A DNA stretch of 64,000 bases from Rhodospirillaceae bacterium (GTDB lineage: Bacteria > Pseudomonadota > Alphaproteobacteria > UBA6615). The translations under genes were made by a program, and so were the position numbers. The notes under the pieces were generated by a model, which was given only the letters and a program-made list of their open reading frames with translations, did no database searches and had not been told where the DNA came from. The stretch spans positions 148,363-212,362 of the forward strand of contig PASR01000008.1 of assembly GCA_002713365.1 (NCBI GenBank). Direction: 5' to 3'. Below are positions 1 through 64,000 of this stretch, piece after piece; position 1 is the stretch's first letter, and each line of letters starts with the position of its first letter.

Positions 1-344
1 CCTAACGCTAAGTCCCATAATCCATTTCCAAAACTAAAGACCAGAGCTCCTATTGCGGCAACTATCAATAAACTAGCAACAGTTCGGCGCGGTCCATGAC
101 TATCTAGAAAAAAACCTAATGGGAGTTGAGCTGCTGCGAATGATATAAAATAAGCACTCGTTAATAGACCCAAGCCCCCAGCAGTCAGAGCGACTTCTTC
201 AACTAAATTAGGCCCTATAACCGCATTAACAGTACGATATAAATAGGATAAAAAATAACCCAGAGCAAAAGGCAAAAAGACTCTACATACCAACCAATAA
301 AATTTTAGTTCTTTCTGACTAGTATTTTTATTTAAATTTTTCAT
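1..344 (-). CDS. MFS transporter, N-terminal part (runs off left edge)
   Basis: Reading leftward from an ATG at 344 gives an open frame of about 114 codons to the window edge, so only the amino end is present. It shows a short charged lead, a first membrane helix, a YLYRTVNAVIGP stretch and, after a second helix, a motif-A-like loop GFFLDSHGPRR that is typical between TM2 and TM3 of major facilitator transporters. Another hydrophobic helix follows. Substrate cannot be told from this part. The start lies 23 bp beyond the stop of the enoyl-CoA hydratase-like gene, so the two may be co-transcribed, although a palindrome sits between them. No good Shine-Dalgarno sequence is visible before the ATG. 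Confidence 0.8.
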   Translation of the reverse strand, partial: MKNLNKNTSQKELKFYWLVCRVFLPFALGYFLSYLYRTVNAVIGPNLVEEVALTAGGLGLLTSAYFISFAAAQLPLGFFLDSHGPRRTVASLLIVAAIGALVFSFGNGLWDLAL

Positions 345-352
345 AAAGATAA

Positions 353-369
353 AACCCTAAGTTAGGGTT
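353..369. repeat. 17-bp near-perfect palindrome between two genes
   Basis: AACCCTAA, one central G, then TTAGGGTT: two 8-bp arms that are exact reverse complements. It overlaps the stop codon of the upstream minus-strand gene and ends nine bases before the MFS start. Read on the minus strand it is followed by TTTATCTTT, so it may be a weak terminator or attenuator. A dyad operator is the alternative. Confidence 0.5.
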
Positions 370-1147
370 ATTGGCCTGTAAATACAGGCTTCTTTCCGTT
401 AAGAAAAGCTTGATATCCCTCTTTATAGTCATCACTGTCAGCATAATCATATTGTGCCTCTAACTCATCAGACGTGTATGAGCTTCGCTGGACTAGTCGA
501 CGAATAGCCCTGCGATGCCAACGGGCAGCAAGCGGAGCGCCTGCTGCGATCCGTTTCGCTGAAGTCATAACTTCTTCTAATAATTTATCCTGATCTGCAA
601 TACGCGTTATTAATTTATTACATTTAGCTTCTTCTGCTGAATGAATCCGACCCTCTAGAAGAATTTCAAATGCTGTCGGTTTACCAACTGCATCAACCAA
701 AAGTTCAAGTAAACCATAAGAAAGAAAAAGGCCAACATTTTTAGCCGGAATACCAAATCTTCCTGAAGGACTGGAAATACGCAGGTCACAAGCCAAAGCT
801 AATTCTAAACCTCCTCCCAAACAAAAACCGTTTATCATAGCTATCACCGGAAGCCGGCACTCATAAGCTGCAGAAAATGCTTTTCCTGTAGCCTCTTCAT
901 ACACTTTAACTTTCTCTCGGCTAGAGCGCTCTTCTTCAAATCCACTGATATCTGCACCAGCACAGAAAGCAGCATCTCCAGCTCCTCTGATTACTAAGCA
1001 GCGCAGCTCCTCTTCGTGGGAAACCTTATCAATTGTGTTGGCCAGCAATATCCAATCAATCTGTCGTAAAGCGTTGCGTTTTTCTGGCCGATTTAAGGTA
1101 ATAAATGCTATATTATTATGTCGTTCTACTAAAATAGTATTATTCAT
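368..1147 (-). CDS. enoyl-CoA hydratase/isomerase family protein
   Basis: A 259-residue crotonase-fold protein, normal length for the family. The two oxyanion-hole segments are visible: AFCAGADISGF near residues 60-70 and GFCLGGGLELALACD near 107-121. The usual acidic catalytic segment (PEI...GGTQRL) is replaced by FGIPAKNVGL...YGLLELL, so the classic hydratase glutamates are not obvious. This matches a crotonase subgroup whose chemistry I cannot assign from sequence. The final QAFLNGKKPVF is the normal family tail. It could hydrate or isomerise an acyl-CoA made by the nearby box pathway, but it is not in that operon. It may be co-transcribed with the MFS gene to its left. Confidence 0.9.
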   Translation of the reverse strand: MNNTILVERHNNIAFITLNRPEKRNALRQIDWILLANTIDKVSHEEELRCLVIRGAGDAAFCAGADISGFEEERSSREKVKVYEEATGKAFSAAYECRLPVIAMINGFCLGGGLELALACDLRISSPSGRFGIPAKNVGLFLSYGLLELLVDAVGKPTAFEILLEGRIHSAEEAKCNKLITRIADQDKLLEEVMTSAKRIAAGAPLAARWHRRAIRRLVQRSSYTSDELEAQYDYADSDDYKEGYQAFLNGKKPVFTGQ

Positions 1148-1239
1148 AAATTATGCGCCTATATGTTTTAGTATTAACAAATGCTATATTTATATTAAAT
1201 ATGCTCCATCACCATATGTTATGGCGCATGCTTTAGAGG

Positions 1240-2307
1240 TTAATTATTGGCTGACAATAAATTAGTTGGCCGGCCTGCAAAGTTCTTAAGTGTGTCTTCT
1301 AATATTTTTTGCTCAACATCACGAGTGATGAAAACTATACGCGTACGTTTATCTATGTTGTCCCACGATTCTAGTTCAACTGGAGGATGAAACACATGCT
1401 GAACTCCGTGTATTACAACTGGACCACTTAATTCATCTACATTAATTATACCTTTTACTCTTAGCAAATCTGGTCCTTTTAGTAACATAATTAAATCAAA
1501 CCATTGTTCTACTGCATCTAGTCTTATTGGCTCATCAAAAGTCACGCAAAATGCCCTGATTTTATCGTCGTGACGATTAACATCGTGGCCGTGGGAATGT
1601 CCTTGTATTTCATTATATGCTTCTTCTTTAAGCCATTTAATAACGTCAGGTTTTGCTTCTTCTGGGTTATATAAACCTATTCCAAATAATTCTTTCGGTT
1701 CCACGACTCCGTTCACCACCTTCAACTTGCGTGCGGCAGGGTTTATTTGTTTAAGTCTTTCATAAAGAGATTTAAGGGAAGTTGAATCTATTAGATCAGT
1801 TTTAGTTATCAATAATCTATCCGCGACCGCGACCTGCTTTATAGATTCAAATTGGGCATCTAATGTGGACATGCCATTTACAGCATCAACACTTGTTACT
1901 ACTCCATCCAAACGAAAATATCTTATTGTTAGATCATCTCCCATCAAAGTATGAAGAATTGGAGCTGGATCAGCAAGTCCTGTTGTTTCAATCAACACTC
2001 TATCAAAAGGAGGAACATCACCACGCATGCGAACCATCATTAAATCCCGCAAAGTGTTAACTAAATCACCGCGAACAGTGCAGCATAAACATCCATTATT
2101 CAACAAAACCATATCTTCTTTGCCACCAACCACCAACTCATGGTCCAGTCCTATTTCACCAAACTCATTTACTATTACGGCACTATTACTCATACCAGCT
2201 TGCTGCAATAGATAATTTAGTACTGTGGTTTTTCCACTACCTAAGAATCCAGTTAGTAATGTAACTGGAATAGCCTCAATCTCATGGCTTTTATTGTTAT
2301 TTGTCAC
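1240..2307 (-). CDS. CobW/COG0523-family GTP-binding metallochaperone-like protein
   Basis: A G3E-family GTPase of about 355 residues. Walker A GFLGSGKT lies at residues 20-27, the family metal-binding CLCC at 73-76, an ITKTDL nucleotide-specificity motif in mid-protein, and a His-rich linker (HSHGHD) before the C-terminal CobW domain. I chose the GTG at 2307 because AAAGGAG lies eight bases upstream. Longer in-frame starts add an unconserved lead. Family members insert or store Zn, Co or Fe for client enzymes; the client is unknown here. It is transcribed divergently from hisI, a Zn/Mg-dependent enzyme. A functional link is conceivable but unproven. Confidence 0.9.
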   Translation of the reverse strand: MTNNNKSHEIEAIPVTLLTGFLGSGKTTVLNYLLQQAGMSNSAVIVNEFGEIGLDHELVVGGKEDMVLLNNGCLCCTVRGDLVNTLRDLMMVRMRGDVPPFDRVLIETTGLADPAPILHTLMGDDLTIRYFRLDGVVTSVDAVNGMSTLDAQFESIKQVAVADRLLITKTDLIDSTSLKSLYERLKQINPAARKLKVVNGVVEPKELFGIGLYNPEEAKPDVIKWLKEEAYNEIQGHSHGHDVNRHDDKIRAFCVTFDEPIRLDAVEQWFDLIMLLKGPDLLRVKGIINVDELSGPVVIHGVQHVFHPPVELESWDNIDKRTRIVFITRDVEQKILEDTLKNFAGRPTNLLSANN

Positions 2308-2425
2308 TAAATTATCTCCTTTAAATAATGAGCGACTTGACATCTTGTGATTCAGAACCAGTATAGCACGCCACAACTAGCACCACAGATATGTATACTA
2401 AACACATCTGAAAGGACTAATCGAT

Positions 2426-2911
2426 ATGACAAAAGAAATATCTAAGCTTTTCTCCCCCAGAATATCTATAGAACAGGTGGAAGAGGGTAACGAGCTTGCA
2501 CCTAAGTTCAATGAAGATGGGCTTATACCTGTAGTAACTACGGATGCCATAAGCGGAGAAGTGTTGATGCATGGCTATATGAATACTGAAGCACTAGAAA
2601 AAACAATTCTTACAGGTGAAGCATACTATTGGAGTCGTAGTAGGCAATCCCTTTGGCATAAAGGCGCCACAAGTGGTCTTATTCAGAAAATAATTGAGAT
2701 ACGTATCGATGACGATCAGGATGCGGTCTGGCTTAGAGCGGAAGTAAACGGCGGAGCAAGTTGCCATGTAGGCTATCGCTCATGCTTTTTTCGTTCAGTG
2801 CCTATTGGAGACAATTCAAATAACGCTAAAAAACTAAACTATGAAGAGACAGAAAAAGTTTTTGACCCTAAAGAAGTTTATGGGGATGCACCTAACCCAA
2901 CTAAACTTTAG
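2426..2911 (+). CDS. hisI: phosphoribosyl-AMP cyclohydrolase
   Basis: 161 residues. HisI opens the purine ring of PR-AMP in histidine biosynthesis, step 3, in the cytosol. Family hallmarks are visible: MHGYMNTEAL, the YWSRSRQSLWHKGATSG substrate segment, the D-x-D-x-D metal cluster DDDQDAVWL, and the cysteine motif GASCHVGYRSCFFR for zinc. It is the HisI-only form, with no fused HisE pyrophosphatase. An AAAGGA sequence lies a few bases before the ATG. The gene is isolated from other his genes in the window. A HisN-type phosphatase at 59600 is far away. Confidence 0.95.
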   Translation: MTKEISKLFSPRISIEQVEEGNELAPKFNEDGLIPVVTTDAISGEVLMHGYMNTEALEKTILTGEAYYWSRSRQSLWHKGATSGLIQKIIEIRIDDDQDAVWLRAEVNGGASCHVGYRSCFFRSVPIGDNSNNAKKLNYEETEKVFDPKEVYGDAPNPTKL

Positions 2912-2956
2912 CGGCCTTTACAGGAATAATAGAGGGGAACGAATAAAACCCTATTC

Positions 2957-4285
2957 TTATAATGTATCTTGGAATTTAACAGGTTTACCAATAGGCTCTG
3001 CAGCTATTTCTCCATCTCGCATTACTACATTACCACGAATAATTGTGCCCATAGGCCAACCAATTATATCCATTCCTTCAAAAGGTGACCATCCACACTT
3101 TGAAACCAACCAGTCAGCTTTAATTTGACGCTTAGCTTTCATATCTACCATGGTAAAATCACCGTCAAAGCCAAGGGCTATTCTACCCTTACCTGCTATC
3201 CCAAATATTCGTGCCGGTCCAGAGCATACTAAATCCACTAAACGTGCTAAAGTCATTCGTTGAGAATTTACGTGATTTAGGAGCAGGGGTAGCTGCGTTT
3301 GAACACCCGGCATACCAGAAGGCGAAGAAGGATAGCTCATTGATTTTTCTTCAGCAGTATGCGGAGCGTGATCAGAACCAACGACATCAAATACACCACC
3401 ATTAACTCCAGACCATAGAGCAGTATTGTGATATTGATCTCTAATAGGAGGATTCATTTGCGCATATGTACCCAGACGATCATAGCAATCAGGAGAAAAC
3501 AAAGTAAGATGCTGAGGTGTTATCTCACAAGTGGCAATATCTTTTGCATCGGCAAGCATTTTAACCTCTTCAGCAGTGGTAACATGCAAAACATGAATCC
3601 TGCGCCCAGTCTCTCTAGCCAATTTAATCAGTCGACGAGTGGCATTAATTGCTGTTTCTTCGTCTCTCCATAAAGGATGGGAAGAAGGGTCACCATCAAC
3701 TCTATATTCTTTACGGTCTATTAAACGTTTTTCATCCTCTGAATGAACGGCTACTCTTCTTGACCCATTAGATAAAACTCTGCGAATATTTTCATCATCT
3801 GGAACTAATAAATCTCCCGTAGAGCTACCCATAAACATTTTTACCCCACAGCACCCAGGCAATCTTTCTAAGTCTGCTAGTGTATCTGCATTTTCTGCAG
3901 ATGCCCCAACAAAAAAAGCATGTTCAGTCCAAGCACGCCCCCTGGCACGGGATAGCTTATCCTCTAAAGCAAGTTTATTAGTCGTTGATGGATTTGTATT
4001 TGGCATCTCAAAAACAGCGGTTACTCCGCCTAAGACAGCAGCACGAGTGCCGCTCTCAAGGTTTTCTTTTTGCTCATTTCCCGGTTCACGAAAATGAACC
4101 TGTGTATCTACAACGCCTGGTAAGACCACCAGGCCCGTGGCATCGAAAACCTCATCAGCAACATTAGAATTAATACTACCAATTTCAGAAATAATACCAT
4201 TTTTAACAGCAACGTCTGTCTCACTTGGACCGCTAGTAGTCCATACAGTTCCGCCTTTTATAACTAAGTCATATATTTTATTCAT
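2957..4285 (-). CDS. pyrC: dihydroorotase / dihydroorotase-like amidohydrolase
   Basis: 442 residues, amidohydrolase superfamily, type I dihydroorotase group, which cyclises carbamoyl-aspartate to dihydroorotate in pyrimidine synthesis. Visible elements: LPGVVDTQVHFREPG (metal strand 1), GVKMFMGSSTG with the bridging lysine, VAVHSEDE and IHVLHVTT histidines, and GSDHAPH with the catalytic aspartate. Oddity: the usual H-x-H of strand 1 reads Q-V-H, so the first metal histidine is Gln. I recall this variant from a proteobacterial subgroup, but it leaves allantoinase- or hydantoinase-like alternatives open. The ATG at 4285 is preferred over an in-frame TTG 12 bases earlier. It converges with hisI. 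Confidence 0.8.
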   Translation of the reverse strand: MNKIYDLVIKGGTVWTTSGPSETDVAVKNGIISEIGSINSNVADEVFDATGLVVLPGVVDTQVHFREPGNEQKENLESGTRAAVLGGVTAVFEMPNTNPSTTNKLALEDKLSRARGRAWTEHAFFVGASAENADTLADLERLPGCCGVKMFMGSSTGDLLVPDDENIRRVLSNGSRRVAVHSEDEKRLIDRKEYRVDGDPSSHPLWRDEETAINATRRLIKLARETGRRIHVLHVTTAEEVKMLADAKDIATCEITPQHLTLFSPDCYDRLGTYAQMNPPIRDQYHNTALWSGVNGGVFDVVGSDHAPHTAEEKSMSYPSSPSGMPGVQTQLPLLLNHVNSQRMTLARLVDLVCSGPARIFGIAGKGRIALGFDGDFTMVDMKAKRQIKADWLVSKCGWSPFEGMDIIGWPMGTIIRGNVVMRDGEIAAEPIGKPVKFQDTL

Positions 4286-4327
4286 AGTCCCATCCAAGTG
4301 ATCTTTGTCAAAAAGTTATAATTAAAC

Positions 4328-5164
4328 TCACAATTTATAAACATCTAAATATTTATTCAGAAATTTACAAATTATATTAAGTGTTTTTTGAGGATGGTCC
4401 TTATGGGGAGAATGACCACAAGAACTGAAAATTTTAGTTTTAACCACCCCCCCTAGCTGCCTCCTAATTGCATCAACCTGTGCCGTGGTACCAAATTCAT
4501 CAATATCGCCCTGAATCACAAGGGTTGGACATCCTATCTGGCGTAAATAATTTTCTATATTCCAAGATCTAAATTTAGGATCGAGCCATATGTCATTCCA
4601 ACCATAAAAACAAGAATCAGGGTCGCGATGGTATTTTAATAGTTTAGCACGCAAGTTCTTTTGGATGTAATCTTCCCTTACCCTTTCAATACCAGCTATA
4701 CTTCTATTTTCCACAAAAACATGCGGAGCCTCTATAACCATTGCTTTTACTGGCCATTGATTAGCACCCGCATGAATTAGTGCGATAGAAGCGCCATCAC
4801 TATGGCCGATCAGTATAGGTTTTTTAATGTTTAGTTCTTTCCTCAAAGTTGGTAAGACTTCAAGAGCTTCAAAATGCATATAATCTATTTTACGTGGCCT
4901 AGACAGTTTTTCAGAATTACCATACCCATATCGCGAATAAACTAAGGACGGTAATCCACACATATCTGATTTTTTTTCTGGGAAATCCCGCCATAACTCA
5001 GCCGAACCTAGTCCATCGTGTAAAAAAATTAGCTCAGTATCATTGATATTTCGAGATCTAGTCCAATAGTATTCTAGTTGATGGCCTGCAATATCAATAT
5101 TTTTATAAGTTTTTGAGTAATTCATTTTGATACGTCCATCTAAAGTCCTAGACCAATTATCCAT
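4328..5164 (-). CDS. alpha/beta-fold hydrolase linked to the box cluster
   Basis: About 278 residues from the ATG at 5164; a GTG at 5179 and an ATG at 5125 are alternatives, none with a strong ribosome site. A complete alpha/beta hydrolase set is visible: oxyanion segment LHDGLGSAELWRDFP, SRYGYGNS, nucleophile elbow GHSDGAS, acid in GDIDEFG, and histidine in CGHSPHKDHP. Proteins with the same LHxGLGS...WRDFP and GHSDG signatures often sit in aerobic benzoyl-CoA clusters; their substrate is unsettled, with thioester or lactone proposals. Here it is divergent from boxC with an 80-bp gap, which supports shared regulation. Confidence 0.85.
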   Translation of the reverse strand: MDNWSRTLDGRIKMNYSKTYKNIDIAGHQLEYYWTRSRNINDTELIFLHDGLGSAELWRDFPEKKSDMCGLPSLVYSRYGYGNSEKLSRPRKIDYMHFEALEVLPTLRKELNIKKPILIGHSDGASIALIHAGANQWPVKAMVIEAPHVFVENRSIAGIERVREDYIQKNLRAKLLKYHRDPDSCFYGWNDIWLDPKFRSWNIENYLRQIGCPTLVIQGDIDEFGTTAQVDAIRRQLGGVVKTKIFSSCGHSPHKDHPQKTLNIICKFLNKYLDVYKL

Positions 5165-5243
5165 AATTATTTTAAGCACACTGTATTATGATGTTCGAGT
5201 GATCTAAACTCCTTAGTTAAGCGTAACCAGAATAAGAAGTATT

Positions 5244-6884
5244 ATGATAGATTTTTTAACCAGTCCTGACCACTATAAGCATTGGAAAATTAGTTTTAAT
5301 GGTCGAGTTGCAAGCTTAGCATTAAATATTAAGGAAGATGCAGTTATATCAGAGGGATACGAATTGAAACTAAATTCGTATGACTTAGGTGTTGATATTG
5401 AACTTAATGATGCAATCCAACGTCTTAGGTTTGAACATCCTGAAGTAGGGGCAGTAATAATTACCTCTGGCCAAGAACGTATCTTTAGCGCAGGCGCTAA
5501 TATAAAAATGCTCGGACAATCCTCACACGCCGATAAAGTAAATTTTTGTAAATTTACAAATGAAACGCGAAACTCTATTGAGGATGCCAGTGATTATTCG
5601 GGCCAAAGGTATTTATGCATGATAAATGGAAATGCTGCCGGTGGCGGCTATGAATTAGCATTGGCTACAAGTCATATAATCCTAGTTGATGACGGAGCTA
5701 CATCTGTTTCATTACCCGAGGTACCTATGCTAGCAGTATTACCCGGAACTGGAGGTTTAACTAGAGTTGTTGAAAAACGGCGTGTGCGCAGAGATAGAGC
5801 AGATTTTTTCTGTACTACTGGAGAGGGATTAAGAGGAAAAAGGGCTTTAGAGTGGGGGCTTGTAGATGAGCTGGCGTCGCGTTCAAATCTTGAGAATGCT
5901 GCATTTAAAAAAGCAGAATCTCTCGCGAAATTAAGCGACCGTCCTTCAGACAGTGAAGGCATTTTGTTTAAAGATTTAGAACGCAAAATTAGTCGAAATT
6001 CAATTAGATATAAACATGTAACAGTAGATTATGATCGCGAGCTTAGGTCAGCGACAATAATGATAATTGCGCCAATAGAGGTTCCTCCAAAAAATATTGA
6101 AATAATCCATGCTCAAGGTTGTGACTTTTGGCCAGTAGCTATGGCGCGTGAATTAGAAGACGCAATTCTTCATTTAAGGTTTAATGAGCCCGAGTTAGGT
6201 ACATGGATACTAAAAACTTCAGGTGCGAGCCAAAATATAGCAGCGGCCGATCAAGCAATGTATGATAATTCTGATCATTGGCTTATACGTGAAATAACCC
6301 TTTACCTAAAACGTACTTTTAAGCGACTTGATGTTTCTTCTCGTAGCATAATTGCTCTTATAACACCTGGCTCCTGCTTCACTGGAACCTTAATGGAATT
6401 AGCGCTAAGTGCTGATATTTCATACATGCTTGATGGCACAATATTGGACTCAGATATTGAACCAGCAACAGTTCGTCTAACCAATATGAATTTTGGCCCG
6501 TTAATTATGTGCAACGGACTGTCACGTATAGAGAGTAGATTCCTCTGTGATAATAAAGACATATCTAAAATTAGGGATAAGATTGGTGAAGATTTAACAG
6601 CAACTGAAGCAGAGAATTTGGGAATAGTAACATTTATTCCTGATGATATAGACTGGGAAGATGAAGTTAGAGTAGCTATTGAAGCGCGCGCTAGTTTTTC
6701 TCCGGATGCTCTAACTGCTATGGAAGCCAATCTGCGTTTTGGTGGTCCAGAAACCATGGAAAGTAAAATATTTTCCCGTTTATCTGCTTGGCAGAACTGG
6801 GTCTTTTTGCGAAAAAACGCGGGAAATTCGTTACAACTATATGGTAGCGGAAAGAAACCCAAATTCGAACGAGAGCGAATTTAG
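5244..6884 (+). CDS. boxC: benzoyl-CoA-dihydrodiol lyase (2,3-epoxybenzoyl-CoA ring-opening dihydrolase)
   Basis: 546 residues, twice the length of an ordinary crotonase, as expected for BoxC. The enzyme hydrolytically opens 2,3-epoxybenzoyl-CoA to 3,4-dehydroadipyl-CoA semialdehyde plus formate. The N-terminal half carries FSAGANIKMLG (oxyanion) and NGNAAGGGYELALA, followed by SLPEVPMLAVLPGTGGL with its conserved glutamate. The second half is a degenerate crotonase-like domain (CFTGTLMELALSADI). It is first in a tight boxC-boxB-ligase operon, with 3 bp before boxB. The ATG at 5244 is preceded only by a weak AAGAAG. Identification is secure from length and overall pattern. Confidence 0.95.
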   Translation: MIDFLTSPDHYKHWKISFNGRVASLALNIKEDAVISEGYELKLNSYDLGVDIELNDAIQRLRFEHPEVGAVIITSGQERIFSAGANIKMLGQSSHADKVNFCKFTNETRNSIEDASDYSGQRYLCMINGNAAGGGYELALATSHIILVDDGATSVSLPEVPMLAVLPGTGGLTRVVEKRRVRRDRADFFCTTGEGLRGKRALEWGLVDELASRSNLENAAFKKAESLAKLSDRPSDSEGILFKDLERKISRNSIRYKHVTVDYDRELRSATIMIIAPIEVPPKNIEIIHAQGCDFWPVAMARELEDAILHLRFNEPELGTWILKTSGASQNIAAADQAMYDNSDHWLIREITLYLKRTFKRLDVSSRSIIALITPGSCFTGTLMELALSADISYMLDGTILDSDIEPATVRLTNMNFGPLIMCNGLSRIESRFLCDNKDISKIRDKIGEDLTATEAENLGIVTFIPDDIDWEDEVRVAIEARASFSPDALTAMEANLRFGGPETMESKIFSRLSAWQNWVFLRKNAGNSLQLYGSGKKPKFERERI

Positions 6885-6887
6885 AAT

Positions 6888-8303
6888 ATGAAAATAAATT
6901 ATAATGATTTAATACCAAATAATGTTGGCCTTTCTGATGATCGACGACTTTTGCGTGCTCTCGAAAGATGGCAACCAGCTTACCTAAATTGGTGGAACGA
7001 ACTTGGACCTATTGATACAGAAACATTCCAGGTTTATTTGCGGACAGCTATCAGCGTAGAATCAAATGGATGGGCTAATTATGGTCATGTGCATATGCCT
7101 GATTACCGCTGGGGAATTTTTCTAAGCCCCCCAGAACCAAATCGTAAAATAGGCTTCGGATACCATAAAGGAGAAGAGGCATGGTCTGAAGTACCTGGTG
7201 AATACAGAACGGAATTACGCCGACTAATTGTAACACAAGGAGACACTGAACCAGCTTCAGTGGAGCAGCAACGTCATCTGGGGAAAACTTGTCCATCTCT
7301 GTACGATCTTAGAAACTTGTTTCAGGTAAACGTCGAAGAAGGGCGACATCTATGGGCAATGGTATACCTTTTACATGCGCATTTTGGACGAGATGGACGT
7401 GAAGAAGCGGATGAAATGCTCGATCGCCATGCCGGCGACCCAGATAAACCCCGCATACTTGAGGCATTTAACGAGACCACCGATGATTGGCTATCGTTTT
7501 TTATGTTCACTTATTTTCAGGATAGAGATGGCAAGTTTCAACTAGCAGCCCTATCAGAGTCAGGCTTTGATCCCTTATCCAGGACTTGTCGATTCATGTT
7601 GACTGAAGAAGCTCACCATATGTTCGTTGGCGAAACTGGTATAATGCGTATCATTCAAAGAACTTGTGAACTCATGCAAAAGCACGACAGTGATGACGTA
7701 CGCCCATTTGGTGGAATTGATCTACTGACTATTCAAAAATGGATAAATTTTCATTATTCCATTTGCTTAGACTTGTTTGGATCTGAGAAGTCTACAAATG
7801 CTGCGAACTATTACTCTATGGGTCTAAAAGGGCGATACCAAGAAGCTAAAATTAATGATGACCATATTTTAACTAATTCCCAAACTTTGGTCCCTAAAGT
7901 TGAAGATAATAAAATTTCTACTGAAGAATCAGCACTACTTACCGCAATAAATTATAAACTGAGAGAAGATTATGCCAAAGATAGTCAACGCGGAATAAGC
8001 CGTTTTAATAAAATCATTAGAAATTACGCTATAAATACAGAACTTAAACTTCCCGACGCAGCTTTTAATAGAAACATTGGGGTGTTTAAAGATATAAACT
8101 GTTCGCCCGATGGTACTATTTTATCTCAGAGTGAGTGGCAAGAACATCGTCATGAATGGCTACCCTCCGAAGATGATTACGCATTCGTAAGGTCGCTGAT
8201 GGTGCCAGTTATAGAACCAGGAAAAATGGCTAGCTGGATAGCTCCCCCCAAACGCGGTATACATGGCTTAGACATAGACTATGAATACGTAATGTTTCAT
8301 TAA
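6888..8303 (+). CDS. boxB: benzoyl-CoA 2,3-epoxidase, oxygenase component
   Basis: 471 residues. BoxB is a class I di-iron epoxidase that inserts oxygen into benzoyl-CoA, taking electrons from BoxA. The ferritin-like ligand pattern is visible: Glu at about 121, EEGRH at 150-154, an Asp at about 212 (YFQDRDG), and TEEAHH at 239-244. This gives two E-x-x-H pairs. The C-terminal PSEDDYAFVRSLM segment is typical of the family. The ATG lies 3 bp after the boxC stop. Its reductase partner boxA is not in the window, so electrons must come from a gene elsewhere or another reductase. Confidence 0.95.
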   Translation: MKINYNDLIPNNVGLSDDRRLLRALERWQPAYLNWWNELGPIDTETFQVYLRTAISVESNGWANYGHVHMPDYRWGIFLSPPEPNRKIGFGYHKGEEAWSEVPGEYRTELRRLIVTQGDTEPASVEQQRHLGKTCPSLYDLRNLFQVNVEEGRHLWAMVYLLHAHFGRDGREEADEMLDRHAGDPDKPRILEAFNETTDDWLSFFMFTYFQDRDGKFQLAALSESGFDPLSRTCRFMLTEEAHHMFVGETGIMRIIQRTCELMQKHDSDDVRPFGGIDLLTIQKWINFHYSICLDLFGSEKSTNAANYYSMGLKGRYQEAKINDDHILTNSQTLVPKVEDNKISTEESALLTAINYKLREDYAKDSQRGISRFNKIIRNYAINTELKLPDAAFNRNIGVFKDINCSPDGTILSQSEWQEHRHEWLPSEDDYAFVRSLMVPVIEPGKMASWIAPPKRGIHGLDIDYEYVMFH

Positions 8304-8311
8304 TAATACCA

Positions 8312-9889
8312 ATGGAAGATAATACACTTTTAATTGACAGCTCTGTAGCCCCAACAGAGTTAACTTTCTCTCCAATCTTTAACGTATCTGTACCCTTTAT
8401 TGATATTCATATAGAGGAAGGACGAGCAGATAAGGTCGCCATCCGCAATCTAGAAAGCGATATTACATATGGAGAATTATTTGAAAATGTAAATCGAGCG
8501 GGAAATGCCCTCAAAAACCTTAATATAGAAAAGGGCGACCGCGTTCTAATCGTAATTAAGGATAGCCCAGAATTTTTCTACGTCTTCTGGGGAGCAATAA
8601 AAGCTGGCTTCATTCCAGTACCTATCAGCACACTGCTCCGAACAAAAGATTATACTTTCATTATTGAGGATTCTGACTGTTCAGTAGCAATATACTCTCC
8701 CGAGTATGCTGATGAATTCGAAAATGCATTTATAGCCACAAAAACTAGTCCAGAATTTCATATTTGCACGGAAGGTGAAAAAGGTAGCTTAGTCTCTTTC
8801 ATGGCTTCATCAAGTGGTGATTTAGTGGCTCATCCATCAACAGCTGAAGATGATTGCTTTTGGCTATACACTTCAGGCTCAACTGGAACGCCCAAGGGAG
8901 CTGTTCACGCGCATAAAGATATGGTCATTACTAGCCAATACTACGGGGTAGAAACACTCGGTATAACCGATAAAGATGTGCACTATTCAGCTGCAAAATT
9001 ATTTTTTGCATATGGATTAGGAAACGCTATGTCATTTCCACTATGGACAGGAGGTCAAGCAATTTTACACAGCGGTCGTCCAACACCAGAGATAGTTCAT
9101 GAAACAATAGAAACTTTTAAGCCCTCTATTTTTTATGGCGTTCCGACCCTTTACGGCGCTCAATTACAGTCCTTGAATAAAGATATAAAAATATTTCCAT
9201 CTTTAAGACTGTGCGTTTCTGCTGGAGAACCCCTGCCTGAAATAATTTTTAAAAGATGGAAAGAAAGGACAGGACTAACAATCTTGGATGGTATTGGCAC
9301 CACAGAAACCCTCCATATTTTCATTAGCAATCACCTCGATGAAGTAAAACCCGGCACTAGTGGCAAATTAGTGCCCGGATACCAAGCAAAAATTGTAGAT
9401 AAATCTAATAATTCACTGGCGGTTAATGAAATTGGTGAACTAATGATTAAAGGAGAATCTATTATATCACGCTATTGGAATCTGCCTGATCGTTCTTCAG
9501 AGTCCTTAATTGACGGATGGATGCGTACTGGTGATTCATATTCTATTGATGAAGATGGTTTCTTTGTCTGTTATGGGCGAAGTGATGATATGTTAAAAGT
9601 TGGTGGAATCTGGGTATCACCAGTCGAGATTGAAGCCCAATTAATATCGCATGAAAAAGTTCTTGAGGCAGCAATTGTTGGAAAACACGATAAAGATCGC
9701 TTGATCAAGCCAGAAGCATACATTGTTCTGAAAGACCCAAATAGTTACTCTAAATTATTAGCCGAAGAACTACGTGAGTATTGCAAAAATAATCTAGCCC
9801 CTTATAAATATCCGCGTTGGTTTAACTTTGTTGAAGAGCTTCCTAAAACCTCTACAGGAAAAATACAAAGATTTAAACTGAGAGATTAG
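8312..9889 (+). CDS. bclA: benzoate-CoA ligase family protein
   Basis: 525 residues, ANL adenylate-forming enzyme of the benzoate-CoA ligase type. It activates benzoate or a related aromatic acid with ATP and CoA, the entry step of the box pathway. P-loop YTSGSTGTPKG lies at 186-196, the aryl-binding region AKLFFAYGLGNA follows, then GIGTTE (A5), MRTGDSY, and the catalytic lysine in TSTGKIQRFK at the carboxyl end (Lys about 517). It starts 8 bp after boxB and is the last gene of that operon, ending 34 bp from the convergent livF. Specificity (benzoate versus substituted benzoates) cannot be told. Confidence 0.9.
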   Translation: MEDNTLLIDSSVAPTELTFSPIFNVSVPFIDIHIEEGRADKVAIRNLESDITYGELFENVNRAGNALKNLNIEKGDRVLIVIKDSPEFFYVFWGAIKAGFIPVPISTLLRTKDYTFIIEDSDCSVAIYSPEYADEFENAFIATKTSPEFHICTEGEKGSLVSFMASSSGDLVAHPSTAEDDCFWLYTSGSTGTPKGAVHAHKDMVITSQYYGVETLGITDKDVHYSAAKLFFAYGLGNAMSFPLWTGGQAILHSGRPTPEIVHETIETFKPSIFYGVPTLYGAQLQSLNKDIKIFPSLRLCVSAGEPLPEIIFKRWKERTGLTILDGIGTTETLHIFISNHLDEVKPGTSGKLVPGYQAKIVDKSNNSLAVNEIGELMIKGESIISRYWNLPDRSSESLIDGWMRTGDSYSIDEDGFFVCYGRSDDMLKVGGIWVSPVEIEAQLISHEKVLEAAIVGKHDKDRLIKPEAYIVLKDPNSYSKLLAEELREYCKNNLAPYKYPRWFNFVEELPKTSTGKIQRFKLRD

Positions 9890-9923
9890 ATACTGCAAAG
9901 AACATAAATTTATTCGTAATGGA

Positions 9924-10625
9924 TTAGACACCCAAATAGTTTTGTTTTAATTGTTCATTAGCACGCAGTTCCATAGAGGTTCCTTGCCAAACAACTCTAC
10001 CCTTCTCAATAATGTAATGGCGATCAGCTATTTGTGATAAAATATCTACATTCTTATCTATTACCAAAAGTGCTAATGATTCTTTTTTTAGCCTCTGCAA
10101 ACATTTCCAAATTTCTTGCCTAACCATTGGGGCTAGTCCCTCTGTTGCTTCATCAAGAATTAAAAGTTTAGGATTAGTCATTAGCGCTCGCCCTATAGCT
10201 AACATTTGCTGTTCACCGCCTGATAACTGATTTCCCATACTACCTAAACGATCTTTCAGAACCGGAAATAAATCAATAACGCGCTCCATTGACCACCCAT
10301 CACCTTTATTGTTTGCAGGTACAGCGGTAGCAACCAAATTTTCTCGTACTGTTAAGTTAGGAAATATTTGTCTACCTTCAGGTACTAATCCAATTCCATA
10401 TTTTGCAACCCTAAATGATGGTAAATTACTTATAATTTTTTCTTCAAATTTAATATTACCCGCCACTATGGATAAGATACCCATAATTGTCCTTACGGTA
10501 GTTGTCTTACCCATTCCATTTCGACCTAAAAGAGTTACAAATTCTCCAGCGGAAATTTCTAAAGTCATTCCATACAGCACTTGGCTATCACCGTAAGCTG
10601 CTTCTACTGATTGTATGGACAGCAT
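9924..10625 (-). CDS. livF: branched-chain-type ABC transporter ATP-binding protein
   Basis: 233 residues, LivF class. Walker A GRNGMGKTT at about 35-43, signature LSGGEQQMLAIGRAL, Walker B LLILDEATEGLAP and the LivF-type LLVIDKNVD in place of the H-loop region. It powers the inner-membrane importer made by livH-livM with livG. Its ATG shares one base with the livG stop (TAATG), so the two are translationally coupled. It is the last gene of the operon, and its stop lies 34 bp from the convergent benzoate-CoA ligase. Confidence 0.93.
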   Translation of the reverse strand: MLSIQSVEAAYGDSQVLYGMTLEISAGEFVTLLGRNGMGKTTTVRTIMGILSIVAGNIKFEEKIISNLPSFRVAKYGIGLVPEGRQIFPNLTVRENLVATAVPANNKGDGWSMERVIDLFPVLKDRLGSMGNQLSGGEQQMLAIGRALMTNPKLLILDEATEGLAPMVRQEIWKCLQRLKKESLALLVIDKNVDILSQIADRHYIIEKGRVVWQGTSMELRANEQLKQNYLGV

Positions 10626-11383
10626 TATGTGATCTCTTCGTGATGACCCAAATACGCCGCTCGAACTTCCTCATTAGCTCGTATGTCTGAAGGGACACCA
10701 GACGCAATATCTCTGCCATACACTAGTACTGTAATTTGATCTGCTAACGCAAAAACAGCATCCATATCATGTTCAATAAGGAGCATAGTAAAGTCGGACT
10801 TTAGTTCATTAAGTAAGGATATCATAGTTTGACTTTCCTCAGCTCCCATGCCGGCCATTGGTTCATCCAAAAGTAACATTTTAGGTTGCGTCGCAAGGGC
10901 CATTGCAATTTCTAACTGTCGTTTTTCACCGTGGGCTAGATTACCAGCAATTACCTCTGCGCGAGCACCTAAACCAATTCTATCTAGAATTTCAAGTGCG
11001 GGTATACGTAGCCGGTCATCATTATTAGTCGGTCGCCAAAATCGAAAATTATGAGCACTCCGAGCTAGAATAGAAAAAACAACGTTATCTAGAGTCGAAA
11101 AATCAGGGAAAATACTTGTAATTTGAAATGAACGAGCTAATCCAAGGTTTGCGCGTTTTGATGGCCGAAGACGAGTAATAATTTTGTCATCAAACATTAT
11201 TTCTCCGGAATCAGGTAAAAGTTGTCCAGACAAAATATTAATAAGTGTGGTCTTACCCGCACCATTTGGGCCGATAATAGCATGGATTTGACCTGTCATT
11301 ACCTCTAAAGATAAATTATCACTAGCAATTATTCCTCCAAATGCCTTACAAATATTTTGTGTTTTTAATAAAGGTTTAATCAT
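10625..11383 (-). CDS. livG: branched-chain-type ABC transporter ATP-binding protein
   Basis: About 252 residues from the ATG at 11383, which begins inside the end of livM (8-bp overlap). A longer in-frame start adds an unconserved lead. Walker A GPNGAGKTT, a long LivG-type insert (RSAHNFRFWRP), signature LAHGEKRQLEIAMALA, Walker B LLLDEPMAGMG and switch LIEHDMD are visible. The insert and the missing SGG in the signature are typical of LivG. It pairs with LivF as the ATPase heterodimer of the importer. Confidence 0.92.
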   Translation of the reverse strand: MIKPLLKTQNICKAFGGIIASDNLSLEVMTGQIHAIIGPNGAGKTTLINILSGQLLPDSGEIMFDDKIITRLRPSKRANLGLARSFQITSIFPDFSTLDNVVFSILARSAHNFRFWRPTNNDDRLRIPALEILDRIGLGARAEVIAGNLAHGEKRQLEIAMALATQPKMLLLDEPMAGMGAEESQTMISLLNELKSDFTMLLIEHDMDAVFALADQITVLVYGRDIASGVPSDIRANEEVRAAYLGHHEEIT

Positions 11384-12332
11384 TACTTTTCCCGAAAAGG
11401 CCCGATAGCCCTCCTCGACCATATAACACCAGTATTATTAATAGAGGGCCAAAAATTAGATGCCAGTGTATTGTAAAACTTGATAGAATCTCAGATAGAA
11501 CAAGATAAGCTGTCGCTCCCATTACTGGTCCAAATACAGTGCCTAATCCGCCCATTATCACCATAAACATTAGCTCACCGGAGCGCGGCCAATCCATCAT
11601 GTCCGGACTCACAAATTTCTCAAAATTAGCCTGTAAAACACCTGCCAAACCGCATATAACCCCGGAAATTACAAACGCTGTCAGACGATAAGAATATGTT
11701 CTGATACCTACTGTGTTTAAGCGCACCTCATTGGATCGAGACCCCTTTAAAACCATTCCAAAGCGAGAATTTACTAAACGCCGAGTAAAATAAATTACAA
11801 GTAGGAGTAAAAAGAAAATTACGTAATAAAACGTAATATTATCATCAATTTTAAAATTGACATTTCCTAACTTAAAATGGCTACGGTGCCATACATTTAG
11901 TCCGTCATTACTACCATATTTATCCGCGCTTACGCCTAAGAAATAAATCATCTGGGCAAAAGCTAATGTAATCATAATAAAATATACGCCCTTCGTACGG
12001 AGTGATAGAGCGCCAAACAGTAAAGCGACAGCTCCACTAATTGCTAAAGCCACAGGCCACTGAATAAAACCATTATTTATCTCATGGAAACTAAATATAG
12101 CTATCGTATAGCCACCTATGCCAATATAGGCAGCATGCCCAAAGCTCACCATGCCACCGTAGCCAAGTATCAAATTAAGGCCAACCGCTGCAATTGACCA
12201 GATCATTATACGCGCAAAAACATCTACATAAAATGCCTCACCTAAAATTGGTGCTAAGAAAGGCATAAGAGCAAAAAGTAATAGTAGAATTACAGTACTA
12301 GAAGGAGTAGCTTTTTCCATTAGTCTCAGCAT
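11376..12332 (-). CDS. livM: branched-chain-type ABC transporter permease
   Basis: 318 residues with about eight to nine hydrophobic segments. LNLILGYGGMVSFGHAAYIGIGGY near residues 52-75 and the GVYFIMITLAFAQM segment are characteristic of LivM permeases. The EAA-like coupling region GLAGVLQANFEKFVSPDMMDWPRSGELMFMVIMGGLGT is intact. The ATG at 12332 lies 8 bp after the ancestral stop of livH, and a GGAGGA ribosome site sits within the end of livH. It forms the membrane channel with LivH, which is interrupted in this sequence. Confidence 0.92.
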   Translation of the reverse strand: MLRLMEKATPSSTVILLLLFALMPFLAPILGEAFYVDVFARIMIWSIAAVGLNLILGYGGMVSFGHAAYIGIGGYTIAIFSFHEINNGFIQWPVALAISGAVALLFGALSLRTKGVYFIMITLAFAQMIYFLGVSADKYGSNDGLNVWHRSHFKLGNVNFKIDDNITFYYVIFFLLLLVIYFTRRLVNSRFGMVLKGSRSNEVRLNTVGIRTYSYRLTAFVISGVICGLAGVLQANFEKFVSPDMMDWPRSGELMFMVIMGGLGTVFGPVMGATAYLVLSEILSSFTIHWHLIFGPLLIILVLYGRGGLSGLFGKSND

Positions 12333-12339
12333 TATTTTA

Positions 12340-13263
12340 TCATCCTCCTCGAGGAGGAAAGAGGCCTTGTGGACGAAAAACTAATACAGCCGCCATTAAC
12401 AAATAGATAAGCATGGAAGATAGAGCTGGCCCAGCTGCTTCGGCAGCATTAGACGGAAGTAGAGCTAATAACAGGACATCTAGAAAAGCCCTTCCCATTG
12501 TGTCAATTACGCCGGCCAGGATAGAAGCAATAAATGCACCACGTATAGATCATATTCCTCCAATCACGATCACTACAAATGCTAAAATTAATATCTCCTC
12601 CCCCATACCTATTTGAGCTTGATTAATAGGAGCAATAAGCATCCCTGCCAATCCAGCAAGCATAGCTCCTAGCCCAAAAACTGCAGTAAAAAGTAGTCGA
12701 ATGTTAACACCCAAGGCGCTTGCCATAACCCGATTAGACGCGCCTGCCCTTATCAGCATCCCTAATCGTGTCTTTGCAACCAACCAATACAACCCTATTG
12801 CAACTAACACACCAATTAGAATTATGAACAATCTATATGTAGGATAAACAATTCCTAGAGGTAGGTTAATACTCCCATCAAGCAATATGGGTAAAGGTAT
12901 CGCTAAGCCCGCAGGACCCCAAATTATTCTTACAAGCTCGTTCAGAAAAAGTATTAGCCCAAAGGTAGCTAATACTTGGTCCATATGGTCTCGAGCATAA
13001 ATAGTCCTTAGAGCAATAAACTCCAACACCATGCCAAACAGCAAGGTTAATGGCAAAGCAAAAATTATTCCTAAAATAAACGAGTCTAACCACAAAGTAA
13101 GTGTGGCAGCTGTAAAGGCACCGACCATATAAATCGATCCATGCGCTAGATTTACAAGGTCCATTATACCAAAAACTAAAGTCAATCCTGCTGCAAATAA
13201 AAAAAGCAGCATTCCAAGCTGAAATCCATTTAAAAGTTGTTCAACAAAAATATTTATATCCAT
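12340..13263 (-). pseudogene. livH: branched-chain-type ABC permease livH with in-frame premature TGA
   Basis: From the ATG at 13263 (GGAAGAG just upstream) the frame encodes 237 residues of a LivH permease, with LTLVFGIMDLVNLAHGSIYM and LRTIYARDHMDQVLATFGL. It then meets TGA at 12550-12552. The same frame continues for 69 more codons (SIRGAFIASILAGVIDTMGRAF ... FRPQGLFPPRGG) to a second TGA at 12340-12342. In the family this place reads GGIGSIRGA, so the stop replaces the conserved Gly, one base from GGA. The carboxyl part, including the last helices, would be lost. It could be a real nonsense mutation, a population variant or a sequencing error. TGA is used as an ordinary stop elsewhere here. 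Confidence 0.88.
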
Positions 13264-13292
13264 GGTCTCTTCCAAGGAATTTTATACAGAGA

Positions 13293-13311
13293 CGGGGGCC
13301 TATAGCCCCCG
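13293..13311 (-). terminator. GC-rich hairpin between substrate-binding-protein gene and livH
   Basis: CGGGGGC, loop CTATA, GCCCCCG: a perfect 7-bp GC-only stem, 27 bp beyond the stop of the binding-protein gene. No U-run follows it on the minus strand. A partial terminator or mRNA-stabilising hairpin that leaves the binding protein more abundant than the membrane parts is the usual role at this operon position; that role is inferred. Confidence 0.65.
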
Positions 13312-13337
13312 CCTTAGAACAAAATCTTTATCTAAAA

Positions 13338-14510
13338 TTATAGATTACAGTCTTTAGCATAAACGTCTTGATGATCTTTTAATGCTACACCGGTAATCTT
13401 TGTAGTCCATTTACCATTACTATCAACAACTACTTCCCGGCTATAGAAGTTCTGAATTGGGAAATGGTTATTACCAAATCGAACCTTCCCTCTTACTGAT
13501 GCAAAATCTGCTTTCTCAAGAGCTGCACGCATAGCGTCTACATCGCCTACCTTTCCGCCAGTCGCTTCTACGGCTGACTTAATAAGAAAGATAGAATCAT
13601 ATGCTTGTGCGGCATAAAATGACGGATAACTACCATGCTTCTTTTTAAAATCAGCAACAAAACGCTTGTTTTGAGGATTATCCATATCAGGAGACCAAAA
13701 TTGAGTCATTGTTGTTCCTAAAACCCCTGTCATTTTAGCCTGCTGTAGTCTCGGTAGGCTAAGAGAATCTAGAGTATAAACTGAATAGAGAGGAGTGCTA
13801 GACAGTCCGGCTTGTGCATACTGCTTTAAAAAGGCTGCCCCATGTTTTCCAGGATAAAAAGTAAACACTGCATCTGGTTTAGCAGCTTTAACTTTTGTAA
13901 ACTCAGCGGACCAGTCTATCTGTGTAGGCCACGTTGTCATATCCTTCCCAACCACTTTGCCTTTGAAAGTTCGTTCAACTCCTGCAACCATATCCTTTCC
14001 TGCAGCATAGTTAGGAGCTAGTACATAAAGTGACTTTATTGCTCTCTGATTAAGTACTTCTCCTAATGCCATCGGAGTTTGATCATTCTGCCAAGAAATA
14101 TTAAAGAAATTCTTATGACAGTTTTTTCCTGCTAAAGGTGAGGGACCGGCATTAGCGCTAATTAAAATTTTATTTGCATTAAGCACTACTGGGGCGGAAG
14201 CTAACAGGACGTGAGACCATATGTAACCTGCAACTATATCAACATCACCAGATTTAATAAGTTTTTCTGTTTTCTGTTTACCCTTTTGAGGATTAAATTC
14301 ATCGTCTTCATATATTATATTAACATCTAGAGCTCCCATCTTGCCGCCAATGTGCTCAACAGCAAGGTCAACAGCCTTCTTTTGGTCCACACCAATAATG
14401 GCAGCGCCAGTTGTTAAAGTAGTTACAAATCCAATGTTTATGGATTTAGCGTATGCTACTGATGAAGCCATCGCTAGAATCGCCGTGGCACTTAGAATTT
14501 TTTTAATCAT
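13338..14510 (-). CDS. ABC transporter periplasmic substrate-binding protein (HAAT family)
   Basis: 390 residues with a clear signal peptide (MIKKILSATAILAMASSVAYA, cleavage after AYA), so it is periplasmic. The rest is a type I Leu/Ile/Val-binding fold: NIGFVTTLTTGAAIIGVDQKKAVDLAVEHIGG, IYEDDEFNPQKGKQKTEKLI, and a C-terminal YSREVVVDSNGKW. Two cysteines near CHKNFFNISWQ and the last CNL may form a disulfide. It is first in the binding protein-livH-livM-livG-livF operon. Related proteins bind amino acids, amides or aromatic acids. The convergent box operon makes an aromatic acid a reasonable candidate ligand, but sequence does not prove this. Confidence 0.92.
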   Translation of the reverse strand: MIKKILSATAILAMASSVAYAKSINIGFVTTLTTGAAIIGVDQKKAVDLAVEHIGGKMGALDVNIIYEDDEFNPQKGKQKTEKLIKSGDVDIVAGYIWSHVLLASAPVVLNANKILISANAGPSPLAGKNCHKNFFNISWQNDQTPMALGEVLNQRAIKSLYVLAPNYAAGKDMVAGVERTFKGKVVGKDMTTWPTQIDWSAEFTKVKAAKPDAVFTFYPGKHGAAFLKQYAQAGLSSTPLYSVYTLDSLSLPRLQQAKMTGVLGTTMTQFWSPDMDNPQNKRFVADFKKKHGSYPSFYAAQAYDSIFLIKSAVEATGGKVGDVDAMRAALEKADFASVRGKVRFGNNHFPIQNFYSREVVVDSNGKWTTKITGVALKDHQDVYAKDCNL

Positions 14511-14653
14511 TTTTTACTCCCATTCATTGTTTTGCTATGGGAACACAAGAAGCGGTGATTGAAAAGTACCAATTATATCCCCCTTTCGGCTTATATAGTT
14601 TATAACAAATATTCTTTATGCATAAATAAACATTTTTTGGAAGTTACTAAAAC

Positions 14654-15514
14654 ATGATAGAAAATAACATACAATCGCGCCGTAGCTTTATCTTTACACC
14701 AGGTAATCGCCCCGAATACTTTAAAAAAGCACTTACGTCTGGTGCAGATATAATTTGCATTGAGCTCGAGGATGGTGTTGCACCTCATGATAAAGAGGAA
14801 GCCAGAAAAAAAATGCTAGAGATATTTTCTGATCCCCAAGCAGATGACGGCATTGAAAGAATAGTTAGGGTAAATAGTGGACGAACTGTTGAAGGAATAG
14901 CAGATATGCAAGCTATCTTAACCAGCGATAGTTTTGTGCCATCTATAATGTTGCCAAAGGTAAAGGGGCCCGAAGAAGTTCGTGGTATAGCTGAAACATT
15001 AGAGGAATATAATTTAGATACACGTCTACAAGCAATCATTGAAACCAATGAAGGTCTTGAAGCTGCATATGAAATCGCCCAATCAACATCTCGTCTTGAT
15101 GCACTTTTGTTTGGAGCAGTTGATCTTGCAGCAGAGTTGCGATGTACAAATAACTGGGAATCATTACTTTATGCTCGATCAAGAACTGTACATGCAGCAG
15201 CGGCTGCCAGAATCGACGCAATAGATGTTCCATGGCTCGATCTGAATGACGAAACTGGAATGCGTGAAGAGGCAGAGTCTAGCGCCAATCTCGGCTTTAC
15301 TGGAAAAGGAGTAATACATCCAAAGCAAATACCCATTATAAATGACGTTTATTCTCCAAGTGATGAAGAAATAAGATATGCTCAAAAAGTTATCAATGCA
15401 TTTGCTGAAGCAAACACTGGAGTAGTTGTCGTTGATGGAAAGTTAATAGAACGTCCCGTTCTAAGGACGATGCAAAGAATTTTAGTGCGCGGAGAACGGG
15501 CATTAAGAGACTGA
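14654..15514 (+). CDS. HpcH/HpaI-family CoA-ester lyase (CitE-like)
   Basis: 286 residues, the length of CitE-like lyases. RRSFIFTPGNRPEYFKKAL at the start (phosphate/CoA loop), CIELEDGVAPHDKEEAR (metal-binding acidic loop), IMLPKVKGPEEV, and IIETNEGLEAAYEI with the metal glutamate are all present, as is GFTGKGVIHPKQI. These enzymes cleave or hydrolyse malyl-CoA, citramalyl-CoA or related thioesters with Mg2+. It is divergent from the ABC transporter operon with a 143-bp gap that must hold both promoters, and may act downstream on acyl-CoA products. The exact substrate is unknown. Confidence 0.87.
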   Translation: MIENNIQSRRSFIFTPGNRPEYFKKALTSGADIICIELEDGVAPHDKEEARKKMLEIFSDPQADDGIERIVRVNSGRTVEGIADMQAILTSDSFVPSIMLPKVKGPEEVRGIAETLEEYNLDTRLQAIIETNEGLEAAYEIAQSTSRLDALLFGAVDLAAELRCTNNWESLLYARSRTVHAAAAARIDAIDVPWLDLNDETGMREEAESSANLGFTGKGVIHPKQIPIINDVYSPSDEEIRYAQKVINAFAEANTGVVVVDGKLIERPVLRTMQRILVRGERALRD

Positions 15515-15524
15515 GTATAATATG

Positions 15525-16964
15525 TTATTTACATAATGGCGGGGTTCCTATGCGCTCGCGGGCGGAACCCAGGACCTTCTCGAAAGTTAACGCTATAGCC
15601 AATAACTTTTCGTCTTTGCCATGCTGAGAAATAATATGCAAACCAACTGGCATATTAATAGCATCTAGTGCAACCGGCATAGAAACTGCACATAAATCAA
15701 GCATATTAACTGTACTAGTATTTCGTGACGCCGCCATATTTTTGCGATGATATTCCTTGGATTCAGCTACTTCTGAAAGTGTAGGAGGCGAAATCGCAAT
15801 AGTTGGGCCAACTATTGCATCAAAACCAAACATACTGTCCTGCATTTTTGATGCAAGTTGGAGTCGATAATTGCAACGAGCAATATACTCATTCGCTTCG
15901 ACACTTTCCATTACGTTAAAGCGACCCGCTACATTAGGATCGAGGTCCTCCTTAAACTCTAGCATTTCGTTATTTATAAAACTAGCAAACTCGGGCGCCG
16001 ACAAACCTCCTTTTTTAAATAATGCGTTTGACTCTTCAATTTCTGTATAATCTACAGCTGATATTCGAGCACCACTTTTTTCTAACTCACTAAGTGCCGA
16101 CATTACCCCTTCTGCAACTCCTGGATCACAATCATTAAAGTACCAATCACAAACGCCAATCTTAAAATCTGATATATCTGCCGTTTCAAGCCGCCTATAA
16201 AAATCATTAGGCGATTGACTTACAAATGGATCAATCACACTAAATGCTGATATTGAATCAGCAATATTACGAGTTAATGGTCCTGCAGTATCTAAAGTAT
16301 GACTTAAGGGCACAATTCCAGAAGTTGACCAACGGCCCTTACTAGTTTTAAGCCCAACTGTACCTGTAAAGCTGGCCGGCATGCGAACAGATCCAGCTGT
16401 ATCAGACCCTAATGCTAGTAAAGCTGAGCCCTCCCATAAACTAACACCAGCTCCTGCGCTAGAGCCACCAGGAACTCTATGATGATTATTGTCCCATGGA
16501 TTACGAGGAGTACCCCAGTGAACATTAGTACCCAGCGCACCAAAAGCAAATTGCACAGTATGTGTTTTTCCAGATACTACTGCGAGTTGATGACGCAATG
16601 CCCTAACCACTGGTCCTTCACTTTGCCATTTTTTTGTTAGTTCCCGTGGACAGCCTGCAAAAGTTGGATAGCCTGAAACGCCATAGAGATCTTTTATTGA
16701 AACAGGAATTCCCTGAAATACACCTAAATCTATTCCTGTAGCAAATACACTATCTACAGCCCTAGCCTCAGTAAGGAATCGGTGAGAGTCCCAAGTTTTG
16801 TATGCGTCCAAAACCTCACCACGGTCTTGACGATTAGCAATAGACCACTCAGCTATTTCTGTAGCTGATAAATCACCACTGCGAATTGCTCCTGCAATAT
16901 TTTTAATTGTATTTGTTTCAATGTTTTTAATTTTCAATGTCCTTATCCTCTTCATGTAAACCAA
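15525..16964 (-). CDS. amidase signature family enzyme
   Basis: 479 residues, amidase signature superfamily. The Ser-cisSer-Lys triad is readable: lysine in GIPVSIKDLYG, cis-serine in PGGSSAGAG, and nucleophile serine in GSDTAGSVRMPAS. GLKTSKGRWSTSGIVPLSHTLDTAGPLTR follows in the usual order. The start is uncertain: ATG at 16964, ATG nine bases in, or a TTG preceded by GAGGATAAGGA are all possible. It converges with the CoA-ester lyase, 10 bp apart. Amides of aromatic acids such as benzamide could feed the box pathway, but this is only suggested by position. Confidence 0.9.
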   Translation of the reverse strand: MVYMKRIRTLKIKNIETNTIKNIAGAIRSGDLSATEIAEWSIANRQDRGEVLDAYKTWDSHRFLTEARAVDSVFATGIDLGVFQGIPVSIKDLYGVSGYPTFAGCPRELTKKWQSEGPVVRALRHQLAVVSGKTHTVQFAFGALGTNVHWGTPRNPWDNNHHRVPGGSSAGAGVSLWEGSALLALGSDTAGSVRMPASFTGTVGLKTSKGRWSTSGIVPLSHTLDTAGPLTRNIADSISAFSVIDPFVSQSPNDFYRRLETADISDFKIGVCDWYFNDCDPGVAEGVMSALSELEKSGARISAVDYTEIEESNALFKKGGLSAPEFASFINNEMLEFKEDLDPNVAGRFNVMESVEANEYIARCNYRLQLASKMQDSMFGFDAIVGPTIAISPPTLSEVAESKEYHRKNMAASRNTSTVNMLDLCAVSMPVALDAINMPVGLHIISQHGKDEKLLAIALTFEKVLGSARERIGTPPLCK

Positions 16965-17086
16965 TCAGTATATTGCAAGATAAAAATAGTAAAAATAATA
17001 TTATGCTAACCAAACTGGATAAACTCTCCTATATATGAACCACTGTAGATAAATTCTTAAATAAATTTTTTACGTAAGGAAAAATT

Positions 17087-18154
17087 ATGTCCATAAACAC
17101 CCAAAACATGCAGCGCTTTACCCGCGTTAAAATTGAAGAATTTATACAACGCTGTTTTGTGTCATCAGGCCTTCCTAGCAATGATGCGGCTACAGTCGCA
17201 CACTTTATGGCAGAATCAGACATAATGGGCAAAGATTCGCATGGAATATTTAGACTCCCTGGTTATATAAGCAGATTAAAAGCAGGCGGTTTTAATAAAA
17301 ACCCTAACATTAAAATAACACAGGAAAGAACAGCAACTGCACTAGTCGATGGTGATAATGGAATGGGACATCTAGTTGTTAACTACTGTGCCGAACTAGC
17401 AATTAAAAAAGCAAAAAAAACCGGAGTATCATGGGTAGGGGTGAATCATTCCAATCATGCAGGTGCAGCAGGGGCATATGCTATGCTGCCATTAGAACAC
17501 AATATGATAGGTATTTATGTAGCAGTTGGCAGTGCTAACCACCTTCCACCTTGGGGAGGCACTGAACCACTGCTATCGACTAATCCGATTGCTGTAGCAA
17601 TACCAGGGATGAAAGAAAAACCGATCCTACTTGATATGGCCACAACGGTAACCTCTTACGGAAAAGTTAAAGTACATGCTCAGCGTGGAATACCTATGCC
17701 AGAAGGGTGGATGATCGATAATGAGGGAAAATCAATGACTGATGCTTCCTTATCAGATAATGGTTTTTTATTACCTATTGGTGGTGCAAAGGGTTACGGA
17801 CTAGCCTTAATATTTGGTATTTTAGCTGGGACCCTTAATGGGGCTGCATTTGGTAAAGATGTTATAGATATGAATGCAGACAAAAGTTCTTCCACCAATA
17901 CTGGACAATTCATTATTGCTCTGGATATCTCCGCATTCATGGATGTTATTGAATTTAAGAAAAAAATTGATCAGGTAGTTAGCACTATGCATAATTCTGC
18001 AACGATGAAGGGTGTGGATAAAGTGCGCTTACCGGGTGATGGCAGTCATGCCGCAATTACCGATAGAGTGCTAAATGGAATACCTTTACCTCTTCCATTA
18101 CTTGAAGGATTAAATAAAATTGCCGATGAACTGAATGTTCAAGCCTTAGACTAA
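17087..18154 (+). CDS. malate/L-lactate/ureidoglycolate-type dehydrogenase (Ldh family 2)
   Basis: 355 residues, the NAD(P)-dependent 2-hydroxyacid dehydrogenase family with a non-Rossmann fold. Visible: DSHGIFRLPGYISRLKAGG, VDGDNGMGHLV, the active-site region GVNHSNHAGAAGAYA, PPWGGTEPLLSTNPIAVAIP and GAKGYGLALIFGILAG. Family members oxidise malate, sulfolactate, ureidoglycolate or delta1-piperideine/pyrroline-2-carboxylate; the substrate is not deducible. An AAGGAAA lies before the ATG. Twenty bases downstream is a DMT exporter, so the two are probably one transcription unit. Confidence 0.88.
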   Translation: MSINTQNMQRFTRVKIEEFIQRCFVSSGLPSNDAATVAHFMAESDIMGKDSHGIFRLPGYISRLKAGGFNKNPNIKITQERTATALVDGDNGMGHLVVNYCAELAIKKAKKTGVSWVGVNHSNHAGAAGAYAMLPLEHNMIGIYVAVGSANHLPPWGGTEPLLSTNPIAVAIPGMKEKPILLDMATTVTSYGKVKVHAQRGIPMPEGWMIDNEGKSMTDASLSDNGFLLPIGGAKGYGLALIFGILAGTLNGAAFGKDVIDMNADKSSSTNTGQFIIALDISAFMDVIEFKKKIDQVVSTMHNSATMKGVDKVRLPGDGSHAAITDRVLNGIPLPLPLLEGLNKIADELNVQALD

Positions 18155-18174
18155 ACCACTCTTGAGCTTCCGCC

Positions 18175-19074
18175 ATGAACTATCATTCAGCATCCGCAAA
18201 AAAAATATCGCCTATATTAGAGGCTACCTTTTGGATGGTTGGAGCGCTGCTTTCTTTCACCCTTATGGCCGTATCCATAAGAGAATTACACGGAGAAATA
18301 CATGCTTTCGAGGTTCAATTTTTTCGAAGTGTAGGGGCTCTAATGGTCCTAACTCCTATTATCATATATAAAGGCTGGGCCTGTTTAAAAACTCAAAAGC
18401 CAAAATTACATTTATTTCGAAACCTAGTACATCTGCTAGCTCAACTCGGCTGGATCTCTGGCTTGATGTTACTGCCTTTAGCGGAAGTTTTTGCTATTGA
18501 ATTTACCACCCCAATCTGGGCGGCACTTATCGCAGTACTATTCCTTGGTGAAAAATTCAATCTAGGTCGTCTTGCTTCAATATTATTAGGTTTCATAGGC
18601 ATTATTATAATTGTAAGGCCAGGCGTAACATCCATTAACCCAGGAACAATATTTGTTTTAGCTGCCGCCATTGGTTTTGCGTTAACTTTGACCTCCACCA
18701 AACAACTAACGAAAACTGAATTACCACTTACAATACTTATTTATATGGCCCTAATTCAACTCCCAATAGGTGCTGCTATGTCTTCCATGGTTTGGGTTAC
18801 CCCTGACCAAAATCAATTATTCTGGTTGTTTGCCGTAGGGATAGTGAGCTTAAGCGCACATTATTGTTCTGCACGTGCGCTTTCTTTAGCCGATGCAACA
18901 GTTGTGGTTCCAATGGATTTTATGCGTCTCCCACTAATTATATTAGTTGGGTATTTGCTATATAATGAGTCAGCCAAATTTGTTGTAATATTAGGGGCCA
19001 CAATCATATTCGCTGGAAACTATTTCAGCATTCGCTATGAACAAAAGCTTAGTAAATTGCGAAGTAATATATAA
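18175..19074 (+). CDS. DMT-superfamily (EamA) transporter
   Basis: 299 residues with about ten hydrophobic segments and two EamA repeats. The first ends at FLGEKFNLGRLASILLGFIGIIIIVRPG, the classic EamA repeat signature. The second ends at LLYNESAKFVVILGATIIFAGNYFSIR. These inner-membrane proteins export metabolites or amino acids. It begins 20 bp after the Ldh-type dehydrogenase and probably shares its promoter. No substrate can be assigned. Confidence 0.88.
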   Translation: MNYHSASAKKISPILEATFWMVGALLSFTLMAVSIRELHGEIHAFEVQFFRSVGALMVLTPIIIYKGWACLKTQKPKLHLFRNLVHLLAQLGWISGLMLLPLAEVFAIEFTTPIWAALIAVLFLGEKFNLGRLASILLGFIGIIIIVRPGVTSINPGTIFVLAAAIGFALTLTSTKQLTKTELPLTILIYMALIQLPIGAAMSSMVWVTPDQNQLFWLFAVGIVSLSAHYCSARALSLADATVVVPMDFMRLPLIILVGYLLYNESAKFVVILGATIIFAGNYFSIRYEQKLSKLRSNI

Positions 19075-19085
19075 GCCCAGAAAAA

Positions 19086-19658
19086 CTATTCCTGCCCAGC
19101 TGTAAAAGTCATACCCCTTTCCTCAAACTGTTCAAGTACTCCATCTCCATAGGTTTCTAATTTCTGTGCTACAGATTCTGGGAAATCTATGTCGCCCATA
19201 TCGTGAATGCCACCTGTTATAACCACCTGCAGGATTCCTTCAGTATCACCTACATTTCGAAAAGCTCTACACACTCCTGGTGGAACAGAAATAGTATCAA
19301 ATAAATCAAGTACGACACTCTCACTACCGTCATCATTCCACGTAATTTCAAATTGACCTTTCAGAACTGTAAAAGTTTCATGCGTTTGTTGATGTGCGTG
19401 TAAGGAAGGGCCATTGCCAGGAGGACATACAGCCATTGTCATAGTCATGCCACCAGCACCCTGAATAGGTGCCCCCTTATTTACAGGAGTATCAGCATCC
19501 CCCCCCAGACCAATTACTGAAAGAAGTTGGCGCGCATAAATTACATCCTTAGCTTCCTGTGACATTTCCAAGCTTTCAGCAAATGCAAGTGGCTTAAGCT
19601 CACTAAACCGAGACACACGTTGGTCCATATCATTTTTAGAAATTGAAATAGTTTTCAT
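19086..19658 (-). CDS. cupin-domain protein
   Basis: 190 residues. A single cupin-2 barrel is clear: PPGNGPSLHAHQQTHETFTVLKGQFEI (motif 1 with H-x-H...E) and later FDTISVPPGVCRAFRNVGD (motif 2). The amino end FSELKPLAFAESLEMSQEAKDVIYARQLLSVIG is not a domain I recognise. It may bind a metal; no enzymatic role can be assigned. It converges with the DMT gene and stands alone on its strand. An AGGAGA ribosome site lies just upstream of the ATG. Confidence 0.82.
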   Translation of the reverse strand: MKTISISKNDMDQRVSRFSELKPLAFAESLEMSQEAKDVIYARQLLSVIGLGGDADTPVNKGAPIQGAGGMTMTMAVCPPGNGPSLHAHQQTHETFTVLKGQFEITWNDDGSESVVLDLFDTISVPPGVCRAFRNVGDTEGILQVVITGGIHDMGDIDFPESVAQKLETYGDGVLEQFEERGMTFTAGQE

Positions 19659-20046
19659 TATGTTTTCTCCTATAAACCAGCATTAGTATAAAACAATTAA
19701 TTACCTTAAGCGATGATATTAATAATAATACAATACAAATGTTTTCCAGAAGCATATGAATGAAATAGAGACTTCTTTTATTAATTAGGAAATATATATT
19801 TTGATGTTTTTGTATATCCTCGTATATTTTTTAATAATAGTTGTTATATTTAAGTAAAAAATGGATAAAATCTATTTAAAACATTCAATAAATTAATTAC
19901 ACCTCTGGGTTTTTAGTTAAATAAAAAACGACGAACTTCTCGGCACTACTGGACAATGAGGCTAAGTAATTGCCATAACTTGTCAACAAAACTGGATTTA
20001 AACAAAATCCTTCCAATATCAAGAGTATTTTTGAGGACTCGATAGC
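19659..20046. promoter_or_regulatory. 388-bp AT-rich intergenic region with possible apaG promoter
   Basis: No open frame or RNA gene is recognisable in this divergent gap. Near its right end TTGTCA (19980-19985) and CAAAAT (20003-20008) are 17 bp apart and could be the -35/-10 of the apaG-folE unit. The -10 is poor. The cupin promoter must lie in the left part, but no hexamer pair stands out. Confidence 0.35.
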
Positions 20047-20439
20047 ATGTATAATTTAACGAGTAATGACATAACAGTAACGGTAGCACCAATCTTTCTA
20101 GAAGATCAATCTGATCCAGATGATGATCACTTTGTTTGGGCTTACCAGGTACGAATTGAAAATAATGGAACGGATAGAGTACAACTACAAACCCGTTATT
20201 GGCATATAACAGATGCTAATGGATTGGTGCAGGAAGTCAGAGGCTCTGGAGTAGTAGGAGAACAGCCTGTTCTAGAACCAGGGGAGATATTTGAATATAC
20301 TAGTGGTACCCCGCTGACTACACCTTCAGGAATTATGGTTGGTTCATATCAGATGCAAACTGATCATGGCGACCTATTCGACGTAAAAATACCTGCGTTT
20401 TCATTAGATAGCCCTCACCAAATTATTAACTTAAACTGA
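20047..20439 (+). CDS. apaG: ApaG domain protein
   Basis: 130 residues, single ApaG domain with an FN3-like fold. Visible: [59 protein letters not shown], and [22 protein letters not shown], all hallmark strands. The molecular role is not settled; in enteric bacteria loss affects Co2+ resistance and Mg2+ efflux. It is followed after 19 bp by folE. Confidence 0.93.
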
Positions 20440-20458
20440 ATAGATATATGAAAGATCA

Positions 20459-21103
20459 ATGCCTGACACTTCTAACAAAAATAGCAACATAGCTGTTCAC
20501 CCGACAGTTGGTAAAAAGACCAATAATAGCCCTACAAGAGAAGAGGCTGAAAAAGCAGTGAGGACACTTTTGGAGTGGGCTGGAGACAACCCAAATAGAG
20601 AGGGGTTACGTGATACACCCAAACGGGTTGTTCAGGCCTATAAAGAATTTTTTGCGGGGTATGGACAAGACCCTGTTGATTACTTACAGCGCACATTTGA
20701 AGAAGTAGAAGGCTATGACGAGCTGGTATTACTGCGTGATATTAGGCTAGAATCATTCTGTGAGCACCACCTAGCACCGATCATAGGAAAAATTCATATT
20801 GGTTATCTTCCTAATCATCGCGTGGTAGGCATTAGTAAACTAGCCAGGGTTTCTGAAGCCTATTCCAAAAGACTACAGATACAAGAAAAGCTAACTGCGG
20901 AAATTGCTAAATGCATCGAAGACGTTCTACAACCAAAAGGAGTAGCAGTGGTAATTGAAGCAGAGCATCAATGCATGACAACCAGAGGAGTGCATAAACC
21001 AGGTGTTTCTATGGTAACCAGTAGGATGCTTGGTGCATTTCGTGAAAACCCTGATACACGACGTGAGTTTCTTTCTCTAATTAGCCAACCAAGCCTAAAG
21101 TAG
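20459..21103 (+). CDS. folE: GTP cyclohydrolase I
   Basis: 214 residues. FolE converts GTP to 7,8-dihydroneopterin triphosphate, the first step of folate synthesis (or of queuosine). The zinc ligands are visible as [19 protein letters not shown] (Cys, His) and CMTTRGV (Cys), with the active-site segments [10 protein letters not shown] and QEKLTAEIA. The amino end (about 20 residues) is polar and unconserved. The ATG lies 19 bp after apaG, so they probably share a transcript. Confidence 0.95.
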
Positions 21104-21244
21104 AATAGCAAAAGTTCGTTCTGATTATAAATTAAAAAAATTATACCACTGGACTCTTGCTTCAAAAATATTGATCATTATTTGGCTTAAAGATAACTCT
21201 TGTAATGCCATAATAGACAACAAAGTGATATAGATAGCAAAGCT

Positions 21245-22693
21245 GTGCTCAATATACGCCCTATATTATTCATCTTAGGCTTGCTGCTAACAACATTAGC
21301 ACTCGCCATGTCCATCCCTGCCTTGATAGATGCATTGACTGGGCATTCGGACTGGCAAGTATTTCTAGCATCTGCTGGATTAACGATGTTTATCGGTATA
21401 TCGCTAATACTTACTATGCGCGGCAGCAATATGGCCATTGGTATACGAGATGCATTTATACTCACCATAGGTAGTTGGCTAGGAGTTACACTTTTTGCTT
21501 CATTACCATTCGCTTTCGCCGAGTTAAACCTTAGCTTTGCAGATGCTTTTTTTGAAGCGATGTCAGGAATTACTACTACAGGTGCAACTGTTATAGTAAA
21601 CGTGGACCATGCACCCCCTGGGATATTACTTTGGCGAGCTCTTCTTCAGTGGCTCGGTGGTATAGGCATTATTGTTACAGCTGTAGCCGTTTTACCCATG
21701 CTTAAGGTTGGAGGCATGCAGCTTTTCAGAATGGAAAGCTCTGACACCACAGAAAAAGTTTTGCCAAGAACAGCCCAGATCTCAACTGCAATTGGAGCTA
21801 TCTATTTTATACTTACCGCGTTATGTGCACTCGCATATTGGTTAGCTGGAATGCCAGGATTTGATGCAGTTGCTCATTCTATGACAACTATTGCTACGGG
21901 TGGTTTTTCTACATCAAATGACAGTATTGGAGTGTTTAGCAAACCAAGTATTGAGTGGATAGCTGTGATTTTTATGATTATTGGCTCACTGCCGTTTGTC
22001 TTATATTTACAGGCTGTACGCGGCAGACCTATGTCGTTATTTCGTGACTCACAAGTTCGCTGGTTTTTATGTCTGGCACTATTATTAATTATAATAATAG
22101 TGTTAATTGTATTTACAACACAAAATCTAAGTACATCCCATTCACTCAGAATATCAGCCTTTAATACCGTATCAATATTAACGGGGACTGGCTACAGTAC
22201 TGCTTCATTTGATAGTTGGGGACCTCTGGCATTAACAATATTTTTTATAATTATGTTCATAGGGGGATGTGCGGGATCCACCACCTGTGGAATTAAAATT
22301 TTTCGTATAAAAGTTTTATATGAAACTGCAGCAGCTCAAATTCGTCGCTTAGTTCAGCCGCATGGCATCTTTATTCCTTACTATAATCGCAGTCCAATAA
22401 CAGATGAAGTTGCCATGTCCGTTATGAGTTTCTTTTTTTTCTATGTTCTTGTATTTATTATACTTGCTCTCGGCCTAAGTGCTCTTGGTCTTGACTTTTT
22501 AACTGCCCTGTCTGGTGCCGCTACAGCCATTTCTAATGTAGGACCAGGACTTGGGCCTGTTATAGGACCAGATGGTAACTTCGCCACTCTTCCAGATTCA
22601 GCTAAATGGCTTTTATCCGCTGGAATGTTATTAGGCCGTCTTGAGTTATTTACTATTTTAGTGCTTTTTGCGCCTGCTTTTTGGAAGGCCTAA
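21245..22693 (+). CDS. trkH: Trk-type potassium uptake protein, membrane subunit
   Basis: 482 residues starting at a GTG. Four pore-loop repeats of a TrkH/KtrB channel are visible, each with its filter glycine: SGITTTGATV, TIATGGFSTSN, SILTGTGYSTASF and SAISNVGPG-like. GGIGIIVTAVAVLPML and the terminal LLGRLELFTILVLF are typical. It forms the K+ pathway in the inner membrane and normally needs the cytosolic NAD-binding subunit TrkA, which is not in this window. No strong ribosome site precedes the GTG. argE follows after 5 bp. Confidence 0.93.
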   Translation: MLNIRPILFILGLLLTTLALAMSIPALIDALTGHSDWQVFLASAGLTMFIGISLILTMRGSNMAIGIRDAFILTIGSWLGVTLFASLPFAFAELNLSFADAFFEAMSGITTTGATVIVNVDHAPPGILLWRALLQWLGGIGIIVTAVAVLPMLKVGGMQLFRMESSDTTEKVLPRTAQISTAIGAIYFILTALCALAYWLAGMPGFDAVAHSMTTIATGGFSTSNDSIGVFSKPSIEWIAVIFMIIGSLPFVLYLQAVRGRPMSLFRDSQVRWFLCLALLLIIIIVLIVFTTQNLSTSHSLRISAFNTVSILTGTGYSTASFDSWGPLALTIFFIIMFIGGCAGSTTCGIKIFRIKVLYETAAAQIRRLVQPHGIFIPYYNRSPITDEVAMSVMSFFFFYVLVFIILALGLSALGLDFLTALSGAATAISNVGPGLGPVIGPDGNFATLPDSAKWLLSAGMLLGRLELFTILVLFAPAFWKA

Positions 22694-22698
22694 TAGTT

Positions 22699-23889
22699 AT
22701 GCTTAATGAACATCTATCAGCAGAAGAAATTCTTTCCGACCTAATAGGATTCAATACGGTATCAGCACACTCAAACCTTGCTCTAATTAAATATATTGAG
22801 GACTATCTTAGCAACTTTGGATTAAACCCTGTGCGCATTAGTAACGTTGATGGAACGAAAGCAAATTTATACGCCACCATAGGTCCAAGCGATAAACCAG
22901 GAATAATTTTATCTGGCCATACCGACGTTGTTCCTGTTGCTAACCAGCCATGGAAAACCAATCCATTTGAGCTAATACGAAAACCTGTGAACGATAAAAT
23001 ACGGCTTTATGGGAGAGGAACAGCTGATATGAAGGGGTTCATATCGGTAGTATTATCTAAAGTACCTAATTTTATTAAGGCCAACCTAAAAACACCAATT
23101 CATATTGCATTTTCTTATGACGAAGAAGTTGGCTGCCTTGGCGTTGGCAGCATGATAGAAGATATGTGCGAAAACTTATTTAAACCGCAACTAGTTATTA
23201 TCGGCGAACCAACAAGCATGAAAATTGTCAATGCCCATAAAGGCATACAGGGTTTTAAAACTGAGGTAATAGGAGTAGCTGCTCATTCTAGTGCACCGCA
23301 TTTGGGTGTAAATGCAATCAAATACGCAGCAGAGATTATAAACTTCTTATCAAGACTTGCAAAAGATAAAGAGAGTAACAATGAGAATAGTAATAGGTTT
23401 GATCCTTCCTGGACCACATTTAATATTGGTCAAATACAGGGAGGAGAAGCTTTAAATATTATTCCAGAATACTGTTCCTTTAATTGGGAATTTAGACCTG
23501 TTCCAGAAGAAGATATAGATTTAATTAAATCAAAATTTGATAGCTTCATTGAAGAGTTTATTCAACCTCAACTTCAAAAAGAAAGCCCTAAAGCTAGGGT
23601 CATTACCAAACCGCTGGCCTCTGTCCTACCGCTTCAAGAAGATCAAAACTCATTAGCTGAAAGGTTAGCCAGACATTTAACCGGCCACAACTCAACAACA
23701 ACGGCATCTTACGTAGCAGAGGCTAGTCAGTTCCAGTCTAAAGGAATATCCGCTGTATTGTGTGGTCCTGGTAATATAGAGCAAGCTCACAAAGCTAATG
23801 AGTGGATATCATCAGATGAATTAAAAAAGTGTGATGCTTTTCTAGAGCGACTGATAACCTGGGCTAAAACGGGTAATCCAGTACCATAG
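22699..23889 (+). CDS. argE: acetylornithine deacetylase
   Basis: 396 residues, M20 metallopeptidase family, ArgE type. It releases acetate from N-acetylornithine in arginine synthesis. Visible: LSGHTDVVPV (metal His), GRGTADMKGF (bridging Asp), SYDEEVGCLG (catalytic and metal Glu), IIGEPTSMKIVNAHKG (ArgE signature), and the dimerisation domain with AHSSAPHLGVNAI. The ATG at 22699 is preceded by GGAAGG lying in the last codons of trkH. argB, argD and argF are also in the window but in other units. A DapE-like alternative is less likely given the VNAHKG motif. Confidence 0.9.
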   Translation: MLNEHLSAEEILSDLIGFNTVSAHSNLALIKYIEDYLSNFGLNPVRISNVDGTKANLYATIGPSDKPGIILSGHTDVVPVANQPWKTNPFELIRKPVNDKIRLYGRGTADMKGFISVVLSKVPNFIKANLKTPIHIAFSYDEEVGCLGVGSMIEDMCENLFKPQLVIIGEPTSMKIVNAHKGIQGFKTEVIGVAAHSSAPHLGVNAIKYAAEIINFLSRLAKDKESNNENSNRFDPSWTTFNIGQIQGGEALNIIPEYCSFNWEFRPVPEEDIDLIKSKFDSFIEEFIQPQLQKESPKARVITKPLASVLPLQEDQNSLAERLARHLTGHNSTTTASYVAEASQFQSKGISAVLCGPGNIEQAHKANEWISSDELKKCDAFLERLITWAKTGNPVP

Positions 23890-23899
23890 GCTATTGATA

Positions 23900-23920
23900 A
23901 AATAATAAATTTTATTATTT
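23900..23920. terminator. AT-only palindrome between convergent genes
   Basis: AAATAATAAA, one T, TTTATTATTT: 10-bp perfect arms of A/T only, between the convergent argE and lipoprotein genes. It could act as a weak bidirectional terminator. The lack of GC makes this uncertain. Confidence 0.35.
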
Positions 23921-23949
23921 CTGTTTACACAGTTTGTTATAGGTCATAC

Positions 23950-24540
23950 CTAGAGAATATATTGTCCTAAAAACTTAGGAATTGAGCTTTCTAGTTCTTT
24001 ATTCAGATCGCTGATTAATGTTTCACTCATAGTAAACCATATCTTATCACGTTCATTTAAGGTTATATTCTCTGACACAGACCTAAAGCGCAAAGCTTCA
24101 GCATTTGTCATTGCAAGCCTACGATCATTAGAATCAAAAACCTCGATTCGTACTAATATTTTAGCCTCAAAAAGTTCTGACTGTTCTATTTTAATAGCAC
24201 CCTTAATTCCATCCTCACGCTTGAGCGACTTGGTTGAAACCGTACCATCAACAATAGTAAATACTGCATAACGGCCTGAAAAACCAGAAGGTTCTAGCCT
24301 ATCTTTAGCCCACTGATATGCTGCTACAGCGGGAGAAACCGGCATCATATGTTCAACAGTTTTTGCTTCATAGTTTGATCTAAATTTATTAACTATCTCT
24401 ATTTTAGAAACATCTAATATAAACTTACCCAAATGTGCATATGTTAGTTGAGGGAATTGTGCTTCTGTAGAAACATCAGCGCATGACGCAAACGATAATG
24501 TTACCAATAATAACAAAACTCTTCTCATTAATTTGCCCAC
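23950..24540 (-). CDS. predicted lipoprotein of unknown function
   Basis: About 196 residues from a GTG at 24540 with GGAG seven bases before it. The amino end MGKLMRRVLLLLVTLSFASCAD is a lipoprotein-type signal with FASC as a loose lipobox, so it is probably lipid-anchored in the envelope. The mature part is soluble: an AYQWAKDRLEPSGFSGRYAVFTIVDG middle and an acidic end with NERDKIWFTMSETLISDLNKELE. I do not recognise a defined family, though alphaproteobacteria commonly carry a similar uncharacterised lipoprotein. hslO lies upstream after a 110-bp gap, so co-transcription is possible. Confidence 0.7.
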   Translation of the reverse strand: MGKLMRRVLLLLVTLSFASCADVSTEAQFPQLTYAHLGKFILDVSKIEIVNKFRSNYEAKTVEHMMPVSPAVAAYQWAKDRLEPSGFSGRYAVFTIVDGTVSTKSLKREDGIKGAIKIEQSELFEAKILVRIEVFDSNDRRLAMTNAEALRFRSVSENITLNERDKIWFTMSETLISDLNKELESSIPKFLGQYIL

Positions 24541-24649
24541 GAATTCACTCCATAATTGAGTTACAATATATAGAAAAATCATCCATCAACTTAAATACAA
24601 AAAATAGTTTTATGTAATAATAATTCCTCTACTCTAGCGCCTAATTCAT

Positions 24650-25603
24650 CTAACATCTCTCAAATGTCTCTGGATCAAATAAATAAACCGAATTACAAAA
24701 TTCACAGGTCACTTCAACAGCACCTTCAACTAAAAAATCTAGAAGTTCTTCTTTAGGTAGCTGTTTAAGAACCAATGTAATGCGTTCTTCAGAACATCTA
24801 CAGCCCCGTGATAATGCACGTACAGGAAGCACTCTTAGTCCTTCTTCATGAAACAATCTATAAAGATAGTGTCTTGGATCTAGAGTTGGATCAAGCATCT
24901 CTTTATCCGTTCCAGTGGCCAATAACATCATGTTTCTACGCCATGGATCATCTTCCTCGTCCGACGGAATTGACTCTAATTTATCATCAGCGACTCGTTG
25001 CAGCATAATACAAGCTGCCCTCCATGAACCAGTAAAGCTATCGCGGCCTGCTGAAACCATAACTGCAGCATCCATCTGTTGAGATTGTCTAAAGTAATGC
25101 TGCGCAAACTCCGATAATGTATCTCCGACCAATTCAACTAAGCCTTGATAACGTTCAGTATTCTCACCTTGATCAACAGTAAGTGCTAAATAACCGTTTC
25201 CTAACAAATCTTTTGCATTTGGTTTATCAAGCATCTGCAACTTATCTTTATCATACTTAGCATAACTTCGTAGACGAAATGTGTTTCCTTCGTCTGGTGT
25301 GGAAATATCAACAACAACCAGAGATATCGGGCCATCGCCCTGCATTTGTAAAGTAAAAACGCCATTAAATTTTAAAGCTCCGGCAAGTGTTGCCCCCATT
25401 GCCAAAGACTCACCAATAATAACTGATACAACCTCAGGATAGTTATGTCTTATTATAACATCTTCAACTAGAGGACCTAATCTAGATAATCGACCGCTAA
25501 TAGCTGGCCCTTTTCTACGGCCGGCCAGGAGGTTAAAAGGTTGTATTACATCATCAAATTCAACTGGATCAACGGCAAAAGCAGATTCTCCATAATCGTG
25601 CAT
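24650..25603 (-). CDS. hslO: Hsp33 redox-regulated holdase chaperone
   Basis: 317 residues from the ATG at 25603, which shares a base with the argF stop (TAATG). Hsp33 is a cytosolic chaperone activated by oxidative unfolding. The C-terminal zinc switch is visible: RGCRCSEERI (C-x-C) and, about 30 residues later, CEFC (C-x-x-C). The N-terminal domain shows GESLAMGATLAGALKFNGVFTLQMQGDGPISLVVVD. Translational coupling to argF-argD is a known alphaproteobacterial arrangement. Confidence 0.95.
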   Translation of the reverse strand: MHDYGESAFAVDPVEFDDVIQPFNLLAGRRKGPAISGRLSRLGPLVEDVIIRHNYPEVVSVIIGESLAMGATLAGALKFNGVFTLQMQGDGPISLVVVDISTPDEGNTFRLRSYAKYDKDKLQMLDKPNAKDLLGNGYLALTVDQGENTERYQGLVELVGDTLSEFAQHYFRQSQQMDAAVMVSAGRDSFTGSWRAACIMLQRVADDKLESIPSDEEDDPWRRNMMLLATGTDKEMLDPTLDPRHYLYRLFHEEGLRVLPVRALSRGCRCSEERITLVLKQLPKEELLDFLVEGAVEVTCEFCNSVYLFDPETFERC

Positions 25604-26514
25604 TAAACAGAAACCCCCAGACACCACATAAGAATACTTTTTTGCGCGGGAAGACGATTACCAGCCTCAGCCCATACCACTGATTGTTTACCATCAATAA
25701 CTTCAGTGGTAACCTCATCCCCCCTATGAGCAGGTAAACAATGCATAAAGATAGCATCTTTTTTAGCATAAGACATAAGTTTGCTATCGATCCGATAAGG
25801 TTCAAGTAAGCTGCGGCGTTCAGAATCTTTTTTATCGCCCATTGATACCCAGGTATCGGTTACAACACAATCGGCCTTTTCAACAGCTAATCGGGGGTCT
25901 TCACATACTGTCACTCGGCCCCCGTTTGACTGAGCCCATTTAATTAAACCACTCGCGTTTTGAAGTGTTTTAGGGCTTGCCAAACGCAGTTCGAATTGAA
26001 ACTTAACAGCAGCATGAATCCAAGAGGCTGCTACATTATTACCGTCACCGCTCCAAGCCACCACCTGTTCACCCACAGGACCCTTACATTCCTCAATAGT
26101 TAACAGATCAGCTATAATTTGGCATGGATGCGACTCATTAGTTAACCCATTTATAACCGGCACTGTTGCAGCCTCAGACATCTCCATAAGACTTGCTTTA
26201 GCAGAAGTGCGAAGCATTATTGCGTCAACATATTGTGATAAAACTCTTGCGGTATCAGCGACAGTCTCACCCCTACCCAACTGCGTACCATTTTGGTCAA
26301 GGATTACGGCATGCCCACCCAATTGTTTAATAGCAAGTTCAAAAGATACTCTAGTCCTGGTACTAGGTTTTTCAAAAACCATTGCAAGGGAACGACCATG
26401 TAGATAATTAAGCTGTGAATCAAGTAATTTAATACTTTTGGCTGTATTAAGAATTTTACGTAATGTTTCCCTATCAAGTAAGTCTATATCAAGAAAATGG
26501 TGAATATCTGTCAT
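25603..26514 (-). CDS. argF: ornithine carbamoyltransferase
   Basis: 303 residues. It makes citrulline from ornithine and carbamoyl phosphate in arginine synthesis. The carbamoyl-phosphate motif EKPSTRTRVSFE lies at 48-59, followed by HPCQIIADLLTIEE, the ornithine-side DTWVSMGDK and the HCLPAHRGDEVT loop near the carboxyl end. It lies between argD and hslO on one strand. The ancestral stop of argD would be 10 bp upstream, but the current argD stop is 88 bp upstream. Confidence 0.95.
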   Translation of the reverse strand: MTDIHHFLDIDLLDRETLRKILNTAKSIKLLDSQLNYLHGRSLAMVFEKPSTRTRVSFELAIKQLGGHAVILDQNGTQLGRGETVADTARVLSQYVDAIMLRTSAKASLMEMSEAATVPVINGLTNESHPCQIIADLLTIEECKGPVGEQVVAWSGDGNNVAASWIHAAVKFQFELRLASPKTLQNASGLIKWAQSNGGRVTVCEDPRLAVEKADCVVTDTWVSMGDKKDSERRSLLEPYRIDSKLMSYAKKDAIFMHCLPAHRGDEVTTEVIDGKQSVVWAEAGNRLPAQKSILMWCLGVSV

Positions 26515-26602
26515 GATCTGAATATTAATTTTCTGATGAGTTGGGTGATTTTATGGAAATACAAGCGTTTTCCAACGCATTTAGTATTATATCAATTTCC
26601 GG

Positions 26603-27718
26603 TTATTTAATTATAAGAGGTGGTAATAAACGCAATACATTTTCACCAGCAACAACGGTTAATAAACCAGATTCACGAGCATAATCACAAAATACAGTAT
26701 TTATATATGGTTCAGATAATACAATGCCTAACATCAGGCCGCTACCACGAACCTCTTTAATAACCTCAGGATGGCGCCCTGCTAGATCATCCAAACGGCT
26801 TTTCAACAAAGAGCTAATTCGGTTAACCTCATTTAAAAACCCTTCTTCTAATAATATATCAAGTGTAGCATTAGCTGCAGCCATAGCGAGTGGGTTTCCC
26901 CCGAAGGTACTGCCGTGTGTTCCCGGGGACATAGCATCTGAGACATGCGATTTAGCTAAAACGGCTCCACAAGGAAAACCACTTGCAATACCTTTCGCAC
27001 ACGCCATAATATCAGGCGTAACCCCAGCCCATTCATGGGCAAATAGCTTGCCTGTTCGTCCAAAACCGGTTTGCACTTCATCAAACACCAATAATACATC
27101 TTTTTTATCAGCGACTGATCGCAAGGTTTGTAAGTAGTTTATATCAAGTGGTCGTATGCCTCCCTCTCCTTGAAGTGGTTCAACAATTATTGCTGCCGTT
27201 TCCTCAGTAATGGCTGCGAGCATGACATCTAAATCATTGGGCGGGACAATATCAAAGCCCTGAACTGGAGGCCCGAATCCTTCAAGGTGCTTAGGATTGT
27301 TTGCAGCGCCTAAGGTAGCCAATGTGCGGCCATGAAAGGAGCCTTCTAGAGTAACTGCCCTGTAACGTTCAACTTTTCCATTAACGGCCTGATATTTGCG
27401 GGCAACCTTTATGGCCCCCTCCATGGCTTCTGCTCCCGAATTACAAAAAAATATTGAATCAGCAAAGCAAGCGTTAACTAGTCGCTCGGCATAATTACTC
27501 TGTTCAGGTATCTCATACAAATTTGATACATGCCAAAGACGTTGAACTTGAGCTTCTAAAGCTGCCACCAACTTTGGATGGCTATGTCCCATGGAAACAA
27601 CAGCTATGCCCCCTGCACCATCTAGATAACGCTTTCCTTCTGTGGAATACAGATAGGAACCCTCTCCTCGTTCAAAGGCAATGGGTAAACGTCCATATGT
27701 CTGCATAATACTATTCAT
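26603..27718 (-). CDS. argD: acetylornithine aminotransferase, C-terminus truncated by a TAA
   Basis: 371 residues, class III PLP aminotransferase; it makes N-acetylornithine from the semialdehyde (and often serves lysine synthesis too). Visible: GGIAVVSMGHSHPKL, NSGAEAMEGAIKVAR, EGSFHGRTLATL, VFDEVQTGFGRTGKLFAHE and the PLP lysine in ACAKGIASGFPCGA. The frame stops at LLPPLIIK-TAA (26603-26605). The same frame continues for 25 codons (PEIDIILNALENAC...) to a TAA at 26525-26527, matching the usual tail in which LPPLII is followed by E-ID and a helix. So about 25 residues appear lost, possibly by GAA-to-TAA. Function may survive or be reduced. Confidence 0.9.
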   Translation of the reverse strand: MNSIMQTYGRLPIAFERGEGSYLYSTEGKRYLDGAGGIAVVSMGHSHPKLVAALEAQVQRLWHVSNLYEIPEQSNYAERLVNACFADSIFFCNSGAEAMEGAIKVARKYQAVNGKVERYRAVTLEGSFHGRTLATLGAANNPKHLEGFGPPVQGFDIVPPNDLDVMLAAITEETAAIIVEPLQGEGGIRPLDINYLQTLRSVADKKDVLLVFDEVQTGFGRTGKLFAHEWAGVTPDIMACAKGIASGFPCGAVLAKSHVSDAMSPGTHGSTFGGNPLAMAAANATLDILLEEGFLNEVNRISSLLKSRLDDLAGRHPEVIKEVRGSGLMLGIVLSEPYINTVFCDYARESGLLTVVAGENVLRLLPPLIIK

Positions 27719-27789
27719 AAGCAGAATTCCAATTATTTGTTTCTATTGGGCTTATGCCAATCATTCCAAAAAAAGAGATAAATATCGAG

Positions 27790-27819
27790 AAAGCCAGCCC
27801 CGAAGTCAACGCTGGCTTT
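27790..27819 (-). terminator. hairpin terminator after the ABC-2 permease pair
   Basis: AAAGCCAGC, 12-base loop, GCTGGCTTT: 9-bp perfect stem, 43 bp beyond the stop of the second permease gene. On the minus strand the stem ends in TTTCTCG and an AT-rich stretch. On the plus strand it is followed by AATTAA. It probably ends the permease transcript before argD. Confidence 0.65.
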
Positions 27820-27861
27820 AATTAACTAACTAACTGATTAGATTAAAAGTATTATTATTTT

Positions 27862-28692
27862 CTAAAATCTATATCTATAACCTATTCTAAACAGCCTATA
27901 ACAGATAGCTAATAATCCAAAAATACATATCAGAGTAACAATAACACCGATCAAAGGTTCACCGTCGCTAAATCCAGTAATCCCATATCTTATGCCATCG
28001 ACGATGTAAAATATAGGATTAGCCCAAGTAAAATATTGAATAATTTGAGGAAGTTGATCAATAGTAAAAAAAACACCAGAACAAAATATAAATGGCAAGA
28101 AAATAAAAACCTGTATGCTAATAAGATAATCCCACTTTCTAGCAAAAAGGCCTACTATCTGACTAAATAGGCCTAATATAAGTGATCCAGAAATAACAAA
28201 ATAGGCTAAAGTTAAAGGTAGAGCTGGCAATTGGCCGCCAAATGGAATAAGTGCCAACCATACAACGCATCCTACAGTTATTCCCGCAGTCACAGAGGCA
28301 CTGGCATACGCCACTACTAGCTCAAAAGGTGAGAGTGGAACAATTGCCAGATCATCAAAAATTCCTTCTGACTTATCGTAAACCATTGAAAAAGCAGATG
28401 ATTCAAATGCTCTTTCTAATACAGCTACAGCTATTAAACCAGGAATTAAAAAATTTAAAAATGGTAAACCTAGTACAATCTTTACAGGATTATCAATGAT
28501 AAGAGAAAAAACCGTCACAAACAATATTGCACGAATAGCAGGTGCTACTAATGTAATTCCCCATATCTTAAATCCACGACGAACTTCACGCATATAGAAA
28601 GTTAATAAACCCAAAAAATTTATAGATCCGTAATTACGGATTTGGGGACACTTCTCCCATATTGAACTGCTTATTTTGTCTTCCTCAAGCAT
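27862..28692 (-). CDS. ABC-2 type transporter permease
   Basis: 276 residues with about six membrane helices, an ABC-2 permease of the NodJ/DrrB kind. Visible features are a REVRRGFKIWG lead before TM1, FLIPGLIAVAVLERAFESSAFSMVYDKSEGIFDDLAIVPLSPFELVVAYA, and near the end SGVFFTIDQLPQIIQYFTWANPIFYIVDGIRYGITG, the family's signature. Such permeases export lipids, polysaccharides or drugs. It starts inside the stop of its paralogue (TAATG), and the two probably form a heterodimer. No ATPase gene is adjacent. Confidence 0.88.
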   Translation of the reverse strand: MLEEDKISSSIWEKCPQIRNYGSINFLGLLTFYMREVRRGFKIWGITLVAPAIRAILFVTVFSLIIDNPVKIVLGLPFLNFLIPGLIAVAVLERAFESSAFSMVYDKSEGIFDDLAIVPLSPFELVVAYASASVTAGITVGCVVWLALIPFGGQLPALPLTLAYFVISGSLILGLFSQIVGLFARKWDYLISIQVFIFLPFIFCSGVFFTIDQLPQIIQYFTWANPIFYIVDGIRYGITGFSDGEPLIGVIVTLICIFGLLAICYRLFRIGYRYRF

Positions 28693-29549
28693 TAACTTTT
28701 TAACTTATAACCAATTGCAAAGATTTTACAGGCTACAGTAAAGAGTATTGAGTTGATTATAACTATAATCAGTATACCCATCCATAAATCGCCATCCATA
28801 CGATTTATAAATCCATATCTAAAACCGTCAATTACATAAAAAAATGGGTTAAACCAGACCAAGTTCTCCCAGGCCTTCGGCAATAAATCAATTGAGTAAA
28901 ATGTACCTGAAAGAAATGATAATGGTACTACGATAAAATTTGTCATAGCAGCAATATGATCAAATTTTTTTGCCCATATACCCCCGATGAGCCCTAACAG
29001 AGATAGCATCATAGATGCACCCAAAGCATAAAATAATATTATAGAGAAATGTTGGATATGAATACTAACAAATATAGAGATTGTCATAGTTGATAAAAAA
29101 CCAACCAAAAGTCCGCGTGTTACTCCTCCTGCAACATAGGCTGCAGTAAGCTCTATAGAGCTCAGAGGTGACATTAGTGTGTCAACAATATTACCTTGAA
29201 CTTTGGACACCAATATTGATGATGAGGTGTTGGCAAAAGAGCTCTGTAGAATAGACATCATTATAAGCCCAGGGGCTAAAAAAACAGAAAAAGATAAATC
29301 ACCCAGTATTTCTTTCGTTCCATCAAGTGCTAGCGTAAATATGAAGAAAAACAACAATGTAGTAATAATAGGCGCGATAAGTGCTTGCGTGCGCATCTTA
29401 TAAAATCGTTTAACCTCAGCAAGGTATAGCGTCCAAAATCCCCTCCAATTAATTTTCCCAAAAGACCGGACGACAGGACTTGCCAAAAAAATACTATTAT
29501 TTTGATCCATGGGTAAATTTTTCAATTTTCTTTTCAATTTACTGCTCAT
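28692..29549 (-). CDS. ABC-2 type transporter permease
   Basis: 285 residues, similar in plan to the next gene. Visible: WTLYLAEVKRFYKMRTQALIAPIITTLLFFFIF, FLAPGLIMMSILQSSFANTSSSILVSKVQGNIVDTLMSPLSSIELTAAYV, and SGTFYSIDLLPKAWENLVWFNPFFYVIDGFRYGF. This is the more typical of the two ABC-2 permeases. The tandem looks like an old duplication that now works as a pair. It is divergent from recX with a 106-bp gap. The needed ATP-binding subunit must be encoded elsewhere. Confidence 0.88.
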   Translation of the reverse strand: MSSKLKRKLKNLPMDQNNSIFLASPVVRSFGKINWRGFWTLYLAEVKRFYKMRTQALIAPIITTLLFFFIFTLALDGTKEILGDLSFSVFLAPGLIMMSILQSSFANTSSSILVSKVQGNIVDTLMSPLSSIELTAAYVAGGVTRGLLVGFLSTMTISIFVSIHIQHFSIILFYALGASMMLSLLGLIGGIWAKKFDHIAAMTNFIVVPLSFLSGTFYSIDLLPKAWENLVWFNPFFYVIDGFRYGFINRMDGDLWMGILIIVIINSILFTVACKIFAIGYKLKS

Positions 29550-29655
29550 TTATAAAATACTTTATTTATACATAATTAAAGTAATGGTTTGAAACCGCGA
29601 CAATCGGCATCTGATAATGTATATAAGGTAAATAGAATATACTGGATTAATAAAG

Positions 29656-30249
29656 ATGATTGAAACAAATAGAAAATTAAAAAACGTTAGAAAACCTAAA
29701 CCCCTTACAGAAAAACGTCTTGAAAAATTAGCTCTCCTTCATATAGACCGGTATGCAACATCTATAGAAAACCTAAGAAATGTTTTAATGCGGCGCGTTG
29801 AAAAATCAGCCCGCAATCAAAACATAGAAAAAAAAGATGCAGAAAAATGGATAAATGAAATAATTACCAAATTAGTTAACCTTCGATTACTTGATGATCA
29901 AGCCTACGCAGAAAATCGAGTAAGAAGTCTTCATCGTTCAGGCGCCTCTCAAAAAAAAATTATGAGTATACTAAGCAATAAAGGAGTTAGTAAGGTCGAT
30001 ACTGCCTCTGCTATTTCACTTTTAGAAAATGAATATTGTAATAGAGAATTAATGGCTGCTAATAATTATGCTAGAAGGCGCCGTCTAGGGCCTTATAGGT
30101 TAGCTGAAAACAGAAAGGAAAAACGCGATCGTGATTTAGCATCTCTTGCCAGAGCAGGTTTTAAATATAATGACGCTAAAAGCATTATTGATGCGTTGTC
30201 AGTTGAATTACTTGAAATAGAAATCCATTCTAAGATTACAAACAATTAA
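29656..30249 (+). CDS. recX: RecX-family regulatory protein
   Basis: 197 residues, basic, helix-rich. The family pattern of three-helix repeats is visible: LTEKRLEKLALLHIDRYATSIENLRNVLMRRVEK, then NLRLLDDQAYAENRVRSLHRSGASQKKIMSILSNKGV, then LARAGFKYNDAKSIIDAL. RecX normally modulates RecA filaments. recA is not in the window, so the gene stands alone as it often does in alphaproteobacteria. The middle segment is the strongest match; overall similarity to enteric RecX is low. Confidence 0.8.
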   Translation: MIETNRKLKNVRKPKPLTEKRLEKLALLHIDRYATSIENLRNVLMRRVEKSARNQNIEKKDAEKWINEIITKLVNLRLLDDQAYAENRVRSLHRSGASQKKIMSILSNKGVSKVDTASAISLLENEYCNRELMAANNYARRRRLGPYRLAENRKEKRDRDLASLARAGFKYNDAKSIIDALSVELLEIEIHSKITNN

Positions 30250-30294
30250 ATTTTATTTTTTATAGTATTTGATACCTCTAATAGTAAAATAAAA

Positions 30295-31410
30295 TTAGCT
30301 TGGTGGTTCAAATCTATCGGGCATATTCTCCCAATACAAAGTAGTGGTGGGAAACGCAAAATCACTTTTTGCTTCAGCTACAATCTCTTTTATTCTATAG
30401 GCAAGCTGCTCTTTAAGGGACAACCATTCACCCCATACAGTAGTTTTTGTAAAGCAATAAACCATTATGTCTATACTGCTTTCATTAAAACTATCAATTC
30501 GTACAAATGTAGAGACCTCGGGTGGCTTAGCAAAATCTTCGCTATTTAATATATAAGCCTCAATTTCGTTCCGGATATAACCTAACTGGGCAACACTTGT
30601 GTCATAAACAATACCAATCTTCCAGTAAATACGACGATGAGTCATTTGTGAGAAATTAATTACAGGATTATCAGCCAGAGCAGTGTTTGGCACCTGGACT
30701 AAAGCCTTATCAAACTGGCGTATTCCAGTCGAACGAAATCCGATCGATTCCACCGTTCCCTCTACCACTCCATTTACTTTTATCCAATCTCCTAACTGAA
30801 ATCTCCTTTCAGTAAGCACCAAAACTCCGGACAAAAGGTTTTTTAGTAAGTCCTGTGCTGCCAAAGCACCTGCTAGACCAAATAAACCTAGCCCTGCAAG
30901 AACTGGCCCAATTTCTATTCCCCAGATATCAAGGATAGCAGCAGCTCCAATAAACATGAACAGCAGTCTGATAGCCTTAACAAACCAGGACAACATAGTT
31001 TCTGAAAAAACATTTCTTAAGCTAGATAGCAGAAAACTTATAGGTTCAGTTAGAGAAACCACCCCCCAAAACAAAGTAAAAGTCACGAGTGATCGGGTGC
31101 ATTTTGTAGCTATAGTATCTAGTGCTCCGTCTAGCTGCAAAATCTGTGTAGCAATAAAAAAACCAAAAACCACGAAAACAAACCTTAGAGGTTTTTCTAA
31201 GGCATCTATAGTTCGATCATCAAATTCGGTTTTAGTTTTAGAAGTTAATCGCTTAAGCCAAGCAATCACAAATTTTGCAAACAAACGCCGGACCAAAACC
31301 GACAGCATAATTGCTCCAACACCTAGTACTATTTTACCAAAACTAGCTCCAAAACCTGCATTATTCCAGGCATCTACCACAATGGTATAAAACTCAATTA
31401 GCGATTCCAT
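30295..31410 (-). CDS. MscS-family mechanosensitive channel
   Basis: 371 residues with four to five membrane helices in the first half. The pore helix region reads GPVLAGLGLFGLAGALAAQDLLKNLLSGVLVLTERRFQLGDWIKVNGVVEGTVESIGFRSTGIR, which is the MscS signature of Gly/Ala-packed TM3 followed by the beta domain. A cytosolic vestibule (DSFNESSIDIMVYCFTKT) completes it. It releases osmolytes on hypo-osmotic shock. It is a single-gene unit converging with recX. Confidence 0.92.
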   Translation of the reverse strand: MESLIEFYTIVVDAWNNAGFGASFGKIVLGVGAIMLSVLVRRLFAKFVIAWLKRLTSKTKTEFDDRTIDALEKPLRFVFVVFGFFIATQILQLDGALDTIATKCTRSLVTFTLFWGVVSLTEPISFLLSSLRNVFSETMLSWFVKAIRLLFMFIGAAAILDIWGIEIGPVLAGLGLFGLAGALAAQDLLKNLLSGVLVLTERRFQLGDWIKVNGVVEGTVESIGFRSTGIRQFDKALVQVPNTALADNPVINFSQMTHRRIYWKIGIVYDTSVAQLGYIRNEIEAYILNSEDFAKPPEVSTFVRIDSFNESSIDIMVYCFTKTTVWGEWLSLKEQLAYRIKEIVAEAKSDFAFPTTTLYWENMPDRFEPPS

Positions 31411-31750
31411 AATACAAACAACCTCAATTCCATATTTTCTTTATCAGCAATCAGTATCCATATTATTTTTTACAAATGTATCATAATAACACGTTTTATA
31501 TAAAAATATGAGCTTTATTGAGGTAGATTCGAGTATTTACCAGCTGCAAATTATAATTATATAAATAGCAGGTTATTGACTTCCGTGGGGTATCCACTAC
31601 ATTTTCCTTGGATGCGACAGTAATTTGTTGCGTTAAATAAAAAGCGACACACTGATTAGGCTATTATTCCTGAAAATGTGAACGTTGAAATGACCACACA
31701 ATCACATTTGTAGGGTCCAAAAATAGATAATCTTGTTAGAGGATAAGATA
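31411..31750 (+). promoter_or_regulatory. promoter and long leader of the cold-shock gene
   Basis: A 340-bp AT-rich gap between the MscS start and the cold-shock ATG, divergent. TTGACT (31576-31581) and TACATT (31598-31603) with 16-bp spacing are a plausible promoter. This would give a leader of about 140 nt, as in cspA-type genes. The leader holds an 8-bp inverted repeat, AAATGTGA (31674-31681) and TCACATTT (31702-31709). The ribosome site AGAGGA lies before the ATG. No open frame of note is present. Confidence 0.45.
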
Positions 31751-31960
31751 ATGACAACTGGTACAGTAAAGTGGTTCGATCCAGCCAAAGGTTATGGATT
31801 TATTGAACCCGAAGATGGTTCAAAAGATGCGTTTGTTCATATATCAGCAGTTGAACGCGCTGGGCTAAATTCACTAAATGAAGGGCAAAAAGTTTCTTTC
31901 GATTTAGAGCCCGGGCAAAATGGCAAATCATCTGCAGAAAATCTTTCTATTATAGAATAA
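31751..31960 (+). CDS. cold-shock domain protein (CspA family)
   Basis: 69 residues, one cold-shock domain. [36 protein letters not shown] contains RNP1 (KGYGFI) and RNP2 (DAFVHI). [24 protein letters not shown] closes the barrel. It is a single-strand RNA/DNA-binding chaperone. I take the ATG at 31751 (MTTGTVKW); an in-frame upstream start at 31733 would add six unconserved residues and overlap the AGAGGA site. Followed by a strong terminator. Confidence 0.95.
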
Positions 31961-32040
31961 GCATTAACCTTTATTAAATAAACTAGCTGATTTATTATCA
32001 ATTCATTAAAAAATTAATTAGTTTATATTTTGTTAATAAT

Positions 32041-32072
32041 AAAGCGGCGAAGATATAACACTTCGCCGCTTT
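32041..32072. terminator. strong bidirectional hairpin terminator
   Basis: AAAGCGGCGAAG, loop of 8, CTTCGCCGCTTT: a 12-bp perfect stem rich in GC, followed by TATATTTATTATTTTT on the plus strand and by TTATTATTAACA on the minus strand. It sits between the cold-shock gene (+) and the CocE-type hydrolase (-), and can serve both. Confidence 0.85.
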
Positions 32073-32128
32073 ATATTTATTATTTTTAATATATTGATTA
32101 TCTCAGTATAAAACCTGAGTATCTATAT

Positions 32129-33895
32129 CTATTTAGGAATTATTGGCAGTAATATATTTGAAGGACATTCTGCTCCAGTATGAATAGTTACCTTCGATCC
32201 ATAAACATCAACTGGCCTGTTTCCTTGCATATCGTGTTTAAATGGTCCAACCCCATAATAAACTCGTCCTGCGACTGTCCCCTGACTTTCTTCATATCCA
32301 GGGTAAATATAATCTCGCCCACGAACACTTAAACCCAGTCGATAACCCTTAGGCAGTACTATTGAAGTCGGCCAAATTTCAATATCAAGTTCATATATAT
32401 CTCCTGGAACTAACTTTTGTAATTCATCATGCTTATGATAGGGACGATAAGGCAGTGTCTTTTCTTTATCTAGTTTGCGGTGAGATGCTCTCAACCATCC
32501 CAACGCTACTGGCGTATGAGGATCGTTTGAACCCTGGTAAACCATTTCTCTCATATCGGGAGAAAATGCTCTCAAAACTAAAAAAATATCTGCATCATCA
32601 GTTTCTGAAGAAATAAATATTTTAGCAGCAACAGGACCCGTTATTTCTGTTTCACTATTCATTGGTGCTGTAAGAAAGGTAAGGCCTTCTCCAAGAGCCT
32701 CATAAGTAATAATATTAGACTTATTTGTTAAGCTATTAGTTAGGGTACGGTCAGTAGGTTCAAGGTACATTTTTGTCCACTGCGTATTAGTAAGTGGCCA
32801 TTCCTCCTCAGCCCTTTCAACATAACCCTCATATGGATAGCGTATTTGTAACTGTACCTTAGGTTGTTGATCCCAGCCTGTATCTTCTTCTTTTAGAAAG
32901 TGGCCAAAAAAACGTTTTTGTAAATTCATACCGTATTCAGTATAAAAATGGGTAAAGTGATCTAATCCATGCATTTCCAACCATTTTTGATCGCTCGCTG
33001 AATTTACATATCCTTCTATATTACCGCGCGGATGCAGACCTACCCCTCCCCAATTACCGGCAGATAACAAAGGAACATTGATCTTTGAATAATCAGGCAT
33101 ACGAGATTTCCAGTAATCATCAATTAGGGCATGATCGAGAATATCAGAAATAAAATCAGCGCGGTTTGATGCCAGCTCTTCCTCACTTAAAGTGTCAGGA
33201 CCGGATACCCACTCACCATTTATTCGGCTTTTGTAACCATTTTTTCCCTTACCATTCTGTCGGGGTCTAATGGCTTCTCGATACCAGGTTTCAGGAAATC
33301 TACAAGCTATTCCTCCATGATGGCCCATATCCCTATAATAATCAGCTGCCCCCTCCCAAACACACATTGCCGTTAAATGCTCCGGTTGAAGAGACGCTAC
33401 CTGCCATTGATTCATTCCGTAGTAGGATATCCCATTCAGCCCCACTTTGCCATTGGACCAGGACTGTGTCCCAGACCAATCGATACATATTGAAAAATCC
33501 TCAGCCTCTCTAAGCGACCACGGATCAAGATAACCAGGTGATCTACCCATTCCTCGAGAATCTACACGTACACAAACATATCCATCTGGCACCCATATTT
33601 CGGGATCGATAAGTTCCCAATTTTGATACCTGTTAGATGATCGCGCTAGAAGATTAGGATAGTGATCTTCTAGTCTTTTCCACTGATAAGGATATCCATC
33701 CTGAAAGTGTAACCATTTACCATAAGGGCCATAACTAATAATCACCGGATGGGGAACTGTATCATTAGGCCGATATATATCCGCACGCAATATTACTCCG
33801 TCGTCCATCTCTATTGGCACATCCCAATCAATAATCATGCCATCGCGCACCTCAGAATGATAATTTAGTATATTTTGCATCTCTTCTCTCGACAT
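32129..33895 (-). CDS. CocE/NonD family hydrolase (X-Pro dipeptidyl-peptidase-like)
   Basis: 588 residues. The N-terminal alpha/beta hydrolase half shows MDDGVILRADIYRP, SRGMGRSPG, and nucleophile GISYYGM. A cap segment follows, then a C-terminal jelly-roll (ETDDADIFLVLRAFSPD, PTSIVLPKGYRLGLSVRGRD) as in CocE, NonD and Xaa-Pro dipeptidases. No signal peptide is seen, so it is probably cytosolic. Known members cleave esters, lactones or X-Pro peptides. The neighbouring MFS gene on the same strand suggests uptake of its substrate, 78 bp away. Confidence 0.88.
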   Translation of the reverse strand: MSREEMQNILNYHSEVRDGMIIDWDVPIEMDDGVILRADIYRPNDTVPHPVIISYGPYGKWLHFQDGYPYQWKRLEDHYPNLLARSSNRYQNWELIDPEIWVPDGYVCVRVDSRGMGRSPGYLDPWSLREAEDFSICIDWSGTQSWSNGKVGLNGISYYGMNQWQVASLQPEHLTAMCVWEGAADYYRDMGHHGGIACRFPETWYREAIRPRQNGKGKNGYKSRINGEWVSGPDTLSEEELASNRADFISDILDHALIDDYWKSRMPDYSKINVPLLSAGNWGGVGLHPRGNIEGYVNSASDQKWLEMHGLDHFTHFYTEYGMNLQKRFFGHFLKEEDTGWDQQPKVQLQIRYPYEGYVERAEEEWPLTNTQWTKMYLEPTDRTLTNSLTNKSNIITYEALGEGLTFLTAPMNSETEITGPVAAKIFISSETDDADIFLVLRAFSPDMREMVYQGSNDPHTPVALGWLRASHRKLDKEKTLPYRPYHKHDELQKLVPGDIYELDIEIWPTSIVLPKGYRLGLSVRGRDYIYPGYEESQGTVAGRVYYGVGPFKHDMQGNRPVDVYGSKVTIHTGAECPSNILLPIIPK

Positions 33896-33973
33896 ATTTT
33901 TTTCCCATTTAAGACTTAAGAGTTGAGGGTTTATTATTTATAATTCAGTTTATCATTTATTGGTCTGATATAA

Positions 33974-35209
33974 CTATTCAAATGTTTTAACCAAGTGGTT
34001 TCTAAATGTCCAAATAAGTAATATTCCGCTTGCTATAATATATATGATACAACCCAAAGATAGAGTTTCAATTGAAACTGCCTGGTCAAATAGCAGTCCA
34101 AAAACTGCTGGGGATATTGCTGATGTCAAAGCTACCATTGCAACCACTGCAGCCCGAATGGACCCAAGGTGCATTACTCCGTAAAGTTCAGGCCATAGTG
34201 ACCCCATGACTGGCATTAATATGCCAATACTAATACCCATCAAACTCAAATACATAAACGGAATAAAATATGCGTCAGATACAGTAATAGCTGCAAGCGT
34301 GGCTATCAGCGGCACTTGCATTATTGGTAAAAAAATAATGCTACCGAATCTATCAATTAATGATCCCATGCATAGAGAAGTGAATACTTTAAAGATTGCA
34401 AAAAATATGAAAGCGCTAGCTAATATCTCTAGTGGCCATCCTTTTGATTCAGCTATATGTATCTGATGAAAAAACAAACCTGTACAAATAAATGAAAACG
34501 ATAAGACAACGGATGAAATAACATAAAAACGAAAATCTTTTAAAACTTCTGACCTTGACCACTGTCGCTTAATATTTTTTTGATAATTTGGTTTTAAAGA
34601 AATTCTACCTAGGTATTCCTGATGACGCTTAGTATAGTCACGCATTAAATTTGGAATCAAAACAGCCAATAAAAGAGTGATAGTTATTGCGGCTATGTAC
34701 CAAGACTCGCGCCATCCAAATTCAACTATAAAAATCAGAATAAATACTGGCAGAATTGCTTCTCCAAACGATTGCCCCATTGCAGAAATACTAACGGCTT
34801 TTCCCCTATCAGAATCAAAATACCGCCCCATACTCGTAGTGGAGATATGCATTAACAAACCCTGTCCTGTTAATCGAGCAAGGTACAAGCCAATGACCAA
34901 AATAATAATTCCCGGGGCTGAAGCAATCATTAACATTGAAAGAACTAATCCTATGCACACTGCCAAAGTGTACCAACGGAGATCAACCCTATCTATGACG
35001 CGTCCAAGCCAAATTATAGTCATAGCACTAGCAATTGTAGCTAAAGCAAACCAAGATCCAAAACCACCATGACTCAAGCCAAACTCGGAACGAATATTCG
35101 CACCCGATAGTGCAATATAAAAAGTTTGGCCAAAACTGGCAGAAAATGACATGGTAAAACCAAAGCCAACAAATCGCCAATTTTTTTTCAGAAATCGTAG
35201 GTAGCTCAT
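33974..35209 (-). CDS. MFS transporter
   Basis: About 411 residues from the ATG at 35209; a TTG 12 bases upstream is possible. Roughly twelve hydrophobic segments are present, with motif-A-like FGSIIFLP/GSLIDRFG loops and SMGRYFDSDRGKAVSISAMGQSFGEAILP, which resembles oxalate/formate-type or monocarboxylate-type MFS carriers. The substrate is unknown. It lies just upstream of the CocE-type hydrolase on the same strand and may be in one unit with it. Divergent from the dehydrogenase at 35310. Confidence 0.88.
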   Translation of the reverse strand: MSYLRFLKKNWRFVGFGFTMSFSASFGQTFYIALSGANIRSEFGLSHGGFGSWFALATIASAMTIIWLGRVIDRVDLRWYTLAVCIGLVLSMLMIASAPGIIILVIGLYLARLTGQGLLMHISTTSMGRYFDSDRGKAVSISAMGQSFGEAILPVFILIFIVEFGWRESWYIAAITITLLLAVLIPNLMRDYTKRHQEYLGRISLKPNYQKNIKRQWSRSEVLKDFRFYVISSVVLSFSFICTGLFFHQIHIAESKGWPLEILASAFIFFAIFKVFTSLCMGSLIDRFGSIIFLPIMQVPLIATLAAITVSDAYFIPFMYLSLMGISIGILMPVMGSLWPELYGVMHLGSIRAAVVAMVALTSAISPAVFGLLFDQAVSIETLSLGCIIYIIASGILLIWTFRNHLVKTFE

Positions 35210-35309
35210 CTGTACATCCAATTAATTAATCACAGATTCTTAAGAAAAATTAATTATGTGATTGGTATTGTATAAATACATAAATCAATAAAAAGGGAAG
35301 TAATAAAAA

Positions 35310-36197
35310 ATGACTAAAAATATAGGCATAGTTGGGTTGGGTATAATGGGATCTGCTATTTCAGGTAATTTTATCAAAGCTGGCTATAAGGTAATTGGTT
35401 TTGACATAGATACTCAGCGTTGTGAAGAACTAGCTAATAAAGGGGGAACGGCACTTAGTTCTCCAGGCGAAGTTGCGATAAACTCTGATATTATTTTAAC
35501 GTCTCTTCCAAGTAGTATGGCTCTAAATCAAGTTGTATCTGGCAAAGATGGTATTGCCGCAGCTGGTAATATTGATGCCCCGATCATGGAGTGTAGTACC
35601 TTACCTATAGAAGATAAGCAGATAAATTTTGATAAGCTGGCCGATTCTGGAATCACTCTACTGGATACCCCTCTTAGCGGAACTGGGGCACAGGCTATCA
35701 CTAAGGACCTTGCAGTCTATTTAAGCGGTGATGAGGCGGCCTCAAATATTTGTTCTACAATAATAGATGGCTTTGCGCGCGCCCATTACTATGTCGGTGA
35801 ATTCGGAAATGGTAGTAGGATGAAGTATGTAGCCAACCATCTTGTGGCTATACACAATGTTGCAGCAGCTGAGGCCCTAGTATTGGGCATGAAAGCCGGT
35901 CTTGACGCTCAAAATATTTTTGATGTCATAGCTGATAGTGCAGGAACTTCACGTATGTTTGAAATACGAGGGCCAATGATGGTAGCAAATAATTATGAGG
36001 CAGCAACAATGAAAATTAAAACCTGGCAGAAGGACATGGGAATTATTTCTGACTTTGCTAAATCACTGGACTGTCCAACACCACTATTTAATACCACCGC
36101 AGATTTGTATACCTCTGGTATGGCTCAAGGCAGGGCAGATCAAGACACAGGATCAGTATGCGCTGTCTTAGCTGAGATGGCTAGGCTCAAACGTTAA
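35310..36197 (+). CDS. beta-hydroxyacid dehydrogenase (3-hydroxyisobutyrate dehydrogenase family)
   Basis: 295 residues. NAD-binding GIVGLGIMGSAISGNFIKAGYKVIGFDID lies at the amino end. The substrate motif is LDTPLSGTGAQA, and the catalytic lysine lies in GNGSRMKYVANHLVAIHNVAAAEAL. The C-terminal all-helical domain is complete with KDMGIISDFAKSLDCPTPLF. Family members oxidise 3-hydroxyisobutyrate, tartronate semialdehyde and similar acids. The ribosome site AAAGGGAAG lies ahead of the ATG. An enoyl-CoA hydratase gene follows after 33 bp on the same strand. Confidence 0.9.
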   Translation: MTKNIGIVGLGIMGSAISGNFIKAGYKVIGFDIDTQRCEELANKGGTALSSPGEVAINSDIILTSLPSSMALNQVVSGKDGIAAAGNIDAPIMECSTLPIEDKQINFDKLADSGITLLDTPLSGTGAQAITKDLAVYLSGDEAASNICSTIIDGFARAHYYVGEFGNGSRMKYVANHLVAIHNVAAAEALVLGMKAGLDAQNIFDVIADSAGTSRMFEIRGPMMVANNYEAATMKIKTWQKDMGIISDFAKSLDCPTPLFNTTADLYTSGMAQGRADQDTGSVCAVLAEMARLKR

Positions 36198-36230
36198 AAC
36201 CAAATATTTTTATAATACAAGGTCAATAAT

Positions 36231-37043
36231 ATGCATGAAGAATTTGAAAAAACATTATTTGAAATAAATGATGGTGTTGCGACGATAACTATTAACCGCC
36301 CTGAAGCAAAAAACGCTCTTGATGAAGCAGTACGAAGGGACTTGGATTTAGCTATAAGTCATATTGAAAAAGGTTCGCAGGGTGATATTCACGCTGCCAT
36401 TTTAACTGGTTCTGGTGATGCCTTTTGCGCTGGTGGAGATATAAGTGCACTCAAAAACTCTTCTGGAAAACCTGCAGCAGAAATGCGTGAAAGATTAAGA
36501 TCTAGTCATCAACTAATGACAAGATGGTATAATCTTGACATACCCACTATAGCAGCCGTTAACGGCACAGCTGCTGGCGCAGGTTTTAGTTTGGCTCTTG
36601 CTTGTGATTTTGTATTAGCTGACCCCAATGCCCGTTTCATTCTCTCTTTTGGACGAATAGGTTTAGTCCCTGACTGGGGCGCCTTATATTTACTACCTAG
36701 AATTGTAGGACTGCAGAAGGCAAAAGAACTGTGTTTCTCGGCACGTATTTTAGCAGCCCAGGAAGCCCATGATATAGGTATTGTATACAGAGTCGTTGGT
36801 AGTAATGAAGTATTATCAGAAGCAAAAAAATTTGCTGTTCGATTTCAAAGTGCATCGTCTTTATCGATTGGGATGACAAAAAGCATGCTAAATAGCTCAT
36901 ATGAAAGAGATTTAAAAACATCACTTGAAATCGAATCTTCCGCTCAAGCAATTGCCAATAATAGTGACTATCACAAAGAAGCGGTAAAAAGGTTTCTTAA
37001 TAAGGAGCCTTCAATATTTGATTGGGAAAAATTAAGTAAATAA
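36231..37043 (+). CDS. enoyl-CoA hydratase/isomerase family protein
   Basis: 270 residues, crotonase fold. GDAFCAGGDISALK gives the first oxyanion segment and VNGTAAGAGFSLALACDF the second. The following FGRIGLVPDWGALYLLPRIVGL replaces the classic P-E-x-x-x-G...G-G-T pair, with an aspartate at the second acid position, as in PaaG-like isomerases. It probably acts as an acyl-CoA isomerase or hydratase. It is second in a two-gene unit after the hydroxyacid dehydrogenase, suggesting a short acyl-CoA degradation step. Confidence 0.88.
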   Translation: MHEEFEKTLFEINDGVATITINRPEAKNALDEAVRRDLDLAISHIEKGSQGDIHAAILTGSGDAFCAGGDISALKNSSGKPAAEMRERLRSSHQLMTRWYNLDIPTIAAVNGTAAGAGFSLALACDFVLADPNARFILSFGRIGLVPDWGALYLLPRIVGLQKAKELCFSARILAAQEAHDIGIVYRVVGSNEVLSEAKKFAVRFQSASSLSIGMTKSMLNSSYERDLKTSLEIESSAQAIANNSDYHKEAVKRFLNKEPSIFDWEKLSK

Positions 37044-37046
37044 TTA

Positions 37047-37676
37047 TTAAGATACTTTCTTCGCCACAATATGAAAAATGTGCCAAAGCTTAAGCTCTCC
37101 TCTAACAGTTATTGATTGTTCAACTTCCTCACGAAGCATTTCAATAACCCAACCCTCGAGTAGTAAATCTACCGTATGGCGATTATGAAATGTCATTCCA
37201 GACTTACCAAACCAACTATCTCGTTCTCCAAATAACTGGCATGCAATTCTACCGCCTTCCTTAAGGGATTTACGTATATTTTTCCACACTGAGTTAAATT
37301 TTTCAGATTCAACAAGCGGTAATGCAAAACTACTATTTATAAAATCACATGTTGGCCAAATAGAATCTTCAATTTTACCTACCTGTAAAGTTAATTGGGC
37401 ATTTGAAGGTATGTCTTTTCTAATGCTTAGCTTGTCGATGGCCTTTTTCTCTGAATCTATGGCTATCACACCCCAGCCACGCCGCAAGCACTCAATAGTA
37501 TCGCGTCCAGCACCACAACCTAAATCTACTGCTAGCAGGTTTTTATCTCCGAAGCCATAAAATGGTTTTGACTCAAATTTATCCAAAGCAAATAGAGTCG
37601 TTTCTCGAGGTGGACGCCCTTCAGTTTTATCATAATACGCTGCCCAGTCGTATTTACTCTTATCATTTGCAATCAT
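37047..37676 (-). CDS. class I SAM-dependent methyltransferase
   Basis: 209 residues. Motif I is LLAVDLGCGAGRDTIECLRRGWGVIAIDS, with the acidic residue at the end of strand 2. FINSSFALPLVESEKFNSVWKNIRKSLKEGGRIACQLFGERDSW covers motifs II/III. TehB-like small-molecule methyltransferases look like this; the acceptor is unknown. It converges with the enoyl-CoA hydratase (3 bp apart) and is divergent from the TauE/SafE gene. Confidence 0.82.
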   Translation of the reverse strand: MIANDKSKYDWAAYYDKTEGRPPRETTLFALDKFESKPFYGFGDKNLLAVDLGCGAGRDTIECLRRGWGVIAIDSEKKAIDKLSIRKDIPSNAQLTLQVGKIEDSIWPTCDFINSSFALPLVESEKFNSVWKNIRKSLKEGGRIACQLFGERDSWFGKSGMTFHNRHTVDLLLEGWVIEMLREEVEQSITVRGELKLWHIFHIVAKKVS

Positions 37677-37828
37677 TAAAAAACCTTAATATAAATCTGA
37701 TATAAACTATAATATATTTTATACTATCCTTCTGCCATAACTCAGTAGTATTAGAGATTAACTATATTATTCTCATTATTATAAGCCATTATATTAATTT
37801 ATTTTAAAAACTCTCTAATGAGTAATCT

Positions 37829-38584
37829 ATGGAATTCGTACCTTCAGATATCACGTTTATCTCAGCGGTTATACTTGTAATTGTGGCCTTTCTAGGTTCA
37901 GCGATTTCAGCTGCAATAGGGATTGGCGGAGGATTAACATTTATTACTGTTCTTGCATCAGTAGCTCCCGCCTCAGCGGTGATTCCAATTCATGGCGTTG
38001 TACAATTAGGGTCTAATTTTGGCAGAGCTACTGTTCAACGAGCTTATATAAACTGGCCTATTACTAGCTACTTTATTCTTGGAAGTATAATCGGTATAGC
38101 TATTGGTGGTAATCTAGCTTTACAAATGCCAGATAACTTACTCAAGTTTCTTTTAGCTATATTTATACTCTATAGTATTTGGGGACCATCGCGCTTTTCC
38201 ATTCAAAAAATTGGTGCCAAAATGTTGGCTGTATCGGGATTAATATCAGCTTTTTTAACTATGTTCATTGGCGCTACGGGTCCATTCGTTATTTCTGTAT
38301 TAGCCCCTGCCTTGCAAGATCGACGTGCTCTACTCGGAACCCATGCTGTATGTATGGTTATGCAACACTCATTAAAAATATTAGTATTTGGATTTCTTGG
38401 TTTTTCCTATATAGCCTGGATACCTGTATTGTTTGCGATGATAATCTCTGGATATTTTGGTACGCTTATAGGGTCGCATATTACCAACTGGCTTCCTGAA
38501 GAAGCATTCAGAAAAATACTTAGAATCATTTTAACAATTTTAGCTGCTAACCTTCTAGTTAGTGCAACTGTGATATACATGTAG
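37829..38584 (+). CDS. TauE/SafE (DUF81) family membrane protein
   Basis: 251 residues with seven to eight hydrophobic segments. Family hallmarks are GIGGGLTFITVLASVAPASAVIPIHGVVQLGSNFGRA near the amino end and the internal repeat FIGATGPFVISVLAPALQDRRALLGTHAVCMVMQHSLKI. Such proteins export sulfite, sulfoacetate or other organic anions across the inner membrane. No sulfur-metabolism gene is adjacent, so the anion is unknown. It converges with the esterase at 38589. Confidence 0.88.
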   Translation: MEFVPSDITFISAVILVIVAFLGSAISAAIGIGGGLTFITVLASVAPASAVIPIHGVVQLGSNFGRATVQRAYINWPITSYFILGSIIGIAIGGNLALQMPDNLLKFLLAIFILYSIWGPSRFSIQKIGAKMLAVSGLISAFLTMFIGATGPFVISVLAPALQDRRALLGTHAVCMVMQHSLKILVFGFLGFSYIAWIPVLFAMIISGYFGTLIGSHITNWLPEEAFRKILRIILTILAANLLVSATVIYM

Positions 38585-38588
38585 ACTT

Positions 38589-39542
38589 CTATGTTTCACA
38601 CTTAGAAAATATTTCTGTTAGATGCTGACATACTACTTTTTGTGCCATTTTGCCATCGTCAAGATACGGAGCAAATGAAAAAAACCCATGAATCATGCCC
38701 GGATAATCCACATGTTTAACTGACGTGCCCGCTGCTAATAGAGCTTTGGCCAGCCTAACCCCCTCGTCATGCAAAACATCGCATTCAGCCGTTATTAAGA
38801 CCGTGCTAGGCAAACCAGAAAGATCAGATGCTTTAATTGGGGATGCCCGCCAGTCATCAACATCACCTTCATTGGACAAATAGTGATCTTTAAACCACAT
38901 CATACCGTTTTTAGTTAACGGTCCATATCCTTCGGCATAAGTACTGTAAGATACTGATTCAAAGTTATAATCCACAACTGGATAAATTAAATATTGCGCC
39001 ACTAGATTCATGTTTTTTGTATCTCGTGCCATTAAAGCCACAACAATCGCTAGATTTGCCCCTGCGCTATCACCTCCTATGACTATATTGTTTGGATCTG
39101 CTCCAATAATATGTGCATTTTCCGAAAGCCACAGGCTTGCTGAAAATGCATCATCAACAGCAGCAGGAAATTTATGCTCAGGCGCCAATCTATAATCCAC
39201 GGATGCCAATAAACAGTTTGCGCCAGAACAAAGAACCCGGGCAACTTCGTCATGACTGTCAAGACTTCCTATAACGTGACCACCACCGTGAAAATAAATA
39301 AATAATGGTAGGTTTTTATCTGTTTGATTAGACGGGCGGTAGATCCTAATAACTATTTTTCCTGCAGGACCAGGTACGTCTATCTCCTCCACAGACCCTA
39401 CTAAAGTTTTTCTACTATCACGAACAGCTGCCATCTCATCCATTTGTTTTCGAGCTTCGACAGGTGTCAATGTAAATGCAGGTTTTAAATTAGCTGAGCT
39501 CATTTTATCTAGTAGTGAAATCACCTGAGGGTGTAGGGCCAT
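38589..39542 (-). CDS. alpha/beta hydrolase, HSL (family IV esterase) type
   Basis: 317 residues. The hormone-sensitive-lipase signature is clear: oxyanion FHGGGHVIG, DYRLAPEHKFPAA, and nucleophile GGDSAGANLA. The acid is in TAECDVLHDEG and the histidine in GMIHGFFSF. Family IV esterases hydrolyse short acyl esters. There is no signal peptide, so it is cytosolic. The AtzH-like gene lies divergently upstream with a 99-bp gap. Confidence 0.92.
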   Translation of the reverse strand: MALHPQVISLLDKMSSANLKPAFTLTPVEARKQMDEMAAVRDSRKTLVGSVEEIDVPGPAGKIVIRIYRPSNQTDKNLPLFIYFHGGGHVIGSLDSHDEVARVLCSGANCLLASVDYRLAPEHKFPAAVDDAFSASLWLSENAHIIGADPNNIVIGGDSAGANLAIVVALMARDTKNMNLVAQYLIYPVVDYNFESVSYSTYAEGYGPLTKNGMMWFKDHYLSNEGDVDDWRASPIKASDLSGLPSTVLITAECDVLHDEGVRLAKALLAAGTSVKHVDYPGMIHGFFSFAPYLDDGKMAQKVVCQHLTEIFSKCET

Positions 39543-39641
39543 ATTTCAATCTCTCTTTTTAATTTCTAAGTTTGTTTGGCTAAAAACGTGCTCATAAGTA
39601 TAAAATAGTGTCTAATAAAAGATTATTAAAGGGAGCTAGAT

Positions 39642-40028
39642 ATGAAAGAAATAAACTTACCTGAAATTGTGGCTGAAGTTACTGAAGCCCACGACAACTA
39701 TGAGCAAGCTCTAACAGATAATAATATTGAAGTACTTAATGAACTTTTTTGGAATACTTCACATACTCTAAGGTATGGCATATCAGAAAACTTATACGGT
39801 CATGATCAAATTTCTTCGTTCAGACGCTCGAGATCAACAAATAACCTTGAACGCAAAATCAATAAAGTTATCATTACCACTTATGGAAAAGACTTTGCCA
39901 CGGCAAACCTGGAGTTCTTGAGAACTGCCACGGGGCGTATAGGTCGTCAGAGCCAAACTTGGATGCGTACAATTGATGGCTGGAGAATTGTTTCAGCCCA
40001 TGTGAGCATATTATTAAATGAAGAATAG
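39642..40028 (+). CDS. AtzH-like/HpxZ-type protein (NTF2-like, DUF3225)
   Basis: 128 residues, single NTF2-like domain. [25 protein letters not shown], then [23 protein letters not shown], then [22 protein letters not shown] match the AtzH/HpxZ group. In s-triazine and oxalurate degradation such proteins accompany or stabilise amidases. No amidase is adjacent here; the amidase at 15525 is 23 kb away. A GGGAG site precedes the ATG. Its role in this organism is unknown. Confidence 0.8.
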
Positions 40029-40147
40029 TAATCCACTAAAGAAAGAATGTAAAAATAAACATTTTAAGGACAAACTGGTCAAAATTCTTTTCTATTCAAT
40101 ATATGGATAAGGACAATTATGATTTTTGTATCTATTAGTTATCTATC

Positions 40148-40170
40148 TTCAGGCTGATACAGCCTGAAGG
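40148..40170 (-). terminator. hairpin just downstream of tRNA-Arg
   Basis: CTTCAGGCT, loop GATAC, AGCCTGAAG: 9-bp perfect stem, three bases from the tRNA CCA end on the minus strand. No U-run follows, so it is a likely terminator or 3'-processing hairpin for the tRNA, at moderate confidence. Confidence 0.55.
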
Positions 40171-40173
40171 TTA

Positions 40174-40250
40174 TGGCGCGCCCGGGAAGACTCGAACTCC
40201 CAACCTCCTGATTCGTAGTCAGACGCTCTATCCAATTGAGCTACGGGCGC
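40174..40250 (-). tRNA. tRNA-Arg (anticodon ACG)
   Basis: 77 nt including an encoded CCA. The acceptor GCGCCCG pairs with CGGGCGC, followed by discriminator G. The D stem is GCTC/GAGC, the anticodon loop CTACGAA gives anticodon ACG (read as ICG for CGN codons), and the T loop is TTCGAGT. It is single and flanked by protein genes, with no integrase or repeated end nearby, so nothing suggests use as an attachment site. Confidence 0.97.
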
Positions 40251-40514
40251 TTATAAATTCGCAAGCATATAGTTGTTCTAGTTAAGAAGCGGTAATAAAA
40301 TGCTTAAGTCGAAGAAGTTAATCAAAAGCCTCATATATGGCAAGTCACGAACTAGATAACTTATAGGCAAAAAACTATGGTTTTCCCAGAGATAAGGTTT
40401 CCACTAACAATTCCTTTATATTAGTGCTCATATTATAATCAACATCAAAAGTATGTTATGGCTGACAAATAATAATTATTAAATTAATATTAAAAAAGGG
40501 ACGCAAATATTAGT

Positions 40515-41000
40515 ATGACTGTAGAACCGCAACACGATTTTCCAGTTTCATGGGAACAATTACATCGAGATGCAAAAGCTCTTGCTTGGAGACTATCAGA
40601 GAAAGGTCCATGGAAACAAATAGTCGCAATAACTAGGGGGGGATTGGTTCCCGCAGCAATAGTAGCACGCGAGTTAGAAATGAGATTAGTAGACACTTTT
40701 TGTGTCTCTTCGTATGACCATATGGATCAGGTTAATATTACAGTCTTAAAAGAAGTATCTGGTGACGGAACCGACACACTTATTATTGATGATCTAGTTG
40801 ATACAGGGACTACCGCAAAGTTAGTAAGAGAAAAACTACCCAATGCGCATTTTGCAACTATCTACGCTAAACCTGCTGGTAGACCAATGGTAGACACCTT
40901 TGTAACTGAGGTTAGTCAGAACACATGGATTCACTTTCCTTGGGATCTAAGTTTACAATTTGCTAGACCAATAGCGGCCGATGATGAAACCAATAACTGA
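40515..41000 (+). CDS. gpt: xanthine(-guanine) phosphoribosyltransferase
   Basis: 161 residues. It salvages xanthine and guanine with PRPP. The PRPP loop is [15 protein letters not shown] and the amino-end [31 protein letters not shown] is the characteristic Gpt region, with the C-terminal IHFPWDL placing the purine. It is close to the enteric Gpt type rather than the Bacillus Xpt type. It stands alone; the 264-bp gap to the tRNA holds no other gene that I can see. Confidence 0.92.
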
Positions 41001-41031
41001 ATTTAGTTATTAGGCCAGAAGATGGGTATAA

Positions 41032-41817
41032 CTACTTTTTATATTTTCTGTATATAACGGGAAAAATTGTAAGAGATGCAATACAAAAAAGTAATAGCAA
41101 ATACTTAACTTCAAAAATACTTACCAAATGATTTTGTTCACCTGATCTAAAAATATCTGTAAGCCCATTTCCAACCAATGCAAATATAAAAGTTCCGGGA
41201 ATAATACCAAAAAATGTAGCAAATATGTAAGCTATTGTAGACATGCCTAAAAATGCAGGTGCTATATTCACCAACCAAAAAGGAAAAAGTGGTATAATGC
41301 GTAAAAATAATAAATAGTTAAAAGCATTTTTTTGAAAGCCAGATTGTAGTTTATCCAAAAATGGTTTGGCTTTATTTTCCAGAAAATATATATTTAGAGA
41401 CCGAGAAAAAATAAATAAACAAGTAGCCCCTGCAGTAGCGGCAAAAACCGCGATTACTCCTCCAGTAAACCATCCAAATAAAAAACCTCCAGCCATAGTC
41501 ATAAAAGTAGCGCAAGGCACAGAAAATATAACTATAATAAAATAAGCTATAAAGAATAGGAACATCGATAAATAGGCATTTAACTTAACAAACTCAGTAA
41601 GCTCTAGGCGGTTTTTATTAAGAACATCAATAGAAAAATACACATCTAATTCAAGAATAAAAAAACCTACAAACCCGAGAAAAAGAAGTAGTATTATAAA
41701 AATATTAATAATTAAATAGTGTTTAGTCCTAGACATATAATAAATAGACTCATTAAGTAGATTTAAATACAAAACATCATATTTCTGGGCTTTATGGATA
41801 ATAGTGTGTTTAGTCAA
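41032..41817 (-). CDS. TVP38/TMEM64-family (VTT domain) membrane protein
   Basis: Up to 261 residues; an ATG at 41736 gives a shorter form starting MSRTKHYLI and could be the true start. About five to six membrane helices are present. The VTT domain is visible: FSVPCATFMTMAGGFLFGWFTGGVIAVFAATAGATCLFIFSRSL, and FLRIIPLFPFWLVNIAPAFLGMSTIAYIFATFFGIIPGTFIFALVGNGL with the conserved R-x-x-P and G-x-x-P motifs. This resembles the DedA/VTT lipid-scramblase superfamily. Its lysine-rich amino end faces the cytosol. Function here unknown. Confidence 0.85.
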   Translation of the reverse strand: MTKHTIIHKAQKYDVLYLNLLNESIYYMSRTKHYLIINIFIILLLFLGFVGFFILELDVYFSIDVLNKNRLELTEFVKLNAYLSMFLFFIAYFIIVIFSVPCATFMTMAGGFLFGWFTGGVIAVFAATAGATCLFIFSRSLNIYFLENKAKPFLDKLQSGFQKNAFNYLLFLRIIPLFPFWLVNIAPAFLGMSTIAYIFATFFGIIPGTFIFALVGNGLTDIFRSGEQNHLVSIFEVKYLLLLFCIASLTIFPVIYRKYKK

Positions 41818-41886
41818 ATAAGTAATAAAATCAATCTTCGAAAGCCAGTTATGACATTAATGTTATATTATACTATTTTCGTTAAG

Positions 41887-41915
41887 TTGACTTCCTGCTA
41901 TCTAATCCCTATACA
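41887..41915 (+). promoter_or_regulatory. sigma-70-type promoter of rpmH-rnpA
   Basis: TTGACT (41887-41892), spacer of 17 bp, TATACA (41910-41915), about 40 bp before the rpmH start. This is the best-matching housekeeping promoter noticed in the window and fits the high demand for ribosomal protein L34. Confidence 0.75.
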
Positions 41916-41954
41916 GCGCCAGTTTGCAATCGGCAGACAGATGGAGTGACGGCA

Positions 41955-42089
41955 GTGAAACGTACTTTTCAACCTAGTAATTTAGTTCGAAAGCGAAGGC
42001 ATGGCTTTCGATCGCGCATGAAAACAGTTGGCGGACGCCGAGTACTATCTCAACGTCGCGCGAAAGGCCGTAAAAAACTATCGGCATAA
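41955..42089 (+). CDS. rpmH: 50S ribosomal protein L34
   Basis: 44 residues from a [23 protein letters not shown], then [23 protein letters not shown]. It is highly basic and of the exact family length. GGAG lies eight bases before the GTG. It heads the rpmH-rnpA-yidD-yidC-engB-argB string. Confidence 0.98.
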
Positions 42090-42145
42090 AATAATCTTTA
42101 CAAGGTTTTCCTAGTAAAACGGGATAAACCTGGAACCGATGAGAC

Positions 42146-42556
42146 ATGAGCCATAAATCCAGGACCGCTAGTCAAAAAAGCGATGTCCAGGTAAGGCCCG
42201 TTATTGAGCGTTTAAAGGTTAGGTCAGATTTCTTGCGTATTGCAGCTGATCGCCGAAACTGGGCCGCGCCTGGGTTGGTGTTACAAGTTTCCGAAACACC
42301 AAAAAATATATATGATAGAGACACAATACGCATTGGTTATACTGCTTCGCGTAAAGTTGGCAATTCTGTTAAACGAAACCGTGCACGACGTCGCTTACGA
42401 AATGTGGTGGAGAAAGTAATGACTATAAATGCATCACGCGGTAAAGACTTTGTCATAATTGCCAGAAAAAACACTATTCGAAGGCCTTTTTCAGATTTAA
42501 TAATTGACCTTGAAACAGCTCTAAAAAAACTGGATGCCTGGGAAAAAAAAGCATAG
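42146..42556 (+). CDS. rnpA: ribonuclease P protein component
   Basis: 136 residues. RnpA binds the 5' leader of pre-tRNA and aids the RNase P RNA. The hallmark RNR box is VGNSVKRNRARRRLRNVV, with VRSDFLRIAADRRNWAAPGLVLQV as the amino-end strand and DFVIIARKNTI near the end. The first 20 or so residues are an unconserved basic lead, common in alphaproteobacteria. It follows rpmH by 56 bp and precedes yidD. Confidence 0.95.
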   Translation: MSHKSRTASQKSDVQVRPVIERLKVRSDFLRIAADRRNWAAPGLVLQVSETPKNIYDRDTIRIGYTASRKVGNSVKRNRARRRLRNVVEKVMTINASRGKDFVIIARKNTIRRPFSDLIIDLETALKKLDAWEKKA

Positions 42557-42591
42557 AAATAACATAATAAATAAACATCAGAAATTTTAAT

Positions 42592-42891
42592 ATGAAATAT
42601 TGCAGCATCATAATTTCATGGGCCTTAAAATCCCTTATAATAATTTATCAATATTGCATATCACCGATATTGGGGAAAAACTGTAGATTTGAACCAAGCT
42701 GTTCTATGTATGCCCGTGAAGCTATTGTTATTCATGGTCCATTTTATGGCTGTTTGCTTTCATTCAAAAGATTTATTAAATGTCAGCCTTGGGGGGGAAC
42801 TGGCTATGATCCAGTTCCACTAAATACAGAACCACGTAATAAACATTGCTCAATGCCCCAAAAAGCAATGAAAAAACTATCCACAGATTGA
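42592..42891 (+). CDS. yidD: membrane protein insertion efficiency factor YidD
   Basis: 99 residues. LIIIYQYCISPILGKNCRFEPSCSMYAREAI gives the amphipathic amino helix and the CRF-P-SCS-YA motif. HGPFYGCLLSFKRFIKCQPWGGTGYDPVP completes the family pattern with its three conserved cysteines. It helps YidC insert inner-membrane proteins. It sits between rnpA and yidC, with yidC beginning 9 bp later. Confidence 0.95.
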   Translation: MKYCSIIISWALKSLIIIYQYCISPILGKNCRFEPSCSMYAREAIVIHGPFYGCLLSFKRFIKCQPWGGTGYDPVPLNTEPRNKHCSMPQKAMKKLSTD

Positions 42892-42899
42892 ATAGAAAT

Positions 42900-44735
42900 A
42901 TGGATAATAAGAATCTATTTATGGCGATTGCTGTTTCTCTAGCTATATTGTTTGGCTGGCAATTATTTGTTGAGGGACCCCGTCAAGAAGCGCAGTTAGC
43001 TGAACAAGAACGTCAAGCCGCAATTATACAAGAAAACATCAAGGCCAACGGAAAATTAGCATCAGATGGCAGTATCCAATTACCTCCTGCCGTTCATAAT
43101 AATATAATAAATACCAATTCAAAGCCCCGAAATGAGGTTATTTCCTCAAACCAGCGGGTAAAACTTTCATCAAAAAGTCTGAGTGGTTCAATCAATTTGG
43201 ACAACGGCCGTATCGATGACATAGTGATGGAAGAATATCGCAATAGCATTGATCCTGATAGCAACAAAATTACTCTTTTATCTCCTACAGGATCTTTAAA
43301 TCCATACTTTGCTGAATTTGGCTGGATTGGTAGTGAAGGAACATTTGGTGGAAGCGGAACTAACTGGCAAAGCTCTTCCTCCACACTTACACCAGCTACC
43401 CCTGTAGTTTTAACTGCGGAAACAAAGAAAGGTTTGGCTCTCAAGCGCACTTATTCATTAGATGAAAAATTTATGTTTACTATTGTCGACACCGTTAAAA
43501 ACAATAGTGATAAACCAATATACCTTCAGTCATTTGCCCGACTAGTCAGGGTTAATACTCCCGACACCCTAGGTTTTTTCATTCTTCATGAAGGCCCAAT
43601 CGGAGTAATTGATGGCACTTTGCAAGAAATAAAATACAGCACCCTAAAAGATGACTACGATGCAGATAATCGAAAACCACAGCCCACCACAACTTCCACA
43701 ACTGGTGGTTGGCTAGGAATTACCGATAAATATTGGCTAGCTGCAGTAGTCCCCGATCAAAATGTTTCCGTTAACGCTAGTTTTTCTTACCAGGAAACAT
43801 CCAGCGGTGCAGACCTCTATCAAACTGACATTCTAGAGAAAAATGTTCATACTGTCATGCCAGGTGCTTCAGTTGAAGTTACTAATCGTTTGTTTGCAGG
43901 GGCAAAAGTATTTGATACACTAACCGAATACCGTGATGAACAAAACGTTCCTCGTCTAGAAATGGCGATTGATTTTGGCTGGTTTTTCTTCATCACCAAA
44001 CCCCTACTACAAGTATTAATTGTTATAGCCGAACAACTCGAAAACATTGGTATCAAGGCAAATTTCGGTGTTGCTATTTTGGTTGTAACCGTAATTCTAA
44101 AAATATTTTTCTTTCCGCTGGCAAATAAGTCATACAAATCCATGAGTAAAATGAAGGCTTTGCAACCTAAAATGACAGAGCTTCGAGAAAAATACGGTGA
44201 TGACAAAAGAAAAATGCAGCAAGAACTTATGGGCATGTACAAGCGGGAAAAAGTAAACCCTGTATCTGGCTGCGTACCTATGGTGCTACAAATACCAGTT
44301 TTCTTCGCTCTTTACAAAGTTCTGTTCACTTCAATTGAAATGCGTCAGTCACCATTCTACGGATGGGTACACGACCTTTCTGAACGAGACCCAACAAATA
44401 TATTTCAGTTATTTGGATTAATACCCTGGGATGTTCCATCATTCCTTGCAGCTGGCACTAGCTTTATTGCATTAGGTCTTTGGCCCTTGTTCATGGGAAT
44501 ATCGATGTTTCTGCAGCAGAAACTCAATCCTGCTCCAGCTGATCCAATTCAGGCACGCATGTTTATGCTGATGCCTATAATGTTTATGTTTTTCCTAGCA
44601 AATTTCCCTGTCGGCTTGGTTATTTACTGGACCTGGAACAATCTACTATCAGTCGCTCAACAATATGTAATTATGCGCCGTATGGGAGTTTCAATTGGCG
44701 GGGGGACTATAAATAAAGGTACTAAAACGACTTAG
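42900..44735 (+). CDS. yidC: membrane protein insertase YidC
   Basis: About 611 residues from the ATG at 42900, where MDNKNLFMAIAVSLAILFGWQLF forms TM1. An upstream start inside yidD gives an unlikely extension. A large periplasmic domain follows (residues about 60-370). Then come the conserved insertase helices: FFPLANKSYKSMSKMKALQPKMTELREKYGDDKRKMQQELMGMYKREKVNPVSGCVPMVLQIPVFFALYKVL, and FMFFLANFPVGLVIYWTWNNLLSVAQQ. It inserts and folds inner-membrane proteins, with or without Sec. engB follows after 3 bp. Confidence 0.96.
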   Translation: MDNKNLFMAIAVSLAILFGWQLFVEGPRQEAQLAEQERQAAIIQENIKANGKLASDGSIQLPPAVHNNIINTNSKPRNEVISSNQRVKLSSKSLSGSINLDNGRIDDIVMEEYRNSIDPDSNKITLLSPTGSLNPYFAEFGWIGSEGTFGGSGTNWQSSSSTLTPATPVVLTAETKKGLALKRTYSLDEKFMFTIVDTVKNNSDKPIYLQSFARLVRVNTPDTLGFFILHEGPIGVIDGTLQEIKYSTLKDDYDADNRKPQPTTTSTTGGWLGITDKYWLAAVVPDQNVSVNASFSYQETSSGADLYQTDILEKNVHTVMPGASVEVTNRLFAGAKVFDTLTEYRDEQNVPRLEMAIDFGWFFFITKPLLQVLIVIAEQLENIGIKANFGVAILVVTVILKIFFFPLANKSYKSMSKMKALQPKMTELREKYGDDKRKMQQELMGMYKREKVNPVSGCVPMVLQIPVFFALYKVLFTSIEMRQSPFYGWVHDLSERDPTNIFQLFGLIPWDVPSFLAAGTSFIALGLWPLFMGISMFLQQKLNPAPADPIQARMFMLMPIMFMFFLANFPVGLVIYWTWNNLLSVAQQYVIMRRMGVSIGGGTINKGTKTT

Positions 44736-44738
44736 TCC

Positions 44739-45392
44739 ATGAATAAAAGTAAACACATTCAAGATAAAATCTTATACGGCAAATGGCTCTTCTCGCAAGA
44801 ATGTACATTTCTGAGAGGTGTTAAAAGCGTTGAGAACTTAGAGAATCCAAACTTGCCTGAAATTGCTTTCGCCGGCCGGTCTAATTGTGGTAAATCAAGT
44901 CTACTAAATGCCCTAACTGGTAGAAAATCGTTGGCACGCATTAGCAAAACCCCTGGCCGCACTCAACAGTTAAATTTCTTTGATCTTGGGGGAAAAATAT
45001 GGCTCGTTGATATGCCCGGTTATGGATATGCTAAAGCTGCTAAAAAAGATATAGCAGAATGGAATAAAACGATACATGAATACCTAAGAGGTCGCCCAAC
45101 CTTAAGAAGGTTATGTGTTTTAATTGATAGCCGTCATGGGATTAAATCGAATGACTTAGAGATAATGACTATGCTTGATTCTACTGCAGTAAACTACCAA
45201 GTAGTACTTACAAAAATTGATAAATTGTCTTCTAATGCTCTTATAAAAATAGTAGAAATTACTAGAGACTCATTAAAAACTCATCCCGCGGCGCTTCCCA
45301 ATCCAATAGCAACGAGCTCGCAGAAAGGGCTCGGCATTCAAGAATTACGAGCAGAAATAGCTGCGCTAGCAAACGATGGACACATTAGTTAA
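44739..45392 (+). CDS. engB: ribosome biogenesis GTPase EngB/YsxC (YihA)
   Basis: 217 residues, TRAFAC GTPase. G1 is AGRSNCGKSSLLNAL, G2 the T in SKTPGRTQQLNFF, G3 is DMPGYGYAKA, G4 is LTKIDKL and G5 the TSSQKGLG region. It helps late assembly of the large ribosomal subunit. Three bases separate it from yidC, so it shares that operon. Confidence 0.95.
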   Translation: MNKSKHIQDKILYGKWLFSQECTFLRGVKSVENLENPNLPEIAFAGRSNCGKSSLLNALTGRKSLARISKTPGRTQQLNFFDLGGKIWLVDMPGYGYAKAAKKDIAEWNKTIHEYLRGRPTLRRLCVLIDSRHGIKSNDLEIMTMLDSTAVNYQVVLTKIDKLSSNALIKIVEITRDSLKTHPAALPNPIATSSQKGLGIQELRAEIAALANDGHIS

Positions 45393-45433
45393 AGTCTAAT
45401 TTTGAATGAGCAAGATAAGAGAAGTATAAAATA

Positions 45434-46342
45434 ATGGCAAAAGAAACTAAAATGCCAAATTCGAATATTTTAGCCAAGGCAGAGGTTTTATCTGAAGCCT
45501 TACCGTTTATGCGGCAATACTCAGGAAGAACGTTTGTAGTAAAGTATGGCGGACATGCAATGGGCGATCAAAAACTTTCCTCGTCATTTGCCCGTGATGT
45601 AGTGTTGTTAAAACAAGTTGGCATTAATCCCGTTGTCGTGCACGGTGGCGGACCACAAATAGGCGCAATGCTTGAACGGCTAAAAATAAAGAGTGAATTT
45701 ATCGATGGGCTCAGAGTAACTGATCACGATACAGTAGAAATTGTAGAAATGGTTTTATCAGGATCTATAAATAAATCTATCGCAGCAGAAATTAATGCGG
45801 CTGGTGGCCGCGCAGTTGGTATATCGGGAAAAGACGGTAATCTTATAGAAGCCAAAAAAATTAAAAGTAAAACGCAGCAAACAGATTCAAATATAGAAAA
45901 AATTCTTGATTTAGGATTTGTTGGTGAACCAAGTAAAGTTAACGCTCAATTACTAGAGGATTTAGCAAAATCTGATCTAATTCCAGTGATTGCCCCAATA
46001 GGTACTGGCAGCGATGGTGAGACGTACAATATCAATGCTGATACAGCTGCCGGTGCTATAGCAGCATCTATAAAAGCTGCTAGATTATATATGTTAACTG
46101 ACGTATCAGGGGTACTAGACGAGGTTGGAAAACTAATCCCTGATATGAATACCGAAGAAGCCGGTCTATTGATAAAGAAGGGTATTATAAATGGTGGAAT
46201 GATACCTAAAGTTGAAACTTGCGTAAATGCTGTAAAAAAAGACGTGGAAGCAGCGGTTATCCTCGACGGAAGAACTGAACATGCTCTATTGCTAGAGGTT
46301 TTCACTGAACACGGTGTTGGCACGGCTATATGGCCTGAATAA
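45434..46342 (+). CDS. argB: acetylglutamate kinase
   Basis: 302 residues. ArgB phosphorylates N-acetylglutamate, second step of arginine synthesis. [42 protein letters not shown] holds the phosphate-binding glycines; [15 protein letters not shown] and [31 protein letters not shown] give substrate and nucleotide sites. The C-terminal [27 protein letters not shown] resembles forms that are inhibited by arginine. It follows engB by 41 bp. Confidence 0.95.
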
Positions 46343-46447
46343 AAAATAATTGTATCTAATAAACATGAGAGAGAATTATTAGTATTTTTTATTTGCCACT
46401 GAAGAATATATATACCTCAATAAGATTATTTATAGGTCCATATGTAA

Positions 46448-47128
46448 ATGAAGAATTCTAAGTCTATTCGTAATTCAGAGTTCTGGCTCTTTGACCTCGA
46501 CAACACCCTATATCCTGCTTCAAATGGACTAATGGCAAAAGTTTCATCAAGGATGACCAAATTTGTTTCTAAAAAACTCAACATGCCAAAAGATGAAGCA
46601 CTCACGGAACAAAAAGAATTATACAGAAAATACGGAACAACACTTAGTGGGCTAATGAAAGAATACAAAGTAGACCCGTATGATTTTTTGGATTTTGTTC
46701 ATCAAGTAGATTACAGCCTGGTTCAACCCAACCCTAGATTAGCAGAGTTATTAGAACACTTTCCTGGTAAAAAATTAATATATACGAATGCATCAACTAA
46801 TCATGCAGAGCAAGTACTAAAGCGCCTGCAGATTACTGATCACTTTCACGGCATATATGATATAGCAGCAGCGAAGTGGCAGCCAAAACCAGTAAAGAAA
46901 TCTTATCAGACACTTATTGAAAAATATAACATAAACCCCAAATCAGCTATAATGATTGAAGATCTTGCTATTAATTTGCAACCAGCAGCTTTAATGGGAA
47001 TAACCACTGTGTGGATAAATCATCTAGGAGAAGTTCCGCCACTCTGGACAACACCAAGTATAGGCAGTGATTATGTTAACTACGAAATTAATAATTTAAA
47101 TAATTGGCTAAATTCCCTTATTTTTTAA
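46448..47128 (+). CDS. HAD-family hydrolase, pyrimidine 5'-nucleotidase type
   Basis: 226 residues. The HAD motifs are FDLDNTLYPA (nucleophile Asp), YTNAS (motif II), KPVKKSY (motif III Lys) and MIEDLAINLQPAALMGITTVWIN (motif IV). It fits the SDT1/PHM8-like pyrimidine 5'-nucleotidase subgroup. The argB-HAD-dapD order is common in alphaproteobacteria. The substrate has not been shown for the bacterial members I know of. Confidence 0.87.
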   Translation: MKNSKSIRNSEFWLFDLDNTLYPASNGLMAKVSSRMTKFVSKKLNMPKDEALTEQKELYRKYGTTLSGLMKEYKVDPYDFLDFVHQVDYSLVQPNPRLAELLEHFPGKKLIYTNASTNHAEQVLKRLQITDHFHGIYDIAAAKWQPKPVKKSYQTLIEKYNINPKSAIMIEDLAINLQPAALMGITTVWINHLGEVPPLWTTPSIGSDYVNYEINNLNNWLNSLIF

Positions 47129-47225
47129 ATAACAGTACATGTGCGCCGTTGACAGAAGCCCGTCAGTAACCCCATTTAAGGTATGTGTTTATAATTAGAT
47201 GAATACTCAATTGCGCGAGGATAAG

Positions 47226-48071
47226 ATGACTATTAGCGATTTACAAAAATCCATAGAAATTGCTTGGAATGATCGAGAGAATATAAATGTTAATACCGAA
47301 GGACCAGCAAGACAAGCCGTTGAGAGTGCGCTTGAATTACTTGACCAAGGTAAACTGCGCGTAGCTGAGAAATCAGAAAAAGACTGGGTCGTAAACGAAT
47401 GGTTGAAGAAAGCTGTATTATTATCATTTAGCCTTAATGATATGGACACTATTGCAGGTGGACCAGGCAATAATACCAGTTGGTGGGATAAGGTGCCCTC
47501 TAAGTTTGCAGGGTGGAATGAAAAAAACTTTAAAAGCTCTGGTTTCCGAGCTGTTCCTGGTAGCATAGTCAGACATTCAGCTTATATAGCACCAGGGGTA
47601 GTATTAATGCCCAGCTTTGTTAACTTAGGAGCCTATGTGGATACTGGTACAATGGTTGACACTTGGGCAACAGTGGGAAGTTGTGCTCAGATAGGTAAAA
47701 ATGTCCACTTATCAGGAGGTGCCGGAATCGGCGGTGTTCTCGAACCCTTACAAGCTGGACCGGTAATTATCGAGGATAATTGCTTCATTGGTGCTAGATC
47801 TGAAGTGGCTGAGGGTGTTGTGGTGGAAACTGGGTCAGTATTATCTATGGGTGTTTACCTTGGGGGGTCTACCAAAATTGTTGACCGTGAAACAGGTGAA
47901 ATATTAATAGGTAGAGTACCAGCATATTCTGTTGTAGTTCCGGGAACACTTCCTGGGCGCTCCCTACCAGATGGTACAACCGGACCAAGCCTTTATTGTG
48001 CGGTAATTGTTAAGCGCGTCGATGAACAAACTCGTTCAAAAACGTCTATAAATGAACTATTGCGAGACTAA
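47226..48071 (+). CDS. dapD: 2,3,4,5-tetrahydropyridine-2,6-dicarboxylate N-succinyltransferase
   Basis: 281 residues from the ATG at 47226, which has GAGGATAAG just upstream; an in-frame start at 47199 lacks this. DapD succinylates tetrahydrodipicolinate in lysine and diaminopimelate synthesis. The left-handed beta-helix hexapeptide repeats are clear ([52 protein letters not shown]). The active-site segment lies at the turn [17 protein letters not shown]. It is followed after 26 bp by dapE. Confidence 0.96.
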
Positions 48072-48097
48072 GTGTATAAGGTTGACTTCAAAATACT

Positions 48098-49309
48098 ATG
48101 ACCAAGAAACACCCAATTCTTATCGACCCTATAGAACTTGCACAATCTTTGATAAGGTGTCCAAGTATTACTCCCCTAGATGCCGGGGCTATAAATGTTC
48201 TTCGTAAAGCTTTAGAATCATTAGGTTTTAAATGCTACGTAAAGCGTTTTTCATCTGATGGTAGCGATGAAGTTACCAACCTATATGCCCGGATTGGCAA
48301 GAGTGGACCTAATTTCTGCTTTGCGGGACATACCGACGTTGTACCAACTGGTGCAACCGAAAACTGGAATAATGATCCTTTCGCAGGTAATATAGTTGAT
48401 GGCAATTTATTTGGCCGAGGTGCTGCAGATATGAAAAGTGCTATTGCAGCATTCGTATCGGCAGTTTCTAGGTTTTGTTCTCAATATGGAGATCCATTGG
48501 CTTGGAAAAATTCTGGCTCAATAAGCCTTTTAATCACTGGTGATGAGGAGGGTCCTGCAATAAATGGGACACGTAGGCTTTTAGAATGGCTTAATGAGAA
48601 AGGGGAAAAAATAGATGCGTGCATTGTTGGAGAACCTACAAATCAAAGAAAAATAGGAGATATGGTAAAAATTGGTAGACGGGGTAGCCTAGTCTGTGAG
48701 GTCTCGGTTTACGGTGTACAGGGACATACTGCTTATCCTGATTTAGCTGAAAACCCTATTCACCTCTTATTAAACATGCTTCAGTCTTTAGTTGCTGACC
48801 CTATTGATAATGCTACAGAACATTTTCAGCCCTCAACAATACAAATATCTAGTTTTGACGTAGGCAACACAGCATCAAATGTCATACCGGCATCAGCTAC
48901 AGCACGTTTCAATATACGGTTCAATGATAATCATACCTCAGAGAGCTTAACCAAATGGATAGATAAAAAATTGTCGGACAATATTGGAGATGGCAATGCA
49001 CATTATAAAACTAAAATCCATGTTACTGGTGAAAGCTTTATAACTCCGCCTGGTTCATTGACTGAAAATATAGTATCAGCAATCGAAAGTGTTTCTAATA
49101 GTACACCACAGCTAAGTACTACCGGAGGAACTTCAGATGCTCGGTTTATAAAAAACTATTGTCCAGTAGTGGAGTTCGGTTTAGTTGGTTTAACAATGCA
49201 TCAGGTCAATGAAAATGTTGCATGTGCAGATATTGAGACACTGAGTAAAATATATAAAAAGACCTTAGAAAATTATTTTACCAGTAAGAATATGCCCTCT
49301 AGACCCTAA
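48098..49309 (+). CDS. dapE: succinyl-diaminopimelate desuccinylase
   Basis: 403 residues, M20 family. It removes succinate from N-succinyl-LL-DAP, with two zinc ions. FAGHTDVVPTG (His), FGRGAADMKSAIAAF (Asp bridging), LLITGDEEGPAINGTRRLL (Glu pair), CIVGEPTNQRKIGDMVKIGRRGS and VQGHTAYPDLAENP are present, and GTSDARF near the carboxyl end is the DapE substrate-specificity motif. It works directly with dapD just upstream. Confidence 0.96.
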   Translation: MTKKHPILIDPIELAQSLIRCPSITPLDAGAINVLRKALESLGFKCYVKRFSSDGSDEVTNLYARIGKSGPNFCFAGHTDVVPTGATENWNNDPFAGNIVDGNLFGRGAADMKSAIAAFVSAVSRFCSQYGDPLAWKNSGSISLLITGDEEGPAINGTRRLLEWLNEKGEKIDACIVGEPTNQRKIGDMVKIGRRGSLVCEVSVYGVQGHTAYPDLAENPIHLLLNMLQSLVADPIDNATEHFQPSTIQISSFDVGNTASNVIPASATARFNIRFNDNHTSESLTKWIDKKLSDNIGDGNAHYKTKIHVTGESFITPPGSLTENIVSAIESVSNSTPQLSTTGGTSDARFIKNYCPVVEFGLVGLTMHQVNENVACADIETLSKIYKKTLENYFTSKNMPSRP

Positions 49310-49316
49310 GTTTATA

Positions 49317-49904
49317 GTGATTAATAAATACGATGTAATTCATAATATCTATGGCGCATGGAGGTTTTTCAGGTTTGACCTTAGTGCTACTCAGTATTTC
49401 CAATCAACATTAGAGAATTTCTGGAAATCATTTTTTGCCGCGCTTATCATTTTGCCCGCAATAATAGTACTACGTATAATATTTTTAATTACCGCTCCAG
49501 ATGATTATTTAATAAACAATACAAAATATATCGCACTTGTATTCATAATCGATTACACATACCAATGGATTATATTTCCATTAGTTATGTTTTACTTCAC
49601 GGATGTTATTCACAGAAAAGACAGCTATATAACTTATATCGTAGTAAGAAATTGGTCGCAGGTTATACAAACCACAATTTTTTTTCCTGCTGCAATGATA
49701 TACTTATTAAATAGTTCTAATAATTTTAATTTGGGCGTTTATTTTCTTATAGGAGCATATTTAATAAATTGGGCCTATGAATGGTTTATTGCCCGTTCCA
49801 CTCTCAACGTTTCATCAGTACTAGCCGCAATCATAGTTATAATGAGCACAATCATTAGTTTATCTATCGCTGCTATAAGCCAATCTTTTATCATATCTAA
49901 TTAA
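49317..49904 (+). CDS. conserved membrane protein of unknown function
   Basis: 195 residues beginning at a GTG, 7 bp after dapE. A short amphipathic lead ending FRFDLSATQYFQSTLENFWKSFFAA is followed by about five membrane helices with short loops (FLITAPDDYLI, RKDSYITYIVVRNWSQ, ARSTLNVSS). The lead with F-D-L-S...Y-F...FW-SFFAA recurs, as far as I recall, in hypothetical proteins encoded between dapE and truA in other alphaproteobacteria. No known domain or catalytic residue is seen. Overlapping context hints at a role in the cell envelope, which is inference. Confidence 0.8.
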   Translation: MINKYDVIHNIYGAWRFFRFDLSATQYFQSTLENFWKSFFAALIILPAIIVLRIIFLITAPDDYLINNTKYIALVFIIDYTYQWIIFPLVMFYFTDVIHRKDSYITYIVVRNWSQVIQTTIFFPAAMIYLLNSSNNFNLGVYFLIGAYLINWAYEWFIARSTLNVSSVLAAIIVIMSTIISLSIAAISQSFIISN

Positions 49905-49958
49905 ATATTTATCTAAGTAAAAGTAATAATCTTATATTAAATAAAGTCTTATATTCAT

Positions 49959-50699
49959 TTATGGATAATCAACCTTTACTAAATATAGACCATCCGGGGG
50001 TGCAGTTGGTCCTGCAGAACTGCGGTCGCGTGCTTTTAGAATAGCCCTTACGGCAGACGCATTCATTTTGCTAGCTCCCACCATAACTAACGTTCCAACT
50101 ATATTTCGTACCTGATGGTGTAAGAACGACTGAGCAGTGGCTTTTATATGTATCTCACTTCCATACCGGTCCACCTGTAGTTTATCTAATGTCCTGACGG
50201 GAGAACTTGCTTGACACGCCTTGGCACGAAATGACGTAAAATCATGGATGCCCGTGAGAATTTGTGCCGATTCATACATTGATTCAACATCAAGTATATT
50301 AGGAATCCACCAAATTTTATTCTGACCAAATGTTGGAGGAGGTCTCCGATTAAGTATTCGATATAAATAATGGCGTCTCAGTGCTGTAAATCGTGCATGG
50401 TAATCTTGTCCAACTGACTCTGTATTTATTATAGATATAGGCACTTTTCTAAGGAAATGATTTAATGCATCTCTTACTGTTTCACAACTAATATCCTTAT
50501 TAATATCACAGTGAGCTACTTGTCCTAATGCATGGACACCTGAATCTGTTCGACCAGCTCCAAATACCCTAACTGGTGTTCCAATAAATTCCATTAAGGC
50601 TCTTTCCACTTCACCTTGTACCGACGTCCCATTAGATTGCCTTTGCCAGCCAACAAATGGACTGCCATCATATTCTATGAGTAATTTATAACGTGTCAT
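49959..50699 (-). CDS. truA: tRNA pseudouridine(38-40) synthase TruA
   Basis: 246 residues. The catalytic Asp is in GAGRTDSGVHALGQVAH near residue 50-65. YDGSPFVGWQRQ at the amino end and DFTSFRA, FLHHQVRNIVGTLVMVG and APPDGLYLV near the carboxyl end are all standard. It modifies the anticodon arm of several tRNAs. Its ATG overlaps the fmt stop by four bases (ATGA). Confidence 0.96.
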   Translation of the reverse strand: MTRYKLLIEYDGSPFVGWQRQSNGTSVQGEVERALMEFIGTPVRVFGAGRTDSGVHALGQVAHCDINKDISCETVRDALNHFLRKVPISIINTESVGQDYHARFTALRRHYLYRILNRRPPPTFGQNKIWWIPNILDVESMYESAQILTGIHDFTSFRAKACQASSPVRTLDKLQVDRYGSEIHIKATAQSFLHHQVRNIVGTLVMVGASKMNASAVRAILKARDRSSAGPTAPPDGLYLVKVDYP

Positions 50700-51610
50700 G
50701 TGAATAAAGTTCCCAGAGGTATTTGATAACCTCTCAGGAATGCCCTAGCATCCAGATGGGCACCACCCTCATACTGAATAATTTTAAGCCTTAGTGCTGC
50801 GCTACCGCATGCAACAGTTAATTTATCATCGAGCAGTAAACCAGGAGTGCCTTGCAGTGCAACAACCTCTGCTTCAATTACTTTTAATCGTTTGTTTTCA
50901 TGTATAAACCATGATCCTGGCCAAGGAAAAAATGCTCTTATCTGACGCTCTAGATTGACAGCTGGTAATTTCCAATCAATACGACCCTCATCACGTGATA
51001 GCTTAGCAGCATATGTAATACCTTCATTAGGCTGAGGAATACTTGAAATTAAACGGGACTGCAATCCATCTAAAGCTTCAACAATCATAACCGAACCTAA
51101 TGCAGACAGGGACCTATGAAGTGTTTCAGAGTTTGTTGAATGATCGATGTCAATTTGTTCATTAATTAAAATTGGCCCAGTATCCAGACCCTCATCCATA
51201 GATATTATGGTAATACCAGTACGACTATCACCAGCTAGTATCGCTCTCTGGATCGGCGCTGCGCCTCTCCATCGCGGTAATAAGGATGCATGTATGTTTA
51301 TACAACCTAATCTAGGCGTATTAAGTATTTGTTTTGGTAATATTAAGCCAAAGGCAACTACAATAGCAGCATCTAACTCTAGATCTTCAAAACCAGCTAG
51401 AACATCATTACCCTTAAGGCTTGAAACAGTTTTTATTTCTAACTCCAATCGCTGTGCTGCTTCGTAAACTGCAGTTTGGCGTAACTTACCACCTCTACCT
51501 GCGTTACGAGGTGGCAAGGTGTAAACACAAGCGACTTCGTGCCCAATGCCAACAAGTGCTTCAAGAGCTGGTACTGCAAAATCTGGTGATCCAAAAAACG
51601 CTAGGCGCAT
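50696..51610 (-). CDS. fmt: methionyl-tRNA formyltransferase
   Basis: 304 residues. It formylates initiator Met-tRNA using 10-formyl-THF. AFFGSPDFAVPALEAL opens the Rossmann domain. The catalytic set N-H-D is in INIHASLLPRWRGAAPIQRAILAGD and MDEGLDTGPIL. The C-terminal OB-like domain recognises the tRNA. The end is slightly short but complete. Between truA and def, a typical translation-start set. Confidence 0.96.
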   Translation of the reverse strand: MRLAFFGSPDFAVPALEALVGIGHEVACVYTLPPRNAGRGGKLRQTAVYEAAQRLELEIKTVSSLKGNDVLAGFEDLELDAAIVVAFGLILPKQILNTPRLGCINIHASLLPRWRGAAPIQRAILAGDSRTGITIISMDEGLDTGPILINEQIDIDHSTNSETLHRSLSALGSVMIVEALDGLQSRLISSIPQPNEGITYAAKLSRDEGRIDWKLPAVNLERQIRAFFPWPGSWFIHENKRLKVIEAEVVALQGTPGLLLDDKLTVACGSAALRLKIIQYEGGAHLDARAFLRGYQIPLGTLFT

Positions 51611-51655
51611 AGGCTAGTCCTAAAAGGCGTATAAACTAATTACTTATGGATTTAT

Positions 51656-52174
51656 CTACGCCGCTTCCTTGAGTCGTTTTAATTTCTTCATCTTACGCAA
51701 AATAATATTTCGCTTAAGAGGCGATAAATAGTCAACAAACAATATCCCATCTAAATGGTCAATCTCGTGTTGTATGCAAGCTGCGAGTAGTCCATCAGCT
51801 GCCACTTCTTGGTTATTTCCAGTTTCATCTATATACTTTACACGAATCTCCTTAGGTCTTTTAACCTCTGCAAAATGCTTCGGCAAACTAAGACACCCTT
51901 CTTCTGCAACAAAGATTTCATCTGATGACCATACAACTATAGGGTTAACCATCTTCATAGGGTTTGGAGCTTCTTTTTCACGAGCCACGTCACAAACTAG
52001 TATTCGCCTGTTGTCACCCACCTGTGGCGCCGACAGCCCTATTCCAGGAGCAGCATACATAGTCTCAAGCATATCATCCATTAATTTACAGACGGATTCG
52101 TCAATTTCATGAACTTCTTGGCATTTAAGCTTAAGACGGTTATCCGGGGCGTATATTATAGGAAGAAGTGCCAT
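51656..52174 (-). CDS. def: peptide deformylase
   Basis: 172 residues from the ATG at 52174 (MALLPIIYAPD). The three motifs are GIGLSAPQVG (1), EEGCLSLP (2, Cys metal ligand) and QHEIDHLDG (3, H-E-x-x-H metal site). It removes the formyl group that Fmt adds. An in-frame TTG 18 bases upstream is less likely. The gap to fmt is 45 bp. Confidence 0.97.
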   Translation of the reverse strand: MALLPIIYAPDNRLKLKCQEVHEIDESVCKLMDDMLETMYAAPGIGLSAPQVGDNRRILVCDVAREKEAPNPMKMVNPIVVWSSDEIFVAEEGCLSLPKHFAEVKRPKEIRVKYIDETGNNQEVAADGLLAACIQHEIDHLDGILFVDYLSPLKRNIILRKMKKLKRLKEAA

Positions 52175-52307
52175 CTCAGCCCGACCTTTCAATTATAGCA
52201 ATTATATAAATATTTATTTCCGTTAATTATGTACTTGGTCCTGCTACGTCAAGTTATCATCCGAATCGTTTTACAAGTTGCTAGTATATTATGAGGAGAC
52301 ATTATCT

Positions 52308-53411
52308 ATGGACATATTTCTTCTTGCTATTGTTTTTATAATTGGATTCGCTATAGCCTTAGCCGCAACTATAGTTGTATTTCGTCTTAATAAAAACAGT
52401 GAGGCGCACGGTTTATCCGAAAGGTTAATACAACTAACCGAGTCCCACGCCATTTCTCAAACACAGATTACTCAGCAACTGCAAACACAAGAACGGGCTC
52501 TCGCCAAATTCTTAGAAGAAAAATTAGTGATGACAGCAGCCAGAGTAAATGAAACTTTAGAAAAAAACACTAATAGTCAAAAGTCTTCACTTGAAGAGCT
52601 AAAAGAAAGACTAATCAGAATTGATGCAGCACAAAAAAACATAACTGACTTATCTTCACAAATGATTGGTCTACAAGACATTCTATCAAACAAGCAAGCT
52701 AGGGGTGCCTTTGGCGAAGTTCAACTAGAAAACTTAGTTACCTCTGTTTTACCTCCGGGAAATTATAAATTTCAAACCACACTTAGCAATGGAAAGCGAG
52801 CAGATTGTCTGCTTGATCTCCCCCAACCACCTGGCCCAATTATAATAGATGCAAAATTTCCTTTAGAATCATATCGCTCATTAAGAAGTGCTGCCTCTGA
52901 TGAAGGCAAGAAAACTGCTGGCCGTTCTTTTGCTAGCGATATAATGAAACACGTTAACGACATTTCAGAAAAATATATACTACCTGGCGAGACAGCAGAT
53001 GCTGCATTAATGTTTCTACCCTCAGAAGCAGTTTATGCTGAACTGCATGCAAATTTTCCTGAAATAGTTGACAAAACCTACCTAGCTAAAGTTTTCGTAG
53101 TGTCACCAACTACTTTATGGGCAACTCTCAATACCGTTCGTGCAGTACTTAAAGATGTTAACATGAAAGAATCGGCTGGAATAATACAAAAAGAAATTTT
53201 AACAATGATGACCGATGTGCAACGCCTTGATAAACGGGTAGCCAACCTTCAAAGACACTTTGACCAGGCTGGAGAAGATATGAGAGAAGTAAGAACTTCT
53301 ACAGAAAAAATAACTAAACGAGGAGATCGCATCCAAGATCTTGAGATTGGAAATACCCTCAAGAATGACCCTTCATTAATGGGTGCATTTCCAATTCAAA
53401 AACCAGAATAA
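52308..53411 (+). CDS. rmuC: DNA recombination protein RmuC homologue
   Basis: 367 residues from the ATG at 52308 with GAGGAG nine bases upstream. An amino-end membrane anchor (FLLAIVFIIGFAIALAATIVVF) is followed by a long coiled-coil (about residues 30-125). The endonuclease-like RmuC core shows QARGAFGEVQLENLV, DAKFPLESYRSL and FLPSEAVYAEL. Involved in limiting inversions at repeats in E. coli. It is divergent from def and converges with recR. Confidence 0.93.
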   Translation: MDIFLLAIVFIIGFAIALAATIVVFRLNKNSEAHGLSERLIQLTESHAISQTQITQQLQTQERALAKFLEEKLVMTAARVNETLEKNTNSQKSSLEELKERLIRIDAAQKNITDLSSQMIGLQDILSNKQARGAFGEVQLENLVTSVLPPGNYKFQTTLSNGKRADCLLDLPQPPGPIIIDAKFPLESYRSLRSAASDEGKKTAGRSFASDIMKHVNDISEKYILPGETADAALMFLPSEAVYAELHANFPEIVDKTYLAKVFVVSPTTLWATLNTVRAVLKDVNMKESAGIIQKEILTMMTDVQRLDKRVANLQRHFDQAGEDMREVRTSTEKITKRGDRIQDLEIGNTLKNDPSLMGAFPIQKPE

Positions 53412-53433
53412 TTGTTAACTGTCTATTATATTT

Positions 53434-54027
53434 TTAAAGAAGGCGGCGGCTATTCATTGCAGCGGTTAACGTACCATCATCTAGATAATCAAGTTCGCCA
53501 CCAACGGGAACTCCATGGGCAAGGCGTGAAACCTTAATATTAACTGATAATAGTTTTTCTTGAATATAATGTGCTGTTGTTTGACCAGATACAGTGGCGT
53601 TAGTTGCGAGCACAATCTCTAAAACCTTCTGATTTCCAGCTCGTATAACTAACTTTCCTATATTAAGGTCTTCTGGCCCTACACCATCCAGCGCCGATAA
53701 AGTACCACCTAAAACATGATAGAAACCTCTGTATACACCGGTACGTTCTATAGCCCATAAATCGGCGATCTCTTCCACTACACATATAATAGAAGAATCT
53801 CTTTCCGGATTATTACAAATACCACATGGATTGGAGGTATCAACGTTGCCACAGGTTCTGCAGGTAGTAATAGTCTCTGCTGTGGAAGACAAAGAATTAG
53901 CTAATGGAGTCATTAATTGACCCGGTCTTTTGATTAAATGTAAGGCAGCTCTGCGGGCAGAACGCGGCCCCAAACCTGGTAGTTTGGCAAGCAATTCAAC
54001 TAAACGGTCTATCTCTGGTACAGTCAT
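53434..54027 (-). CDS. recR: recombination mediator RecR
   Basis: 197 residues. The helix-hairpin-helix [20 protein letters not shown] opens it, the zinc finger is [16 protein letters not shown] (C-x-x-C...C-x-x-C), and the Toprim domain begins [29 protein letters not shown]. RecR acts with RecO/RecF in gap repair. It is the last gene of the ffs-dnaX-ybaB-recR block. Confidence 0.96.
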
Positions 54028-54052
54028 CTATTAAAAATACGTATATATCTAT

Positions 54053-54379
54053 TTAACTAAAAGGCAGATTCATACCAGGAGGCAATTCAATTCCCCCTGT
54101 TAGCTCTTTCATAGCCTCTGCTGATTTAGCCTCTGATTTGGACTTTGCGTCTGCGTAAGCAGCAATTATCAAATCCTCCAGTATTTCATTTTCAGACGGG
54201 TTTAATAGAGATGGGTCTAATTTTATTGACTTCATTTCTCCCTTACAGTTTAAAATTACTTTAACTAGACCTGCGCCAGAAACTCCATCGACTAATGTAT
54301 CTGCTAACTGTTCCTGCATCTCTGCCATCTTTGATTGCATTTGCTGTGCTTGCTTCAGCATCTGGCCAATGTTTTTCAT
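54053..54379 (-). CDS. ybaB: nucleoid-associated protein YbaB/EbfC
   Basis: 108 residues. MKNIGQMLKQAQQMQSKMAEMQEQL is the standard lead helix, then VKVILNCKGEMKSIKLDPSLL and a C-terminal helix (ADAKSKSEAKSAEAMKELTGGIELPPGM). It is a DNA-binding dimer. It overlaps the dnaX stop by four bases (ATGA), so it is coupled to it. Confidence 0.96.
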   Translation of the reverse strand: MKNIGQMLKQAQQMQSKMAEMQEQLADTLVDGVSGAGLVKVILNCKGEMKSIKLDPSLLNPSENEILEDLIIAAYADAKSKSEAKSAEAMKELTGGIELPPGMNLPFS

Positions 54380-56364
54380 AACTCATTATCCTCGTCAATA
54401 TAATCACTATCACTTAAATCCGGATTGATATCCTCATCTGCTACTAATGAAGACCCGAGCGTATCTCTAGTAATAACACGCTCTATTCTTGAACCAGAAA
54501 ACATTTCTAGAGCAGCATTTACAACAGGGTCTCTTGCTGCCACCTGCTTTTGCATATTTTCTCTCATAGAATCTTGTTCCGACAAAGTAGGATCACCCGC
54601 TTTACTTGACACGCTAACTGTCCAATAAGACCCCTGCCATGTACGTAAATGATTTAAAATTTCACCCGCCAAGTTACCTGGTGCTAAATCATTAGGTCTG
54701 AACTCTAAACGACCAGCTTCATAAGCCACAAGATGAACATTCGTATATAAATGGTTACTTATTTGTATTTCGCGTTTTTTACTAAATAAATCAATAAGCT
54801 CACGAAAAGTAACGGGATCTTGATCCGTTTTATTTATCTCTTGCTGCAAGGTTTTCAATTCAGTTGAACCTCCTAATGACCCTAAAATTGGTTTAGATTC
54901 GGAGGGGGCTACAACATGTTCTACTGATGTATGAGAAGTTTCTTCAGAAACGGGATTAGAAAGTTGGTTTTTAAATTCATCAGTGTCTGGCCTGGAAGGA
55001 GTGTCGTCTATAATAGACGGGTTAATGTTTTTATCTTCTTTTTCTAAACTGGCTATAATATCAGCCGGTGTGGGTAAATTGGACGTGAAACATAGTCGGA
55101 TCAGTATCATTTCAACTGCCTGAAAAGCTATAGGCGAACGCTTTGCTTCCTCCATTCCCTTAAGTAATATTTGCCACACCCTAGATAACACAGACACTGA
55201 TAATTTATCAGATATTTTTATTCCGCGAACTTTTTCTACCTCAGATACAGTTTTACCATCAGCTGTTTGAGGAACTAATTTAATTCTAGTCAGCCAGTGA
55301 CTTAGTCTGAGCAAATCTTCCAATATAGTAATGGGATCAGCTCCTGATTCATAAAGTTGACCTAATTTAGATAGGGCATCATCAGTACTTCCGGACATCA
55401 AAGATTCAAATAAATCATATACCGCATTAACATCAGCCAACCCCAACATTTTTCTTACATCTGATTCACTAGCAGTTGAACCACCTGAACCATATGCTGC
55501 TATAGCTTGATCTAGGAGAGATAGACCATCCCGAACTGAGCCATCTGCAGCACGAGCAATAATTCTTAATGCACCTTCCTGTATCCCTGCTGATTCCTGA
55601 GATGCTATCTTAGAAAAATGATTTAATAATTCTTCTGCACCAACCCTTCTTAAATCAAAGCGTTGGCATCTTGAAAGAACTGTGACCGGCACTTTTCTAA
55701 TTTCTGTGGTAGCAAATATGAACTTCACATGACCCGGTGGCTCCTCCAATGTTTTCAAAAGAGCATTAAATGCATTACGCGACAACATATGTACTTCATC
55801 TATTATATATACTTTATATCTGCCAAATACTGGCCTATAGGGAACGCTGTCTAATATCTCTCGAATATCATCCACACCAGTCCGACTAGCTGCATCAACC
55901 TCTATAACATCAGGGTGTCGATCTTCTGCTATAGCTATACATTGCTCATCATCAATAGCTGGGTTGATAGTTGGACCATTGGTAGCATTTAAACACTTGG
56001 CTATTATGCGAGCAGTAGTAGTCTTACCAACCCCTCTAACACCCGTTAATATAAAAGCGTGAGCTACGCGATCTAAACTAAAGGCATTTGTTAATGTCTG
56101 AACCAAAGAGTCTTGGCCAATTAGTTCTCTAAAGTTTTGTGGACGATATTTACGAGCTAAAACCACATAATCTATGTTAGGTTTATTACTAGATGAACCT
56201 TTATCTAGTAATAAACCTGAATTGGGTTCTTCTAAAAAGCTAGATTGATTTCTATCTGTTGTAGTAGGACTGCCAGCAACAGCATCCGTTGCATCACCAG
56301 AATTTTCCAATATATTATTTTCTTTGGAACCTTTAGGTTTAGTGTTTTTGGAGTCAGAACGCAT
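54376..56364 (-). CDS. dnaX: DNA polymerase III gamma/tau subunit
   Basis: 662 residues. The first 60 or so are an unconserved Ser/Asn/Thr-rich lead. VLARKYRPQNFRELIGQDSLVQTL opens the clamp-loader ATPase with GVRGVGKTTTARIIAKCLN (Walker A), IIDEVHMLSRNAFNALLKTLEEPP (Walker B) and FDLRRV. The zinc module is degenerate: only C...C of the four cysteines is visible around CLNATNGPTINPAIDDEQC, a state I recall from other alphaproteobacteria. The carboxyl part is long and acidic (DLSDSDYIDEDNEL). The ATG at 56364 has GGAG about 13 bases upstream. Confidence 0.96.
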   Translation of the reverse strand: MRSDSKNTKPKGSKENNILENSGDATDAVAGSPTTTDRNQSSFLEEPNSGLLLDKGSSSNKPNIDYVVLARKYRPQNFRELIGQDSLVQTLTNAFSLDRVAHAFILTGVRGVGKTTTARIIAKCLNATNGPTINPAIDDEQCIAIAEDRHPDVIEVDAASRTGVDDIREILDSVPYRPVFGRYKVYIIDEVHMLSRNAFNALLKTLEEPPGHVKFIFATTEIRKVPVTVLSRCQRFDLRRVGAEELLNHFSKIASQESAGIQEGALRIIARAADGSVRDGLSLLDQAIAAYGSGGSTASESDVRKMLGLADVNAVYDLFESLMSGSTDDALSKLGQLYESGADPITILEDLLRLSHWLTRIKLVPQTADGKTVSEVEKVRGIKISDKLSVSVLSRVWQILLKGMEEAKRSPIAFQAVEMILIRLCFTSNLPTPADIIASLEKEDKNINPSIIDDTPSRPDTDEFKNQLSNPVSEETSHTSVEHVVAPSESKPILGSLGGSTELKTLQQEINKTDQDPVTFRELIDLFSKKREIQISNHLYTNVHLVAYEAGRLEFRPNDLAPGNLAGEILNHLRTWQGSYWTVSVSSKAGDPTLSEQDSMRENMQKQVAARDPVVNAALEMFSGSRIERVITRDTLGSSLVADEDINPDLSDSDYIDEDNEL

Positions 56365-56409
56365 CAGTTATTGCTAGCTCCATGTTTAGGAGTTTCTGGT
56401 ATAAAAGTG

Positions 56410-56502
56410 GAAGGCCGGTTAAAACGACCCAGGCTAAACTCGTTACGGCTGCTTCCTTCCGGATCTGACCGGGTTGGCGAGAGGCCCGTCCGCCCGACCT
56501 TC
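56410..56502 (-). ncRNA. ffs: signal recognition particle RNA, small bacterial type (4.5S)
   Basis: About 93 nt. On the minus strand the SRP core GGTCAGATCCGGAAGGAAGC is present, with the symmetric loop, flanked by long complementary arms (GAAGGTCGGGC... and ...GGCCTTC). This is the Ffh-binding hairpin. It lies 45 bp before dnaX, the usual alphaproteobacterial position. The ends are approximate. Confidence 0.95.
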
Positions 56503-56509
56503 CTCAATT

Positions 56510-56515
56510 ACTATA
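56510..56515 (-). promoter_or_regulatory. -10 element of ffs
   Basis: TATAGT on the minus strand, seven bases before the presumed RNA 5' end. A matching -35 is weak (TTACTC-like, 16 bp upstream). Confidence 0.45.
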
Positions 56516-56644
56516 ACAGATTGCTCGTCAGGAGTAAGTATTTAGTGAAAATGAATATTCTTTTAAAAATACCATTAATAAATAATATTAAGTGTTATAT
56601 TTAGTTAAATTAAGTAAAGTTTAAACATCAAAAACGGCTTTTAC

Positions 56645-57559
56645 ATGTCCCGCAAGAATTTCTATGCTACAATAAGTCTTAATCGAGCAGCTAATCAGCG
56701 TTCAGATGATAAATGGATTTCAGAGCAGTTAAGTAACCCAGAGAGTAAATTGTTACCTGTCTGGAGAAATCACAACTTGTTCACACAAGGAGATAATTTC
56801 TCTATGGCATGCCTAGGTTTAGAGCATTTAAATGCATTATCGAACGGCAAGAACCAACCCATTCTGCTTGGTACCATAGGTCAAACAAGCTATTTTAGCA
56901 TAGATATTAGCCATTTAGATAACCCTAAAGATAATATATTATATAATTCAGGTGTCGAATTTGCCGATTTACGACAAATCGGTCCGATAATGAATCCAGA
57001 AGAAGGCAACCTACTGGCCTACGCTAGAGGCATTAACTATTGGCACCAACAGCACTTACATTGCGGCGTGTGTGGTAATATGACGCATAGTGAAGCAGGC
57101 GGACATCAGCGTCGATGTGAAGATAAAAGTTGTGATACAGTTCATTTTCCGCGCACCGACTCAGCTTGTATTGTACTCGTTTATAATGATGATAAAATTA
57201 TTTTAGCGCGCGCCGGACGTTTCCCAGCAAAAATGCAATCTGTACTTGCTGGCTTCCTTGAACCAGGAGAAAACTTAGAAGACTGTGTTGCAAGAGAAGT
57301 CTTTGAAGAAGTTGGAATTAATTTAACTGATATTGTGTACCAGCATTCACAACCATGGCCCTTTCCTTCTTCTCTAATGGTCGGATTTAGAGCACGCGCT
57401 TTAAACACCGATTTGCATCCTGACCCAAAAGAACTAGAATCTGCCAATTGGTATAGCCGCGACGAGTTAAAAGCAATCACACCTGATTCAGAAATTCAGC
57501 TACCCCGCGGCGATTCAATCGCGCGGCGCCTAATAGAAGAATGGCTAGCTGAGGAATAA
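56645..57559 (+). CDS. nudC: NAD(+)/NADH diphosphatase (NudC type)
   Basis: 304 residues. The central zinc ribbon reads HCGVCGNMTHSEAGGHQRRCEDKSCDTVHFPRTDSA, the Nudix box GFLEPGENLEDCVAREVFEEVGI, and the NudC-specific SQPWPFPSSLMVGF follows it. It hydrolyses NADH or NAD and can decap NAD-RNA. It is divergent from ffs with a 142-bp gap. Length is normal. Confidence 0.95.
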   Translation: MSRKNFYATISLNRAANQRSDDKWISEQLSNPESKLLPVWRNHNLFTQGDNFSMACLGLEHLNALSNGKNQPILLGTIGQTSYFSIDISHLDNPKDNILYNSGVEFADLRQIGPIMNPEEGNLLAYARGINYWHQQHLHCGVCGNMTHSEAGGHQRRCEDKSCDTVHFPRTDSACIVLVYNDDKIILARAGRFPAKMQSVLAGFLEPGENLEDCVAREVFEEVGINLTDIVYQHSQPWPFPSSLMVGFRARALNTDLHPDPKELESANWYSRDELKAITPDSEIQLPRGDSIARRLIEEWLAEE

Positions 57560-57618
57560 AAATCTAGTTAGGTCAACTTAAAATAAAATTTATCATTTGT
57601 GAGAAACATAGTTTCAAT

Positions 57619-58485
57619 TTATTGTTGCCTAAATTCATCAGCAGCAAATGCACCTAATATCCTTACCTGAGATGAAAAATAATCCAGTTCCTCAAGAGCA
57701 CGAGAAACTGCGGGGTCAGCCGGGTGACCCTCTATCTCAACGTAGAACCTAGCAACACTAAATCTCTCCCCAGTGATATAGCTTTCTAGCTTAGTAATAT
57801 TTATACCGTTTGTCGCAAACCCACCCATAGACTTATAAAGAGCAGCTGGAACAGAACGCACCTGAAATATAAGCGACGTAACGCATGGCCCATCGTTAGG
57901 ATCTGGATCACGACGAGCGCGAGATAAGACAACAAATCTAGTAGTGTTACCAATACGGTCTTCAAACCTATCTCTTAATGTTTTTAGATTATAGATTTCA
58001 CCTGCTAAAGCAGGCGCAATAGCAGCAATTTTTGGATCACCAAGCTCAGCCACCTCTTTAGCTGAACCCGCGGTATCGGCACACGCTAGGGTGCTGACCC
58101 CTAATTGGTTTAATTGACCACGACATTGCGCTAACGCCTGCGTATGGCTTCGAACCTGTACTAGACCTTCCAAGGTTGCATTTTCTAAACCAAGAAGCTG
58201 GTATTCTACTGACAAATAATGTTCTTTAACTATATAAAGCTTAGATTCGGGTAATAAATAATGGATATCAGCAACACGTCCCCCAAGTGAGTTTTCAATA
58301 GGAATCATGGCTAAAGCGGCTTTACCATCCACTTGAACAGCAGAGAAAGCATCTTCAAAACTATCACAAGCCATCGGTGTCATATCAGGAAAGGCTTGCA
58401 AACATGCAATATGCGAATTAGCACCTGCAACACCTTGATAAGCTATTGTATTACCTGGAATTAGGTTTTCATTACTTTTTTTCAT
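57619..58485 (-). CDS. pheA: prephenate dehydratase
   Basis: 288 residues. It makes phenylpyruvate for phenylalanine. The catalytic domain shows AYQGVAGANSHIACLQAFP, IPIENSLGGRVADIHYLL and GNTTRFVVLSR with the Thr-Arg-Phe catalytic motif. The ACT regulatory domain GALYK-like SMGGFATNGINITKLESY then follows, so feedback control by phenylalanine is likely. It lies 12 bp beyond kdsB on the same strand. Confidence 0.96.
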   Translation of the reverse strand: MKKSNENLIPGNTIAYQGVAGANSHIACLQAFPDMTPMACDSFEDAFSAVQVDGKAALAMIPIENSLGGRVADIHYLLPESKLYIVKEHYLSVEYQLLGLENATLEGLVQVRSHTQALAQCRGQLNQLGVSTLACADTAGSAKEVAELGDPKIAAIAPALAGEIYNLKTLRDRFEDRIGNTTRFVVLSRARRDPDPNDGPCVTSLIFQVRSVPAALYKSMGGFATNGINITKLESYITGERFSVARFYVEIEGHPADPAVSRALEELDYFSSQVRILGAFAADEFRQQ

Positions 58486-58497
58486 TATTTGCCAACT

Positions 58498-59232
58498 CTA
58501 GCAATTACCAACTACTGAGCCAAGCAACACCCTGGCTCGATCAAGATCAATGGGAGTATCGACACCGAGTGGTACTGTGTCAACGAGAACCACTTCAATA
58601 TTCATTCCGGCTTCGAGAGCTCGCAGCTGTTCCAATTTCTCACGTTTTTCAAGATTACTGACTGGTAGAGAAATAAAATTAAATAGAGCTGCTCGTCGAT
58701 ACGCATAAATTCCGATATGATGGTAATAGCTTCCTAAGCCCGCTGGGACACTAGCTCGACTAAAATACAGGGCACGGCCAACAGTTTTATTGCTCTCCAT
58801 AGATATAACCGCTTTTACCACATTGGGATTACTAATTTCATTTTTATCCGTTATCTGACACGCAAGTGTTACTATGTCTACTTCAATCCTGGAAAAACCT
58901 GATAGAACAGAACGTATAGAATCTGGGTCAAGAGTAGGTAAATCGCCTTGAAGGTTAAGAATCACATCATGTTTTTCACCTGGATCAACTTTCTTTAATG
59001 CAGCTGCAACACGGTCTGATCCAGATTGCAAAGCAGGATCAGTCATAACTGCTACTCCGCCAACGGCTTCTATTACTCGAGCAACCTCTGATTCCGCACA
59101 GGCAACAATTACCGGACCAACATCTGCCTCTATAGCACGTCTCCAGCAATGAACCACCATTGGCTCACCTGCTATATCTGCAATTGGTTTTCCCGGAAGT
59201 CGCGTTGAAGCCATGCGAGCAGGAATTACCAC
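58498..59232 (-). CDS. kdsB: 3-deoxy-manno-octulosonate cytidylyltransferase
   Basis: 244 residues if it starts at the GTG at 59232 (MVIPARMASTRLPGKP). It activates KDO with CTP for lipopolysaccharide, so an outer membrane with KDO is implied. Visible: CWRRAIEADVGPVIVA, QSGSDRVAAAL, NLQGDLPTLDP and HIGIYAYRRAAL. The GTG has no ribosome site. In the same frame a CTG at 59280 has GGAG seven bases before it and would add LPNENVVFEKRPKNPI. The true start is thus unclear. It precedes pheA by 12 bp. Confidence 0.9.
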   Translation of the reverse strand: MVIPARMASTRLPGKPIADIAGEPMVVHCWRRAIEADVGPVIVACAESEVARVIEAVGGVAVMTDPALQSGSDRVAAALKKVDPGEKHDVILNLQGDLPTLDPDSIRSVLSGFSRIEVDIVTLACQITDKNEISNPNVVKAVISMESNKTVGRALYFSRASVPAGLGSYYHHIGIYAYRRAALFNFISLPVSNLEKREKLEQLRALEAGMNIEVVLVDTVPLGVDTPIDLDRARVLLGSVVGNC

Positions 59233-59280
59233 TATAGGGTTTTTAGGACGTTTTTCAAATACTACGTTTTCATTAGGCAG

Positions 59281-59599
59281 GATACATCTCCAGTCTATTA
59301 TACATTATAGTTTAATGTCACATTCAAAGTGCGTTGAACAGTTTTTAGATAAATTGAATAATTTCTTTATACAATACCTATAGAATTAATTATCTACTGA
59401 ATTAAGGTTAAATATTTATAGCGTTTGATATAATCAAAATACACCAACACGGCCCAGATAAATTAAATATATATTTACAATAGACAAACAATAGCTCAAT
59501 AAAAGAAAGATAGATTAATAATAATAACCCTAATTAGTTATTGCATAGAGTCTATAAGATGGAGCAAAAGTAGCCTAACATTATCTTTCGGGGTGAGCC
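59281..59599. other. AT-rich intergenic region
   Basis: About 320 bp between kdsB and the HisN-type gene, divergent, very AT-rich, with no open frame or RNA gene that I can support. TATAAT-like strings occur (for example near 59430) but without a matching -35. The right-hand end carries GGGGTGAG just before the next ATG. Confidence 0.5.
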
Positions 59600-60397
59600 A
59601 TGAACGCTAATTCTATTGCAAGGTTCGTTGATATTGCCATAAAAATGGTGGATTCTAGCGGACCTGTAATTCTAGATTACTTCCGAAAAAATCTACCGTT
59701 TGAAAAAAAAGACGATCAGAGTCCAGTTACCCAGGCTGATCAAGAGGTAGAAACGTTATTACTGAACATACTTGATAGAGAATTACCAGAACATGGAGTC
59801 CTGGGAGAAGAATATGGCAGCAAAGGTATAGAAGAGGAGTATGTTTGGGTGATCGACCCCATTGATGGTACTCGAGCCTTTATCAATGGAATACCTCTCT
59901 TTGGTACCCTCATTGCCTTAACCCATAATGGCATACCAATACTTGGAGTCATTGATCACCCTGCATTGGGAGAACGATGGCTAGGAATAGATGGCGCTCC
60001 TACTTTACATTGGGGTCGCGGTAATTCAGGCTCACCCGTAAAAACACGAGCGTGTCAAAGCTTGTCCTCTGCTATGCTATGCTCAACTTCACCAGATATG
60101 TTTTCAGAAGAAGAAAAAAATAAATTTGACCGTATTTCTAAAGCAGTGTGTGATACTCGTTTTGGTACCGACTGCTATGCTTATTCAATGATTGCTAGCG
60201 GCCAAACAGATCTAGTTGTAGAGGCTGGTATGTACCCATATGACTATCTTGCACATGCTGTGATAGTAACTGGGGCTGGTGGAGTAATTAGCGACTGGCA
60301 AGGCAAGCCATTAAACCTTAAATCCACTGGAACAGTTGTTGCCGCAGGTGATCAAAAAATACACACTGAGACCCTTAAACTACTATCCGCCTTATAA
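59600..60397 (+). CDS. inositol-monophosphatase family phosphatase (HisN-type histidinol-phosphatase)
   Basis: 265 residues, FIG superfamily. Metal motifs GEEYG and DPIDGTRAFINGIPLFGTLIAL are present, and the C-terminal GMYPYDYLAHAVIVTGAGGVISDWQG completes the fold. The ADQEVET lead and G-F/L-G-T-L motif match the HisN histidinol-phosphatase group more than CysQ or SuhB. If so it supplies the step after hisC and would relate to hisI at 2426. The GGGGTGAG site precedes the ATG. Confidence 0.85.
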   Translation: MNANSIARFVDIAIKMVDSSGPVILDYFRKNLPFEKKDDQSPVTQADQEVETLLLNILDRELPEHGVLGEEYGSKGIEEEYVWVIDPIDGTRAFINGIPLFGTLIALTHNGIPILGVIDHPALGERWLGIDGAPTLHWGRGNSGSPVKTRACQSLSSAMLCSTSPDMFSEEEKNKFDRISKAVCDTRFGTDCYAYSMIASGQTDLVVEAGMYPYDYLAHAVIVTGAGGVISDWQGKPLNLKSTGTVVAAGDQKIHTETLKLLSAL

Positions 60398-60413
60398 CCC
60401 TTAAGGAAACACA

Positions 60414-60938
60414 ATGCCTGTTGATGTTCGTATCGCAATTTCTTGTGCTGACCGCTCAGGACTACTTGCAACTATAACTGGACGACTATTTGATTTAGGC
60501 GCTGACCTAGGTGATACAACTTTTGCAGTTATAGGAACATCAGCAGAGTTTACCTCTATGGTGAGCTTACCTGATACAATAAGTGCAGAATTTACTAAAT
60601 CTGAGCTTTCTAAACTTGATAAAACAAAAATAACCAATATATCCGTTGAGCCTTATAATTTAAGATCAACTCACGTTGAAAAGAAACACATTACTCACCA
60701 GATTGAGTTACATGGTGCTGATCGTCCCGGATTAATTGCACGGTTGGCTGAAGTTTTCGCTGAGTTTGGTGCAAATATCTTGCGCATGGATAGCGAACAT
60801 ATAGTAGAAGAGTATAAAGTGAATTATGTTATTCGATTTGAAGTGTGGATACCTAATACAAGGGCTAAAAGTTGTCTCTCTGCAGCAGATAATGTTGCAA
60901 GTAGCCTTGGTTTGATCTGCAAAACCATTGCTTTGTAA
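60414..60938 (+). CDS. ACT-domain regulatory protein (GcvR-like)
   Basis: 174 residues with two ACT domains: DVRIAISCADRSGLLATITGRLFDLGADLGDTTFAVIG, and HQIELHGADRPGLIARLAEVFAEFGANILRMDSEHI. This is the pattern of glycine-cleavage repressor (GcvR)-like proteins, which bind amino acids and partner regulators. It follows the HisN-type gene by 16 bp, so they are probably co-transcribed. The ligand is unknown. Confidence 0.85.
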   Translation: MPVDVRIAISCADRSGLLATITGRLFDLGADLGDTTFAVIGTSAEFTSMVSLPDTISAEFTKSELSKLDKTKITNISVEPYNLRSTHVEKKHITHQIELHGADRPGLIARLAEVFAEFGANILRMDSEHIVEEYKVNYVIRFEVWIPNTRAKSCLSAADNVASSLGLICKTIAL

Positions 60939-61048
60939 AAATTAAATTATGTTAAATATTAGTTGTTAATTATAAAAAATATATTATCAGCAAGTTAAAG
61001 TTTCTAATTTTGGTTTGGGTTGAAAATATTTACTGACGGAGAAATTAT

Positions 61049-62911
61049 ATGCGACAGATAATTAAGCTCGCAATATATAGCATATTAACAGTTTCTATTT
61101 TTATTCCTAATACTTATTCCTCTGAAAAAAATGTTGAAACTCATGCATTAGCTATGCATGGAGAACCAAAATTCAAAAGTGATTTTAAACATTTTGATCA
61201 TGTTAACCCCTATGCGCCTAAAGGCGGAATAAAAATAACATCAGCTATGGGCACTTACGACAGCCTTAATCCATTTATTCTCCAGGGTAACCCAGCCAGT
61301 ACGGGTATAATTTATGACTCCCTAATGGTTCAATCAGTTGACGAAGCATTCTCTCTTTATTGTTTACTTTGCAAAACTGTAAAAACACCTAGTGATAGAT
61401 CTTGGGTAGAGTTTACTTTAAGAAATGATGCGTACTGGCATGATGGTAAACCAATCACTGTTGAAGACGTTATATTTTCATTCAATATATTGCGAAGCAA
61501 AGGGCGTCCATTTTATCGTTTTTATTATGGAAACGTTTCTAGAGTAGAAAAAACTGGAACCAATAAAGTCAAATTTACTTTTTCTGGTAAATCCAATCGT
61601 GAACTACCACTAATATTAGGTGATCTAACTATATTACCTAAGCACTATTGGGAAAAACGTGATTTTTCTAAAGCATCTCTAGAACCTCCACTGGGTAGTA
61701 GCGCCTATCGTATTTCTGATGTGAAACCCGGAAGATCAATAACTTTCGAAAGGGTGAAAAACTATTGGGGAAGAAATCACCCGACAAGAGTTGGTTTTGA
61801 TAATATTGACACTCTACGAATTGATTATTTCCGAGATAGAACAGTATCTCGTGAAGCCTTCAAAGCAAACAATATTGACCTCTGGTTTGAAAACTCAGCC
61901 AAAGAATGGGCAACAGCTTTTAATGTACCAGCCGTTCGTGAAGGACGAATCATCAAAGCAGAATTTCCACACGAACGAACTGCAGGCATGCAAGGTTTTG
62001 TATTCAATATAAGAAAAAATATTTTCCAAAATTTAAAAGTTCGTATGGCGCTAAACTTAGCTTGGGATTTTGAATGGTATAACAAAAACCTTGCTTATGG
62101 GGCATATACACGAACTGATAGTTATTTTGATAACTCTGAACTTGGAAGTAAAGGGCTGCTTTCAAACGCGGGTGAAGAAGAACGTCTAATCCTAGAAAAA
62201 TATCGTGAGCGCTTACCTAAAAAACTCTATTCTCAAGTTTATGTGCCCCCCAGTAGTCTGGGCAAAAAAAATAGCATAAGACAAAACCTTCGCCAGGCAG
62301 GTAAGCTTTTAAAAGAAGCAGGATGGAGAGTCCGAAATGAGAAACTAACTAATATTAAAACGGGTGAAATCTTTAAATTTGAAATACTAATAGTACAGCC
62401 AGCCTTTGAAAGAATGGCCCTGCCATTTTCACGTAATTTAAAACGTCTAGGAATAGAAGCTAATGTGCGTCTTGTAGACAGTGCACAGTATCAAGAGCGT
62501 ACAGATTCAAGAGACTTTGACGTAATAATTGCATCTTGGGGACAATCACAATCACCAGGTAATGAACAAAGAGACTTCTGGAGCAGCCAAGCTGCCATAG
62601 CTAAAGGATCTCGCAATTTTATTGGCATTAACAGCCAAGTTATTGATGAACTAATAGAGCTAGTTATCATGGCACCAACACGTAAAAGCCTGGTTCAACG
62701 AACTCGAGCCCTAGATAGAGCTCTTTTGTGGGGTTACTATGTTATTCCACATTTTCATCTTCCCCTAGATCGTATTGCCTTCTGGGATAAGTTTGGGCGC
62801 CCTCAAAAAGTACCTTTGATGGGTGAAGCAACCAATATGTCAGCTTGGTGGGTAGATCCTGAAAAAGAAAAGAAAATTAAAATTCATAGAAATTTAGATG
62901 CCAAACACTAA
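61049..62911 (+). CDS. yejA: ABC transporter extracellular solute-binding protein, family 5 (YejA-like)
   Basis: 620 residues with a signal peptide (MRQIIKLAIYSILTVSIFIP...YSS). HALAMHGEPKFKSDFKHFDHVNPYAPKGGIKI is the YejA opening. WVEFTLRNDAYWHDGKPITVEDVIFSFN is the family 5 signature. VRMALNLAWDFEWYNKNLAYG and NFIGINSQVIDELIELV are further landmarks. The YejABEF system imports oligopeptides and the antibiotic microcin C. The permease yejB follows after 32 bp. Confidence 0.93.
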   Translation: MRQIIKLAIYSILTVSIFIPNTYSSEKNVETHALAMHGEPKFKSDFKHFDHVNPYAPKGGIKITSAMGTYDSLNPFILQGNPASTGIIYDSLMVQSVDEAFSLYCLLCKTVKTPSDRSWVEFTLRNDAYWHDGKPITVEDVIFSFNILRSKGRPFYRFYYGNVSRVEKTGTNKVKFTFSGKSNRELPLILGDLTILPKHYWEKRDFSKASLEPPLGSSAYRISDVKPGRSITFERVKNYWGRNHPTRVGFDNIDTLRIDYFRDRTVSREAFKANNIDLWFENSAKEWATAFNVPAVREGRIIKAEFPHERTAGMQGFVFNIRKNIFQNLKVRMALNLAWDFEWYNKNLAYGAYTRTDSYFDNSELGSKGLLSNAGEEERLILEKYRERLPKKLYSQVYVPPSSLGKKNSIRQNLRQAGKLLKEAGWRVRNEKLTNIKTGEIFKFEILIVQPAFERMALPFSRNLKRLGIEANVRLVDSAQYQERTDSRDFDVIIASWGQSQSPGNEQRDFWSSQAAIAKGSRNFIGINSQVIDELIELVIMAPTRKSLVQRTRALDRALLWGYYVIPHFHLPLDRIAFWDKFGRPQKVPLMGEATNMSAWWVDPEKEKKIKIHRNLDAKH

Positions 62912-62943
62912 CTTGAATTAGATTGTAAAGATAAGTTAACTCC

Positions 62944-64000
62944 ATGCTATCATATATAATTCGCCGGCTTTTGTTAATTATACCAACGCTTTTTGGGATA
63001 ATGGTTATAAATTTTGCAGTAATACAAACTGCACCTGGTGGTCCGGTTGAACAAATTATATCACAGATTCAAGGTAATGCAGTCGATGCCACCTCTAGAG
63101 TAACCGGGGGCGGAGGCGAGATTCCACAAAACCTTGATAGCCAGCAGAATTTTGATCAGACTAATGGTTTCCAGTCTAAATACCGTGGGGCAAGAGGATT
63201 ACCGCCAGAGTTAATAGCTGAAATTGAAGAAATGGTCGGGTTTGATAAACCAGTACATATACGTTTTATAAAAATGATAGGTAACTACGCTACATTTAAT
63301 TTTGGAGAAAGCTTTTTTAAAAACCGAAAAGTAGTGGATTTAGTTTTAGATGCAATGCCAGTATCGATTAGTCTGGGGTTATGGACAACTTTGCTAACTT
63401 ACTTAATTTGTATACCTTTGGGTATACGTAAAGCGATAATGGATGGCAGTAGTTTTGATGCCTGGACAAGTGGAATAATTATATTTGGCAACGCAGTACC
63501 AAGTTTCTTATTTGCAATTCTTTTAATAGTACTATTCGCCGGAGGGAGTTTTGTTGATTGGTTTCCTTTGCGAGGTCTAGTATCCGAAAATTGGTCCGAA
63601 CTTAATGTATTTGAAAAGATAACTGACTATATATGGCATATATCACTGCCAGTCATAGCACTGACAATCGGCGCGTTTGCCGGTTTAACAATGCTAACTA
63701 AAAACTCTTTCCTAGATCAAATAAATCAGCAATATGTGATAACTGCCCGTGCCAAGGGATTAACTGAAAATAGGGTTCTCTATGGACATGTTTTTCGCAA
63801 TGCTATGCTAATAGTAATAGCAGGATTTCCAGCAGCTTTTATTGGCATATTATTTACAGGCTCACTCTTAATAGAAGTCATTTTTTCACTTGAAGGTCTT
63901 GGACTTCTGGGTTTTGAAGCAGCACTTAACCGCGACTTTCCTGTGCTTTTTGGTACATTATTCTTTTTTTCTCTACTGGGTCTAATAATGAGTTTAATAG
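62944..64000 (+). CDS. yejB: ABC transporter permease (YejB-like), cut by right edge
   Basis: The ATG at 62944 opens [26 protein letters not shown], the typical first helix of a DppB/YejB permease, and the frame stays open to 64000 (352 codons). A Gly-rich insert (TGGGGEIP) and [23 protein letters not shown] precede [13 protein letters not shown], as in YejB. The EAA motif [24 protein letters not shown] is complete. The stop lies outside the window. yejE and yejF are expected next. Confidence 0.93.

Follow-up and report, generated by a model that had tools for sequence, protein, structure and literature searches.

Permeases of the LivH/UrtB family (PF02653; TIGR03409, NF008011) are the closest described counterparts of the livH-like gene analysed here, which shares with them family, length and the operon order SBP-H-M-G-F, and 105 relatives align with it over almost its whole length; it differs from them in an internal TGA at an invariant glycine, and it lies under both the LivH and the UrtB equivalog cut-offs when scored, as here, only up to that stop. 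Bacterial selenoproteins share with livH the in-frame UGA and selenocysteine machinery in the genome, but livH lacks a SECIS-like hairpin, and its relatives have an invariant Gly and neither Sec nor Cys. Single-base nonsense errors or rare variants in draft MAGs share with it the isolated in-frame stop with no other damage, and the count of such stops found here (livH and argD) matches the single-base background of the assembly. The explanation of the livH stop looks ordinary and of a known kind rather than like a new mechanism.

The window is the whole stretch of 64,000 nucleotides that was analysed, bases 148363-212362 of contig 6 (G000:C6) of the 2.5 Mb genome (G000) of an uncultured marine Rhodospirillaceae bacterium, whose nearest named relatives are alphaproteobacterial drafts, e.g. 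MarineAlpha12_Bin1 and ALOHA_A2.5_4. Comparisons were made with two genus mates (G001 and G002) and one genome of the same family (G008). Feature coordinates are collected in the table.

Table. Features of the importer operon and its surroundings (window positions)
Feature	Position	Strand	Remark
livH-like permease gene, PF02653 BPD_transp_2	12340..13263	-	interrupted 307-codon frame; translation and profile match
In-frame TGA, codon 238 of livH	12550..12552	-	Gly in 105/105 relatives
Conserved LivH C-terminus, 69 codons 3' of the stop	12343..12549	-	no relaxed constraint; no SECIS-like fold
livK/urtA-like substrate-binding protein (PF13458)	13338..14510	-	intact
livM-like permease	11376..12332	-	intact
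livG/urtD-like ATPase	10625..11422	-	intact
livF/urtE-like ATPase	9924..10625	-	intact
boxC, boxB, benzoate-CoA ligase	5244..9889	+	adjoin importer; all above curated cut-offs

Translation of the livH frame (13263 to 12340) gave 237 codons, the TGA at 12550-12552, 69 further codons and then the natural end, a TGA at 12340-12342 with a TAA directly after it; the ATG of livM at 12332 stands 7 bases past this natural stop. The frame, uninterrupted in a LivH/UrtB-type permease, is broken in livH by the first TGA, in which no base is marked as ambiguous. BPD_transp_2 matched residues 1-237 with an E value of 4e-26 and 92 bits (gathering cut-off 26.8), and in a PF02653 search of the genome the livH place scored 113 bits, above the family cut-off, with one TGA inside. 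Equivalog scores for the part before the stop only were 155 with TIGR03409 (cut-off 250) and 60 with NF008011 (cut-off 379), and because livH is under these cut-offs its substrate is not assigned by family. With livH scored to the stop only, every member of the operon stays below the curated Liv and Urt equivalog cut-offs.

The importer is a five-gene Liv/Urt-type set in which livH is accompanied, as expected of a LivH/UrtB-type permease, by a binding protein, a second permease and two ATPases, and these four partners are intact. Genes of the aerobic benzoyl-CoA (box) pathway were observed at window 5244-9889 (plus strand), beside a Liv-type importer in a marine alphaproteobacterium. The order boxC, boxB, importer, HpcH-type lyase, amidase is kept in G001, G002 and G008; in the stretches searched, G008 alone also has the benzoate-CoA ligase in this order, and none was found in those of G001 and G002, where boxC-boxB and the importer are adjacent. 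Since the box genes adjoin the importer and the order is kept in relatives, gene context suggests that the importer's cargo is probably benzoate or a similar aromatic acid. The genome has three more Liv-type permease pairs.

Glycine was found in the column of livH codon 238 in 29/29 permeases from related genomes and in 80/80 loci from the GTDB genome collection; the two sets have three genomes in common and were merged into a set of 105 relatives. The column is among 64 that are nearly invariant across this merged set, and G000 deviates at two of the 64, codon 238 included. The livH genes of G001, G002 and G008 have Gly codons at the site and open frames, and the proteins of the three nearest relatives are uninterrupted and 86-88% identical to that of G000. 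The preliminary description had proposed a single-codon in-frame interruption at a conserved glycine, with coding sequence continuing to the natural end; both parts were confirmed, by translation, by the 69 conserved codons past the TGA and by the alignment with other LivH proteins (Gly in 105 of 105). It had also taken Gly in a related genome as proof of a sequence error. Gly is indeed present in the relatives; these belong to other species, with saturated synonymous sites, and the finding is insufficient as proof when taken alone.

No relative's livH is split in two, which argues against a functional split permease made as two polypeptides by a translation restart 3' of the TGA. An in-frame ATG is available for such a restart at codon 256, but no ribosome-binding sequence is evident ahead of it, and initiation there would leave 52 residues and skip residues 238-255. 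The split gene was rejected for want of a plausible restart site, and we regard it as scarcely credible.

Several tests bear on the decoding of UGA. The genome has RF2, TGA is the terminator of 21 of the 200 genes compared, and the livH codon is the only mid-gene TGA found in 204 orthologues. The tRNAs inspected have ordinary anticodons, except for one UCA tRNA, which is tRNA-Sec, and one incomplete, untyped tRNA at the end of a contig; a second tRNA with a UCA anticodon was not found among them. A change of the genetic code was rejected on these grounds (TGA in use as a terminator, RF2, no further mid-gene TGA in the orthologues, no UCA sense tRNA). A complete selenocysteine system, consisting of selA, selB, tRNA-Sec and an oxidoreductase-SelD fusion, was observed at G000:C2:60000-79999. 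Formate dehydrogenase, checked as a possible Sec user, has no internal stop, and the selenoproteins of the genome were not found. As tRNA-Sec (with its UCA anticodon), SelB, SelA and SelD are all encoded, selenocysteine reading needed testing: the UGA could be decoded as a residue, either Sec by this machinery or another residue by some other suppressor, to give a full-length permease. Against this, a SECIS hairpin was not found just 3' of the livH UGA, where the RNA folds no better than shuffled sequence (z-scores of +1.9, i.e. worse than the shuffles, and +0.4) and worse than 196 of 200 shuffles. Sec or Cys was found at codon 238 in none of the homologues, Gly being present even within the genus, and the lack of a second UCA tRNA, the RF2 and the ordinary use of TGA weigh on the same side. 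Decoding as a residue is a very remote prospect, and hardly any probability attaches to a leaky or Sec-decoded UGA yielding a little full-length permease by which uptake is tuned. Recoding and a split gene, counted jointly, are highly improbable.

The three nearest relatives agree with one another at 203 sites before the stop and at 56 after it; G000 departs from them at 11 and 2 of these, respectively. The dN of livH is 0.115-0.127 before the stop and 0.08-0.10 after it, similar to the distances among the relatives, and dS from G000 is saturated. An old pseudogene was rejected, as livH has neither relaxed constraint on either side of the stop nor further lesions. Further lesions beyond the livH TGA were not found in the importer operon either. 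Had selection on the gene lapsed for more than a small fraction of the branch, far more replacements would be expected, so the stop, if a real mutation, would on sequence evidence be very young. That the stop is real, a nonsense allele of very recent origin that is rare or confined to a strain and makes the importer fail in the cells that carry it, is possible, at somewhat short of even odds. The plain base call is in its favour, and the three further Liv-type permease pairs may make such a loss tolerable. The intact constraint on livH and the otherwise undamaged operon count against it, although they bound the age of the allele rather than exclude it. A recent real stop and a sequence error look alike in constraint data, and this is the chief limit of the analysis. 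The substitution spectrum between G000 and its genus mates gave no usable error signal, because synonymous sites are saturated with respect to G000 and genuine changes drown out any errors.

The background of single-base differences was estimated from the ambiguous positions of the contig. Isolated single-N positions were observed at 185 places in G000:C6:1-148362 (about one per 800 bases), the last being one base before the window; from the start of the window to 490 kb there is none, and four more isolated N lie near the far end of the contig (G000:C6:490215-491598). The 189 N positions of the contig fall 34, 31 and 101 times on codon positions 1, 2 and 3, and this enrichment at the third position (101/166) makes it probable that they are partly real strain variation, a point in favour of a young allele in the population. 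Compared with the divergence pattern of G001 and G002, 36% (19-53%) of them behave as unconstrained changes. The way the N are spread along the contig is compatible with a merging of overlapping sources in which conflicting bases were masked wherever the sources had been joined. Tara Oceans genomes were obtained from per-sample assemblies merged in two steps with Minimus2 (PMC5769542, PMC5507172), and the texts of both papers make no mention of ambiguous bases; we offer as conjecture a link between the N pattern and Minimus2-type merging. A literature search for premature stops in draft genomes from metagenomes was without result.

Orthologues were aligned to the contig at a minimum of 60% identity (204 from G001, 201 from G002 and 40 from G008), the comparison covering stretches of this one contig and the matching contigs of the relatives. 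Interruptions in mid-gene are unusual here: two internal nonsense codons were found among the 204, the livH TGA and a TAA in argD; the remaining stops lie close to the ends of genes, most of them ahead of likely start codons. No frameshifts were seen in the 204, so overall the assembly is not a poor one. When G001 and G002 were tested in this way, differences appeared only close to gene ends. The argD gene (acetylornithine transaminase, 26603..27718, minus strand) was observed to carry its in-frame TAA near the C-terminus, and about 25 codons continue 3' of it, to about 26525, before the next stop, the start of this stretch being homologous to the C-terminus of the relatives. It is the genome's only gene above the argD cut-off, and its real loss would be costly. 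With two source contigs assumed and the rate taken from the neighbouring part of the contig, 1.0-2.9 nonsense codons were expected in the orthologue set and two were observed. The livH stop is within this background, be it one of error or of rare deleterious variation, and is not clearly more than chance; the same agreement between the two nonsense codons in about 200 genes and the prediction tells against a young allele.

We take the livH TGA to be a sequencing, assembly or consensus error, with a probability of roughly 0.55. In its favour are the glycine of all relatives and the open frames of the three nearest, the conserved sequence past the stop, the agreement of expected and observed nonsense codons, and the second such codon in a gene as costly to lose as argD. 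Against it, the window itself is free of N, the rate is extrapolated from the neighbouring part under the assumption of two source contigs, frameshifts are absent from the orthologues, and the unconstrained share of the N positions could instead be real, weakly deleterious strain variation. If the base is an error, the TGA would stem from one substituted base in the consensus sequence of a composite draft, within an otherwise intact permease gene; in most cells codon 238 of livH would then be a Gly codon, the permease would function as usual alongside the four intact partners of its operon, and the importer would probably supply the box (benzoyl-CoA) pathway encoded beside it with an aromatic acid. 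Both the error status of the livH base itself and the substrate of the importer are what we infer from these comparisons. The earlier suggestion that uptake by the operon would fail gained no support from these comparisons. Conservation is equally strong on the two sides of the stop, and the background suffices to explain one to three such stops by chance; together these make a fixed broken gene no more likely than an error or a rare variant.

By itself the livH stop is of little weight. It gives a caution for composite drafts, in which isolated stops in constrained genes occur at about the background single-base rate and, where read support is lacking, are not to be taken as lost function or recoding. 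Should the stop be real, the product would be a 237-residue protein without the last transmembrane segments, and the importer would probably fail; a homologue of solved structure was not found for the permease by sequence search, so the number of membrane helices lost is read from hydropathy only. Aromatic-acid uptake might then be impaired, with the other Liv-type systems perhaps partly covering for the failed importer, and the stop would mark the very recent disappearance from this lineage of a Liv-type importer that probably served aromatic-acid use.
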